This document shows, one piece after another, positions 1-38,335 of a stretch of 38,335 nucleotides of DNA. The translations under genes were made by a program, and so were the position numbers. Under the pieces are notes generated by a model. That model made no database searches. It worked only from the letters and a program-made list of their open reading frames with translations, and was not told the origin of the DNA. Position 1 is the stretch's first letter; each line of letters starts with the position of its first letter. Origin of the DNA: a virus; the IMG/VR virus record IMGVR_UViG_3300032087_000996, positions 1 to 38,335 of that record. One strand, 5' to 3'.

Positions 1-1
1 A

Positions 2-538
2 AGAGAGCGTAATGCTATTTCTAGTACAGAGTTTTCATTTAGTAGATTTATTATACCACACCTAATGAATTACAGAGGGTGGGCATTATTTATGGATTGC
101 GACATGTTAATGACAACAGACATAGCTGAACTATGGAGGTTGCGTGATGACAAGTATGCTGTTCAAGTTTGTAAACACGATTATGTACCTAAACTAGAAA
201 AGAAGTTTTTAGGTCAAGTACAAACAAAATACGAAAAGAAAAATTGGTCTAGTTTTATGTTAATGAATTGTGCTAAGTGTAATGAATTAACACCTGATTA
301 TGTAAACTCAGCAACAGGTTTACAATTACACCAATTTAAGTGGTTAGAGGGAGACCATATGATAGGCGATTTACCTTTAGAGTGGAACTGGCTAGTCGGT
401 GAATATGATTATAAAAAAGATATAAACAATGTTCACTTTACTGAGGGTGGTCCTTACTTTGAAGATTACAAAGAGTGTGATTATGCAAATGATTGGTATG
501 AACACTATAGAGAAAGTAGTAAAGTAAATTTAAAATGA
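2..538 (+). CDS. Glycosyltransferase (GT-A, GT8-like), truncated at the left edge
   Basis: The reading frame is open to the first bases of the window, so the N-terminus is missing and the ATG at 65 is probably internal. The visible protein has the layout of phage GT-A glycosyltransferases: a stretch ending FSRFIIPHL, then a hydrophobic strand running into the metal-binding DxD motif (LFMDCDM), then a D-I-x-E-L-W segment. A conserved EGGPYF-like tail lies near the end. It would transfer a sugar from a nucleotide donor, probably onto host surface glycan or a virion component. Its stop overlaps the next start in an ATGA, so it belongs to a co-translated sugar cluster. The fold family is fairly sure; donor and acceptor are unknown. 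Confidence 0.72.
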   Translation, partial: RERNAISSTEFSFSRFIIPHLMNYRGWALFMDCDMLMTTDIAELWRLRDDKYAVQVCKHDYVPKLEKKFLGQVQTKYEKKNWSSFMLMNCAKCNELTPDYVNSATGLQLHQFKWLEGDHMIGDLPLEWNWLVGEYDYKKDINNVHFTEGGPYFEDYKECDYANDWYEHYRESSKVNLK

Positions 539-1476
539 AACACTTTGTTTTTGGAACACAACCGAAATATGATCGTATAGTTCAGGCATTTGCTGAAACG
601 ATAGATCATACTTATTTTCCAGCTACGAAAAGAGTAGATCAATGGGAAGAATCTGAGTGGATTGGTTTTGACCAAGAACAATGGATCAAAGATAAAAATC
701 CTATCGTAGTATGTGGTATCTTACGTGGTACAGCTAAACTATTAAAGTTAGCAAGATTACATAAGATACCATATTACTTTATAGATCATGCTTATTTCTA
801 TCGAGGACACGGTATAGACTCTACGTTTGGTGATACATTTTATAGAGTTGTAAAAAACAATGAATATCTTTTTGGTATGACACAATTACAAGGTCATACA
901 AATGTTATTGAACGTAATATAAAATTATTATCTAAAAAACATATCAGAATGAATTTAGACAAATACTATAATAATTATGATGGTAAATATATTTTAGTTT
1001 TTCCACCAAGTGAACATCTATGTAAATATTGGGGTATAGAAAGTGTAGATTGGTGGATTGAACAAGTTAAAAAAAATATTTTAACAGGTACAGATAGAGA
1101 GATTATTATATCTACAAAAAATGATAGTAAAAAATACCAAGATTATTTTCCAGACACACATTGTATGGTGTCTTTTACATCAACGGCACCGATAGAAGGA
1201 GTGTTATTAGGTATACCTAGTATTTGTTGGAGTTTGTCTATGTTATCACCTGTATCCTGGAATTATGAGATGTACACAGAAATAGAAAAGATTAGAACCT
1301 TTGATTATAGAGGTTATAGAAAAGAAAGAGGTCTTGCTATTGCAGCTTGGCGAGATCACCTATTAGCTAATCAGTTTACATTATCAGAGATGAAATCAGG
1401 TTATGCAAAAGAAACAGTTGACAAATTACAAAAAGGATTACATATCTATTTACCAAAGAATTATCAAAAAGTATGA
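535..1476 (+). CDS. Phage sugar-modification protein, GT-B-like, paralogue of the next gene
   Basis: A 313-residue soluble protein with no signal peptide. I do not recognise a named family with certainty. The C-terminal half (about residues 155-300) has a Rossmann-like pattern resembling the donor-binding half of GT-B glycosyltransferases: a ILVFPPSEH strand-loop, a WW-containing helix, a DREIIISTKND strand, then a conserved Ser/Thr loop followed by an EGVLLGIPS helix. The end, QFTLSEMKSGYA, matches the end of the following protein (QFTLDEMGSGVA), so the two are tandem paralogues. It starts inside the previous stop codon and its own stop overlaps the next ATG. A role in glycan synthesis is inferred from the flanking glycosyltransferases. 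Confidence 0.6.
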   Translation: MKHFVFGTQPKYDRIVQAFAETIDHTYFPATKRVDQWEESEWIGFDQEQWIKDKNPIVVCGILRGTAKLLKLARLHKIPYYFIDHAYFYRGHGIDSTFGDTFYRVVKNNEYLFGMTQLQGHTNVIERNIKLLSKKHIRMNLDKYYNNYDGKYILVFPPSEHLCKYWGIESVDWWIEQVKKNILTGTDREIIISTKNDSKKYQDYFPDTHCMVSFTSTAPIEGVLLGIPSICWSLSMLSPVSWNYEMYTEIEKIRTFDYRGYRKERGLAIAAWRDHLLANQFTLSEMKSGYAKETVDKLQKGLHIYLPKNYQKV

Positions 1477-2279
1477 TTATTTGCCACGAAATACCATGGA
1501 AAGATTGTTTATCACATCAAATCTGGCCGCAAATTAAGAAAGGTTGGAAAGATGAAGATAGAAATATACATTTCTTTTGGGGATTAGGTGGAAAAAATAT
1601 ACCCGAATTGCAAGAAGTAATTAAAAAGGGCGAAGAGTGGTGGTTTGTAGATACAGGTTATTTAACGGAACAGATAGTTAGATATCCAATACCAAAGATA
1701 ATGGACTATGATAGAACATACTTTAGAATTTGTAAAGGTAATATTCATAGTATTAATGTTAGGGTTGGTGACGGTTCACGTTTACAAAAATTAGAAAGTC
1801 AAGGTATTGACACAGAGTTTAGAGGGTGGAATACAGGTGAAACAAAACATATTTTACTTGCTCCTTCTAGTCCTACTGTAACACATCATATAAATGGTAT
1901 GACGCAGGAAGAATGGGCAGACAGTATAACTAAAATGATTAGACAGTTTACTGATAGAGAAATACGATTTAGAAATAAACCAAGACCAAATAATAAATGG
2001 TGGAATACTGATATAAGAGATGACTTAAAAGATTGTCATGCCTTAGTTACAAATATGTCCTTGTCAGCTATTGTTGCAGTACAAAACATGGTACCTGTAT
2101 TTACACATCAACGTAATGTTTGTAGTTTCATAAGTGGTCGTATTGATTGTATAGAAAAACCAAAAAGACCTGGTCGAAAAACTATGAGTGAGTTTTTTAA
2201 AATGGTTGCCGATCAGCAATTTACTTTAGATGAAATGGGGAGTGGTGTCGCTTATGAGATACTTAAAAAACAAGGATAG
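1473..2279 (+). CDS. Phage sugar-modification protein, paralogue of the preceding gene
   Basis: A 268-residue protein sharing the C-terminal architecture of its upstream neighbour: ILLAPSSPT strand-loop, a DREIRFRNKP strand, a CHALVTNMSLSAIVAVQNM loop-helix equivalent to the donor-binding region, and the closing QFTLDEMGSGVA motif. The N-terminal half is shorter and more diverged. The ATG overlaps the preceding stop (ATGA), which indicates translational coupling. No catalytic residues can be assigned with confidence. A glycosyltransferase-like role follows from the fold pattern and cluster context only. Confidence 0.58.
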   Translation: MIICHEIPWKDCLSHQIWPQIKKGWKDEDRNIHFFWGLGGKNIPELQEVIKKGEEWWFVDTGYLTEQIVRYPIPKIMDYDRTYFRICKGNIHSINVRVGDGSRLQKLESQGIDTEFRGWNTGETKHILLAPSSPTVTHHINGMTQEEWADSITKMIRQFTDREIRFRNKPRPNNKWWNTDIRDDLKDCHALVTNMSLSAIVAVQNMVPVFTHQRNVCSFISGRIDCIEKPKRPGRKTMSEFFKMVADQQFTLDEMGSGVAYEILKKQG

Positions 2280-2490
2280 ATGGATAGGATTTGCTTTAGC
2301 AGTTACTAGTGTTTTTATATTATCAGCTGCCAATATATCAACACAATGGTTAGGTTGGTCTTTAAGTGTACTTGCATGTATAATGTGGGTATATTTTGGT
2401 TATAAAGATAAAGATTGGCCAAGAATGTTAATGGAGTGTATGTACTTAATATTAAGTTTAAGAGCTGTACTTAACTGGTTGTCTATATGA
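2254..2490 (+). CDS. Small membrane protein (PnuC-like topology), sugar-cluster associated
   Basis: A 78-residue integral membrane protein with about three hydrophobic segments separated by a short cytoplasmic-type loop (GYKDKDWPRM). I chose the ATG at 2254 because a GGGGAG purine stretch lies just upstream; an in-frame ATG at 2230 would add eight residues and overlap the previous gene further. The W-x-(7 to 8)-LxxxMWxxxG...WPxMLxxxxxYLxLxxxxxxNW layout resembles the protein at 24735-25046, which likewise precedes a sugar-type transferase gene. Its stop overlaps the ATG of the next glycosyltransferase. Function unknown. Confidence 0.6.
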   Translation: MRYLKNKDRWIGFALAVTSVFILSAANISTQWLGWSLSVLACIMWVYFGYKDKDWPRMLMECMYLILSLRAVLNWLSI

Positions 2491-3149
2491 TTTTTGCTTG
2501 TGTAAATTATGGTACAAAATATTCCGTAGAGTATGTTCAAAAACTCTACAATATGGTCAAAAGAAATACCACAATTCCACATCAATTTGTATGTTTTACC
2601 GATCATGTTAAATTACAAAAATTAGTTACAGGCGACATACAAGTAAGACAGTTTAAATACCACAACATGGATGGTTGGTGGAATAAAATGCAATTGTTTA
2701 ACGAGTGTGAAGAAGAAACTCTTTACATGGACTTAGATGTGGTAATTACAGGTAATATAGATTGCTTTTTTACACATGAACCGGAAGCTGAGTTTGTAGG
2801 TATGAATGACTTTAATCCTGCTACAGAGCAATTTAATTCTTCTATTATGAGGTGGAAAAGAACAAAAGGTGAACATATTTGGAATGAGTTTAACAAAGAC
2901 AAAGCTTTCTATTATCGTATGTTCGGTGACCAAGTTGCAACATCACATATAGTACGCAAGGAGACCACAACCAAGTCATTTCCAGACGCCTGGACACAAT
3001 CTTATAAGTGGTTTGATCGAAAGGGTGAGAGATATGCCAAAGCGAAACAAACATACTCCCACAATGGCGAATCGATAGTTACCGTGTTCCACGGACACCC
3101 AAATCCACATGAATCAACGCAGGAATGGGTAAAAAATGCATGGAAATAG
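2487..3149 (+). CDS. Glycosyltransferase with DxD motif
   Basis: A 220-residue GT-A-type enzyme. It opens with a Rossmann strand (FACVNYGTKY), has a conserved WWNKMQLF segment, then the metal and nucleotide-sugar site LYMDLDVVITG (DLD), and ends with a HGHPNPHE motif typical of GT8-like phage and bacterial glycosyltransferases, where the late His coordinates the metal. It starts in the ATGA overlap with the membrane protein upstream. It is the last gene of the left sugar cluster; a fresh promoter follows at 3215. Substrate unknown. Confidence 0.75.
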   Translation: MIFACVNYGTKYSVEYVQKLYNMVKRNTTIPHQFVCFTDHVKLQKLVTGDIQVRQFKYHNMDGWWNKMQLFNECEEETLYMDLDVVITGNIDCFFTHEPEAEFVGMNDFNPATEQFNSSIMRWKRTKGEHIWNEFNKDKAFYYRMFGDQVATSHIVRKETTTKSFPDAWTQSYKWFDRKGERYAKAKQTYSHNGESIVTVFHGHPNPHESTQEWVKNAWK

Positions 3150-3214
3150 ACATTGACAGAATGTCGCATGTTAAAAACCATTGAAAAATAAGGGTTTTTT
3201 ATTAAAAATAGCTG

Positions 3215-3243
3215 TTGACTTTATCGCCAAAACCATGTATAGT
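3215..3243 (+). promoter_or_regulatory. Sigma70-like promoter TTGACT-N17-TATAGT, leaderless
   Basis: -35 TTGACT at 3215-3220 and -10 TATAGT at 3238-3243 with a 17-bp spacer. Six bases separate the -10 from the ATG at 3250, so the expected +1 is the A of that ATG. The -35 is embedded in AGCTGTTGACT, the same string found at the promoter near 11756. Confidence 0.8.
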
Positions 3244-3249
3244 ATAGAC

Positions 3250-3759
3250 ATGATTAAAGAAAAGAACACATTATTAAACCACATCAAATCTATCAACGAA
3301 GAATCTAAACAATGGATGAAAGATAATCCTGGTAGTTGGGCAGGCTTAGTTACTGAAGATATTAAGTATTGGAATGACCAAGGAATATTTACAGTTGCAG
3401 ACTATGAAAGAGATAGTTTAATTACAAGTGTTTATGAAATGCATAAAGACGCCTTTGGTGTAAAAGGTAGACATTACAATTTTAAAGAAATGTCAAATGA
3501 AGAATTACAAAAAGAGTTAGAAACACTTTCTAAAATTGCAAAAGAAGAAGCAGATAAGGAAAGAGAGTGGGAAGAAGCTGCATATCAAACTTTCTTAAAT
3601 ACAGTAGCAAACACTATAAGACACGGTGCAAAAGATAAAGAAGAAGCAATCAGATGGATATTAGAAGCTGAAGAATTAATTAATGAAAAACCAGATTATA
3701 TTTGTTATAAATTAGGTTTATCATATGACAAGGAATATTTATTTCAAAAGAAACATTAA
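3250..3759 (+). CDS. Hypothetical acidic helical protein
   Basis: A 169-residue soluble, highly charged and mostly helical protein that I do not recognise. The frame is open back to a TTG at 3181, but that region holds the promoter elements, so I use the ATG at 3250, which coincides with the predicted transcription start. The middle carries a Glu/Lys-rich helix (KEEADKEREWEEAA). No signal peptide, membrane segment or catalytic motif is visible. It heads a run of five short genes to 4781. Confidence 0.65.
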   Translation: MIKEKNTLLNHIKSINEESKQWMKDNPGSWAGLVTEDIKYWNDQGIFTVADYERDSLITSVYEMHKDAFGVKGRHYNFKEMSNEELQKELETLSKIAKEEADKEREWEEAAYQTFLNTVANTIRHGAKDKEEAIRWILEAEELINEKPDYICYKLGLSYDKEYLFQKKH

Positions 3760-3768
3760 GGATATATT

Positions 3769-4026
3769 ATGAAATACAACGAAGATAAAATAGTAAAAGA
3801 AATTGGTGATTATATTAAATCAACTTATGGTGAACATTATAGTACCACAAAAGATGGTTTTCAAGTACAAGATATGTTAAGACAACTTGGTATTAACAAA
3901 GATTTTTGCCATGCAAATGCAATTAAGTATCTATGCAGATATGGTAAAAAGAGTGGTAAGAATAGAAAAGATTTACTCAAAGCAGTTCACTATATTGTAT
4001 TATTGATGTCCGAGGAGGACAAGTAA
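3769..4026 (+). CDS. DUF3310-like small phage protein
   Basis: An 85-residue protein. Its C-terminal half, DFCHANAIKYLCRYGKKSG followed by KNRKDLLKAVHYI, matches the pattern of the phage DUF3310 family (the 'xxNAIKYLxRxxxKxxxxDLxKAxxYI' helix pair), sometimes annotated loosely as nucleotide kinase. The biochemical role of that family is not established. An AAGGATAT ribosome binding stretch precedes the ATG. Confidence 0.65.
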   Translation: MKYNEDKIVKEIGDYIKSTYGEHYSTTKDGFQVQDMLRQLGINKDFCHANAIKYLCRYGKKSGKNRKDLLKAVHYIVLLMSEEDK

Positions 4027-4032
4027 GAAATT

Positions 4033-4356
4033 ATGACTACACTAACAAAAAATAAAAATGTGCTAGACTATGCAACGTTTGAAGAATGGCACTACGAACC
4101 ATCTCCATATAGAGAATTTTTAATTAAAGAAGCGAGATCAGCTTATAATGCATATGCCGAAGGCAGAGTATTAGAAAATGGTTTTATGGCCGGTCCTGAA
4201 ACTGTGAAAGAATACTTTGATGAGTCGATTGCAAACTTTATGAAAGGCTTTGATGGTCAGGTTTTTAAAGATGTCAACTATGAACCTATTACAGATGACC
4301 TTATGATATTTGTTGACGAAAATAATATAGCATTGGAGAAACATTATGAAAATTAA
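4033..4356 (+). CDS. Hypothetical protein
   Basis: A 107-residue acidic soluble protein with no recognised domain. Aromatic residues cluster at the N-terminus (FEEWHYEPSPYREF). A GAGGAGG stretch lies upstream but in the end of the previous gene, about 15 bases from the ATG, so initiation may depend on coupling. It overlaps the next gene by 11 bases. Confidence 0.6.
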   Translation: MTTLTKNKNVLDYATFEEWHYEPSPYREFLIKEARSAYNAYAEGRVLENGFMAGPETVKEYFDESIANFMKGFDGQVFKDVNYEPITDDLMIFVDENNIALEKHYEN

Positions 4357-4594
4357 ATTAGGTGATACGATTAAAGCAAACAATGGCAGAATTGGTGAGA
4401 TTATAAACATTGGTATTGCTACTGATCCAAATGATATAGCAGCTGAAGATGAATCATCATTATCAGCTAAAGAGTATGATACAGATTTAAATTATACAGG
4501 TGCCATTACATACACAACAAACGGTGAAAGTCCAGTACAAGGCACGTATTGGTGTTACTTTAACCAAATAGAGGAGGTCGTAAATGATAAATGA
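4346..4594 (+). CDS. Hypothetical beta-rich small protein
   Basis: An 82-residue acidic protein starting MKIKLGDTIKANNGRIGEI, a pattern typical of a small SH3-like or KOW-like beta barrel, ending GTYWCYFNQIEEV. No named family recognised. It overlaps both neighbours by about ten bases; a GGAGAAAC stretch precedes the start inside the upstream gene. Confidence 0.6.
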   Translation: MKIKLGDTIKANNGRIGEIINIGIATDPNDIAAEDESSLSAKEYDTDLNYTGAITYTTNGESPVQGTYWCYFNQIEEVVNDK

Positions 4595-4781
4595 AATAGC
4601 AACAGTTGATACACTTAATCTAGCAATAGATAAGATCAATGCAGATGATAAAGAGGGTGCAAAACAAACCTTAATATCATACAGAGATAAATTACAAAAA
4701 GAGATTGACGAGTTTGATAAATGGGCTGAAACTCAATCAGATATTGATACTCAGATTTCACTAGATTTTGAGGGAAAATAG
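4584..4781 (+). CDS. Hypothetical small helical protein
   Basis: A 65-residue acidic, helical protein, probably one helical hairpin (TLNLAIDKINADDKEGA and QTLISYRDKLQKEIDEF). Preceded by a strong GAGGAGG Shine-Dalgarno at about 4570 within the upstream gene. No family recognised. The next 100 bases (4782-4881) hold no gene I can support, only A/T-rich runs before the next promoter. Confidence 0.6.
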   Translation: MINEIATVDTLNLAIDKINADDKEGAKQTLISYRDKLQKEIDEFDKWAETQSDIDTQISLDFEGK

Positions 4782-4881
4782 GTGTACTTAGACCTTAGAA
4801 CAGCTACGATTCGCTACTCCACGTGCATCCTAGACGCTTTTTTTTCTCAAAAAACGAGTAAAATCAACACTTTTTTAAGGC

Positions 4882-4910
4882 TTGACAATCCAAGACATTT
4901 GTGGTATAGT
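4882..4910 (+). promoter_or_regulatory. Sigma70-like promoter TTGACA-N17-TATAGT
   Basis: -35 TTGACA at 4882-4887, -10 TATAGT at 4905-4910, spacer 17 bp. Predicted start near 4917 gives a leader of about 24 nt containing a GAAAGGA ribosome binding site before the ATG at 4941. Confidence 0.85.
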
Positions 4911-4940
4911 ATATAATTAATTTGAAAGGACACTAACATT

Positions 4941-5318
4941 ATGAAAAATGACATAAACTTTAAGTACGATAAAGACAATCTATTTGCAGAGTTCAAAGTT
5001 GCAAAAGATAAAGACATCAAAGCTTCTAAAAAGAAGTCGAAAGATGAAAAAGAAAATGATGTATTCAAAAACAGAATACAATTCTTCAAAGACCATATAG
5101 AATTGAAGAGATCAAATCCTTCTATCTATGAAATGGTAGATATCAATTTTGATAATCTATTACTAGCATATCAATCAGCTAATCCAAGAGATTGGTTTTA
5201 TATGAAAGTCTTTGGTATGACTTATGCTCAAAAAATGAGTAAAGAATCTTTAGAAGAGAAAGCTTCTAAAGAGGCAGACGCAAAGAAATCAAAAGAGGTA
5301 TCTGAATCAATACATTAA
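4941..5318 (+). CDS. Hypothetical charged protein
   Basis: A 125-residue protein, very Lys- and Glu-rich at both ends (KASKKKSKDEKEN near residue 28, and a Lys/Ser/Ala tail), with a more ordered core around residues 45-100 (SANPRDWFYMKVFGM). It shares a short NDVFK-x-RI motif with the protein at 7880, which may be chance or distant kinship. It has its own promoter and starts an operon of overlapping small genes. Function unknown. Confidence 0.62.
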   Translation: MKNDINFKYDKDNLFAEFKVAKDKDIKASKKKSKDEKENDVFKNRIQFFKDHIELKRSNPSIYEMVDINFDNLLLAYQSANPRDWFYMKVFGMTYAQKMSKESLEEKASKEADAKKSKEVSESIH

Positions 5319-5695
5319 TGGCGATTATCTATACAAATAATTCTAGTGGTGCAATTCGTAGGTTACGTGCTAAAAAACCTACGAAAAGTTACCAGTTGGC
5401 TTTACAAAAACATATCAAATGGTTGAAGTCAAAAGGGTTTAATGTAAATGATAATGGCAAAATTATATTAACAAAGAGAAAAACAGTTATGAGTTTAGGT
5501 AATTCTAATGACAGTAATCCTGTCAATCAACCACAACCTAGTAATTATATGGGTAATGGTAAACAGATTTCTTGGAAAGAAAAACAAGAAAGATTAGAAA
5601 TTAGTAAACAATATTCTATTGCGCCAGCTTACAATAAGGGTCCTTATATGGTTGTTGCAAAAGAAGATTTAAAAACGGCAGGTAGAAAAGTCTAA
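5318..5695 (+). CDS. Conserved hypothetical phage protein
   Basis: A 125-residue basic protein. The N-terminal third (SSGAIRRLRAKKPTKSYQ) resembles a small protein I associate with T4-like marine phages. The middle is Asn/Gln/Pro-rich and probably disordered; the C-terminus (YSIAPAYNKGPYMVV) is conserved-looking. The ATG overlaps the previous stop by one base. Function unknown. Confidence 0.62.
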   Translation: MAIIYTNNSSGAIRRLRAKKPTKSYQLALQKHIKWLKSKGFNVNDNGKIILTKRKTVMSLGNSNDSNPVNQPQPSNYMGNGKQISWKEKQERLEISKQYSIAPAYNKGPYMVVAKEDLKTAGRKV

Positions 5696-5883
5696 TGTTA
5701 CATAAGATAAGTGATTTTTGTAAAAAGATTGACGTAATAAAAAAGAAGTCGGATCAATTATATAATATAAAATATAATAATCCTAAAACAAAAGAAAGAG
5801 ATATTGAAATTAATGAATTAATAGATGATATACAATATCAATGTTTATTAATTGCAAAAGACACAAAACCATATGATAAGTAA
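5695..5883 (+). CDS. Hypothetical small helical protein
   Basis: A 62-residue helical protein with Lys/Asp/Ile-rich composition, starting at the stop of the previous gene. No motif recognised. Its last codons overlap the start of the lipoprotein gene at 5873 in an ATGATAAGTAA arrangement. Confidence 0.55.
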   Translation: MLHKISDFCKKIDVIKKKSDQLYNIKYNNPKTKERDIEINELIDDIQYQCLLIAKDTKPYDK

Positions 5884-6361
5884 AAAGATTTTAATTTTAT
5901 TGTCAACACTAGTTATTGCTAGTGGTTGTGCAAATAGATCAGAGGTTGGCGCCGTCTTAGGTGCAACGACCAGTACAGCTGTATGTACAAGTATGGGTAT
6001 TTCAGATCCATATGGTATAGCTGGTTGTGCTGTTGTAGGTGCTTTTGCTGGTGCAGAAGCAATGTATCAATCTGATTATGATGTACACAACGCAGTATTT
6101 GTAGATCATTTAAATACAGCACCAAGTACTTCATCATATACAAATTGGTATAATAGTAAAACAGGTAATAGTGGTATAATTAAAACTACAAGGTCATACT
6201 TAGAAGGACCTTTCAAATGCACGGACTATGAGGCGAGTGTTGATATTACTTCAAACTGGCCATTGATAGGTATTGGTGGTGTTAATAGAAATGCAATTTT
6301 TGGTACTGCTTGTCAGTTACCGGATGGGAGATGGATAGAAAAAGATGGCATACGAGGATAG
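5873..6361 (+). CDS. Outer-membrane-type lipoprotein with glycine-zipper-like region
   Basis: A 162-residue lipoprotein. The start at 5873 gives a classic lipoprotein signal (MISKKILILLSTLVIASGC) with the lipobox ending in Cys19; an upstream in-frame ATG at 5852 would put seven polar residues ahead of it. After the Cys comes a Gly/Ala-rich pair of hydrophobic stretches (GAVLGATTSTAVC and AGCAVVGAFAGAEA), like the glycine zipper of rickettsial 17-kDa surface antigens, then a polar domain. It should be lipidated and inserted in the host envelope. Superinfection exclusion or envelope remodelling is possible but only inferred. Confidence 0.7.
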   Translation: MISKKILILLSTLVIASGCANRSEVGAVLGATTSTAVCTSMGISDPYGIAGCAVVGAFAGAEAMYQSDYDVHNAVFVDHLNTAPSTSSYTNWYNSKTGNSGIIKTTRSYLEGPFKCTDYEASVDITSNWPLIGIGGVNRNAIFGTACQLPDGRWIEKDGIRG

Positions 6362-6368
6362 ATTACAG

Positions 6369-6512
6369 ATGATGAAACAAGAATTGTCTGAAAAACAACA
6401 AGAGCTAGAATATGTTACTAGTGATGTTAAAGAAGTAGAATTAGAAGAAGAAATAAGAGAATTAAAACATAGTATTAATATTGTAAGTAATTATGGATCC
6501 GAACAACGTTAA
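6369..6512 (+). CDS. 47-residue coiled-coil microprotein
   Basis: Short frame with consecutive ATG codons at 6369 and 6372. The product is almost entirely Glu/Lys/Leu heptads (QELSEKQQELEYV and VELEEEIRELKHS), predicting a coiled coil. It fills the gap between the lipoprotein and the next exported protein and overlaps the latter by 20 bases. The overlapping arrangement and absence of other coding favour a real gene, but there is no strong Shine-Dalgarno. Confidence 0.45.
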   Translation: MMKQELSEKQQELEYVTSDVKEVELEEEIRELKHSINIVSNYGSEQR

Positions 6513-6882
6513 AAAATATCTGTTTATATCTTTTATATTCATACTGTTATTGTGTGTAACACAGGCAGTTAGTGGTGAAAAGATATTGCATAGTAAAATT
6601 CAGACTATAGAACCTGAAGAGGTCAACGGTCAATATTGTTTTGTTAAGGTTTTAATTAAACAAAAGGGTGATGAAATTTACAAAGAAGAAGTACTTGAAT
6701 GTGCTGATGGTAAAGCTGGTTTAGAAACTCCTGGTTATTGGGAGTTATTTGCAGAGTTCTATTATAGAGATGTCAATGTTCCAGAATATTGTCGTTATAT
6801 TAGTAGACCAAGGCATGCTTTTTTTACTTACGGGAAAGCTTGTCTTAAAGTAAACGGTGAGTGGGAGATAGCAAGTAAATGA
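6493..6882 (+). CDS. Exported protein of unknown function
   Basis: A 129-residue protein with an N-terminal signal sequence: basic NVKK, then hydrophobic residues 9-24, then a likely cleavage site after QAVSG. The mature part has four cysteines (QYCF, LECAD, EYCRY, KACLK), consistent with two disulfides in the periplasm. No family recognised. It is co-directional with two lipoproteins, so this block looks devoted to modifying the host envelope. Confidence 0.62.
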   Translation: MDPNNVKKYLFISFIFILLLCVTQAVSGEKILHSKIQTIEPEEVNGQYCFVKVLIKQKGDEIYKEEVLECADGKAGLETPGYWELFAEFYYRDVNVPEYCRYISRPRHAFFTYGKACLKVNGEWEIASK

Positions 6883-7016
6883 TAAGAAACGTTATAATCA
6901 TTATATTATTGCTGGTTATTGTATATGATGTTACTGGACAAGAGTTTTTAGAGTATATTCAAATGGGACTTGACAATTTACAACAATTGGTGTATAGTAT
7001 AACAGATAAAGGATAA
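6879..7016 (+). CDS. 45-residue single-span membrane microprotein
   Basis: The ATG at 6879 overlaps the previous stop in an ATGA. The product starts MIRNVIIIILLLVIVYDVTG, one membrane span, followed by a polar Gln-rich tail. The promoter for the next lipoprotein (6970-6998) lies inside its coding sequence, which ends just before the lipoprotein start. The ATGA coupling, matching overlaps elsewhere in this block, supports it as real. Confidence 0.5.
   Translation: MIRNVIIIILLLVIVYDVTGQEFLEYIQMGLDNLQQLVYSITDKG
6970..6998 (+). promoter_or_regulatory. Sigma70-like promoter TTGACA-N17-TATAGT
   Basis: -35 TTGACA at 6970-6975, -10 TATAGT at 6993-6998, spacer 17 bp, embedded in the small membrane-protein gene. 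Expected start near 7005, leaving a 15-nt leader with an AAAGGA ribosome binding site before the ATG at 7020. Confidence 0.82.
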
Positions 7017-7019
7017 ATT

Positions 7020-7637
7020 ATGAATAAGAGTGTGAAAATAATAAGTGCAGGTGCATTAGCATTAATGTTAGGCGCTTGTAGTAGTTCAACCTACAAGATC
7101 AAATCTGAAAATGGTAGTGATCTAAACAAAGTACCAAAATGGTACATGGCAGATATCAATGAATCAAAAGCATGTGATCTAAAGATATTTGATACAAAAG
7201 ATAATTCAAAAGAATGTATCTTTGGTGTGGCAACAAGTGTGTCGCCAGACCTACAACTTGCCATTGAGAAAGCTAAGATGTTAGCTAAGTCTGAATTAGC
7301 AGACATTATCAAAGGCGAAATGAACAAACAATCTAAACAATTCATTACTGAATTAGGTAAAACAGAAACAAAAACTGTGGTTACCGAAGTAGAATCAACA
7401 TTAGTAAATCTAATTAAAGATACTCCTGTTAGAGGTTATGAAATCTTTGAACAAGATGTAACACTTACTAAGAATGGTTATTACAGAGCATGGGTTGGTT
7501 TAAGATTACCTTTAGGTGAATTTAACAAAATGTACAATTATAATATTGAACAGGCTGTTGACGCTTACAACCTAAAAGAAAAAGCTAATAATGCATTTAA
7601 CGAGTTAATGAGCGAAAATGAAAATACAAATTTATAG
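7020..7637 (+). CDS. LPP20-like lipoprotein
   Basis: A 205-residue lipoprotein. The signal peptide ends in lipobox LGAC (Cys20), followed by a Ser-rich linker. The body (KVPKWYMA, then IFGVATSVSPDLQLAIEKAKMLAKSE, then GYYRAWVGLRLPL) has the pattern of the LPP20/FlgT-N-like lipoprotein family: a PxWY motif, an A-x-G-x-A-x-S segment, a helix of alternating Ala/Lys and a closing W-V-x-LRL strand. Such proteins sit in the outer membrane or periplasm; their function in phages is not known. It overlaps the glutaredoxin gene by 20 bases and has its own promoter. Confidence 0.7.
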   Translation: MNKSVKIISAGALALMLGACSSSTYKIKSENGSDLNKVPKWYMADINESKACDLKIFDTKDNSKECIFGVATSVSPDLQLAIEKAKMLAKSELADIIKGEMNKQSKQFITELGKTETKTVVTEVESTLVNLIKDTPVRGYEIFEQDVTLTKNGYYRAWVGLRLPLGEFNKMYNYNIEQAVDAYNLKEKANNAFNELMSENENTNL

Positions 7638-7887
7638 TAAACCAAATTGCGTTTATTGTACAAAAGCAAAAGGATTAATGGATAAACTAAATTTACCATA
7701 TGAAGAAAAAATGTTTGGTAAAGACTTTAAAACACCAGAAGAATTATTTGAAGCGGTAGGCAAACAAGTAAGAACAATGCCTCAAATTAAAATTGATGGT
7801 GTGTTAATTGGTGGTTATAATCAATTAATTGAACACTTTACAGATAAGGGTTTAGTTAACTTTAAAGGTGAAATTGTTAGTGAGTGA
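7618..7887 (+). CDS. grx: Glutaredoxin
   Basis: An 89-residue glutaredoxin of normal length. The dithiol active site CVYC is at residues 11-14 after the first strand, followed by the RTMPQIKIDG cis-proline strand and the GGYNQL turn that binds glutathione. It would reduce ribonucleotide reductase or protein disulfides during infection. The CDS overlaps the lipoprotein upstream and the next gene downstream. Confidence 0.92.
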   Translation: MKIQIYSKPNCVYCTKAKGLMDKLNLPYEEKMFGKDFKTPEELFEAVGKQVRTMPQIKIDGVLIGGYNQLIEHFTDKGLVNFKGEIVSE

Positions 7888-8353
7888 TGACAATATAATT
7901 TTATTTCCTGCTGATCGTATTAAGAATATAGAAGCTACAGGTAAAAAAGATAATGATGTTTTTAAAAAACGTATTGAAAAGCAACAGACAAAAGCTTTTG
8001 TTGAGGATAGTGTTGACCAAATATCAATGGATCTTATTAAAAAATTTGTTGACATGGCTTGCAAAACACAACAAGCGACATTTACAAAAGACTTCAGTTT
8101 GTTGGTAGATATGATGAGAGGTCTATTGTATAGGGATTTTGGTTTAAATCATCCTGCTCAAAGATTGGCAGATAAGATGGTTGTACTAGATCAAAATACT
8201 AGAGGGCAAACAATTGCTCGACTAGACTATGCAAAAGTTTTAGAATTTAAATCTAAACCAAAGAAACCTTTAAATAAAGAGGTATCAGAGGAGTTAGATG
8301 ATCTAAGGAATGGTTCCGGAATATTTGAACCAGATATGGACTTAGATGATTAA
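7880..8353 (+). CDS. Conserved hypothetical T4-like phage protein
   Basis: A helical, acidic protein of about 157 residues. The frame extends to a GTG at 7868, but GTG at 7880 (product starting MSDDNIILFPAD) has an AAAGG stretch upstream and looks like related phage N-termini. Core: SVDQISMDLIKKFVDMA then DFSLLVDMMRGLLYRDFGL, probably a helical bundle, with an acidic C-terminus. Function unknown. It overlaps the glutaredoxin stop by eight bases. Confidence 0.62.
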   Translation: MSDDNIILFPADRIKNIEATGKKDNDVFKKRIEKQQTKAFVEDSVDQISMDLIKKFVDMACKTQQATFTKDFSLLVDMMRGLLYRDFGLNHPAQRLADKMVVLDQNTRGQTIARLDYAKVLEFKSKPKKPLNKEVSEELDDLRNGSGIFEPDMDLDD

Positions 8354-8447
8354 GAGATTGCATAAGGCACTTTGCAATAAAGTATTAGGTAACACGGCCA
8401 CCAAATACTTTTTAATTGATGGTCGTAAATTTTATAAAGGAGATATA

Positions 8448-8795
8448 ATGTTTAAATCATTATCAAACATCTTTCAAAAAGATGAATTAGTTTCAGTTAA
8501 AGTTGTAAAAAGATCAGCAACTGAAACAAGAGGTAGAAAAAAACTATCTAAAAGAGCTAAAGTAATTAATCTTTTAGCTTCAGGTGAATCAGTATCATGG
8601 AAAACTTTGAGAACAAAGTTTGACTTGGTATCTCCGAGAGCTCTTATTGATACATTAAGAGCTGAAGGCAACATGATTTATGTAAATAAATCAGCGAAAG
8701 GTACTTCTTACAGAATGGGTCAGCCTACAAAAGCAATTGTAGCTGCTGGTATTAAAGCTCTGTATGGTACACAATACGCATACAATAACGCCTAA
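8448..8795 (+). CDS. Conserved small winged-helix-like phage protein
   Basis: A 115-residue basic protein. I place the start at 8448, directly after an AAAGGAGATATA Shine-Dalgarno; the frame could extend to ATG 8346, but the intervening sequence is not convincing. Residues 40-95 (GRKKLSKRAKVINLLASG, then VSWKTLRTKFDL, then SPRALIDTLRAEGN) read as a helix-turn-helix or winged helix, so DNA binding is plausible. Close relatives occur in marine T4-like phages as uncharacterised proteins. The strong ribosome binding site and immediate terminator suggest high, isolated expression. Confidence 0.72.
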   Translation: MFKSLSNIFQKDELVSVKVVKRSATETRGRKKLSKRAKVINLLASGESVSWKTLRTKFDLVSPRALIDTLRAEGNMIYVNKSAKGTSYRMGQPTKAIVAAGIKALYGTQYAYNNA

Positions 8796-8804
8796 TTAAA
8801 ATTT

Positions 8805-8830
8805 GGGGGCGAGTTTTTCGCCCCCTTTTT
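8805..8830 (+). terminator. Rho-independent terminator
   Basis: Perfect 8-bp stem GGGGGCGA/TCGCCCCC (8805-8812 with 8818-8825), 5-nt loop, then five T residues. It ends the small-gene block that starts upstream. Confidence 0.93.
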
Positions 8831-8832
8831 AT

Positions 8833-8840
8833 TATAAATA
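8833..8840 (+). promoter_or_regulatory. T4-type late promoter TATAAATA
   Basis: Exact late octamer immediately after the terminator, about 33 bases before the ATG at 8874. Expected transcription start near 8846. Confidence 0.75.
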
Positions 8841-8873
8841 GGTTAGTAACATCTATTAAAAAGGATACAAGGT

Positions 8874-9314
8874 ATGAAATACTACAAAATAACACCTGAG
8901 TCTAACGACAAGAAAATTATCGTTGAAGAAACTTATTCTCAACATGATGGACATGGTAACGAAAATATAGTGATTACATTGAAAGAAACTTATAATACAG
9001 GACATGTTGTTATCAAATTTGATGATTCAGAAAGTATTGATAGCTACAATGTTGATGGTGTCGCTGAAGACGGTAACTTTGCTGTTTCTCATTCAGATAA
9101 ACATTATCATTCACACACTGGTGCTGACTTAGTTGCGTCTGAAATTTCAGGTACAGGTGTAGATAATACACAATTACAAAATGATTTTTCAACACACGGT
9201 AAAGATCATATAGTTTCAACATATGGTCCAGATTCAACACATGGTATGCCTATGACTTCAGTATTCAAAATTTCTGGTAACAGAGTTGCTACTGATGTTT
9301 CTAGTGATTACTAA
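8874..9314 (+). CDS. Late-expressed hypothetical protein, His/Asp-rich
   Basis: A 146-residue, beta-rich acidic protein with many His residues (SHSDKHYHSHTGADL at about 75-89). No signal peptide or recognised domain. It sits alone between a terminator and a late promoter, so it is probably made late and may be a virion or decoration component, but that is inference from the promoter only. An AAGGATACAAGGT stretch serves as ribosome binding site. Confidence 0.6.
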   Translation: MKYYKITPESNDKKIIVEETYSQHDGHGNENIVITLKETYNTGHVVIKFDDSESIDSYNVDGVAEDGNFAVSHSDKHYHSHTGADLVASEISGTGVDNTQLQNDFSTHGKDHIVSTYGPDSTHGMPMTSVFKISGNRVATDVSSDY

Positions 9315-9322
9315 TTTATATA

Positions 9323-9580
9323 ATGACCGAGTTTAGACAAGGTATTTTTCAATTAATTGCACAGACAAGTGGTGGCCGAGCAATAGTATATACGCTAGGC
9401 CACATTGTCATATCATTAACAACTGTAAAAGTAATCACAGGTTCCAGTTGGTTTGACGCTGGAGCGGTTGCATTAATAGAACCAATGTTAAATGGTTTTT
9501 GGTACTATCTTTTAGATAAATTATGGACGTGGAAATTTAGATATAATGATTTTGAGAAAGATGTGCTAAAACGTGATTAA
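9323..9580 (+). CDS. DUF2061-like membrane protein
   Basis: An 85-residue membrane protein with two spans: GHIVISLTTVKVITGSSWF and GAVALIEPMLNGFWYYLLDKLW. The 'xGxxxxxxxLIEPxxxxxxYYLxxxxW' arrangement is the hallmark of DUF2061 membrane proteins. Function unknown. It overlaps the following oxygenase-like gene by eight bases. Confidence 0.75.
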   Translation: MTEFRQGIFQLIAQTSGGRAIVYTLGHIVISLTTVKVITGSSWFDAGAVALIEPMLNGFWYYLLDKLWTWKFRYNDFEKDVLKRD

Positions 9581-10076
9581 AGAACCTATTGACAATTTTT
9601 TAAAAGACGAAGCTATAGAAAAACAAGTATTTGATTTTCTTACAAATTCGGATTTCCCTTATTACTATCAACCACATTTAGCCTACGAAGGTGCAGGTAG
9701 ACCTAACGAGTTCTTTTTTCAACATAGATTATTTGATGAAGAACCATTATCTAATTTTTTTGATTTTTTTGACCAACACATATTTCAAAAATTAAATTAC
9801 AAGACTTTATACAGAGCAAAGGTAAACTTAACCACATTTACACCAGAACCAGTTATTAGTGAGTGGCATATAGATGATGTAAACAACGACCACAAGGTTG
9901 CAATCTATTATGTAAATGATAATAATGGTTATACTGAAATATTTGATGGTGAAAAGAATTATAATATAGCTTCAAAGAGAAATAGAATGGTAACCTTTGA
10001 TGGTAAGTATGAACACCGAGCAGTTGGTCATACAGATGAGAAAGTGAGAGTGGTAATCAATATAAATTATGAATAA
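9573..10076 (+). CDS. 2OG-Fe(II) oxygenase-like protein
   Basis: A 167-residue protein with the compact phage prolyl-4-hydroxylase-like layout. The proximal iron ligands are HIDD (H-x-D, near residues 92-94), followed by a VAIYYVND strand, and the distal ligand is His in YEHRAVGHT, with Arg in KVRVVININY as the expected 2-oxoglutarate anchor. It would hydroxylate or otherwise oxidise a protein or nucleobase; the target is unknown. One of five such enzymes in this window. Confidence 0.72.
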   Translation: MIKEPIDNFLKDEAIEKQVFDFLTNSDFPYYYQPHLAYEGAGRPNEFFFQHRLFDEEPLSNFFDFFDQHIFQKLNYKTLYRAKVNLTTFTPEPVISEWHIDDVNNDHKVAIYYVNDNNGYTEIFDGEKNYNIASKRNRMVTFDGKYEHRAVGHTDEKVRVVININYE

Positions 10077-10308
10077 AAATCATTTAAGAAACGTAAGAGC
10101 TTTATTAGAAAATGCAAAATCATTTAATGTCAGCCGTAAGGTTGATTCATATGAATTTGAATCATTAGAAAAAATGATACTAGATGACCAAATTAGATAT
10201 AGTGAAGTCATAGAATTATTTACCGATACAGAATATAGAAATTGGTTTTATGATAGAAACTTTGCTAATGAAAAAGAAATAGAAATAACAAGGTTTTCTG
10301 ATTTATGA
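10069..10308 (+). CDS. Hypothetical small protein
   Basis: A 79-residue charged helical protein (LRNVRALLENAKSF at the N-terminus; FTDTEYRNWFYDRNF in the middle). No family recognised. The start overlaps the oxygenase stop and the stop overlaps the RNase H start, so it is translationally coupled to both. Confidence 0.6.
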   Translation: MNKNHLRNVRALLENAKSFNVSRKVDSYEFESLEKMILDDQIRYSEVIELFTDTEYRNWFYDRNFANEKEIEITRFSDL

Positions 10309-11141
10309 TATTAGTTGATTTAAACCAAGTTTTAATTTCAAACCTTATGGCACAAACAAGAGGTGAGGTTTCTGCTGACGTAGATATGATACGTCATATG
10401 GTGATGAACTCACTAAGAAACTATAATAAAATGTTTAAAAAGGAATACGGTAAAATGGTACTGTGTTCAGACGCAGCTGATCCTTGGCGAAGAGAAATAT
10501 TCCCTCTATACAAATATAGTCGTAGAAAAGGTAGAGATGAAGACCAGAGAGATTGGACAGAAATATTTAACATCTTACATAACATAAAACAAGAATTAAA
10601 AGATAACTTTCCTTATGTGGTCTTAACATTAGATAATACTGAGGCAGACGATATAATTGCTGTTTTATGTAAAGAAGCTAAAGAAAAGGTTATGATTATA
10701 TCTGGCGACAAAGACTTTATACAATTACAAAAATATACACATGTTAAACAATATGCACCTATACAAAAGAAAATGATAGGTGAAGACATTGATCCTGTGG
10801 TATTTTTAAGAGAACAAATTATCAAAGGTGATAGATCAGATGGTATACCAAATATACTAAGTGAAGATGATATATTTACAACTGATAAAAAACAGGCACC
10901 AATAACTAAGAAAAGATTATTAGAGTGGTCAAATATTGACAATATACCACTTGGTTCAGAAACTAAGAAGTATTATGAACGTAATAAGACATTGATTGAT
11001 TTGGATGAGATTCCAGATCGTATATATAATAATATACTTAATGAGTATAAATCTTATAAAGTGAATGACAGGTCGCAACTGTTAACATACTTTATAGAAA
11101 ATAAACTAAAAGTGATGATTGAAAATATATCAGACTTTTGA
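10305..11141 (+). CDS. rnh: RNase H / 5'-3' flap exonuclease (T4 Rnh type)
   Basis: A 278-residue member of the FEN/5'-nuclease superfamily, slightly shorter than T4 RNase H. Metal-site acidic residues are visible: MILVDLNQ at the start (first Asp), CSDAADPWRRE, then NTEADDII (Asp pair) and ISGDKDFIQL (Asp pair), followed by an IIKGDRSDGIPN helix-hairpin-helix entry. It removes RNA primers and 5' flaps from lagging-strand fragments, working in T4 with gp32 and polymerase. The ATG overlaps the upstream stop. In T4 rnh lies next to gp33/59/32; here those genes are about 11 kb away. Confidence 0.9.
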   Translation: MILVDLNQVLISNLMAQTRGEVSADVDMIRHMVMNSLRNYNKMFKKEYGKMVLCSDAADPWRREIFPLYKYSRRKGRDEDQRDWTEIFNILHNIKQELKDNFPYVVLTLDNTEADDIIAVLCKEAKEKVMIISGDKDFIQLQKYTHVKQYAPIQKKMIGEDIDPVVFLREQIIKGDRSDGIPNILSEDDIFTTDKKQAPITKKRLLEWSNIDNIPLGSETKKYYERNKTLIDLDEIPDRIYNNILNEYKSYKVNDRSQLLTYFIENKLKVMIENISDF

Positions 11142-11163
11142 ACATAGCTATGGAGATATAAAA

Positions 11164-11679
11164 ATGGCAACAAGAAACCCTAACTTAATAGACCCAAAAG
11201 CAATGACACGTGTACAATCAACAAGAGGTACATCAAAGCCATTGATTTCGGAAGTCTTAACAAAGGTTAATAACGCCAAAGATAAACCTAAAAAGATCAA
11301 AGTATTACAAGACAATGATACACCTGGTCTAAGAGTGATTTTGAAAGGCGCATTTGATCCTAAACTCGAATGGACTATACCAGAGGGAACTCCACCATTT
11401 ATGGCAAATGAGGCCCCTATTGGTACGGAACATTCTCTTTTGGAAAATGAAAGTAAAAAGTTATGGCATTTTATTAAAGGTGCAGATAACCAAACTACTA
11501 AAATCCAAAAGGAAAATATGTTTATTCAAATACTAGAAGCTTTACATAAAGATGAGGCACAAGTATTAATAGACACCAAAGATAAGAAACTTAACAAAGT
11601 TTACAAAGGTTTAAGCGAATCGGTAGTTAAAGCTGCCTTCAATTGGGACGATAATTTCGTCAAATTAGACGCAAAATAA
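11164..11679 (+). CDS. Conserved T4-like marine phage protein (DUF6433-like)
   Basis: A 171-residue protein. I use the ATG at 11164, preceded by GGAGATATAAAA; the frame reaches back to 11119 inside rnh, but those 15 residues do not look conserved. Key segments: KPKKIKVLQDNDTPGLRVIL, FDPKLEWTIPEGTPPF, and FIKGADNQT followed by MFIQILEALHKDEA. This matches a family I know from marine T4-like phages, possibly DUF6433. Function unknown. A terminator hairpin follows at once. Confidence 0.7.
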   Translation: MATRNPNLIDPKAMTRVQSTRGTSKPLISEVLTKVNNAKDKPKKIKVLQDNDTPGLRVILKGAFDPKLEWTIPEGTPPFMANEAPIGTEHSLLENESKKLWHFIKGADNQTTKIQKENMFIQILEALHKDEAQVLIDTKDKKLNKVYKGLSESVVKAAFNWDDNFVKLDAK

Positions 11680-11682
11680 CCA

Positions 11683-11718
11683 TTTAGAGGGGGTGCGACA
11701 TTCTGTACCCCCTTTAAA
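11683..11718 (+). terminator. Terminator-like hairpin
   Basis: A 12-bp stem (11683-11694 with 11707-11718, one G-T wobble, five consecutive G-C pairs) with a 12-nt loop, four bases after the stop codon. The following tract is only moderately T-rich, so termination may be partial. Confidence 0.7.
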
Positions 11719-11755
11719 TCATTGATTTTACATACTTTTTTCTGAAAATTAGCTG

Positions 11756-11784
11756 TTGACTCTAGTAGGATAATGTGTTATCCT
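11756..11784 (+). promoter_or_regulatory. Sigma70-like promoter TTGACT-N17-TATCCT
   Basis: -35 TTGACT at 11756-11761, -10 TATCCT at 11779-11784, spacer 17 bp, just after the terminator. Start near 11791 gives a leader of about 28 nt with AAAGAAAGG before ATG 11819. Confidence 0.72.
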
Positions 11785-11818
11785 AAATAGTAATTAACAA
11801 AGAAAGGTATATTATATT

Positions 11819-12148
11819 ATGAAAAAGTTTATTGGGTTTGTTATTGTTTTAAATGCATTACTATGGTTTGGTTTATCAAATATAGCAAGTGCAAACGACA
11901 AGTTAGAAACAACTATAGGTTCTATAATACAATCTAAATTAAACGGTTTGAACGTTGATGAAGCTGCCATTATGGAAGCTGAATTAGAATTTATTGCTCA
12001 CAAGTTTGCAATAGAAAGTATCAACATCCTTCAACATTACTTGCCGTCTATTTTAGATGGTATTTCAGCTGATCTAAGATTAAAAGCTGATAAAGAATTT
12101 AAATGTGCTCTACTAAAAGGCTCACAGATAGAGGACGATTGTGAATAG
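11819..12148 (+). CDS. Exported small protein
   Basis: A 109-residue protein with a signal peptide: MKKFIGFVIVLNALLWFGL then a likely cleavage after SNIASA. The mature chain is helical and acidic and ends with two cysteines (FKCALLK and DDCE) that could form a disulfide. No family recognised. Own promoter; overlaps a small membrane gene at its 3' end. Confidence 0.62.
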   Translation: MKKFIGFVIVLNALLWFGLSNIASANDKLETTIGSIIQSKLNGLNVDEAAIMEAELEFIAHKFAIESINILQHYLPSILDGISADLRLKADKEFKCALLKGSQIEDDCE

Positions 12149-12296
12149 TTTAACAGAATTTTTTGAAATAGTTTATAATATTTTACCACAAGAGATTGTA
12201 ATTATATTATTATCAGGTCTTTTTATGAGTATCTGGTTCATTATAGGAGATTTAAAAAATAAGTATGTTAAAAGAAACACGAAAAAGTCAGGTTAA
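12141..12296 (+). CDS. 51-residue membrane microprotein (GTG start)
   Basis: A GTG-initiated frame overlapping the preceding stop by eight bases, with GAGGACGATT upstream as a possible ribosome binding site. The product has one membrane span (VIILLSGLFMSIWFIIG) and a strongly basic tail (KNKYVKRNTKKSG), so N-out/C-in by the positive-inside rule. It overlaps the SprT-like gene by 32 bases. Confidence 0.5.
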   Translation: MNSLTEFFEIVYNILPQEIVIILLSGLFMSIWFIIGDLKNKYVKRNTKKSG

Positions 12297-12678
12297 AAAA
12301 ATACTAAAGCGAGAACTCACGTCTAGTAGAATGTATAGAACCACATATACAGATATTAAAAAGTATTTTAACATGATTAATGAAAGTGTATTCAAAGGCA
12401 ACTTATCACCTTTTAATGAAATTATTATTAAACAAATTAGAGATAAAAAAAGATACTGCTACGGTCAAGTAGAAATCTTAGAGTGGAAAAGAAAAGGTAC
12501 AAGGGTGTATAGATTACAAATGCAACCAAAGTATCGTAACAAAAAAGAATTTGTGGACACGTTAGGCCACGAAATGGTGCACCTATATCAAATGGCCAAT
12601 ATAGGTGATACAGGCAACCATAATAAACTGTTTTACAGTTTTAGGCCAAAACTTAACGCTATAGGGTTAGACCTATAA
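12265..12678 (+). CDS. SprT-like zinc metalloprotease
   Basis: A 137-residue protein of the SprT/Spartan-like minimal metalloprotease type. The HExxH zinc motif is HEMVH (about 109-113) in LGHEMVHLYQ, with a third His ligand in the following GNHNKLFYSF loop. The upstream DIKKYFNMINESVF helix and YGQVEI strand match the family's N-terminal part. Family members cleave DNA-bound proteins or act in phage head or replication processes; the target here is unknown. Confidence 0.8.
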   Translation: MLKETRKSQVKKILKRELTSSRMYRTTYTDIKKYFNMINESVFKGNLSPFNEIIIKQIRDKKRYCYGQVEILEWKRKGTRVYRLQMQPKYRNKKEFVDTLGHEMVHLYQMANIGDTGNHNKLFYSFRPKLNAIGLDL

Positions 12679-12700
12679 ATTATATAATAAGGAGAGTGAA

Positions 12701-13021
12701 ATGCCAAAGCGTAAATCAAAAGAACTGGACCATTATCTAAAACATATTATAGATAAAGTACCAGAAAAAATAGAAAACTTTATTAACTCAGACGAAAACA
12801 AAATTACCTATTATACTGGTAATTGGGCTAAAGATGTAGTTAATAATTATACAGAAAAACAAGCTGAAAAGATATTCAAAAAGATGTCTTCTTTTTCAGA
12901 TAGAGTTTTATTTTTTCAAAAAAGAAATAAGAACATTGAGATAGGTACTTGGTCGGAGTATGGTGAGAACTTACCAGAATCAATCAGTAGCTATGATTAT
13001 ATTTGTGTAAGGTCAAAATAA
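12701..13021 (+). CDS. Hypothetical protein
   Basis: A 106-residue charged protein with a good GGAGAG ribosome binding site. N-terminal basic helix (PKRKSKELDHYLKHIIDKV); the C-terminal end (TWSEYGENLPESISSYDYI) is acidic and aromatic. No family recognised. The stop shares a base with the next start. Confidence 0.6.
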   Translation: MPKRKSKELDHYLKHIIDKVPEKIENFINSDENKITYYTGNWAKDVVNNYTEKQAEKIFKKMSSFSDRVLFFQKRNKNIEIGTWSEYGENLPESISSYDYICVRSK

Positions 13022-13602
13022 TGAAAACAGTTGAAGAACTAATATCATCTGGTTCAATTATAACTCAAACTGGTTTTTTAGATAACTATGCTGAGTTATA
13101 TGAGAAGTTAGAAAAGTATCACTATGACGAAATATATCAACCGTCTAGTGTATATTATGGTAATAGGTTTCAATCACCACTACCTTGTTGGGAAACAGAT
13201 TACTTTGCCAATTGTGATCCAGATATGAACGAAAAAATTAAAAGTCAAGTACAAAAATTATTTGAAAAACCAATTATAGATTGGCATTGTAGAATAAGAC
13301 TTACAATAACAGATGAATTAAAACAATCTGTACATTTAAAACATGGTGGTTCAAACTCTATAGGTTCTGTACACTATGACGATTATGATTTTGCAGGTGT
13401 TCTACCGTTTGAACAATCATATACTGGTGGCACAGCATTTTACGAGAACAATTGGGATAAAGCACCCGATATAATTTATGGATCGTGGCCTAATAGATTA
13501 GTCTTATACAAAGGCAAAAGAAATCATGCAGCTTGCCACGATTTTACTTATGATAAAAGATATATGTTAGTATTATTTTTTAATTTGAAAGGACAATTAT
13601 AA
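13021..13602 (+). CDS. 2OG-Fe(II) oxygenase-like protein
   Basis: A 193-residue protein. I start at ATG 13021 (TAATG overlap) rather than a GTG at 13003. Iron ligands are readable as H-x-D in SVHYDDYDFAGV, with a preceding LKHGG loop, and distal His in KRNHAACHDF, followed by Arg in DKRYMLVLFFN as the likely 2-oxoglutarate anchor. The YTGGTAFYEN strand corresponds to the double-stranded beta-helix core. Substrate unknown. Confidence 0.7.
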   Translation: MKTVEELISSGSIITQTGFLDNYAELYEKLEKYHYDEIYQPSSVYYGNRFQSPLPCWETDYFANCDPDMNEKIKSQVQKLFEKPIIDWHCRIRLTITDELKQSVHLKHGGSNSIGSVHYDDYDFAGVLPFEQSYTGGTAFYENNWDKAPDIIYGSWPNRLVLYKGKRNHAACHDFTYDKRYMLVLFFNLKGQL

Positions 13603-13603
13603 T

Positions 13604-14344
13604 ATGAGAAAAAAAATATACGATAGTATAAAGAAACTAATATTATTTACAACTTTAGTTTCAGTAATATCAGTAGGTTCGTTTATCTACGGTACATTTA
13701 ACCCTAATAATATGATTAAGGCTGATATTCAAAGAAATGTTGAAACAAAACATGCTCTTTGGGCAAAAGACTTAGGTCTACATGAACCAGAAATGAAATA
13801 TAGAAACAATGTGGAGTTTATACATGCATTGAACAAATGTGTTGATTTTCTAAACTTTCAAACACCACCTGAGTTAAGAGTACCTTACTCTATGTTATCA
13901 GCACAAGCTGTATTAGAAAGTGGTTGGGGTACAAGTAGATTTGCAAAAGAAGGCAATAATCTATTTGGTATACGTACATGGAACAAAGATAAGGGTATGT
14001 TACCTATTGGCATGTCACCAGATACGCCGTGGCGTGTAAGATCATTTGATACAAAATGTGGTTCTGTAAAAGAATATATGTCATTGTTAAATTACCACGA
14101 GGCATATGTTGACTTTAGAGAACTAAGAACTAAGATGTTAAAAAATGGCGAACCATTGAATGGTAAGAAACTAATTAAAACATTAAAGGCATTTTCTACA
14201 ACAAAAGACTATTCAGCTAGAGTTATAAACATGATGAATAAAATAGAAGAGGTAACTGTAACTGAGGAGTTTAATCAGATAGATCAGGAAATGGTTATAA
14301 AACTAAAAGAGAAACCTCCAATACCACTTAAAAAACCTGACTAA
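13604..14344 (+). CDS. Membrane-anchored N-acetylglucosaminidase (GH73/Bax-like), endolysin candidate
   Basis: A 246-residue protein with an uncleaved-looking N-terminal hydrophobic segment (LILFTTLVSVISVGSFIYG, residues 13-31), then a GH73/Bax-type glucosaminidase domain from about 75 to 215: SMLSAQAVLESGWGTSR with the catalytic Glu, followed by NNLFGIRTW, both signature motifs. The Pro/Lys-rich tail is probably disordered. It cleaves peptidoglycan glycan strands in the periplasm. A signal-anchor endolysin would be exported by Sec and released when the membrane is depolarised. The next gene is a multi-span membrane protein, a plausible lysis partner. Confidence 0.82.
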   Translation: MRKKIYDSIKKLILFTTLVSVISVGSFIYGTFNPNNMIKADIQRNVETKHALWAKDLGLHEPEMKYRNNVEFIHALNKCVDFLNFQTPPELRVPYSMLSAQAVLESGWGTSRFAKEGNNLFGIRTWNKDKGMLPIGMSPDTPWRVRSFDTKCGSVKEYMSLLNYHEAYVDFRELRTKMLKNGEPLNGKKLIKTLKAFSTTKDYSARVINMMNKIEEVTVTEEFNQIDQEMVIKLKEKPPIPLKKPD

Positions 14345-14352
14345 ATATAAAC

Positions 14353-15300
14353 ATGTTTTTAATTCTATTAACATTTATCTCAGCTATTAGTATATCTGTA
14401 ATAGCTGCAGGTTATTCAATCATTGGATTGGCTACACTATTTGCTGGTGCATTTGTACCTATCATTGCTATGGGTAGTGCGTTGGAAGTAGGTAAACTTG
14501 TAGCCGCCAGTTGGTTGTATAATAACTGGTCAAATCAATTTGTACCAACATCATTACGTACATATTTGTTTTTTGCAGTTATAGTGTTAATCTTTATTAC
14601 TTCTATGGGTATCTTTGGTTTCTTATCAAAGGCACATTTAGATCAAGTAAAACCTACATCAAGTAATAATATTAAAATAGAACTAATAGATAAACAATTA
14701 GCTTCTCAACAAAGTATTATTGATAGATCACAAGACACATTAAATCTTTTAGATAGTGCATTAGAAAAATATGTTGATATGGAGTATGTGACCAGAGGTT
14801 TAAAAGAACGTGAAAAACAAAAAGATGAACGAGAAGCATTAAATATTGCAATAACAAATGCAATAAATGAAATTGCCAAATTAACTGAGAACAAAGGTAA
14901 TTTACAATTAGAACAAGATAAGATAGAGGCAGAGGTTGGTCCTATCAAATACATTGCAGAATTAATCTACGGTGATAAGGCAGAGGATTATTTTGACGAG
15001 GCAGTACGTTGGGTTATTATAGTATTGATATTTGTATTTGACCCTTTAGCAGTATTACTATTGATAGCTGCCAATATATCTTTACGTACTAGAAAACATA
15101 AAATAGATGTTAAGAAAAACGAAAAGAAAATAGATTACGAAAAAGAGATACAAAAAGAAAAAGATAAGTTAGCAAAGATGAGAAAGAAACAAAAAGAATA
15201 TACTAAGTTTGCTAAAAAACTAGGTGTAAATCGTGTATCTGATCTTAAAAAGGATGAAATTAAATTAAAGGTAAATCAAATTTTAAATATGAACAAGTAG
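14353..15300 (+). CDS. Large membrane protein with central coiled coil
   Basis: A 315-residue protein with three N-terminal hydrophobic segments (about 1-22, 24-50 and 70-92), a long charged helical region (about 105-200, e.g. GLKEREKQKDEREALN), one more strong span (WVIIVLIFVFDPLAVLLLIAA, about 218-240), and a very basic C-terminal coiled coil. Similar proteins occur in marine myoviruses without known function. It sits directly after the glucosaminidase, so a role in lysis (holin- or spanin-like) is possible, but nothing in the sequence proves it. Confidence 0.65.
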   Translation: MFLILLTFISAISISVIAAGYSIIGLATLFAGAFVPIIAMGSALEVGKLVAASWLYNNWSNQFVPTSLRTYLFFAVIVLIFITSMGIFGFLSKAHLDQVKPTSSNNIKIELIDKQLASQQSIIDRSQDTLNLLDSALEKYVDMEYVTRGLKEREKQKDEREALNIAITNAINEIAKLTENKGNLQLEQDKIEAEVGPIKYIAELIYGDKAEDYFDEAVRWVIIVLIFVFDPLAVLLLIAANISLRTRKHKIDVKKNEKKIDYEKEIQKEKDKLAKMRKKQKEYTKFAKKLGVNRVSDLKKDEIKLKVNQILNMNK

Positions 15301-15306
15301 GTTATT

Positions 15307-16875
15307 ATGATTAATGATATTATGATTGTAGGTGGTGGAAGTGCAGGTTGGATGACAGCATGTACCCTTATCAAAAAATTCCCAAATAAAAATATAACAT
15401 TATTAGAAAGTCCTAACATTGCAACAGTTGGTGTTGGTGAGTCTACTATTGGTGGTATTAAGAACTGGACTAAATTCTTAGGTATAGATGATAAAGAATT
15501 TTTATCACATACAGATGGTTCTTATAAGTTATCAATCAAATTTACAGACTTTTATAAAAAGGGCGAGGCATTTCACTATCCTTTTGGCGAACCTAATTTG
15601 GACGGTAACTATGCCAGAATGAATGATTGGTGGACAAAGAAGTTTTTATATCCTAATACTCCTAATTCTGATTATGCAGAATGTATTTACCCTCAAATGG
15701 CATTGGTAAATCAAAACAAAATTACTTACAATAAAGATAATAAAATACCATTTGATTTTAATAGACATACAGCTTATCATTTTGACGCCACAAAGTTTGC
15801 TTTATGGTTAAGAGATAACTATGCTAAACCACGTGGTGTAAAACATATCTTAACAGATGTAAAATCAGTTGAACATAATGAAGATGGTATAGAAACAATT
15901 AACAAACAATATAAAGCAGACTTGTTTATAGATTGTACAGGTTTTAAATCTCTATTATTAGGTAAAGAAATGAAAGAACCTTTTGAAAGTTATAATGATT
16001 TATTACCAAATGATAGTGCATGGGCAACTAGAGTACCTTACAAAAATAAAAGTGAACAACTTGTTTCATATACAAACTGTACAGCTATAGAAAATGGTTG
16101 GGTGTGGAATATACCGAGTTGGGAAAGAATTGGTACAGGTTATGTTTACTCATCTAAATTTGTAGATGATGGTACAGCATTAAATGAATTAAAGGTGCAC
16201 CTAAAAAAACAAGGGCATGACATATCAAATAGTGAATTTAAAAATATAAAAATGCGAGTTGGTATTACAAAAAGATTATGGGTAAAGAATGTCGCAGCTA
16301 TAGGTTTATCGGCAGGTTTTATAGAACCATTAGAAAGTAATGGTCTTTATACAGTACATGAATTTTTATGGTATCTATTAAGAGCATTAGAACGTGGCGA
16401 CCCTAATCAACACGACAAAGATAACTTTACCCACCAATGTAAAGTGGCATACAAAGGGTTTGCTCATTTTGTTGCGTTTCATTATGCATTATCTCAAAGA
16501 AAAGATACACCATATTGGAAAGCAAACTTTAATAAAACATGGTCAGATCATATTACAGAATTAAAAGGTGATTTCTTAAATGAGTTTTTATCATTTGCAC
16601 AAAAAAGAAATATTGATTATCATTGGCCACATGAACAAGGTACAGGATTTCATTCTATAGCTGCAGGTTTTAATTACCCACCAACTGATTTAACCACATT
16701 ATGTTATTTGAATCAAAAGACTGAAGATGAAATTATGGATGAGTGGATGCCCCATTGGGACCATTTACAGGCTAAAAAGGAAATGTGGTCAAATGCAGTA
16801 AAAAATGAACAGAATTTACTTGATTTTTTAAAAGACCAGATTTATAGAGAAGAACAAAAAGAGAACGAAGAATAA
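15307..16875 (+). CDS. Flavin-dependent (tryptophan-type) halogenase
   Basis: A 522-residue protein of full family length. The FAD-binding GGGSAGW motif is at residues 8-14. The catalytic lysine expected by alignment to PrnA (K79) is in GSYKLSIKF. The halogenase fingerprint WxWxIP is present as GWVWNIPSW. A GLSAGFIEPLESNGL segment, typical of the family near the substrate and chloride site, is near residue 340. It would use FADH2, O2 and halide to form a chlorinating or brominating species that travels to the lysine and attacks an aromatic substrate. A characterised viral relative is VirX1 of cyanophage Syn10. Substrate and flavin reductase here are unknown. Confidence 0.9.
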   Translation: MINDIMIVGGGSAGWMTACTLIKKFPNKNITLLESPNIATVGVGESTIGGIKNWTKFLGIDDKEFLSHTDGSYKLSIKFTDFYKKGEAFHYPFGEPNLDGNYARMNDWWTKKFLYPNTPNSDYAECIYPQMALVNQNKITYNKDNKIPFDFNRHTAYHFDATKFALWLRDNYAKPRGVKHILTDVKSVEHNEDGIETINKQYKADLFIDCTGFKSLLLGKEMKEPFESYNDLLPNDSAWATRVPYKNKSEQLVSYTNCTAIENGWVWNIPSWERIGTGYVYSSKFVDDGTALNELKVHLKKQGHDISNSEFKNIKMRVGITKRLWVKNVAAIGLSAGFIEPLESNGLYTVHEFLWYLLRALERGDPNQHDKDNFTHQCKVAYKGFAHFVAFHYALSQRKDTPYWKANFNKTWSDHITELKGDFLNEFLSFAQKRNIDYHWPHEQGTGFHSIAAGFNYPPTDLTTLCYLNQKTEDEIMDEWMPHWDHLQAKKEMWSNAVKNEQNLLDFLKDQIYREEQKENEE

Positions 16876-16878
16876 AGC

Positions 16879-16907
16879 TTGACAAATACTATTGGAAGTG
16901 ATATCCT
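16879..16907 (+). promoter_or_regulatory. Sigma70-like promoter TTGACA-N17-TATCCT, near-leaderless
   Basis: -35 TTGACA at 16879-16884, -10 TATCCT at 16902-16907, spacer 17 bp. Seven bases then separate the -10 from ATG 16915, so transcription should begin at or one base before the start codon. Confidence 0.72.
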
Positions 16908-16914
16908 ATAAATT

Positions 16915-17103
16915 ATGATTACATTACAAGATATAGAAAGAGTGACCTCTACTCAAGCAAAAGTGGAGAGATTAATTAATAATGCAAAATCGGCTTGTCA
17001 AAACTCCGTTACTGATTGGGCAAAAAACTATTGGTTTGGTGTATGGAAGACTTTATGCCATAAATATAATAGACAAGACCTCTACAATAAGGACCTACAC
17101 TAA
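16915..17103 (+). CDS. Hypothetical small protein
   Basis: A 62-residue helical protein with two Cys and several Trp residues (SVTDWAKNYWFGVWKTL). No domain recognised. There is no room for a Shine-Dalgarno between the promoter -10 and the ATG, so it is probably translated from a leaderless message. The stop overlaps the next start. Confidence 0.6.
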   Translation: MITLQDIERVTSTQAKVERLINNAKSACQNSVTDWAKNYWFGVWKTLCHKYNRQDLYNKDLH

Positions 17104-17675
17104 TGAACGTATTTTACGTAGATAAGAATCCAGTTAAAGCTGCTGAACAAATGATTGACAAACATGTCGTCAAAATGATTTTAGAATCAGCACAATTATT
17201 ATCAACTTGCCACCGTGTTATGGACGGTACAGAGTATTACGATAAGACGGCAAACGGTAGAAAAATTAAAAGATGGCGACATCCTAATTCTAATTACGAA
17301 CAAGTCTTATATAAGGCAGGTTGGGTCAAACACCCTAGTACTATATGGTTGTTTGAATCAGCATACAATTATATTTGGTTATATAAACATATGATGGCTT
17401 TGAATGAAGAATATAAGAAAAGATATAATCATACAAAAAATCATGTTACAATTGATAAACTAGGTGATATATTAAAACATCCACCAAAGAACGCTAAATA
17501 TAATGTCATAGCTACTGATCCAAAACCTGCTATGCCAGAATATTGTAAGATACCTGGTGACGCAGTAGGTAGTTATAGAAAATATTATATAATGGAGAAA
17601 AAAAGATTTGCAACATGGAAGGCACCAAGTAAAATGCCTAAATGGTATGCAGAGGGTATCAAAGATGGAAGATGA
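17103..17675 (+). CDS. Pyrimidine-dimer-glycosylase-like (Pyr_excise) phage protein
   Basis: A 190-residue protein starting MNVFYVDKNPVKAAEQMIDKH, then KMILESAQLLSTCHR, a pattern I associate with a phage family often placed near pyrimidine dimer DNA glycosylases. Downstream motifs include WRHPNSNYE, HPSTIWLFES and YRKYYIMEK. If the assignment holds, it would act in base-excision repair of UV damage; the catalytic residue is not clear to me, so the activity is inferred from family likeness. Confidence 0.55.
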   Translation: MNVFYVDKNPVKAAEQMIDKHVVKMILESAQLLSTCHRVMDGTEYYDKTANGRKIKRWRHPNSNYEQVLYKAGWVKHPSTIWLFESAYNYIWLYKHMMALNEEYKKRYNHTKNHVTIDKLGDILKHPPKNAKYNVIATDPKPAMPEYCKIPGDAVGSYRKYYIMEKKRFATWKAPSKMPKWYAEGIKDGR

Positions 17676-17736
17676 GAACTGTCCTCTTTGTGGATACGAA
17701 ATAGAAGATTGTGATTGCCTCTTAAAGTGGCAATAG
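17665..17736 (+). CDS. 23-residue zinc-knuckle-like microprotein
   Basis: A very short frame starting inside the previous gene's end and closing before the next Shine-Dalgarno. The product contains CPLCG then DCDC, four cysteines in a compact zinc-ribbon-like spacing. Position and composition suggest a real microprotein; there is no independent proof. Confidence 0.35.
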   Translation: MEDENCPLCGYEIEDCDCLLKWQ

Positions 17737-17746
17737 AAAGGAAACA

Positions 17747-17965
17747 ATGTCAGATATTAATTTAAAAGGTCATATTATACAAGGTTTAAAAGATCATGCT
17801 AAAGGTCATATTGAAAAGCATAAAATGAATGTAGAAATTCTTATGCAGAGAACAGCTGGTGTTGCTGAACATCCAGATACTTTAGAAACTATTGAAAAAG
17901 AACTAAAGATTATTGCTGAGTATGACGACCAATTAGAAATGTTAAATAAATATTTTAAGGAGTAA
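17747..17965 (+). CDS. Conserved small phage protein
   Basis: A 72-residue helical protein: LKDHAKGHIEKHKMNVEIL, then GVAEHPDTLETIEKEL, then AEYDDQLEMLNKYF. This helix-PDT-helix pattern recurs in marine T4-like phages as an uncharacterised family. AAAGGAAAC precedes the start. Function unknown. Confidence 0.68.
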   Translation: MSDINLKGHIIQGLKDHAKGHIEKHKMNVEILMQRTAGVAEHPDTLETIEKELKIIAEYDDQLEMLNKYFKE

Positions 17966-17966
17966 T

Positions 17967-18053
17967 ATGAAATATATTTATGGTGTGGCTAGTATTGCAA
18001 TATTTTTTGGTGTATTAGCTGTAGTTTTGAATTATATGCAAGGAACATTGTAG
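17967..18053 (+). CDS. 28-residue single-span membrane microprotein
   Basis: A short frame with a strong AAGGAG Shine-Dalgarno six bases before the ATG. The product is essentially one membrane span (GVASIAIFFGVLAVVLNYM). The good ribosome binding site and placement between real genes support it. Confidence 0.5.
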   Translation: MKYIYGVASIAIFFGVLAVVLNYMQGTL

Positions 18054-18059
18054 TGATTA

Positions 18060-18437
18060 ATGAGAGAGTTTATTTACGATACATATAATGGTGTAATGGG
18101 TTGGAATAAAAACCCTTTACGTCATATTAGAGATTTCAATACACGACATTTTGTTACACAGGTTTTAGCATGGATGTGGTGTATTGTATTTTCTATATTA
18201 GTAGGCAGTTGGACAGTATTTGGTTATACTGCCATTGCTCACTTGATATTTATTGCAGCTGTTTTTATAACTGTTGCAACGTTTGAAACAGCAAAAAGAA
18301 ATCCTAATGCTTTTAGATTTATTAAAGGTTATCATAGTTATGGCAGAGCAAGAGATTACGTAATGTATAGAGATAAAAATGGTATGCCGTATAAAGTTAA
18401 ATTAGATCCTAGAGATCCTGGTGGAGAACACGAATAA
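18060..18437 (+). CDS. Membrane protein with two spans
   Basis: A 125-residue protein with a polar N-terminus (about 35 residues), two adjacent hydrophobic segments (WMWCIVFSILVGSWTVFGY and IAHLIFIAAVFITVATF) and a basic C-terminal tail with GYHSYGRARDYVMYR. Both ends should lie in the cytoplasm. No family named. The stop overlaps the next start. Confidence 0.65.
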   Translation: MREFIYDTYNGVMGWNKNPLRHIRDFNTRHFVTQVLAWMWCIVFSILVGSWTVFGYTAIAHLIFIAAVFITVATFETAKRNPNAFRFIKGYHSYGRARDYVMYRDKNGMPYKVKLDPRDPGGEHE

Positions 18438-18739
18438 TGCCAATATACACATTTGAAAATACTAAGACCGGTAAGGTCTATGATGATATGATGACCATAT
18501 CAGAAATGGAAACGTTTCTAAAAAAGAATAAACATATTAAACAAAAACTAACAACTATAAATATTGTTAGTGGTGTACAAGGCAGTTCATTTAAATCAGA
18601 TAGTGGTTGGAAAGATAACTTATCACGTATTGCTGAAGCACATCCAAATAGTCCATTAGCTCAACAACATGGTAAGAAAACAATTAAACAAGTTAAAACA
18701 GAGCAAGTAATGGCAAAACATAGAAAGAGGAAAAAGTAA
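18437..18739 (+). CDS. Conserved phage protein with FmdB-like N-terminus
   Basis: A 100-residue protein. The start MPIYTFENTKTGKVYDDMM resembles the opening beta-hairpin of FmdB-type zinc ribbons but has no cysteines, so no zinc site. The rest (SGWKDNLSRIAEAHPNSPLA, then a Lys-rich end) matches an uncharacterised T4-like marine phage family. Possibly nucleic-acid binding by charge only. Confidence 0.65.
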   Translation: MPIYTFENTKTGKVYDDMMTISEMETFLKKNKHIKQKLTTINIVSGVQGSSFKSDSGWKDNLSRIAEAHPNSPLAQQHGKKTIKQVKTEQVMAKHRKRKK

Positions 18740-19125
18740 TGGCAGATATACCAGATTATATGCGAGGGTTTGACCTTGATGATGATTGGGGTATGACGCC
18801 TGTATCATCTACACCTGAGGCAAAACCAACGGTAGATCCTAAACTAGTTGAAGGCACAAATTTAGAAATAGCAAAAGTAAAAGAAGATGTTACAGACATT
18901 AAATCTATGATGAATGAGATAATGCAAATCGTAGCAGAAAAAGAAACTGTAACCAAAACTGAAACAGATGAGGAAACACAGACAAGATTTAAAGACATAG
19001 AGAAGATTGTATTACCATTTTTATATAATCTATCTAAGTCAGATGAACCTTATATACATTGGCCTAACAGAGGTCCAATTATTAAGGCACAAATTGAAAA
19101 GATACTTAAACTAACAAGGGGGTAA
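18739..19125 (+). CDS. Conserved T4-like marine phage protein
   Basis: A 128-residue acidic protein. N-terminal DIPDYMRGFDLDDDWG, a helical coiled-coil middle (IAKVKEDVTDIKSMMNEIM), and a conserved end (YIHWPNRGPIIKAQIEKIL). I know this arrangement from cyanophage-type genomes as an unnamed family. The end overlaps the preceding and following genes closely, implying one transcript. Confidence 0.68.
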   Translation: MADIPDYMRGFDLDDDWGMTPVSSTPEAKPTVDPKLVEGTNLEIAKVKEDVTDIKSMMNEIMQIVAEKETVTKTETDEETQTRFKDIEKIVLPFLYNLSKSDEPYIHWPNRGPIIKAQIEKILKLTRG

Positions 19126-19127
19126 TT

Positions 19128-19283
19128 ATGCAAGTTAAGGCGACACATAAAGAACTAAAAAAAGAAGTAAACCTTTTAGAAGAACGAAGACGAGTTGATA
19201 GAGGGTTTATGGGTTGGTATAGGTTGAAAGAAGCGAAGAAGCTTAAATTAAGAGCAAAGGAAAAATTAAATGAAACTAAGTAA
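19128..19283 (+). CDS. DUF465/YdcH-like small coiled-coil protein
   Basis: A 51-residue basic helical protein: HKELKKEVNLLEERRRV, a short turn with GFMGWYR, then LKEAKKLKLRAKEKL. This helical-hairpin pattern (LKxxxxxLxxR ... LKxxKxxLK) is that of DUF465/YdcH small proteins. A GGGGGTAATT stretch lies upstream. It overlaps the next gene by 14 bases. Confidence 0.58.
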   Translation: MQVKATHKELKKEVNLLEERRRVDRGFMGWYRLKEAKKLKLRAKEKLNETK

Positions 19284-19737
19284 TAATTTTAGTCTAAAAG
19301 AAATGACTGCTTCACAAACAGCGACTAGACATGGAATTAATAATAATCCAAATGAAGACCATATGAATAACTTAAAAGCATTATGTGAAAATGTTTTACA
19401 AAAAGTTAGAGATCATTTTGGTAAAGTTGTAACGGTATCAAGTGGGTATCGTAGTCCTGAGTTATGTTTAAAGATTGGCTCAAGTGTCAATTCACAGCAT
19501 GCTAAAGGGGAGGCGGCCGATTTCGAAATATTTGGAGTGAGCAATGCTGAGTTGGTCAAGTGGATTAGTGAGAACTGTGATTTTGACCAGATGATTTTGG
19601 AGTTCCACAATTTAGATGAACCTAACAGCGGTTGGGTACATTGTTCGTATAAATCTGAAGACAATAGAAAACAGATTTTAAGAGCATACAAAGATGAGAA
19701 CAACAAGACTAAGTACGAAGCTTACGACCCTAAGTGA
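19270..19737 (+). CDS. Peptidase M15 (D-Ala-D-Ala carboxypeptidase-type) endolysin
   Basis: A 155-residue M15A-type zinc peptidase. The family opening NFSLKEMTASQTATRHGI is followed by VTVSSGYRSPELC, then the zinc ligands in SQHAKGEAADFEI (His and Asp) and a late His in GWVHCSYK. It cleaves peptide cross-links in peptidoglycan. No signal peptide, so it needs a holin or acts from the virion. With the glucosaminidase at 13604 the phage has two complementary cell-wall hydrolases. Confidence 0.85.
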   Translation: MKLSNNFSLKEMTASQTATRHGINNNPNEDHMNNLKALCENVLQKVRDHFGKVVTVSSGYRSPELCLKIGSSVNSQHAKGEAADFEIFGVSNAELVKWISENCDFDQMILEFHNLDEPNSGWVHCSYKSEDNRKQILRAYKDENNKTKYEAYDPK

Positions 19738-19745
19738 AAGTTGAA

Positions 19746-19781
19746 GCGAGAGAAAAATCGTACTGATAGTGATTCTCTAGC
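19746..19781 (+). other. Imperfect hairpin upstream of the oxygenase gene
   Basis: GCGAGAGAA pairs imperfectly with TTCTCTAGC, with ATC/GAT pairs further in, filling the gap before the gene at 19809. There is no T-tract, so it is not an obvious terminator; it could be a 5' leader structure. Low confidence. Confidence 0.25.
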
Positions 19782-19808
19782 TAATCACATGTTAGATTAT
19801 AGGTCTAT

Positions 19809-20438
19809 ATGAACTTAATAGTAAATTATGAAAATGCAATCCACCCCGAGTGTGGTAAAACATTTGAAGTTATTAACGATATAATAATCACACCATTTTA
19901 CACCGAAGAATTTTGTAATGATTTGGTTAAGATGTGTGATTATTATACAAACAAGTTTAGTGAATCTATAACATACACAAAACCTACAGGTAAAACCTCA
20001 CCTTGGAATACTTTATTCTTTTCTTACATATCACCAATTCTATTTGAAGAATTTGCAAAACATTATAAACAACATCTTTGTCCGTTGATAGAAAAGAACT
20101 TTGCAGTAACAGGTATTTCAGGTTGGTTTTCACCTATGATTATAAAGTATTCAGAAAAAGGACAAGATGTAGAATTACATAACGACACCTCAAAAATTAC
20201 AATGAATGTAAAATTAAATAATGATTTTGAGGGTTGTGATTTAGAGTTTCCAAGACAAAATTGGAATAATAAAGACATACCGGTAGGGTGGTCTTTCATG
20301 TGGCCTAGTCAGGTAACACATCCACACGTAGCAAAACCTCTAATAAGTGGTACTAAGTACTCTCTAGCTTCGTGGACGCACCCTATGACGTGGGATCCAG
20401 TTCAAAATGGTGGTAGTATTCTGTACGACCATATATAA
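19809..20438 (+). CDS. 2OG-Fe(II) oxygenase-like protein
   Basis: A 209-residue protein of the prolyl-4-hydroxylase-like group. Proximal ligands: H-x-D in VELHNDTSK; next the CDLEFPRQNW strand; distal His in THPHVAKP; the GTKYSLASW strand places a Lys where many relatives have the 2-oxoglutarate-binding Arg. The GWSFMWPSQ segment before the distal His is typical. Target unknown. Confidence 0.75.
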   Translation: MNLIVNYENAIHPECGKTFEVINDIIITPFYTEEFCNDLVKMCDYYTNKFSESITYTKPTGKTSPWNTLFFSYISPILFEEFAKHYKQHLCPLIEKNFAVTGISGWFSPMIIKYSEKGQDVELHNDTSKITMNVKLNNDFEGCDLEFPRQNWNNKDIPVGWSFMWPSQVTHPHVAKPLISGTKYSLASWTHPMTWDPVQNGGSILYDHI

Positions 20439-20441
20439 GAC

Positions 20442-20470
20442 TTGACAATCTACTCTAATTGTGGTATAAT
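20442..20470 (+). promoter_or_regulatory. Perfect-consensus sigma70 promoter TTGACA-N17-TATAAT
   Basis: -35 TTGACA at 20442-20447, -10 TATAAT at 20465-20470, 17-bp spacer: full consensus. Start near 20477; 21-nt leader with AAAGGA before ATG 20498. Confidence 0.92.
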
Positions 20471-20497
20471 GAAGTATTAAATATAAAGGATTAGAAT

Positions 20498-21187
20498 ATG
20501 AGTTTTAAATTTGTAGATATAGATAAGAGTAAACTGCCTCAAACAAAAGGCAAAAATATAGACGGTAATAGATTTTATACTATTGACGGTCAAAACTTCC
20601 CCTCAGTAACAACAGTTTTAGGTAAACAAAAAGATAAAGCAGATGGTTTACAAAAATGGCGTGATAGTATCGGACATGATGTAGCTAATTGGGAAATGGG
20701 TAGAGCTGCAAGACGTGGTAGTGCTACACATAAATTAGTAGAAGAATATATCAAAGGTGAAACACCTAGTGAAAGATCAGTATTACCATTAGGATTATTT
20801 AAACTAATGAAACCATACTTAGATCAGATTGATAATGTACATTGTTTAGAAACAATTATGTATTCTAAAAAGTTGACAATTGCAGGTCAGGTGGATTGTA
20901 TTGCAGAATATAATGGTAAATTATCTGTTATTGATTTCAAAACTGCCAACAAAGAAAGACAAGAAAGTTGGATTGAGAACTACTTTATGCAGACTACAGC
21001 CTATGCTATTATGTATGAAGAGCTATTTGGAAAAGTCATAGATCAAATCGTTATCCTTATTGCATCCGAAGACGGTACAATGAGATCATTTATAAAAGAT
21101 AAAAAGGATTACGTAGATAAACTAGGTAAGGCAATAGAAGACTTTTATAAATATTATGAGAAGGAAAACAAGGACAAAGTAAAATAA
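20498..21187 (+). CDS. PD-(D/E)XK nuclease (RecB/MGME1-like exonuclease)
   Basis: A 229-residue protein with the RecB-family nuclease core: RGSATHKLVEEYI (His of motif I), GQVDCIAEYNGKLSVIDFKTA (Asp of motif II, then D-x-K of motif III) and the QTTAYAIMYEELFG helix (Q-x-x-x-Y motif IV). The N-terminal YTIDGQNFPSVTTVLG is also typical of the phage and mitochondrial MGME1-like subgroup. It probably processes single-stranded DNA ends in replication, recombination or host DNA breakdown. Driven by a consensus promoter, so likely early. Confidence 0.85.
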   Translation: MSFKFVDIDKSKLPQTKGKNIDGNRFYTIDGQNFPSVTTVLGKQKDKADGLQKWRDSIGHDVANWEMGRAARRGSATHKLVEEYIKGETPSERSVLPLGLFKLMKPYLDQIDNVHCLETIMYSKKLTIAGQVDCIAEYNGKLSVIDFKTANKERQESWIENYFMQTTAYAIMYEELFGKVIDQIVILIASEDGTMRSFIKDKKDYVDKLGKAIEDFYKYYEKENKDKVK

Positions 21188-21211
21188 TGCCCATGTTTTT
21201 AGAGAGGGCTT

Positions 21212-21583
21212 ATGAAAAAAATAACACTATTATTGTCCGCTTTCATAATAAGTTGTAGCTTTACATTTAAATCTAAAGCAGATACACACGGATTTTTTGA
21301 AGGACCATTTACAGACGGACAATTGTATTTTAGAAACATACCACAAGTTTGTGGACATGTTGCAACAGTACAGGAATATTTAACCTTACACGGCTTTGAA
21401 AAACATAGTGCAAGTGTAGGTAGATCAAATGCATATGAAGATGGTGAACCAGTTTATATGGTTGTTATGTACATGACAAGAGATAAAAAACAACTGATAC
21501 CAGTTGTAGTAGTACCTGGTGTCGCTGAAGCATGTATGGTTTTTAGGTCATTTGATCGTTATGAATTTAACGTTGAAGAATAG
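21212..21583 (+). CDS. Exported protein, gene abutting the tmRNA
   Basis: A 123-residue protein with a signal sequence (MKKITLLLSAFIISCSF); either a lipobox-like cleavage before Cys15 or ordinary cleavage after SKA is possible. The mature part has Cys in PQVCGHV and EACMVF, probably a disulfide. AGAGAGGGC precedes the start. Its stop codon lies only two to three bases before the first paired bases of the tmRNA acceptor piece, so the tmRNA is probably cut from the same transcript. Function unknown. Confidence 0.62.
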   Translation: MKKITLLLSAFIISCSFTFKSKADTHGFFEGPFTDGQLYFRNIPQVCGHVATVQEYLTLHGFEKHSASVGRSNAYEDGEPVYMVVMYMTRDKKQLIPVVVVPGVAEACMVFRSFDRYEFNVEE

Positions 21584-21800
21584 ATAATAGCTATTCTGGA
21601 CGTGGGTGCAATTCCCACCACCTCCACCATAAACACATTTTGGTGTGCTTATGGGGGGTGTGTAGGTTCGACAGTTGGTTAAAACTATTTGGAGTTAAAT
21701 CGTTGACAACGTATAGTCAAACTTATAAATGCAAACAATAACTTTGCTATAGCAGCTTAATACTGCTAAAGGGTTTGGTCCACCTAGTAACAGAACGGAC
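21584..21800 (+). ncRNA. ssrA: Circularly permuted (two-piece) tmRNA
   Basis: The acceptor piece comes first: P2 strand AATAG (21586-21590), T-arm stem GTGGG/CCCAC (21602-21606 with 21614-21618), 3' acceptor strand CACCTCC (21619-21625), then A and CCA ending at 21629. A removable linker 21630-21653 forms a CACA/TGTG hairpin. The coding piece starts GGGGGTG at 21654 and pairs with the acceptor strand, including the G3-U70 wobble that specifies alanine. GGTTCGACAG (D-loop region) follows, then CTATT (21685-21689) pairing with AATAG as P2. The tag frame is 21731-21760, ANNNFAIAA then TAA, followed by the usual hairpin TAGCAG/CTGCTA. The 3' part has a TGGTCC/GGACCA stem. It would rescue stalled ribosomes and tag products for proteolysis. 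Confidence 0.92.
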
Positions 21801-21802
21801 CA

Positions 21803-21831
21803 TTGACAATATTAACGTAATCTGATATATT
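21803..21831 (+). promoter_or_regulatory. Sigma70-like promoter TTGACA-N17-TATATT, leaderless thyX
   Basis: -35 TTGACA at 21803-21808, -10 TATATT at 21826-21831, 17-bp spacer, starting at the 3' end of the tmRNA. Six bases separate the -10 from ATG 21838, so +1 should be the A of the start codon. Confidence 0.85.
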
Positions 21832-21837
21832 AATAAT

Positions 21838-22452
21838 ATGAATGTTGAATTAATTGACAAAATGGGTAGTGATCTATCCGTTGTAAATGCAGCTAGAGTG
21901 TCGTTTGCAAAAAACAAATCCCAATTCGAAGAAAAAGACGAAAAACTAATCAAGTATTTAGCTGAACATGAGCATTGGTCTCCCTTTGCACATGGTCAAT
22001 TACAATTTAGAATCAAAGCACCTATATTTGTAGCAAGACAACTAGTTAAACATCAAGTAGGTTTAGTTTGGAATGAAGTCAGTAGAAGATATGTAGATAG
22101 TGAACCTGAGTTTTATATACCGTTTATTTGGCGTAATAAGGCAGAGAATAAAAAACAAGGATCCGGTACAGATGAAATAGAATATGATATTACTGATTAT
22201 ATGAAACAAACAAAGGAGTTATATAACAATATGATTGAAAAGAATATAGCACCTGAAATGGCAAGAATAGTTTTACCTCAAAACATGATGACCGAATGGT
22301 ATTGGTCAGGAACATTATATGCATTTGCTCGTGTATGTAATTTAAGAGGCAAAGAAGATTCACAACAAGAAACAAGAATGGTCACACAACATATTAGCGG
22401 GCATTGTAAAGACCATTTTCCTATTAGTTGGAGGTATTTAAGTGAACAGTAA
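21838..22452 (+). CDS. thyX: Flavin-dependent thymidylate synthase ThyX
   Basis: A 204-residue ThyX of normal length. The N-terminus MNVELIDKMGSDLSVVNAAR is the usual first strand and helix, so the ATG at 21838 is right. HWSPFAHGQLQF and the ThyX signature region ARQLVKHQVGLVWNEVSRRY (in place of RHRxxSxNExSxR) carry the FAD and dUMP contacts. ARIVLPQNMMTEWYWSG and the Arg/Gln-rich C-terminal helix complete the fold. It methylates dUMP to dTMP using methylene-tetrahydrofolate and NADPH, supplying thymidine for the AT-rich genome. Confidence 0.95.
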   Translation: MNVELIDKMGSDLSVVNAARVSFAKNKSQFEEKDEKLIKYLAEHEHWSPFAHGQLQFRIKAPIFVARQLVKHQVGLVWNEVSRRYVDSEPEFYIPFIWRNKAENKKQGSGTDEIEYDITDYMKQTKELYNNMIEKNIAPEMARIVLPQNMMTEWYWSGTLYAFARVCNLRGKEDSQQETRMVTQHISGHCKDHFPISWRYLSEQ

Positions 22453-22660
22453 AGAGTTTTCGTTAGAAATAGAAAAGATTAAGAAAGAGAAGAGAGGCAT
22501 AACATACATGGATTCTATATTACATTATTGTGAAATAAATGACATTGATCCGTCAACCGTTGGTTCTCTAACATCTAAATCATTAAAAGAAAAAATAAAG
22601 ATAGAAGCGATGAATTTAAATTTATTAAAACAAAAAGCTGGAGGTAAATTACCTGTATGA
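22442..22660 (+). CDS. gp33: Late transcription coactivator, gp33-like
   Basis: A 72-residue helical protein with GTG start preceded by GGAGG inside thyX. Pattern: EFSLEIEKIKKEKRG, then MDSILHYCEINDIDP, then SKSLKEKIKIEAMNLNLL. This matches the small phage late-transcription coactivator family (T4 gp33 type), which binds the RNA polymerase beta-flap and links the late sigma and the sliding clamp. Its neighbour gp59 at 23850 and gp32 at 26624 recall the T4 32-59-33 cluster, and TATAAATA late promoters are present in this window. Assignment by pattern only. Confidence 0.66.
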   Translation: MNSKEFSLEIEKIKKEKRGITYMDSILHYCEINDIDPSTVGSLTSKSLKEKIKIEAMNLNLLKQKAGGKLPV

Positions 22661-23361
22661 TACCTCATCTATTAATAGAAAATGCTAAACAGTTGAATAC
22701 ACCGTATGTCATGCCACAGTTGTGTAAGGATAATAAACCTTTAGATTGGGCAGACTTAGAGTTAATTATTAATTTATCTCCATTTGTTAATACTGAAAGA
22801 TTTAAAGCTATTAATATGAATGAACCAATGCATTGGCAAGTAAATGCATGGTCGACAGATGATTCTTCTATACCAGCAACTGAAATGAGAAAATTGCTAA
22901 AAGATTATACTTGCTATATAAAAGATTGTAGTAGATTGTCAAAGATGATAAATGAATGTGTTAATGATGTAGAAGAAATATGGAAAGCACCTGCTGACGC
23001 ACAGGTATTTTTTAATTTACATGATAACGATAGAAGTTTTGGTGTACACTTTGATAACAACCATAATTTTATTATACAATGTGAAGGAGAAAGTGTGATG
23101 AGAGTATGGGACACCGAATTAACACCAGATGACCATAAGTATAGAAATGTTGATTGTGTTGAAGGTAAAAATAGATTAAAAGAAATAGAAGAATCTAAAC
23201 CTGTAATAGACCATATTATGAAACCTGGTGATCTAGTATATGTACCGGCACATAAGTACCACCAATACATAGCTAATCAAAAAAGATTATCACTAAGTAT
23301 ACCAGTAGCAACATATGAAGATTTTAATTTAAGACATGATAGAGATTGGATTAGTTTATAA
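22657..23361 (+). CDS. JmjC/cupin-type Fe(II) oxygenase
   Basis: A 234-residue protein of the JmjC/Cupin_4 type. Iron ligands H-x-D are in FGVHFDNNHNF, followed by the strand IIQCEGESVMRVW, an acidic insert, then MKPGDLVYVPAHKYHQYIA with the distal His, and RLSLSIPV closing the barrel. The PGDLVYVPxxxxH element is a hallmark of ribosomal-oxygenase-like and aspartyl hydroxylase-like JmjC proteins. It may hydroxylate a host protein; unproven. The start overlaps the gp33-like stop. Confidence 0.8.
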   Translation: MIPHLLIENAKQLNTPYVMPQLCKDNKPLDWADLELIINLSPFVNTERFKAINMNEPMHWQVNAWSTDDSSIPATEMRKLLKDYTCYIKDCSRLSKMINECVNDVEEIWKAPADAQVFFNLHDNDRSFGVHFDNNHNFIIQCEGESVMRVWDTELTPDDHKYRNVDCVEGKNRLKEIEESKPVIDHIMKPGDLVYVPAHKYHQYIANQKRLSLSIPVATYEDFNLRHDRDWISL

Positions 23362-23364
23362 TGT

Positions 23365-23850
23365 ATGAAAAAGTTTAAAGATAACATAGATGATTTTTTT
23401 AAGTGGGTTAAAGGTACCGAACTAGTAGAACTAGACGATATAGATGTATCTGAGGATCCTGTAAGACCTGAGCTAACCCTTGGTTTTCGTATCATGCATG
23501 GCAGAAAAATATTTGGCCTGAAATATAATGATGAAATTGAGGCGATTGTTTGTGTTGCATATTGTCCTGAAGTACCCTTTACAGTAAGAGAAATGGATTA
23601 TATGAGTCAGGCTGCAAACCAAGATGGTCAACGAGGCGAAATTATTATTGCATATACAGTATGGTCACGTAAAAGAGGTGCAGGTAGAGAAATTATAAGT
23701 AAACTAAGAGAATGGACAATAGAAAACAATTTTAAAAGATTGGTAACACTATCACCATTAACACCAATGGCAACACATTTTCATATTAGTAATGGTGCAA
23801 AGCAGATACATATTAATGATGAAACACAAAACTTTGAGTATAAATTATAA
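23365..23850 (+). CDS. GNAT-like acetyltransferase
   Basis: A 161-residue protein. The acidic N-terminus (VELDDIDVSEDPVRPEL) is followed by a GNAT-like core: GLKYNDEIEAIVCVAYC strand pair, IIIAYTVWSRKRGAGREI (strand then the R-x-x-G-x-G/A acetyl-CoA loop and helix), KRLVTLSPLTPMA and FHISNGAKQI (the last is the common GNAT 'xxxxGAxxI' element). The substrate is unknown. Confidence 0.7.
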   Translation: MKKFKDNIDDFFKWVKGTELVELDDIDVSEDPVRPELTLGFRIMHGRKIFGLKYNDEIEAIVCVAYCPEVPFTVREMDYMSQAANQDGQRGEIIIAYTVWSRKRGAGREIISKLREWTIENNFKRLVTLSPLTPMATHFHISNGAKQIHINDETQNFEYKL

Positions 23851-24455
23851 TGTATGGAGGATTTGAGGTTTACAAAACATATTTGGCAGTTAAGTTACAC
23901 TTTACAAGTAAATCATACGACTTTCACAAATATGATGGTAAAATAAATGTTAAGTTAGATACATTTACAAAACGAAATGATAGATACTTTTTTCATAAGT
24001 TATCAAAACGGTATAGTTCAGATGATATTGTCTATTTTTTTGTTAGTAATTTTGTGGCAGATAGTAAAAAATGGATAGGAAATTTATTAGAAAATGAAGG
24101 TGCTGAAGCTTATACCAAGTGGCGAAAATATAAAGAAAGTGGTACTTATCACTTTCGAAACGATTGTGTATTGGTCAATGATTACCTTGGGACTAATAAT
24201 ATTAGGTTTGATGATGTTTTTCGCTCTGTTAATGGACAACATCCAAGACTTTTACAGTTACTTATTCAAAGGAAAATTCATGTCCAGACCGCCGTCATTT
24301 TTAACTCAATCTTATCGTTTGGTAAGGTATGGGATAAGAGTATTAAAGAAAAGATTATTTGGCCTGATCTCTCATTTAAGATTGCCAAATTAAAAAATTT
24401 TGTATCAATGAATGATACCGAATGTAAAATGATTATGAAAGATATATTTGTATGA
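23850..24455 (+). CDS. gp59: DNA helicase loader gp59
   Basis: A 201-residue protein matching T4 gp59 in layout: GGFEVYKTYLAVKLHF at the N-terminus, RNDRYFFHKLSKRYSSDDIVYFFVSNFVAD, WIGNLL, and a C-terminal helical half with FNSILSF and a KIAKLKNFV helix. gp59 binds fork DNA and gp32 and loads the gp41 helicase. As in T4 it lies near gp33 and gp32. An alternative frame at 24094-24393 inside it is treated as a shadow. Confidence 0.85.
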   Translation: MYGGFEVYKTYLAVKLHFTSKSYDFHKYDGKINVKLDTFTKRNDRYFFHKLSKRYSSDDIVYFFVSNFVADSKKWIGNLLENEGAEAYTKWRKYKESGTYHFRNDCVLVNDYLGTNNIRFDDVFRSVNGQHPRLLQLLIQRKIHVQTAVIFNSILSFGKVWDKSIKEKIIWPDLSFKIAKLKNFVSMNDTECKMIMKDIFV

Positions 24456-24733
24456 ATACAATAAAAGAATTTTGGTTATCGTCTTATCGGTCGGATAAGG
24501 TGGCATTTTACTATGAACTTGTGAGTTTCTTTTTTATAGTAGGCGCAAGTTTAACATTAGCTATTACAGCAGTTGATCCAGATATGAGATACATCTATCC
24601 AGGTTATTTCATTGGTAGTTTAACAGCTGTGTATGCACATTATAGAAGAAAGTTAGCATGGCCAACAATGTTAGTAGGTTACTTTTGTTTGGTAAATCTA
24701 TATGGTTGGCTTGTTGCAATGAGGTGGATATAA
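24452..24733 (+). CDS. Small membrane protein
   Basis: A 93-residue protein with three hydrophobic segments (FYYELVSFFFIVGASLTLAI, YPGYFIGSLTAVYAHY and MLVGYFCLVNLYGWLVA) and an ARRKLAWPT-like loop (YRRKLAWPT). The layout echoes the small membrane proteins at 2254 and 24735. Its ATG overlaps the gp59 stop. Function unknown. Confidence 0.65.
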   Translation: MNTIKEFWLSSYRSDKVAFYYELVSFFFIVGASLTLAITAVDPDMRYIYPGYFIGSLTAVYAHYRRKLAWPTMLVGYFCLVNLYGWLVAMRWI

Positions 24734-24734
24734 A

Positions 24735-25046
24735 GTGATAGACCCAATAAACGAAAAACTAGATGATAAAATCAAAAAATTAAATTCAAGTAGAGTTTAT
24801 AAAAAAATTACACCACGTTATGATTTATCGTGGTATATAAAATGGACCAGTAGTATATTATTAATTATTGCAATGGTAATGACATCATCTAATATCTTTC
24901 CTTACAACTTATATCCTGCAATCTTAGGTATGATAGGTTGGTTAATTGTAGGAATGTTATGGCATGACAGAGCATTAATAGTTTTAAATGCAATTAGTGT
25001 AGCTATCTATGCTATTGGTATAATGAATAGTTGGTTTAATGGATGA
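24735..25046 (+). CDS. Small membrane protein, paralogue-like of the 2254 gene
   Basis: A 103-residue GTG-started protein: a polar N-terminus of about 30 residues, then three spans (KWTSSILLIIAMVMTSSNI, YPAILGMIGWLIVGMLW and ALIVLNAISVAIYAIGIM). The W-h-x-D/H-R/D-x-(A/P)-h-h-h-h-N pattern resembles the protein at 2254, and both directly precede a sugar-type transferase gene with an overlapping ATGA. Function unknown; a lipid-carrier or sugar-transfer accessory role is conceivable. Confidence 0.62.
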   Translation: MIDPINEKLDDKIKKLNSSRVYKKITPRYDLSWYIKWTSSILLIIAMVMTSSNIFPYNLYPAILGMIGWLIVGMLWHDRALIVLNAISVAIYAIGIMNSWFNG

Positions 25047-25876
25047 AAAGAGTATTTTGTATAGGTAACGGTGAAAGTAGAAAAGGTTTTAATTTAGAAA
25101 CCTTACGACCACATGGTAAGATATATGGTTGTAATGCCATATACAGAGATTTTTTACCTGATAGTTTAATATCAGTTGATAATGGTATTATGCACGAAAT
25201 ATATCATGCTGGTGTTGGTCAAAAAATACCATGTTATTTTCGAAACTGGACAAAATGTCCTGCTTATATGTATGATTCGTTATTGTATTCAACAATGAAT
25301 GAGGAAGATAGAAAAGCTATTAAAGAATATAATTTACATAAAGAGAATGATAAAAACAATGCTACAGAATTTGTAATGAATGGATCATCTTTACATGGAA
25401 TGGCAAGAATATTAAGAACTGATAAAACATCATTTTTAAAACAAGTAGATCATACGAGTGTTTTTATATCTTGGATACAAGAGAATGACAAATCAACCAG
25501 CTTAACAGAATTATTTGAAAAAGACGAGGGTTGGGCAGCTGGTCCTATGTCAGGAAATGTGGCAGTAAAGGTCGAGTCACCAGATGAGGTTTATCTAATT
25601 GGACATGATTTGAGATCAACGACACCAAAGGTAAATAACTTATATAAGGGTACTGAACATTATGTCGCAGCTGACCACCACCCAACACCATCAGCTAATT
25701 GGATTAAACAATGGAAAACGTTATTTACACGTAATCCTAACATAAAATTCTATAAAGTCAATAGATTAGGTATAGGCGCCAATGACGGTGTAAACCAACC
25801 TATTGAAGAGTGGAAAGAAATTAGTAATATTTCATATGTGGATTATTCCACCATTGACAATCTTGTCAGATTATGA
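25043..25876 (+). CDS. MptE/DUF115-like glycosyl transferase family protein
   Basis: A 277-residue protein opening with a Rossmann strand-loop KRVFCIGNGESRKGFNLE, then GKIYGCNAIYRDF and PDSLISVDNGIMHEI, the pattern of DUF115/MptE-like proteins (related to sialyltransferase-type and motility-accessory glycosyltransferases). The end of the core, AAGPMSGNVAVKV then EVYLIGHDL, is also typical. Likely a surface-sugar or modification enzyme. The promoter for the downstream leader RNA lies in its last codons. Confidence 0.68.
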   Translation: MKRVFCIGNGESRKGFNLETLRPHGKIYGCNAIYRDFLPDSLISVDNGIMHEIYHAGVGQKIPCYFRNWTKCPAYMYDSLLYSTMNEEDRKAIKEYNLHKENDKNNATEFVMNGSSLHGMARILRTDKTSFLKQVDHTSVFISWIQENDKSTSLTELFEKDEGWAAGPMSGNVAVKVESPDEVYLIGHDLRSTTPKVNNLYKGTEHYVAADHHPTPSANWIKQWKTLFTRNPNIKFYKVNRLGIGANDGVNQPIEEWKEISNISYVDYSTIDNLVRL

Positions 25877-25882
25877 TATATT
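25854..25882 (+). promoter_or_regulatory. Sigma70-like promoter TTGACA-N17-TATATT
   Basis: -35 TTGACA at 25854-25859, -10 TATATT at 25877-25882, 17-bp spacer, overlapping the end of the preceding gene. Expected start near 25889, 233 nt before the rubrerythrin ATG. Confidence 0.85.
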
Positions 25883-25888
25883 ATTATT

Positions 25889-26121
25889 AACAGTAAAGCA
25901 ATGATGGCTTGCAAACATTATTGTCCGTCTGGCTGAACAACGATTAAGAGGTTGTAAGGCATATTCTTGGAGGGTTATGGGCGAATGCCTGAAGACACCA
26001 AGGGTAGTTGTTAGTAGGGACCTATCTTCAAAAGAACATGGGACTCTTCCCGGAAGCTTGTGGGTAAATCCATAAATCCCACGGCGGACTGTTTACATCA
26101 ACGTTAACTTATAAGGTAGTT
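25889..26121 (+). ncRNA. Structured leader RNA or ncRNA ahead of rubrerythrin
   Basis: About 230 nt between a strong promoter and the next gene, GC-richer than its surroundings and rich in self-pairing. Seen by eye: long-range closing helices AAACA...TGTTT and GTCCGTC...GGCGGAC (25924-25930 side with about 26083-26089); a hairpin ACAAC/GTTGT; a helix GGCAT(A)TTC/GAATGCC; TGAAGA/TCTTCA enclosing TAGG/CCTA; and GTGGG/CCCAC near 26060-26082. Together they form a closed multibranch structure. No T-tract terminator follows, and the gene's own AAGG ribosome binding site lies just outside, so a cis-regulatory leader is more likely than a free sRNA. I cannot match it to tRNA, tmRNA, RNase P, 6S, SRP or a riboswitch class I know. 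Confidence 0.68.
25901..25936 (+). CDS. Possible 11-codon leader peptide
   Basis: The first ATG in the leader transcript opens MMACKHYCPSG then TGA. It has two cysteines and sits about 12 nt after the predicted transcription start, overlapping the 5' strand of the closing helices, so its translation could affect folding. There is no strong Shine-Dalgarno, so it may be chance. Confidence 0.22.
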   Translation: MMACKHYCPSG

Positions 26122-26547
26122 ATGGAATTAAAAGACAGTAAAACAGCAGAAAATTTAAAAGACGCTTTTAGTGGCGAATCACAAGCAAATAGAAGATACT
26201 TATATTTTGCTCAAAAAGCAGATATTGAGGGTGCTCCAGATGTTGCTTCAGTTTTTAGAAGTACAGCAGAGGGAGAAACAGGTCATGCTCATGGCCATTT
26301 AGAATATCTGGAAGAAGTTGGAGATCCAGCAACAGGTGAACCAATGGGTGAAACCGAAGCAAACTTAAAATCTGCTATACATGGTGAAACACATGAATAT
26401 ACAGATATGTACCCTAGTATGGCAAGAACAGCTAGAGAAGAAGGCTTCGAAGAAATAGGAGACTGGTTTGAAACATTAGCAAAAGCAGAAAAATCTCATG
26501 CTGGTAAATTTCAAAGGACACTTGACAATTATATTGAAAACAAGTAG
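26122..26547 (+). CDS. rbr: Rubrerythrin (diiron domain only)
   Basis: A 141-residue ferritin-like four-helix bundle. Diiron ligands are visible in two E-x-x-H-type pairs: FSGESQANRRYLYFAQKA (first Glu), STAEGETGHAHGH (E-x-x-x-H), AIHGETHEYTDMY (Glu) and LAKAEKSHAGKF (E-x-x-H). The C-terminal rubredoxin domain of classical rubrerythrins is absent. It would reduce peroxide or sequester iron. It is preceded by a 230-nt structured leader with its own promoter, and followed by the promoters of gp32, whose -35 lies in its last codons. Confidence 0.9.
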   Translation: MELKDSKTAENLKDAFSGESQANRRYLYFAQKADIEGAPDVASVFRSTAEGETGHAHGHLEYLEEVGDPATGEPMGETEANLKSAIHGETHEYTDMYPSMARTAREEGFEEIGDWFETLAKAEKSHAGKFQRTLDNYIENK

Positions 26548-26550
26548 AAT
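26522..26550 (+). promoter_or_regulatory. Sigma70-like promoter TTGACA-N17-TAGAAT upstream of gp32
   Basis: -35 TTGACA at 26522-26527 inside the rubrerythrin 3' end, -10 TAGAAT at 26545-26550, 17-bp spacer. Expected start near 26557, about 67 nt before gp32. Confidence 0.75.
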
Positions 26551-26556
26551 AAGTCT

Positions 26557-26564
26557 TATAAATA
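26557..26564 (+). promoter_or_regulatory. T4-type late promoter TATAAATA upstream of gp32
   Basis: Exact late octamer right after the sigma70-type -10, giving gp32 a second, late start near 26570. The 54-nt leader ends with AAGGAGAAA before ATG 26624. Confidence 0.7.
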
Positions 26565-26623
26565 ATATTGATACCGATAATACAGGTAACACAAATACGT
26601 AATACGAATAATAAGGAGAAAAT

Positions 26624-27526
26624 ATGGATTTTGAAACATTAAAATCATCATCAAGTAACTTTGATAAATTAACAAAGGCGCTTGAACAAAACCTCAATCC
26701 TGAGGATCAAAACAAATCAAACAAATACCAAGACGATAGATTCTGGAAACCAGAGTTAGATAAAACTGGTAATGGTTATGCCGTTATTAGATTTTTACCA
26801 GCTTCTGAGGGAGAAGATATGCCTTGGCAAAGAGTTTGGTCTCATGCCTTCCAAGATAAAGGTGGTTGGTATATTGAGAACTCACTAACAACTATGAATC
26901 AAAAAGATCCAGTTAGTGAAGAGAATACTAGATTATGGAATACAGGTGTTGATAGCGATAAAGAGATTGCTAGAAAGCGTAAAAGAAAATTATCTTATTA
27001 CTCTAACATCTATGTTGTGTCAGACCCAAAACATCCTGAAAATGATGGTAAAGTATTTTTATTTAAGTTTGGTAAAAAAATCTTTGATAAGATTACTGAA
27101 GCAATGCAACCAGCATTTGAAGATGAAAGTCCAATCAACCCATTTGATTTTTGGAAAGGTGCAAACTTTAAACTAAAAATTAGAAAAGTTGATGGTTATT
27201 GGAACTATGACAAATCTGAATTTGAGGCAGTATCACCTATTGCAGAGAGCGATGATAAAATCAAAGCTGTATGGGCGTTACAACATCCTCTAAAACCTTT
27301 CTTAGACCCTAGTAATTTTAAGACCTATGATGAACTCAAAGAGAAACTGAATAGGGTAATTATGGGGACAAGAAATACAGGAACAGTTGATAATACGGAC
27401 CTCCCGCCAGCAACTGAATCTGTACAAAGTCCAAAAGCAGCCTCTGTTGCACCAAGTGAAGACTTAAATGCTGATGATGAAGATGATACTTTATCATATT
27501 TTAGTAAATTGGCGCAAGAAGAGTAA
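26624..27526 (+). CDS. gp32: Single-stranded DNA-binding protein gp32
   Basis: A 300-residue T4-type gp32. The N-terminal helix (residues 1-20) serves self-association; the OB-fold core contains GYAVIRFLPASEGEDMPW, WSHAFQDKGGWYIENSL, then YYSNIYVVSDPKHPEN and INPFDFWKGANFKLKIR. The C-terminal tail is acidic (DLNADDEDDTLSYFSK) for contacts with replication proteins. The zinc-binding Cys residues of T4 gp32 are replaced (SLTTMNQKDPVSEE), as in marine relatives as I recall them. It coats ssDNA at forks and recombination intermediates. Two promoters and a strong terminator isolate it. Confidence 0.95.
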   Translation: MDFETLKSSSSNFDKLTKALEQNLNPEDQNKSNKYQDDRFWKPELDKTGNGYAVIRFLPASEGEDMPWQRVWSHAFQDKGGWYIENSLTTMNQKDPVSEENTRLWNTGVDSDKEIARKRKRKLSYYSNIYVVSDPKHPENDGKVFLFKFGKKIFDKITEAMQPAFEDESPINPFDFWKGANFKLKIRKVDGYWNYDKSEFEAVSPIAESDDKIKAVWALQHPLKPFLDPSNFKTYDELKEKLNRVIMGTRNTGTVDNTDLPPATESVQSPKAASVAPSEDLNADDEDDTLSYFSKLAQEE

Positions 27527-27551
27527 CATCTCTCTCACTTTTGACGACTTT

Positions 27552-27583
27552 AAAGGGGCAGTAGAAATACTGTCCCTTTTTTA
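27552..27583 (+). terminator. Rho-independent terminator after gp32
   Basis: A 12-bp stem (27552-27563 with 27568-27579, one G-T wobble) closed by a GAAA tetraloop, followed by a T-rich tract. It separates gp32 from the late tail module. Confidence 0.93.
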
Positions 27584-27593
27584 TTTCCGAGCA

Positions 27594-27601
27594 TATAAAT
27601 A
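27594..27601 (+). promoter_or_regulatory. T4-type late promoter TATAAATA, near-leaderless
   Basis: Exact late octamer only five bases before ATG 27607, so the expected start is at the start codon of the first gene of the late module. Confidence 0.72.
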
Positions 27602-27606
27602 GTATT

Positions 27607-28164
27607 ATGGCATCCATTTTAGAACCATTAGTAGATAAACAAGGTGGTGTTAGAAAATCATCTAGTTGGTACAGAAACGCTGTATCATCAATAGCTGATA
27701 AGATAACAGCACGTAAATTAATGAATAGTGGTAAACTTATTGGTAGACCTAGTACTGGTAGATTAAATATGTTTTTCTATGACCCTAAAACAAAAGCAAA
27801 ACTACCTTATTATGACACATTTCCACTAGTATTGCCAATAGAAGCATTTAGAGGTGGGTTTGTAGGTATTAACTTTCATTATCTACCACCACTAATTAGA
27901 TTTAGATTATTAGAGAGATTACATGGTCAATATGGTACAAGTGGTAATCTATCAGAAAAAACAAGATTAGATGTCAGTTGGAGTAGAGTTAAAAATATGA
28001 GTTTTATAAGACCAACAATTAAGAAATATTTGTTTAGTCATGTAAGAAGTCAATTTTTAAGAATAGACGCTGACGAAGCTGCATTAGCAGTTTACTTGCC
28101 TGTTCAAAGGTTTGTCGGTGCAAGTAGTAATAAAGTTTATGCAGACAGTAGGAGAATGTATTAA
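27607..28164 (+). CDS. Conserved T4-like virion/DNA-end-associated protein (gp2-like?)
   Basis: A 185-residue basic protein with no signal or membrane segment. Its core GRLNMFFYDPKTKAKLPYYD followed by TFPLVLPIEAF, GGFVGINFHYLPP and a C-terminal LRIDADEAALAVYLPVQRF is strongly conserved in marine T4-like phages. I believe relatives are often annotated as DNA end protector (gp2), but I am not certain, and T4 gp2 is longer. The late promoter and position at the head of the tail module fit a virion protein. It overlaps gp54 by one base. Confidence 0.55.
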   Translation: MASILEPLVDKQGGVRKSSSWYRNAVSSIADKITARKLMNSGKLIGRPSTGRLNMFFYDPKTKAKLPYYDTFPLVLPIEAFRGGFVGINFHYLPPLIRFRLLERLHGQYGTSGNLSEKTRLDVSWSRVKNMSFIRPTIKKYLFSHVRSQFLRIDADEAALAVYLPVQRFVGASSNKVYADSRRMY

Positions 28165-29144
28165 TGTCTATACTAAGAGGCGGTAAAAGAATTGGTGGAC
28201 ACGATATACGTATCGGTATACCACGTGATAGATCATTAGAAAATGTTGAAAAAGATCCAAGATTAAAACAACAGGTTGGTGGTAATCCTGCTACGACAGT
28301 TGGTCGTATGCAAGCACTAGTAAATGAAGCAGAGGGTTTTGCTCGTAAGGCAAGATTTTATGTAGAGTTTCAATTACCAAGAGGTGTACCAGATGTAGGT
28401 ATAGGTATATCATTCGGAGATGAAGATCCAATTATTGCAAGTGATCTTACCGAACAAAAAGGTTTTACTACAAGAAGTCAAGCACAAGAAGTGCAAAGAA
28501 ACAACGCCAAAAGAGTACAACTATTTTGTTCTCAGATTACTATGCCAGATAGAACTATGAAAATGGCAAGTATCAGACATGGTGCAGCTCCAAGAAGACA
28601 ATTTGCATATGATTTTGAAAGTGCTGATATAGTGGCAACTTTCTATACAGATAAATTTTTAAGAGAAAGAACTTATTTTGAATTATGGCAAGGTGCAGCT
28701 GTAAACATGGAAACATTTAATTACAATTATTACGATAATTATGTTTCACCTGTAAATATATTTCAACTAGGTTCATTTGCAAGTGCTCAGGAAAGAGATG
28801 ATGTAACTTATGCTGTACATCTATATGATTGCTTTCCTACAATTGTTGGTCCTGTTGAATACTCACATGAAGAAAACCAAGTACAAACATTTCAAGTTAC
28901 TTTTACATATAGATATTGGACAAACTTCTTTATCAATCAAGCAGGTAATATAGATATTGGAAAAAGTGAACAAACAAGACACGATCAAAAAACATTAGAT
29001 AGAGGAATATGGGGTAAACTACCTCCTGAAATCAGACGTGCTGGTAAAGGTGTGTTAGAAGATTTAAGACGTAGAATACCAATTGGTGGAGTAACTGGCG
29101 GTAGAGTTTTCCCACCATTTAAAATACCGCCTATAAATATATAA
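28164..29144 (+). CDS. gp54: Baseplate tail tube initiator gp54
   Basis: A 326-residue protein close to T4 gp54 in length. It opens RIGGHDIRIGIPRDRSLENV, has ARKARFYVEFQLP, a tube-protein-like beta region (QITMPDRTMKMASIRH, then ADIVATFYTDKFLRER) and YDNYVSPVNIFQLG, and ends with a Pro/Arg/Gly-rich tail. gp54 forms the ring on which the tail tube polymerises. Tube proteins gp54, gp48 and gp19 share a fold, and gp48 is encoded at 32301. Confidence 0.78.
   Translation: MSILRGGKRIGGHDIRIGIPRDRSLENVEKDPRLKQQVGGNPATTVGRMQALVNEAEGFARKARFYVEFQLPRGVPDVGIGISFGDEDPIIASDLTEQKGFTTRSQAQEVQRNNAKRVQLFCSQITMPDRTMKMASIRHGAAPRRQFAYDFESADIVATFYTDKFLRERTYFELWQGAAVNMETFNYNYYDNYVSPVNIFQLGSFASAQERDDVTYAVHLYDCFPTIVGPVEYSHEENQVQTFQVTFTYRYWTNFFINQAGNIDIGKSEQTRHDQKTLDRGIWGKLPPEIRRAGKGVLEDLRRRIPIGGVTGGRVFPPFKIPPINI
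29132..29139 (+). promoter_or_regulatory. T4-type late promoter TATAAATA upstream of gp26
   Basis: Exact octamer at the end of gp54; start near 29145, leader of about 20 nt with TAAGGAG before ATG 29165. Confidence 0.75.
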
Positions 29145-29164
29145 TATTAATAAGGAGTTAAATT

Positions 29165-29902
29165 ATGGCATTACCAAAGGTGGAAACACCAACATATGAA
29201 TTGACTTTGCCCTCAGCAGACCAAAAGGTCAAATATAGACCTTTTCTTGTAAAAGAGGAAAAAGTTTTATTAGTAGCTAGTGAAACAGGTAAACAAGAAG
29301 ACATTTACAACGCTACTAGAGAAATTGTAAACGCATGTACTTTTAATGAGTTAGACGTTGACAATTTACCACTATTTGATTTAGAGTATATCTTTTTAAA
29401 TATACGTGCTAAATCAGTAGGTGAGAAAGCTGACTTTAGAGTATTATGTCCAGATGATAAAAAGACATATGCTAAAGTTGAGATTGATCTTACCGAAGTA
29501 AACGTAGAAGTTGATGATGAACATACAAATAAAGTAATCATTGACGCAAACAAGAATTTAGGTGTTGTACTTAAATATCCATCGCTTGCATTATTAAAAG
29601 GGCAAGAAGATATAGACACAGCTAGTATTGAAACAGTATTCAGTACTTTGCTAAAGTGTGTTGACCATATCTTTGAAGGGGAAAAAATATATCCAAGCAA
29701 GGACAGTACAACAGATGAATTAAAAGAATTTTTTGAACAACTTCCACAGGAAAAGTTTTTAGAAATAAAGAAATTCTTTGATACTATGCCTAAGGTTAGA
29801 TATGAAACAGAGGTTACAAATCCAACCACAGGTGTAAAGAGTAAAGTTGTGTTTTCAGGACTAGCAGATTTTTTCGAATCAGCCTCTCCCATAACAGCCT
29901 AG
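29165..29902 (+). CDS. gp26: Tail assembly protein gp26 (T4_baseplate family), zero-frame product
   Basis: A 245-residue protein of the T4 gp26 type (T4 208 residues). The N-terminus MALPKVETPTYELTLPSADQ, then KYRPFLVKEEKVLLVA, is the family signature; further conserved parts are CTFNELDVDNLPLFDLEYIF and FKVLCPD-like RVLCPDDKKTYAKVEI. Codons 235-237 (GAT TTT TTC) carry a slippery heptamer followed by a hairpin that contains the stop codon. The protein is thus probably made in two forms, 245 residues and a 299-residue frameshift fusion, the arrangement of tail assembly chaperones. The strong AAGGAG site gives high expression. Confidence 0.88.
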   Translation: MALPKVETPTYELTLPSADQKVKYRPFLVKEEKVLLVASETGKQEDIYNATREIVNACTFNELDVDNLPLFDLEYIFLNIRAKSVGEKADFRVLCPDDKKTYAKVEIDLTEVNVEVDDEHTNKVIIDANKNLGVVLKYPSLALLKGQEDIDTASIETVFSTLLKCVDHIFEGEKIYPSKDSTTDELKEFFEQLPQEKFLEIKKFFDTMPKVRYETEVTNPTTGVKSKVVFSGLADFFESASPITA

Positions 29903-29916
29903 AGGCGTACTTCGAA
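29869..29916 (+). promoter_or_regulatory. Programmed -1 ribosomal frameshift signal
   Basis: Slippery heptamer T TTT TTC at 29869-29875 in the correct phase (X XXY YYZ). A six-base spacer follows, then a perfect 6-bp stem GCCTCT/AGAGGC (29882-29887 with 29901-29906) with a 13-nt loop; the zero-frame TAG (29900-29902) lies at the stem. An outer TTCGAA/TTCGAA pair (29873-29878 with 29911-29916) could extend it. The -1 frame stays open to 30063 and encodes a conserved-looking domain with no start codon. Confidence 0.85.
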
Positions 29917-30063
29917 ACATCATTTGCTCTGATACAACATCATAAATACTCTTATGGTGAACTTGAAAATATGATACCTTGGGAAAGGGACATATACGTG
30001 AACATGCTAATCAATTACATTAAAGAAGAGAACGAAAAACGTAGGAGAGATAAGAATGGCTGA
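29875..30063 (+). CDS. gp51: gp51-like domain expressed only as -1 frameshift extension of gp26
   Basis: A 62-residue domain in the -1 frame relative to gp26, from CGA at 29875 to TGA at 30063. The frame is closed upstream by TAA near 29839 and has no ATG, GTG or TTG until an ATG inside the conserved motif (ENMIPWERDIY). Sequence highlights: AYFETSFALIQHHKYSY, then GELENMIPWERDIYVNML and a charged helix. This resembles the 'baseplate hub assembly' gp51 of T4-like marine phages and the T domain of lambda-type G-T chaperones (HHxxxxxELxxM). The fusion would be 299 residues. The stop overlaps the next gene's start. Confidence 0.78.
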   Translation, partial: RISLSHNSLEAYFETSFALIQHHKYSYGELENMIPWERDIYVNMLINYIKEENEKRRRDKNG

Positions 30064-30349
30064 GGTCACTAAAAAAGTAAACTTAGAACTTGAAATTGAT
30101 ACAAATACTATTGATTCAAGTAAAAACAGATACCAAGGTTTAATTGACCTTGCAAAGGCGACAGATAGTTGGAGAATATTTCCAAGAATATTCATCTCAA
30201 CATACATTTACTTACTATACAAGGTTGTAATATGGTATATGGAGTTATCAGCTCCTACTATGGAACAAAGTGGGTTAGTATCAGTAGTTGTTGGTGCTGG
30301 CGCAGCTTGGTTTGGTCTATATGCAGGTACATCAAAAAAGAGTAAATAA
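30056..30349 (+). CDS. Conserved small membrane protein of the tail module
   Basis: A 97-residue protein. A polar N-terminus with NLELEIDTNTIDSSKNRYQG, then DSWRIFPRIFISTYIYLLYKVVIW (span 1) and SGLVSVVVGAGAAWFGLYAG (span 2). The motif DSWRIFPRxFIxxYIxLLY is conserved in marine T4-like phages; some annotations suggest holin, which I cannot confirm. It lies between the frameshifted chaperone and the tape measure, overlapping both by a few bases. Confidence 0.7.
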   Translation: MAEVTKKVNLELEIDTNTIDSSKNRYQGLIDLAKATDSWRIFPRIFISTYIYLLYKVVIWYMELSAPTMEQSGLVSVVVGAGAAWFGLYAGTSKKSK

Positions 30350-31830
30350 TGGCAGTATTAGAGTCAGACGTTAGAGATTTATTTAAAACTATCATGTCAG
30401 ATACTATGAAAACGGTATCTGCTGGTAGAAAGACAGTAATTGCACCAACGGTTGTCAGACAGTTAGCAAAAGAAATAACTGCTGAAGCTGAACAAGGTAC
30501 AATAGCTGCCTTTGAAAGTGCATTATCAAAAGCAGAAAAGATAGTCAATCAATTAGGTTTCAACGTTAAAGACTTTAATAAAGGACTTGGTGATAGAATA
30601 GAAGAACTAAAAGAACAAAAGATCAAAGCAGATAAAGAAGTTACTGATCTAAGAGCAAAAAATATTGTTGCTGAAACAAGAACTATACGAGAGGGTAAAG
30701 AGTATAGAATTGAAGCAAACATCTTAACAAATAAAGAAATCAAAGATAGACAGAGAATATTACAAAAACAAGAAAAATTATATATTAAAGATGAAAAGAA
30801 TGTTAAGAAAGAAAGAGAAAAACTCCTTAAAAAAGAAACTCTAACAAACAAAGAAAAAGAATTTATAATAAAAGAAGAAGCAAGATTACAAGAATTAAGA
30901 AACAATTTAGATAATGAAAATGAAGTATTAAATCCTGATGGTGAATCACCATTAGAAGCTAGAGAGGGTATGCGATTACCACCTGCTCTACAAGGATTAT
31001 TAGACGCATTTATGTCGCCATTTATGGCAATAGGCGAAGCATTTACAACTTTTAAAGATCAGATAACAAGTGTTGGCGAAGTATTTGCATTTGGTTTTAA
31101 AGGTTTAGGTAAAGGATTTAAAGGGTTAATTAGTGGTATCAAATTCTTAGGTGCTTTCTTTATGTCAGGCAAAGTATTAATTGGTGTTGCTATTGCAGGT
31201 TTAGTTGTTGGTCTAATTAAGTTTAGAGATAAGTTAAAAGGTGTAAAAGACTTTTTAATGGGTATACCTAAAACAATAGGTGATTTCTTCAAAGAACAAT
31301 TTACTAACATCAAAAACTTTTTAATTGATGTAATCAATGGTATAATCTCTATAGTAAATAAAGTATTACCTAAGAGAAGAGAAATACCACTAATACAAAA
31401 AGAAATTGTTGAAGAAAAAACTGGTGCAGAAATAGGAGAAGACCTTGACGCATTGTTACAAAAGAAAGAAATTGAAAGTGAAAAATTAGGTCCTTCAGGT
31501 GATGAAGCTTCCATGATTTCAAATTTAAGAGGCGCAAATCAAGTTAAGATTACAGGTAACAATCAGGTCGGTGACGTATTAGGTTCATTAAGTTATCAAC
31601 CATTTGATATGGCAAATTTAGGCAAATCACAAGAAGAAAGAATGATTGACGCTAACACAATTAAAGAACAAGAATTACAAGATAAATCAAAATCTAATAT
31701 ACCATTCTTACAGAATAATAATAATCAAACAAATATTAGTGGATCAAGTAGTACGACAGTTGGTATGTCAAGTGGTACATCTAATGGTGACGCAACGTTT
31801 GATAATATGGCAGGTGCTGTATCTCCCTAA
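30349..31830 (+). CDS. gp29: Tail tape measure protein (gp29-like)
   Basis: A 493-residue protein with the tape-measure plan. Long charged coiled-coil helices run from residue 75 to 205 (e.g. EELKEQKIKADKEVTDLRAK and IKDEKNVKKEREKLLKKE), then a hydrophobic segment (VLIGVAIAGLVVGLIKF, about 276-292) flanked by Gly/Phe-rich amphipathic repeats (GFKGLGKGFKGLISG), and a Ser/Thr/Asn-rich C-terminal tail. Position right after the gp26/gp51 chaperone pair and before the tube cap gp48 is that expected of gp29. By the usual 1.5 angstrom per residue rule the tail would be slightly shorter than T4's. Confidence 0.78.
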   Translation: MAVLESDVRDLFKTIMSDTMKTVSAGRKTVIAPTVVRQLAKEITAEAEQGTIAAFESALSKAEKIVNQLGFNVKDFNKGLGDRIEELKEQKIKADKEVTDLRAKNIVAETRTIREGKEYRIEANILTNKEIKDRQRILQKQEKLYIKDEKNVKKEREKLLKKETLTNKEKEFIIKEEARLQELRNNLDNENEVLNPDGESPLEAREGMRLPPALQGLLDAFMSPFMAIGEAFTTFKDQITSVGEVFAFGFKGLGKGFKGLISGIKFLGAFFMSGKVLIGVAIAGLVVGLIKFRDKLKGVKDFLMGIPKTIGDFFKEQFTNIKNFLIDVINGIISIVNKVLPKRREIPLIQKEIVEEKTGAEIGEDLDALLQKKEIESEKLGPSGDEASMISNLRGANQVKITGNNQVGDVLGSLSYQPFDMANLGKSQEERMIDANTIKEQELQDKSKSNIPFLQNNNNQTNISGSSSTTVGMSSGTSNGDATFDNMAGAVSP

Positions 31831-32255
31831 GAGTAAATACCTAATTCTTTTTCAGTAAACACTTTAAATTCCATATCCTGATCTTCACAATACTTTGACG
31901 CAGCTTGCCATTTAGCGGTGTTTTTGATATATTCTAATTGTTCACCAAAGAAACGTTTAGTTTTTCGCTTGCCAGGTTTAGGTGGTATGGTATACTTCTT
32001 AGGTTTAATCTCAATCATATACTTTTTACCCTTTGCCGTTTTGATAATGAAGTCTGGAAAATATCTATGAATTTTCTTATCAATAGGACTTTTGTAGGGT
32101 ATAATTAATTCTTCACTTGCCCATGCTACAATCTCTGGATTTTTATCGCAATAGACCATAAATCTTCTTTCCCAATTTGATCTATATACTATTCTATTAG
32201 GGTTTCCAGCGTATTTCTTAGGGTTGGAGGGTTTGTATATTCCTTTGTAACTCAT
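31827..32255 (-). CDS. gp4: Head completion nuclease-fold protein gp4
   Basis: A 142-residue protein on the opposite strand to the tail genes. It matches T4 gp4 (also called gp50/65) in size and pattern: YRSNWERRFMVYCDKNPEI, WASEELIIPYKSPIDKKIHR, YFPDFIIKTAKGKKYMIEIK. The last two carry the PD-(D/E)xK-like arrangement (Asp in FPDF, then E-x-K in MIEIKPK) of a TnsA/endonuclease fold. T4 gp4 is needed to finish DNA-filled heads before tail joining. Its end overlaps the tape measure stop region by four bases. Its own promoter is not evident; the late octamer upstream faces the other way. Confidence 0.85.
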   Translation of the reverse strand: MSYKGIYKPSNPKKYAGNPNRIVYRSNWERRFMVYCDKNPEIVAWASEELIIPYKSPIDKKIHRYFPDFIIKTAKGKKYMIEIKPKKYTIPPKPGKRKTKRFFGEQLEYIKNTAKWQAASKYCEDQDMEFKVFTEKELGIYS

Positions 32256-32267
32256 GTTAAAACCAAT

Positions 32268-32275
32268 ATAAATAT
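32268..32275 (+). promoter_or_regulatory. T4-type late promoter TATAAATA upstream of gp48
   Basis: Exact octamer in the divergent gp4/gp48 gap; start near 32281, leader of 20 nt with AAGGAA before ATG 32301. Confidence 0.78.
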
Positions 32276-32300
32276 TAGTAACTATATATAAGGAATTAAA

Positions 32301-33443
32301 ATGGGTTTCACATCAAAGGTTGCAAACGTAGTTAAAGGAGCAATTGCAAACACCGTACAGGGGTTTCAATCAGGTTCTAATAATCAGGTGCAGACAAAAA
32401 AGATCGCAGCTAAATTACTTAACAAATCACCGTTAGAAATAGAATCACCAAGTCCTACTTCTCACATGAAAGAGAATCCATATAATTATGGAACGGCATA
32501 CTATCCGCAAGAAACATCAAACTTAGGTGACGGACACTATGTTATATTTGATGTCATTATGCATAAGGCATCCAAATTTAAATCAAAACAATATGGTGAC
32601 CAAGGTATCATAGGTGTATCAGATCGTTTAGTTGGTGAAAAAAATTTAATCAGTAGAGCAGACAAAGTAAAGACTGCTTCAGATAAAGGCGTAGGTGCAG
32701 AAACAAGAGTACAAGCAGTTAACTCAGGTTTAAATGAAAAGACGCCATCTCACACATATGTTTCTGATAGTATGATATTATATACACCAGGAGAAGCATT
32801 AAAGTTTAACTACGCAGTAGGTTATAATGACATGGAAACAGGTCTTGCAGGTTTGTTAGGACAAGGTATATCAAACACACTTGATAGTGAAGGTTTTTTA
32901 GATGGTTTAAAAACTGCTGGTGCTTTAACTGGTGACGCAGGTACGATACTATTAAGAAAGGCAGCTTTTGGTGCAGCTAGTTTAATACCAGGTTTTGAAA
33001 ATATAGAAGGCGCATTTGATAAGGCAAAAGGTCAAGCAGTTAACTCTCAAATGGAATTAGTATTCCAAGGTGTGCCATTCAGAGAGTTTAGTTTTCCTTT
33101 TGAGTTTGCACCTAAAAATTACTTTGAAAAAGAAGAGATGTATAAAATTATTAACCTATTTAAGTTTCATATGCATCCAGAATTTAAGAATGAAAACAGA
33201 TCATATTTTTTAGCACCATCAGAATTTCAAATTACATACATGTATAGAGAAAATAGAAACTCTTATATTCCAAGGGTATCACGTTGCGTATTAACAGGTA
33301 TGAACGTGAACTTTGCACCACAAGATGTCATATCTACATTTAATGTTGACGCTAAAGGCGCACCAGCAACTATGGCGACTATGAGTTTAACATTTAAAGA
33401 AACAGAAATTATGACTAAAGAAAGAATAGCGGACGGTTATTAA
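32301..33443 (+). CDS. gp48: Baseplate tail tube cap gp48
   Basis: A 380-residue protein, near T4 gp48 in size. The signature NPYNYGTAYYPQETSNLGDG leads into HYVIFDVI (the N-terminal strand of the tube-cap family). The C-terminal half has a tube-like domain (NSQMELVFQGVPFREFSFPF, then FAPKNYFEKEEMYKIINLFK, and FQITYMYRENRNSYIPRVSR). The central part is Gly/Ala-rich (residues 175-235) and may pack in the hub. gp48 and gp54 stack between hub and tail tube. Confidence 0.82.
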   Translation: MGFTSKVANVVKGAIANTVQGFQSGSNNQVQTKKIAAKLLNKSPLEIESPSPTSHMKENPYNYGTAYYPQETSNLGDGHYVIFDVIMHKASKFKSKQYGDQGIIGVSDRLVGEKNLISRADKVKTASDKGVGAETRVQAVNSGLNEKTPSHTYVSDSMILYTPGEALKFNYAVGYNDMETGLAGLLGQGISNTLDSEGFLDGLKTAGALTGDAGTILLRKAAFGAASLIPGFENIEGAFDKAKGQAVNSQMELVFQGVPFREFSFPFEFAPKNYFEKEEMYKIINLFKFHMHPEFKNENRSYFLAPSEFQITYMYRENRNSYIPRVSRCVLTGMNVNFAPQDVISTFNVDAKGAPATMATMSLTFKETEIMTKERIADGY

Positions 33444-33970
33444 TGGCATATTTCGATAGATTTCCAACAGGTCAATACGATATAGCTGGTGATAAGAACT
33501 ATAAACTTGTTACAGATTTATTTAAGAGAATTAAAGTTAGAAGTAAAATACAAAATGAAGCAAGTTTGTATGATGTCTATGATGTACAAAATGGTGATAG
33601 ACCTGAAACAATTGCATTTAAACACTTTGGTAGTGCAGATTTACATTGGGTTATACTTCTAACAAATAATATTACAGACGCTTACCATGACTGGCCAATG
33701 AGTAATGCAGATTTTGAAACTTATGTATTTGATAAGTACGCAAATCCAGACGCAATACATCATTATGAAATTGCACAATCAAGTGGTCCTACGACAAGTA
33801 ACGACTATTCACACTTATTAGAGGTCAATAGTGACCATGTTGGCGCAAGTAGTGTAAGTAATTATGAATATGAACAAAGATTACAAGACGAAAAGAGAAA
33901 GATTAAACTATTACAACCTCAATTTTTAAATGTGTTTATAGAGGAATTTGATAAACTTATCAATAGATAA
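33443..33970 (+). CDS. gp53: Baseplate wedge gp53
   Basis: A 175-residue protein of T4 gp53 type. The family opening AYFDRFPTGQYDIAG is followed by a LysM-like segment: VYDVQNGDRPETIAFKHFGS and ADLHWVILLTNNITDAYHDW, the most conserved motif of gp53. The C-terminal helix (KRKIKLLQPQFLNVFIEEF) contacts the hub. gp53 locks baseplate wedges to the hub and to each other. One-base overlap with gp48. Confidence 0.88.
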   Translation: MAYFDRFPTGQYDIAGDKNYKLVTDLFKRIKVRSKIQNEASLYDVYDVQNGDRPETIAFKHFGSADLHWVILLTNNITDAYHDWPMSNADFETYVFDKYANPDAIHHYEIAQSSGPTTSNDYSHLLEVNSDHVGASSVSNYEYEQRLQDEKRKIKLLQPQFLNVFIEEFDKLINR

Positions 33971-33976
33971 TGACCT

Positions 33977-35461
33977 ATGTACAATACAATAGATACTGAA
34001 TTATTAACTAAAGCTGGTGACTTTATACTATCAGACGTAGTATTAACTTCTTACCTATCATCTAACGGCAACACCAGTAAACCTAAACAAATCTCCGTTA
34101 AATCATTGATGACTGAGTTAAACATCTATGAATCGATAGATAAAAAGTGTTTATCAGGTGACATAGTATTAACAGACGCACAAAATATACCTAATCACTT
34201 GCCATTGACAGGTTTTGAACGTATAGAGTTTAAATTGTTTACGCCAGGTACAAGTAGAGGTTTTGACTTTACGCATGAAACAGGACACCCTATGCATATC
34301 TACAAGATATCCGAAAGACAAGGTGCGACCCCAAGATCACAGATATACGTATTACACTTTGTCAGTAGAGAATTAATTGTCAATGAACAAAAAAGAATAT
34401 CACGTGCTGTATCAGGTTCTTTAGATAATATGTTATTATCTTTTATACGAAACGATTTAGAATCAACAAAAAATGTTATCATAGAAGAAACAAGTGGTTT
34501 AAGAAAGTATGTTATACCAAGATTGCGACCATACTCAGCAATAGACTTTATACGTAAGAGAGCAGATAGTAAACGATATGCAAACAAAGGTTTTCTTTAT
34601 TACGAAAATAGTTTAGGTATTCATTGTAAATCTATTGAATCACATCTCGCAACCAGCGGTGTCGCAGCTAGACCTGTTGTTGCAAAGTATAAACCCACAC
34701 CAGCAAACATACGAAAAAGTGATGGTAATAGAGATGTAATAAGAGAAATGCAACAAGTCGCCAATTTTCGTATTAAAGAACAGTTTGACACATTAAAGTC
34801 TTTACGTGCTGGTGTTTACAATTCCAAAGCAAGTGCGTATGATAGTTTAAACAAGAAGTACACAACCACCAATTATGACTATCTTGCTGAATATGGCAAT
34901 AGTTTTCATACGGAACATGATGGAGTAGGTGGTAAGACAGATAACAAAGGCATACTACCTTTCTTTAATTATAACAAAGGAAAGACGTTCTCCTCGTATC
35001 CAGAGGGTAGTTTATACGTCTTTGCAGATACAGAGAAACTACACAATGACTTTGATAATGACAATGACGCAGATATCACACCTAAACGTATTGCACAACG
35101 ATTTTCATTTGAATCGATGGTGCTTAATCTACAAGTACCAGGTTTTACAGGCGTGGGAATAGGCGACCTTATATCATTTGAAATGCCCATATACGAACCA
35201 GCTGACTATTCCGAATTAGATATAGACCCTTATATGTCAGGAAGATACTTAATTCGATCTATGCGACACACAATTAAACCCTTTAGTAACCAGCATATTA
35301 TGTCATTAGATTGTATGAAAGATTCCGTTAGACTACCGTATCCTGAAGAAACCAACGATACACACACAAATTATCATACCGACACAGGCGCTACCGTAGT
35401 ACAAGAAACATTGGATAACGCCGTTATTAACACCGATACAGGAGAGAATATACTCTCATAA
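33977..35461 (+). CDS. gp27: Baseplate hub protein gp27-like
   Basis: A 494-residue protein, longer than T4 gp27 (391). N-terminal beta barrel features: GDIVLTDAQNIPNHLPLTGF and ERIEFKLFTPG, then MHIYKISERQ and IYVLHFVSREL, typical of hub tube-fold domains. The middle has helical and linker regions, the end GVGIGDLISFEMPIYEP and SGRYLIRSMRHTI completing the second barrel. Position between gp53 and the gp5-type spike is that of gp27, which trimerises with gp5. Assignment by layout and context. Confidence 0.72.
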   Translation: MYNTIDTELLTKAGDFILSDVVLTSYLSSNGNTSKPKQISVKSLMTELNIYESIDKKCLSGDIVLTDAQNIPNHLPLTGFERIEFKLFTPGTSRGFDFTHETGHPMHIYKISERQGATPRSQIYVLHFVSRELIVNEQKRISRAVSGSLDNMLLSFIRNDLESTKNVIIEETSGLRKYVIPRLRPYSAIDFIRKRADSKRYANKGFLYYENSLGIHCKSIESHLATSGVAARPVVAKYKPTPANIRKSDGNRDVIREMQQVANFRIKEQFDTLKSLRAGVYNSKASAYDSLNKKYTTTNYDYLAEYGNSFHTEHDGVGGKTDNKGILPFFNYNKGKTFSSYPEGSLYVFADTEKLHNDFDNDNDADITPKRIAQRFSFESMVLNLQVPGFTGVGIGDLISFEMPIYEPADYSELDIDPYMSGRYLIRSMRHTIKPFSNQHIMSLDCMKDSVRLPYPEETNDTHTNYHTDTGATVVQETLDNAVINTDTGENILS

Positions 35462-35484
35462 ACCAGAGAGTTTCCGACCGAAAA

Positions 35485-35778
35485 ATGACACATACAATTA
35501 TAAAGAACACCATATACCGACTTAGAAAGACCTTTACTAAACATAAACATTGTGGAACACCTGATTGTTGCCAAATGTGTGATGATAAGTGGTTAGATGA
35601 TGTGTTTGATGATGTAATGAACAATACACCGAATAGTAAACAATTTGACGATTTATCTTATAATAGAGGGAGACCACGAAGCATTTTAGTAAGAAAAACA
35701 AGGGATCCTTACAAGTGGAACTGGTTTAAGGGTATAAGAGAGTACTTGCGTAGTGATATAAGTAATAGGCGAAAATAG
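35485..35778 (+). CDS. Small Cys-rich protein of the hub region
   Basis: A 97-residue basic protein. Near residues 20-35 it has a Cys/His cluster (HKHCGTPDCCQMCDDKW) that could bind zinc or iron; the C-terminus is Arg/Lys/Trp-rich (RDPYKWNWFKGIREYLR). T4 has the small hub gene 28 nearby, but I see no clear likeness. Lies between hub genes on the late strand, so may be virion-associated or an assembly factor. Confidence 0.55.
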   Translation: MTHTIIKNTIYRLRKTFTKHKHCGTPDCCQMCDDKWLDDVFDDVMNNTPNSKQFDDLSYNRGRPRSILVRKTRDPYKWNWFKGIREYLRSDISNRRK

Positions 35779-35823
35779 CGTAAAGGCAGTGTATTAAAAG
35801 AAAACATTTATCGAAAGAAAAAG

Positions 35824-36921
35824 ATGGCATACTCAGAAAATTTTTTAGGATTAAACGGTTTTATTTGGTTCGTAGGCGTTGTAGAAGATAGAAACGACCC
35901 TTTAAAAGCTGGCCGTGTTCGTGTTCGTATATTGGGCACACATACAGAGGTCAAAGAGGACTTACCTACTACAGACTTACCTTGGGCATCCTGTCTATTA
36001 CCTACGACAAGTGCAGGCATTAGTGGATTAGGTGAACATTCATTCTTAGTAGAAGGCAGTTGGGTCTTTGGTTATTTTAAAGACGGCATGGATCGGCAAG
36101 ACCCTATGATATTGGGTAGTTTGCCTGGTATTCCTGTTGCATTAGGTGAAACGGCAAAAGGTTTTAATGACCCTAACGGCCGACCGAATAATAAGGAAGT
36201 TTCGATTTATCCACGAGAAATTGAAGTGGACACCAATCGGCTTGCAGTTAACGGAGATAAAGAACATGGTAGTTTAACAATCCGTAAGGCAAATAGAATT
36301 ACTGGTGTTGCAACAGCTGACTTTAATCCTGTTATAGTGGCAGACGAATCAGAAATACCTGGTTCAGACAGCGACACATTTGACCAGCCTTCGATTACCT
36401 ACAATGCCGTTTACCCTTACAATCACGTATTTGAAAGCGAATCAGGTCACATACGAGAGTATGACGACACAGAAAATACCACCAGAATACACGAAAGACA
36501 TAGAAGTGGTACGGCATATGAAATAGACCACACAGGTAACAAAACCAATCTGGTCGTTGGCAACCAATTTACCAACGTTAAAGGCAAAGACCAACACTAC
36601 ATTGAAGGCAACTCCGACATTACCATTAACGGCCGTCATAAGCTATTCATTAATAAAAACGGCGACGCTAATAATAACTACGATATAGAGATAGGTGCCA
36701 ACGCCAATATTAATATACAAGTAGATAAAGGAAACATTAACATGGTTACCGTAGATGGTAACATAAACGTTAATTCAGGTGGTGATTACAATTTAAAGGT
36801 GGCAGGTAACTACACACAACAAATACTAGGTAATGAAGTAAAGACAGTAGAAGGCAGTAGCACTCAGAATACAACGCAGTCTGTAACAATACGTGGTTCT
36901 ACAATAGATTTAAACCCTTAG
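35824..36921 (+). CDS. gp5: Baseplate central spike gp5-like, without lysozyme domain
   Basis: A 365-residue spike protein. The N-terminal OB-fold (GFIWFVGVVEDRNDPLKAGR, then VRVRILGTHTEV, DLPWASCLLP, VEGSWVFGYFKDG and DPMILGSLPG) matches gp5/VgrG. The C-terminal half is a triple beta-helix of short repeats (e.g. GNINVNSGGDYNLKVAGNYT). The lysozyme domain found between these parts in T4 gp5 (575 residues) is absent, as I recall for cyanophage relatives. It forms the membrane-piercing spike on gp27. Confidence 0.85.
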   Translation: MAYSENFLGLNGFIWFVGVVEDRNDPLKAGRVRVRILGTHTEVKEDLPTTDLPWASCLLPTTSAGISGLGEHSFLVEGSWVFGYFKDGMDRQDPMILGSLPGIPVALGETAKGFNDPNGRPNNKEVSIYPREIEVDTNRLAVNGDKEHGSLTIRKANRITGVATADFNPVIVADESEIPGSDSDTFDQPSITYNAVYPYNHVFESESGHIREYDDTENTTRIHERHRSGTAYEIDHTGNKTNLVVGNQFTNVKGKDQHYIEGNSDITINGRHKLFINKNGDANNNYDIEIGANANINIQVDKGNINMVTVDGNINVNSGGDYNLKVAGNYTQQILGNEVKTVEGSSTQNTTQSVTIRGSTIDLNP

Positions 36922-37001
36922 AAAAAGCGCTTTGTGTGGCAGTTAACAAAGTCTAATCTATAAATGTAATAACATCCAACGGCCATATAAACAGACGTTT
37001 T

Positions 37002-37205
37002 TTATTGTCCAAGGATCTCTTTCCAATCCGTACTGTTTTTATAGAAAATTTTTCGGAGGATATTTTTACTACTCCAAAGTCGAAGCATACAATGATAGAC
37101 ACCCCATGGTAGAGGTACGTTAATTACTCTTTTCCCTCTTACTAATAACATATGGCCATAGAAACGGCCATCAATATAACTAAACCCTATACAACCTTTA
37201 ATCAT
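37002..37205 (-). CDS. Hypothetical small protein, minus-strand operon
   Basis: A 67-residue basic protein (GCIGFSYIDGRFYGHMLLVRGK, ending in charged helix). The ATG overlaps the stop of the upstream minus-strand gene as ATGA, which supports it. No family recognised. Third gene of a three-gene operon facing gp5. Confidence 0.5.
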   Translation of the reverse strand: MIKGCIGFSYIDGRFYGHMLLVRGKRVINVPLPWGVYHCMLRLWSSKNILRKIFYKNSTDWKEILGQ

Positions 37206-37396
37206 AAATCTTCTTTATATTTAAAGGCAATCCATTCATTACATTTTTCTTTAGAATTACAATAAACTTCATATCTATCATCCATATGATTTGTAGCAAG
37301 TAAAGCTGCCTCCATAGGGTCGGTAAACTCTTCTACAGTATTACCATCTTTGTCGGTTACAATGTATTTTATTTCGTTCACACTATCTTTAATCAT
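37202..37396 (-). CDS. Hypothetical small protein, minus-strand operon
   Basis: A 64-residue acidic protein with a beta-hairpin start (IKYIVTDKDGNTVEEFTDPM), helix MEAALLATNHM and a strand YEVYCNSKEKCNEW. It overlaps both neighbours in the operon. No named family; the pattern suggests a small alpha/beta phage protein. Confidence 0.62.
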   Translation of the reverse strand: MIKDSVNEIKYIVTDKDGNTVEEFTDPMEAALLATNHMDDRYEVYCNSKEKCNEWIAFKYKEDL

Positions 37397-37544
37397 TATC
37401 TATTGGTTCCAATTCATCTTGTAGTTGTTCAGATGTAGTCTTTTCTTTTTCAAGTCTTTCTTTTTTATTGGCCTTTGATTGTTTAAGTCCAATATCTAAT
37501 ATCTTTTGTTCTTCTATTACTGTTTCTAAAAAGTCTTTGGTCAT
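37389..37544 (-). CDS. Hypothetical helical microprotein, first gene of minus-strand operon
   Basis: A 51-residue charged helical protein (TKDFLETVIEEQKILDIGLK, then Lys/Glu-rich). The frame runs back to a TTG at 37583, but that region contains the promoter, so the ATG at 37544 is the start; only about four leader bases are expected. Confidence 0.6.
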   Translation of the reverse strand: MTKDFLETVIEEQKILDIGLKQSKANKKERLEKEKTTSEQLQDELEPIDND

Positions 37545-37554
37545 TATAATAGGT

Positions 37555-37583
37555 ATTATAACATATATGTCGCACCTTGTCAA
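37555..37583 (-). promoter_or_regulatory. Perfect-consensus sigma70 promoter on the minus strand
   Basis: Read on the minus strand: TTGACA (37583-37578), 17-bp spacer, TATAAT (37560-37555). Ten bases then lead to ATG 37544, so the message has a leader of about four bases. Confidence 0.9.
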
Positions 37584-37663
37584 GCTTCTAACAATTATAT
37601 ATATCGGTGTGCCGTTTCCAGAGGAAGCTCCAGGTACCGACTCCCAAAACTCTAAATATTACA

Positions 37664-37828
37664 ATGGACATTACACACGGCCTACTATTTGTAGGAGTAT
37701 GGATAACTGTACTATTTGTTATATGTTATATACTGGCAGTTATAGACGCAAATCGTAAAAAACGGGAAGAAGAAAAGGAGAAGTATAAAAGTTCTCCTTT
37801 AGATGTATTCTGGCGTAATCTAAAATAA
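37664..37828 (+). CDS. Small single-span membrane protein
   Basis: A 54-residue protein: N-terminal span HGLLFVGVWITVLFVICYIL, then a strongly charged helix (ANRKKREEEKEKYK). I use ATG 37664; an upstream in-frame ATG at 37607 would add a polar, unlikely leader. The topology resembles small phage lysis or membrane-associated proteins, without proof. Confidence 0.55.
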   Translation: MDITHGLLFVGVWITVLFVICYILAVIDANRKKREEEKEKYKSSPLDVFWRNLK

Positions 37829-37860
37829 CTAATCAGTTACACAAATTATAGTTCTTACAG

Positions 37861-38001
37861 TTAGAAAGGTATTTTACCTGTAAGTTCAAAGTATTTTTCT
37901 TTCCATGTAGTTTTGTATTCTGTCTGGCAGTATCGTTTGATAGGGTCATTATTGTTACTAATAGAAAGATAATTAATAAGGGTGTTAATGAGGTGAACCA
38001 T
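37861..38001 (-). CDS. Hypothetical 46-residue protein
   Basis: A minus-strand frame with a good AAAGAAAGG ribosome binding site six bases before the ATG at 38001. The product (LINTLINYLSISNNNDPIK, then YCQTEYKTTWKEKYFEL) has the composition of a real phage protein. It overlaps a different minus-strand frame (37833-38027), which I regard as the shadow because it lacks a ribosome binding site. Confidence 0.5.
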   Translation of the reverse strand: MVHLINTLINYLSISNNNDPIKRYCQTEYKTTWKEKYFELTGKIPF

Positions 38002-38091
38002 GTGAGGCCTTTCTTTAAATAAATCATTACTACTATTTAAGCGCCGGACTCGGAAAATCTCTTTGCTACTTTGATATACTAGATGTGTCTT

Positions 38092-38334
38092 TTAGAGATA
38101 GTGAAGATACGAACCAATGATGTACTTTGGTGTTTCTATGGGTTTGTGTCCTGCGTGAAGATATGTCCAAGTGGGTGGAAACATGAGTAGTCTGCCTGCT
38201 TTTGGTTGGATGTCCATGTCATACTCACTAAAAGAAGTATGACCGCCATAGTTATCATTTAAATATAAAAAGAATACCATAAATCTCCGAGCTGACGCAT
38301 AGTCGCCCACATCTTCATGGTTTTTCAAATCATC
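38092..38334 (-). CDS. 2OG-Fe(II) oxygenase (prolyl-4-hydroxylase-like), truncated at the right edge
   Basis: The frame is open to the window edge, so the N-terminus is missing. The visible 80 residues hold the catalytic core: H-x-D in NHEDVGD, the strand FMVFFLYLNDNYGGHTSF (the common 'YLN-xx-GG-x-T-x-F' element), PKAGRLLMFPPTWTYLHAG with the distal His, and KYIIGSYLHY closing the barrel, with Lys at the usual 2-oxoglutarate Arg position. This is the clearest prolyl-4-hydroxylase-type member of the five oxygenase-like genes here. Confidence 0.85.
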   Translation of the reverse strand, partial: DDLKNHEDVGDYASARRFMVFFLYLNDNYGGHTSFSEYDMDIQPKAGRLLMFPPTWTYLHAGHKPIETPKYIIGSYLHYL

Positions 38335-38335
38335 T

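Follow-up and report, generated by a model that had tools for sequence, protein, structure and literature searches.

In phage lambda, the tail assembly chaperones G and GT are a short form and a -1 frameshifted long form encoded upstream of the tape measure gene, and the slippery site is G_GGA_AAG. For the T4-like phages, the 2022 work by Vladimirov et al. reportedly concerns genes 26 and 51 of T4 and finds frameshifting preserved in several T4-like groups. The lambda G/GT shift has been described as widely conserved, "except T4" (PMC5009743). The idea that genes 26 and 51 provide short and long chaperone forms has already been published, reportedly with a polyT slippery site in some groups and a separate gene for each form in others (Vladimirov, Gautam and Davidson, Virology 2022). 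Two other papers note that some T4-like phages pair a short gene with a long, fused one (PMC10885494) and that polyT slippery sequences are known in the TAC-N genes of T4-like phages (PMC12846349, citing Vladimirov et al. 2022). The latter paper also gives the chaperone locus of the Vandenendeviridae and Andersonviridae a conserved -1 layout with the polyT signal GTTTTT; these are different phage families, likened to ours by layout and signal.

We analyzed a 38,335-base virus record from IMG/VR (the window, meaning the whole stretch of DNA), in which a locus with gp26-like and gp51-like reading frames would encode tail assembly chaperones of the G/GT type by -1 frameshifting, where T4 uses two genes instead. 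We put the probability of this reading, drawn from sequence comparison, at about 90%. The original prediction knew of no such description for the gp26/gp51 pair, but the idea was published by Vladimirov et al. in 2022. Because the mechanism has been described for T4-like phages, the window locus is a further member of a published kind; it is a well-supported additional lineage, not new in kind.

The gp26-like gene, the candidate short form (TAC-N, the G equivalent), encodes 245 amino acids on the plus strand at 29165-29902 and ends in the stop codon TAG at 29900-29902. It matches PF12322 over the full model (positions 1-219) with an E-value of 1.5e-62 and 211.6 bits, against a curated cut-off of 24.5, and phrog_150 with an E-value of 9e-68. 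It is the only PF12322 copy within the window. Downstream on the same strand are a small ORF of 97 amino acids (30056-30349), which overlaps the end of the -1 frame, and a 493-amino-acid ORF (30349-31830), two genes from gp26, with a weak match to phrog_991, tail length tape measure protein (E 8e-6). The large downstream ORF of phage phiM7 is similar (E 1.8e-5). The proposed tape measure gene would be this tape-measure-like ORF, but it is not the next gene, since the small ORF comes first. In this the window also differs from lambda, to which it is likened by layout. Upstream, at 26122-26547, lies a rubrerythrin-like gene whose positional counterpart is annotated as such in Pelagibacter phage Mosig.

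Near the end of gp26, the slippery heptamer T_TTT_TTC occupies 29869-29875 on the plus strand, where the zero-frame codons are GAT TTT TTC, so that it is in phase as originally proposed. An open -1 frame spans 29845-30063, and past the shift it adds 62 residues (29875-30063, 62 codons and a stop, plus strand), which would form the gp51-like C-terminal domain (TAC-C, the T equivalent). This frame matches phrog_634, baseplate hub assembly catalyst (gp51), with an E-value of 9e-28. No ATG, GTG or TTG occurs in it before 29971, a position inside the conserved core, which bears out the proposal of a gp51-like frame lacking a start. The predicted fusion is 299 residues long, with the junction around GLADFFRISLSH. 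In-phase T_TTT_TTN occurs 8 times in the 7,447 codon sites of the window and, given the residues D-F-F, local codon usage alone would produce a slippery spelling in about 58% of cases. Since such a spelling is common by chance, the window alone is weak evidence, and the strength of the case lies in conservation.

We then compared the window with 80 IMG/VR relatives, which were the best matches to the query and so represent close kin and not a random sample. The gp51 domain is in the -1 frame in 81/81 sequences, and each has a single in-phase heptamer, spelled TTTTTTC in 65 and TTTTTTT in 16. None of the 81 has a usable start before the gp51 core. Heptamer phase was thus conserved as predicted, and none of these sequences from the window's lineage (0/81) lacks the slippery site or gives gp51 a start of its own. 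Past the zero-frame stop, mean pN/pS among 54 distinct sequences was 0.225 in the -1 frame and 1.2 and 2.5 in the other two, which shows strong purifying selection on the -1 frame.

From a wider search we took a spread of named phages. Layout and heptamer recur in Mosig, KVP40, CC2, phiM7, ACP17, Yut2, S-ShM2, RHph_Y68, RHph_N34, DSL-LC02 and P-SSM5, and the heptamer is retained in phages of Pelagibacter, cyanobacteria, Vibrio, Aeromonas, Sinorhizobium, Rhizobium, Acidovorax and Stenotrophomonas. KVP40, used as an IMG/VR query, returned two loci only. In the GC-richer genomes the heptamer goes against local codon use, from which a slippery spelling is expected with a chance of about 0.017 in ACP17, 0.11 in Yut2 and 0.08 in RHph_Y68. 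The gp51 domain read in the -1 frame lacks any annotation in Aeromonas phage CC2 (locus L085, 3681-3869). A 2010 survey listed gp51 as missing in Aeromonas phage Aeh1 (PMC3037559), which may be the same oversight.

The six-nucleotide spacer after the heptamer reads GAATCA in the window (29876-29881, plus strand) and GAATAA, including the zero-frame stop TAA, in many relatives. In most lineages the zero-frame stop lies exactly one codon past the shift codon (TTC NNN stop); a single base change from GAATAA to GAATCA appears to have moved it seven codons further in the window's clade. The spacer is followed on the same strand by a stem with the arms GCCTCT (29882-29887) and AGAGGC (29901-29906). 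Both spacer and stem had been predicted, along with inclusion of the stop in the stem, but only two bases of TAG are part of it. Five of the six pairs (GCCTC/GAGGC) are conserved in close relatives and the sixth forms in about half of them; for the six-pair version, 90.8% of cells pair among 47 distinct sequences. A compensatory exchange of C-G to G-C at one pair was seen in three sequences (loci L035, L063 and L076), perhaps from one event, and the covariation score exceeded all 500 shuffles and all slid versions of the stem. The proposed conservation of the stem therefore holds among close relatives; in more distant phages the same stem is not obviously shared. The predicted fold gave a z of -2.8 for a 72-base single strand and -1.8 for the 40-base stem region alone. 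It also lengthens the stem with a second helix, in which 29872-29878, including part of the slippery run, pairs with UUCGAAA at 29911-29917.

We also asked how the locus relates to the two separate genes of T4. In T4, Acj61, Riv-10 and Morttis, both gp26 and gp51 match PF12322 (along the length of gp26 in T4), and a phrog_634 tail, the profile matched by the -1 frame of the window, is present on T4 gp51 only and not on gp26. In the alignment T4 gp51 spans the fusion from end to end and T4 gp26 stops at the shift point, so that T4 gp26 corresponds to the short form and T4 gp51 to the whole long form of the window's locus. The T4 genes are on opposite strands and lack a slippery site, whereas the window has one locus with the -1 layout. 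Whole-genome searches found one PF12322 gene in 16/16 phages with the -1 layout, of which ten have the T-run heptamer and six do not, and two, as separate genes, in each of T4, Acj61, Riv-10 and Morttis, where the heptamer is absent from the end of gp26. In a tree of the PF12322 part, T4-type gp26, T4-type gp51 and the single-copy group were separate, both T4-type groups were supported, and Riv-10 gp26 and Y68 were on long branches; with three groups and no outgroup, the tree cannot date the duplication. One T4-type gp51 gene (locus L130, about 2863) is broken by a frame change past 120 codons, either a sequencing error or a pseudogene. At the level of sequence, these comparisons establish the two-frame architecture, its conservation and the selection on it, and the paralogy of gp26 and gp51.

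Could gp51 instead be translated on its own as a short protein, through termination-reinitiation or from a non-standard start past the gp26 stop? An ATG overlaps that stop (TAATG or TGATG) in KVP40, Yut2, RHph_Y68 and RHph_N34, where annotators used it and where reinitiation could therefore supply gp51. However, the window and 80/80 close relatives have no ATG, GTG or TTG before the core, CC2 and ACP17 also lack a start close to the stop, and a separate gp51 would leave unexplained both the in-phase heptamer and the correspondence of T4 gp51 to the whole fusion. We therefore consider this explanation improbable.

Less probable still is that a conserved D-F-F at the end of gp26 gives rise to the heptamer incidentally, the -1 frame being what is left of a fused gene after decay. 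T4 gp26 also carries FF near its end, so F-F at this place is partly a protein constraint, and the AT-rich window would often spell D-F-F as GAT TTT by chance, at the frequency of about 58% given above. Nevertheless, T4 gp26, from a two-gene phage, has E before FF and thus no slippery run, the spelling is kept in GC-rich ACP17 (P of about 0.017), and the -1 frame is open in every sequence and strongly constrained by purifying selection. Conservation likewise leads us to reject plain chance. The six-T homopolymer at the junction might suggest a sequencing or assembly indel that split one continuous gene, but the -1 relation recurs in 80 other contigs and in isolate genomes from many groups; these independent sequences refute an assembly error, to which we assign almost no probability. 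Taken together, the reading of gp26 and gp51 as G and GT chaperones is supported by the phase of the heptamer in 81/81 sequences, the start-less -1 frame, the stem, and the equivalence of T4 gp51 to the whole fusion.

The -1 layout also occurs without a canonical heptamer, in Bue1, LIMEstone1, Ag3, K751, D509 and VPALA. Among 18 Ackermannviridae-like loci from IMG/VR, the gp51-like domain is in the -1 frame in 18/18, none has a canonical slippery heptamer, ATT TTC AT(T/C) TAA is invariant, and in most the first start is about 32 bases past the stop. The Ackermannviridae and the Vibrio phages D509 and VPALA have one PF12322 gene. In these phages the same long chaperone might come from -1 slippage at the non-canonical site (A/C)TT TTC, followed by one codon and the stop, and we give this somewhat less than even odds. 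As a guess, the tRNA decoding TTC would slip next to the stop in the Ackermannviridae-like loci; reinitiation is possible where the stop is part of TAATG (Ag3, LIMEstone1 and D509). If the non-canonical shift is real, canonical slippage, non-canonical slippage beside a stop, and gene duplication would be three routes to one protein pair. In the LIMEstone1 record, gp26 (locus L091, 2489-3295) is marked as a confirmed structural protein, which does not agree with a chaperone that would be absent from the finished virion.

An AlphaFold2 model of the window's gp26 was confident, with a pLDDT of 85.6. With VIA-align 2, the top match of model residues 1-85 was the HK97 tail assembly chaperone 2ob9 (4.1 Å over 84 residues), at a Z of 7.2, a value within the range reachable by unrelated models. 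The next match was an uncharacterised protein, 3fgx, at Z 7.1, and the first clearly unrelated one was at Z 4.4. Foldseek alone gave no match to the gp26 model with E < 0.001, the HK97 chaperone coming first only with the second aligner; the model of T4-type gp51 gave no chaperone match, a result still compatible with the fold, and searching PDB sequences with the alignment of the fusion yielded no relative. The modeled likeness of the N-terminal part of gp26 to the HK97 chaperone is thus suggestive.

We infer frameshifting, its rate and the chaperone action from the sequences and from the analogy with lambda. Most ribosomes would terminate at 29902 and release the short form, gp26, and a minority would slip back one base on T_TTT_TTC, probably aided by the stem 6 nt downstream, to make the 299-residue long form with the gp51-like domain. 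If lambda G and GT are a guide, the part common to both forms may bind the tape measure protein, and tail tube subunits may be recruited by the extension. The paralogous genes 26 and 51 would give T4 and its close kin the same two products.

The fusion would explain why marine gp51 seemed about 200 residues too short in the 2010 comparison (PMC3037559): the missing part is gp26, to which it would be joined by the shift. Many records of cyanophages, vibriophages and pelagiphages list gp51 as a gene in its own right where it is probably the tail of a fusion. The gp26/gp51 locus would then be a clean case of recoding and gene duplication as alternative solutions.
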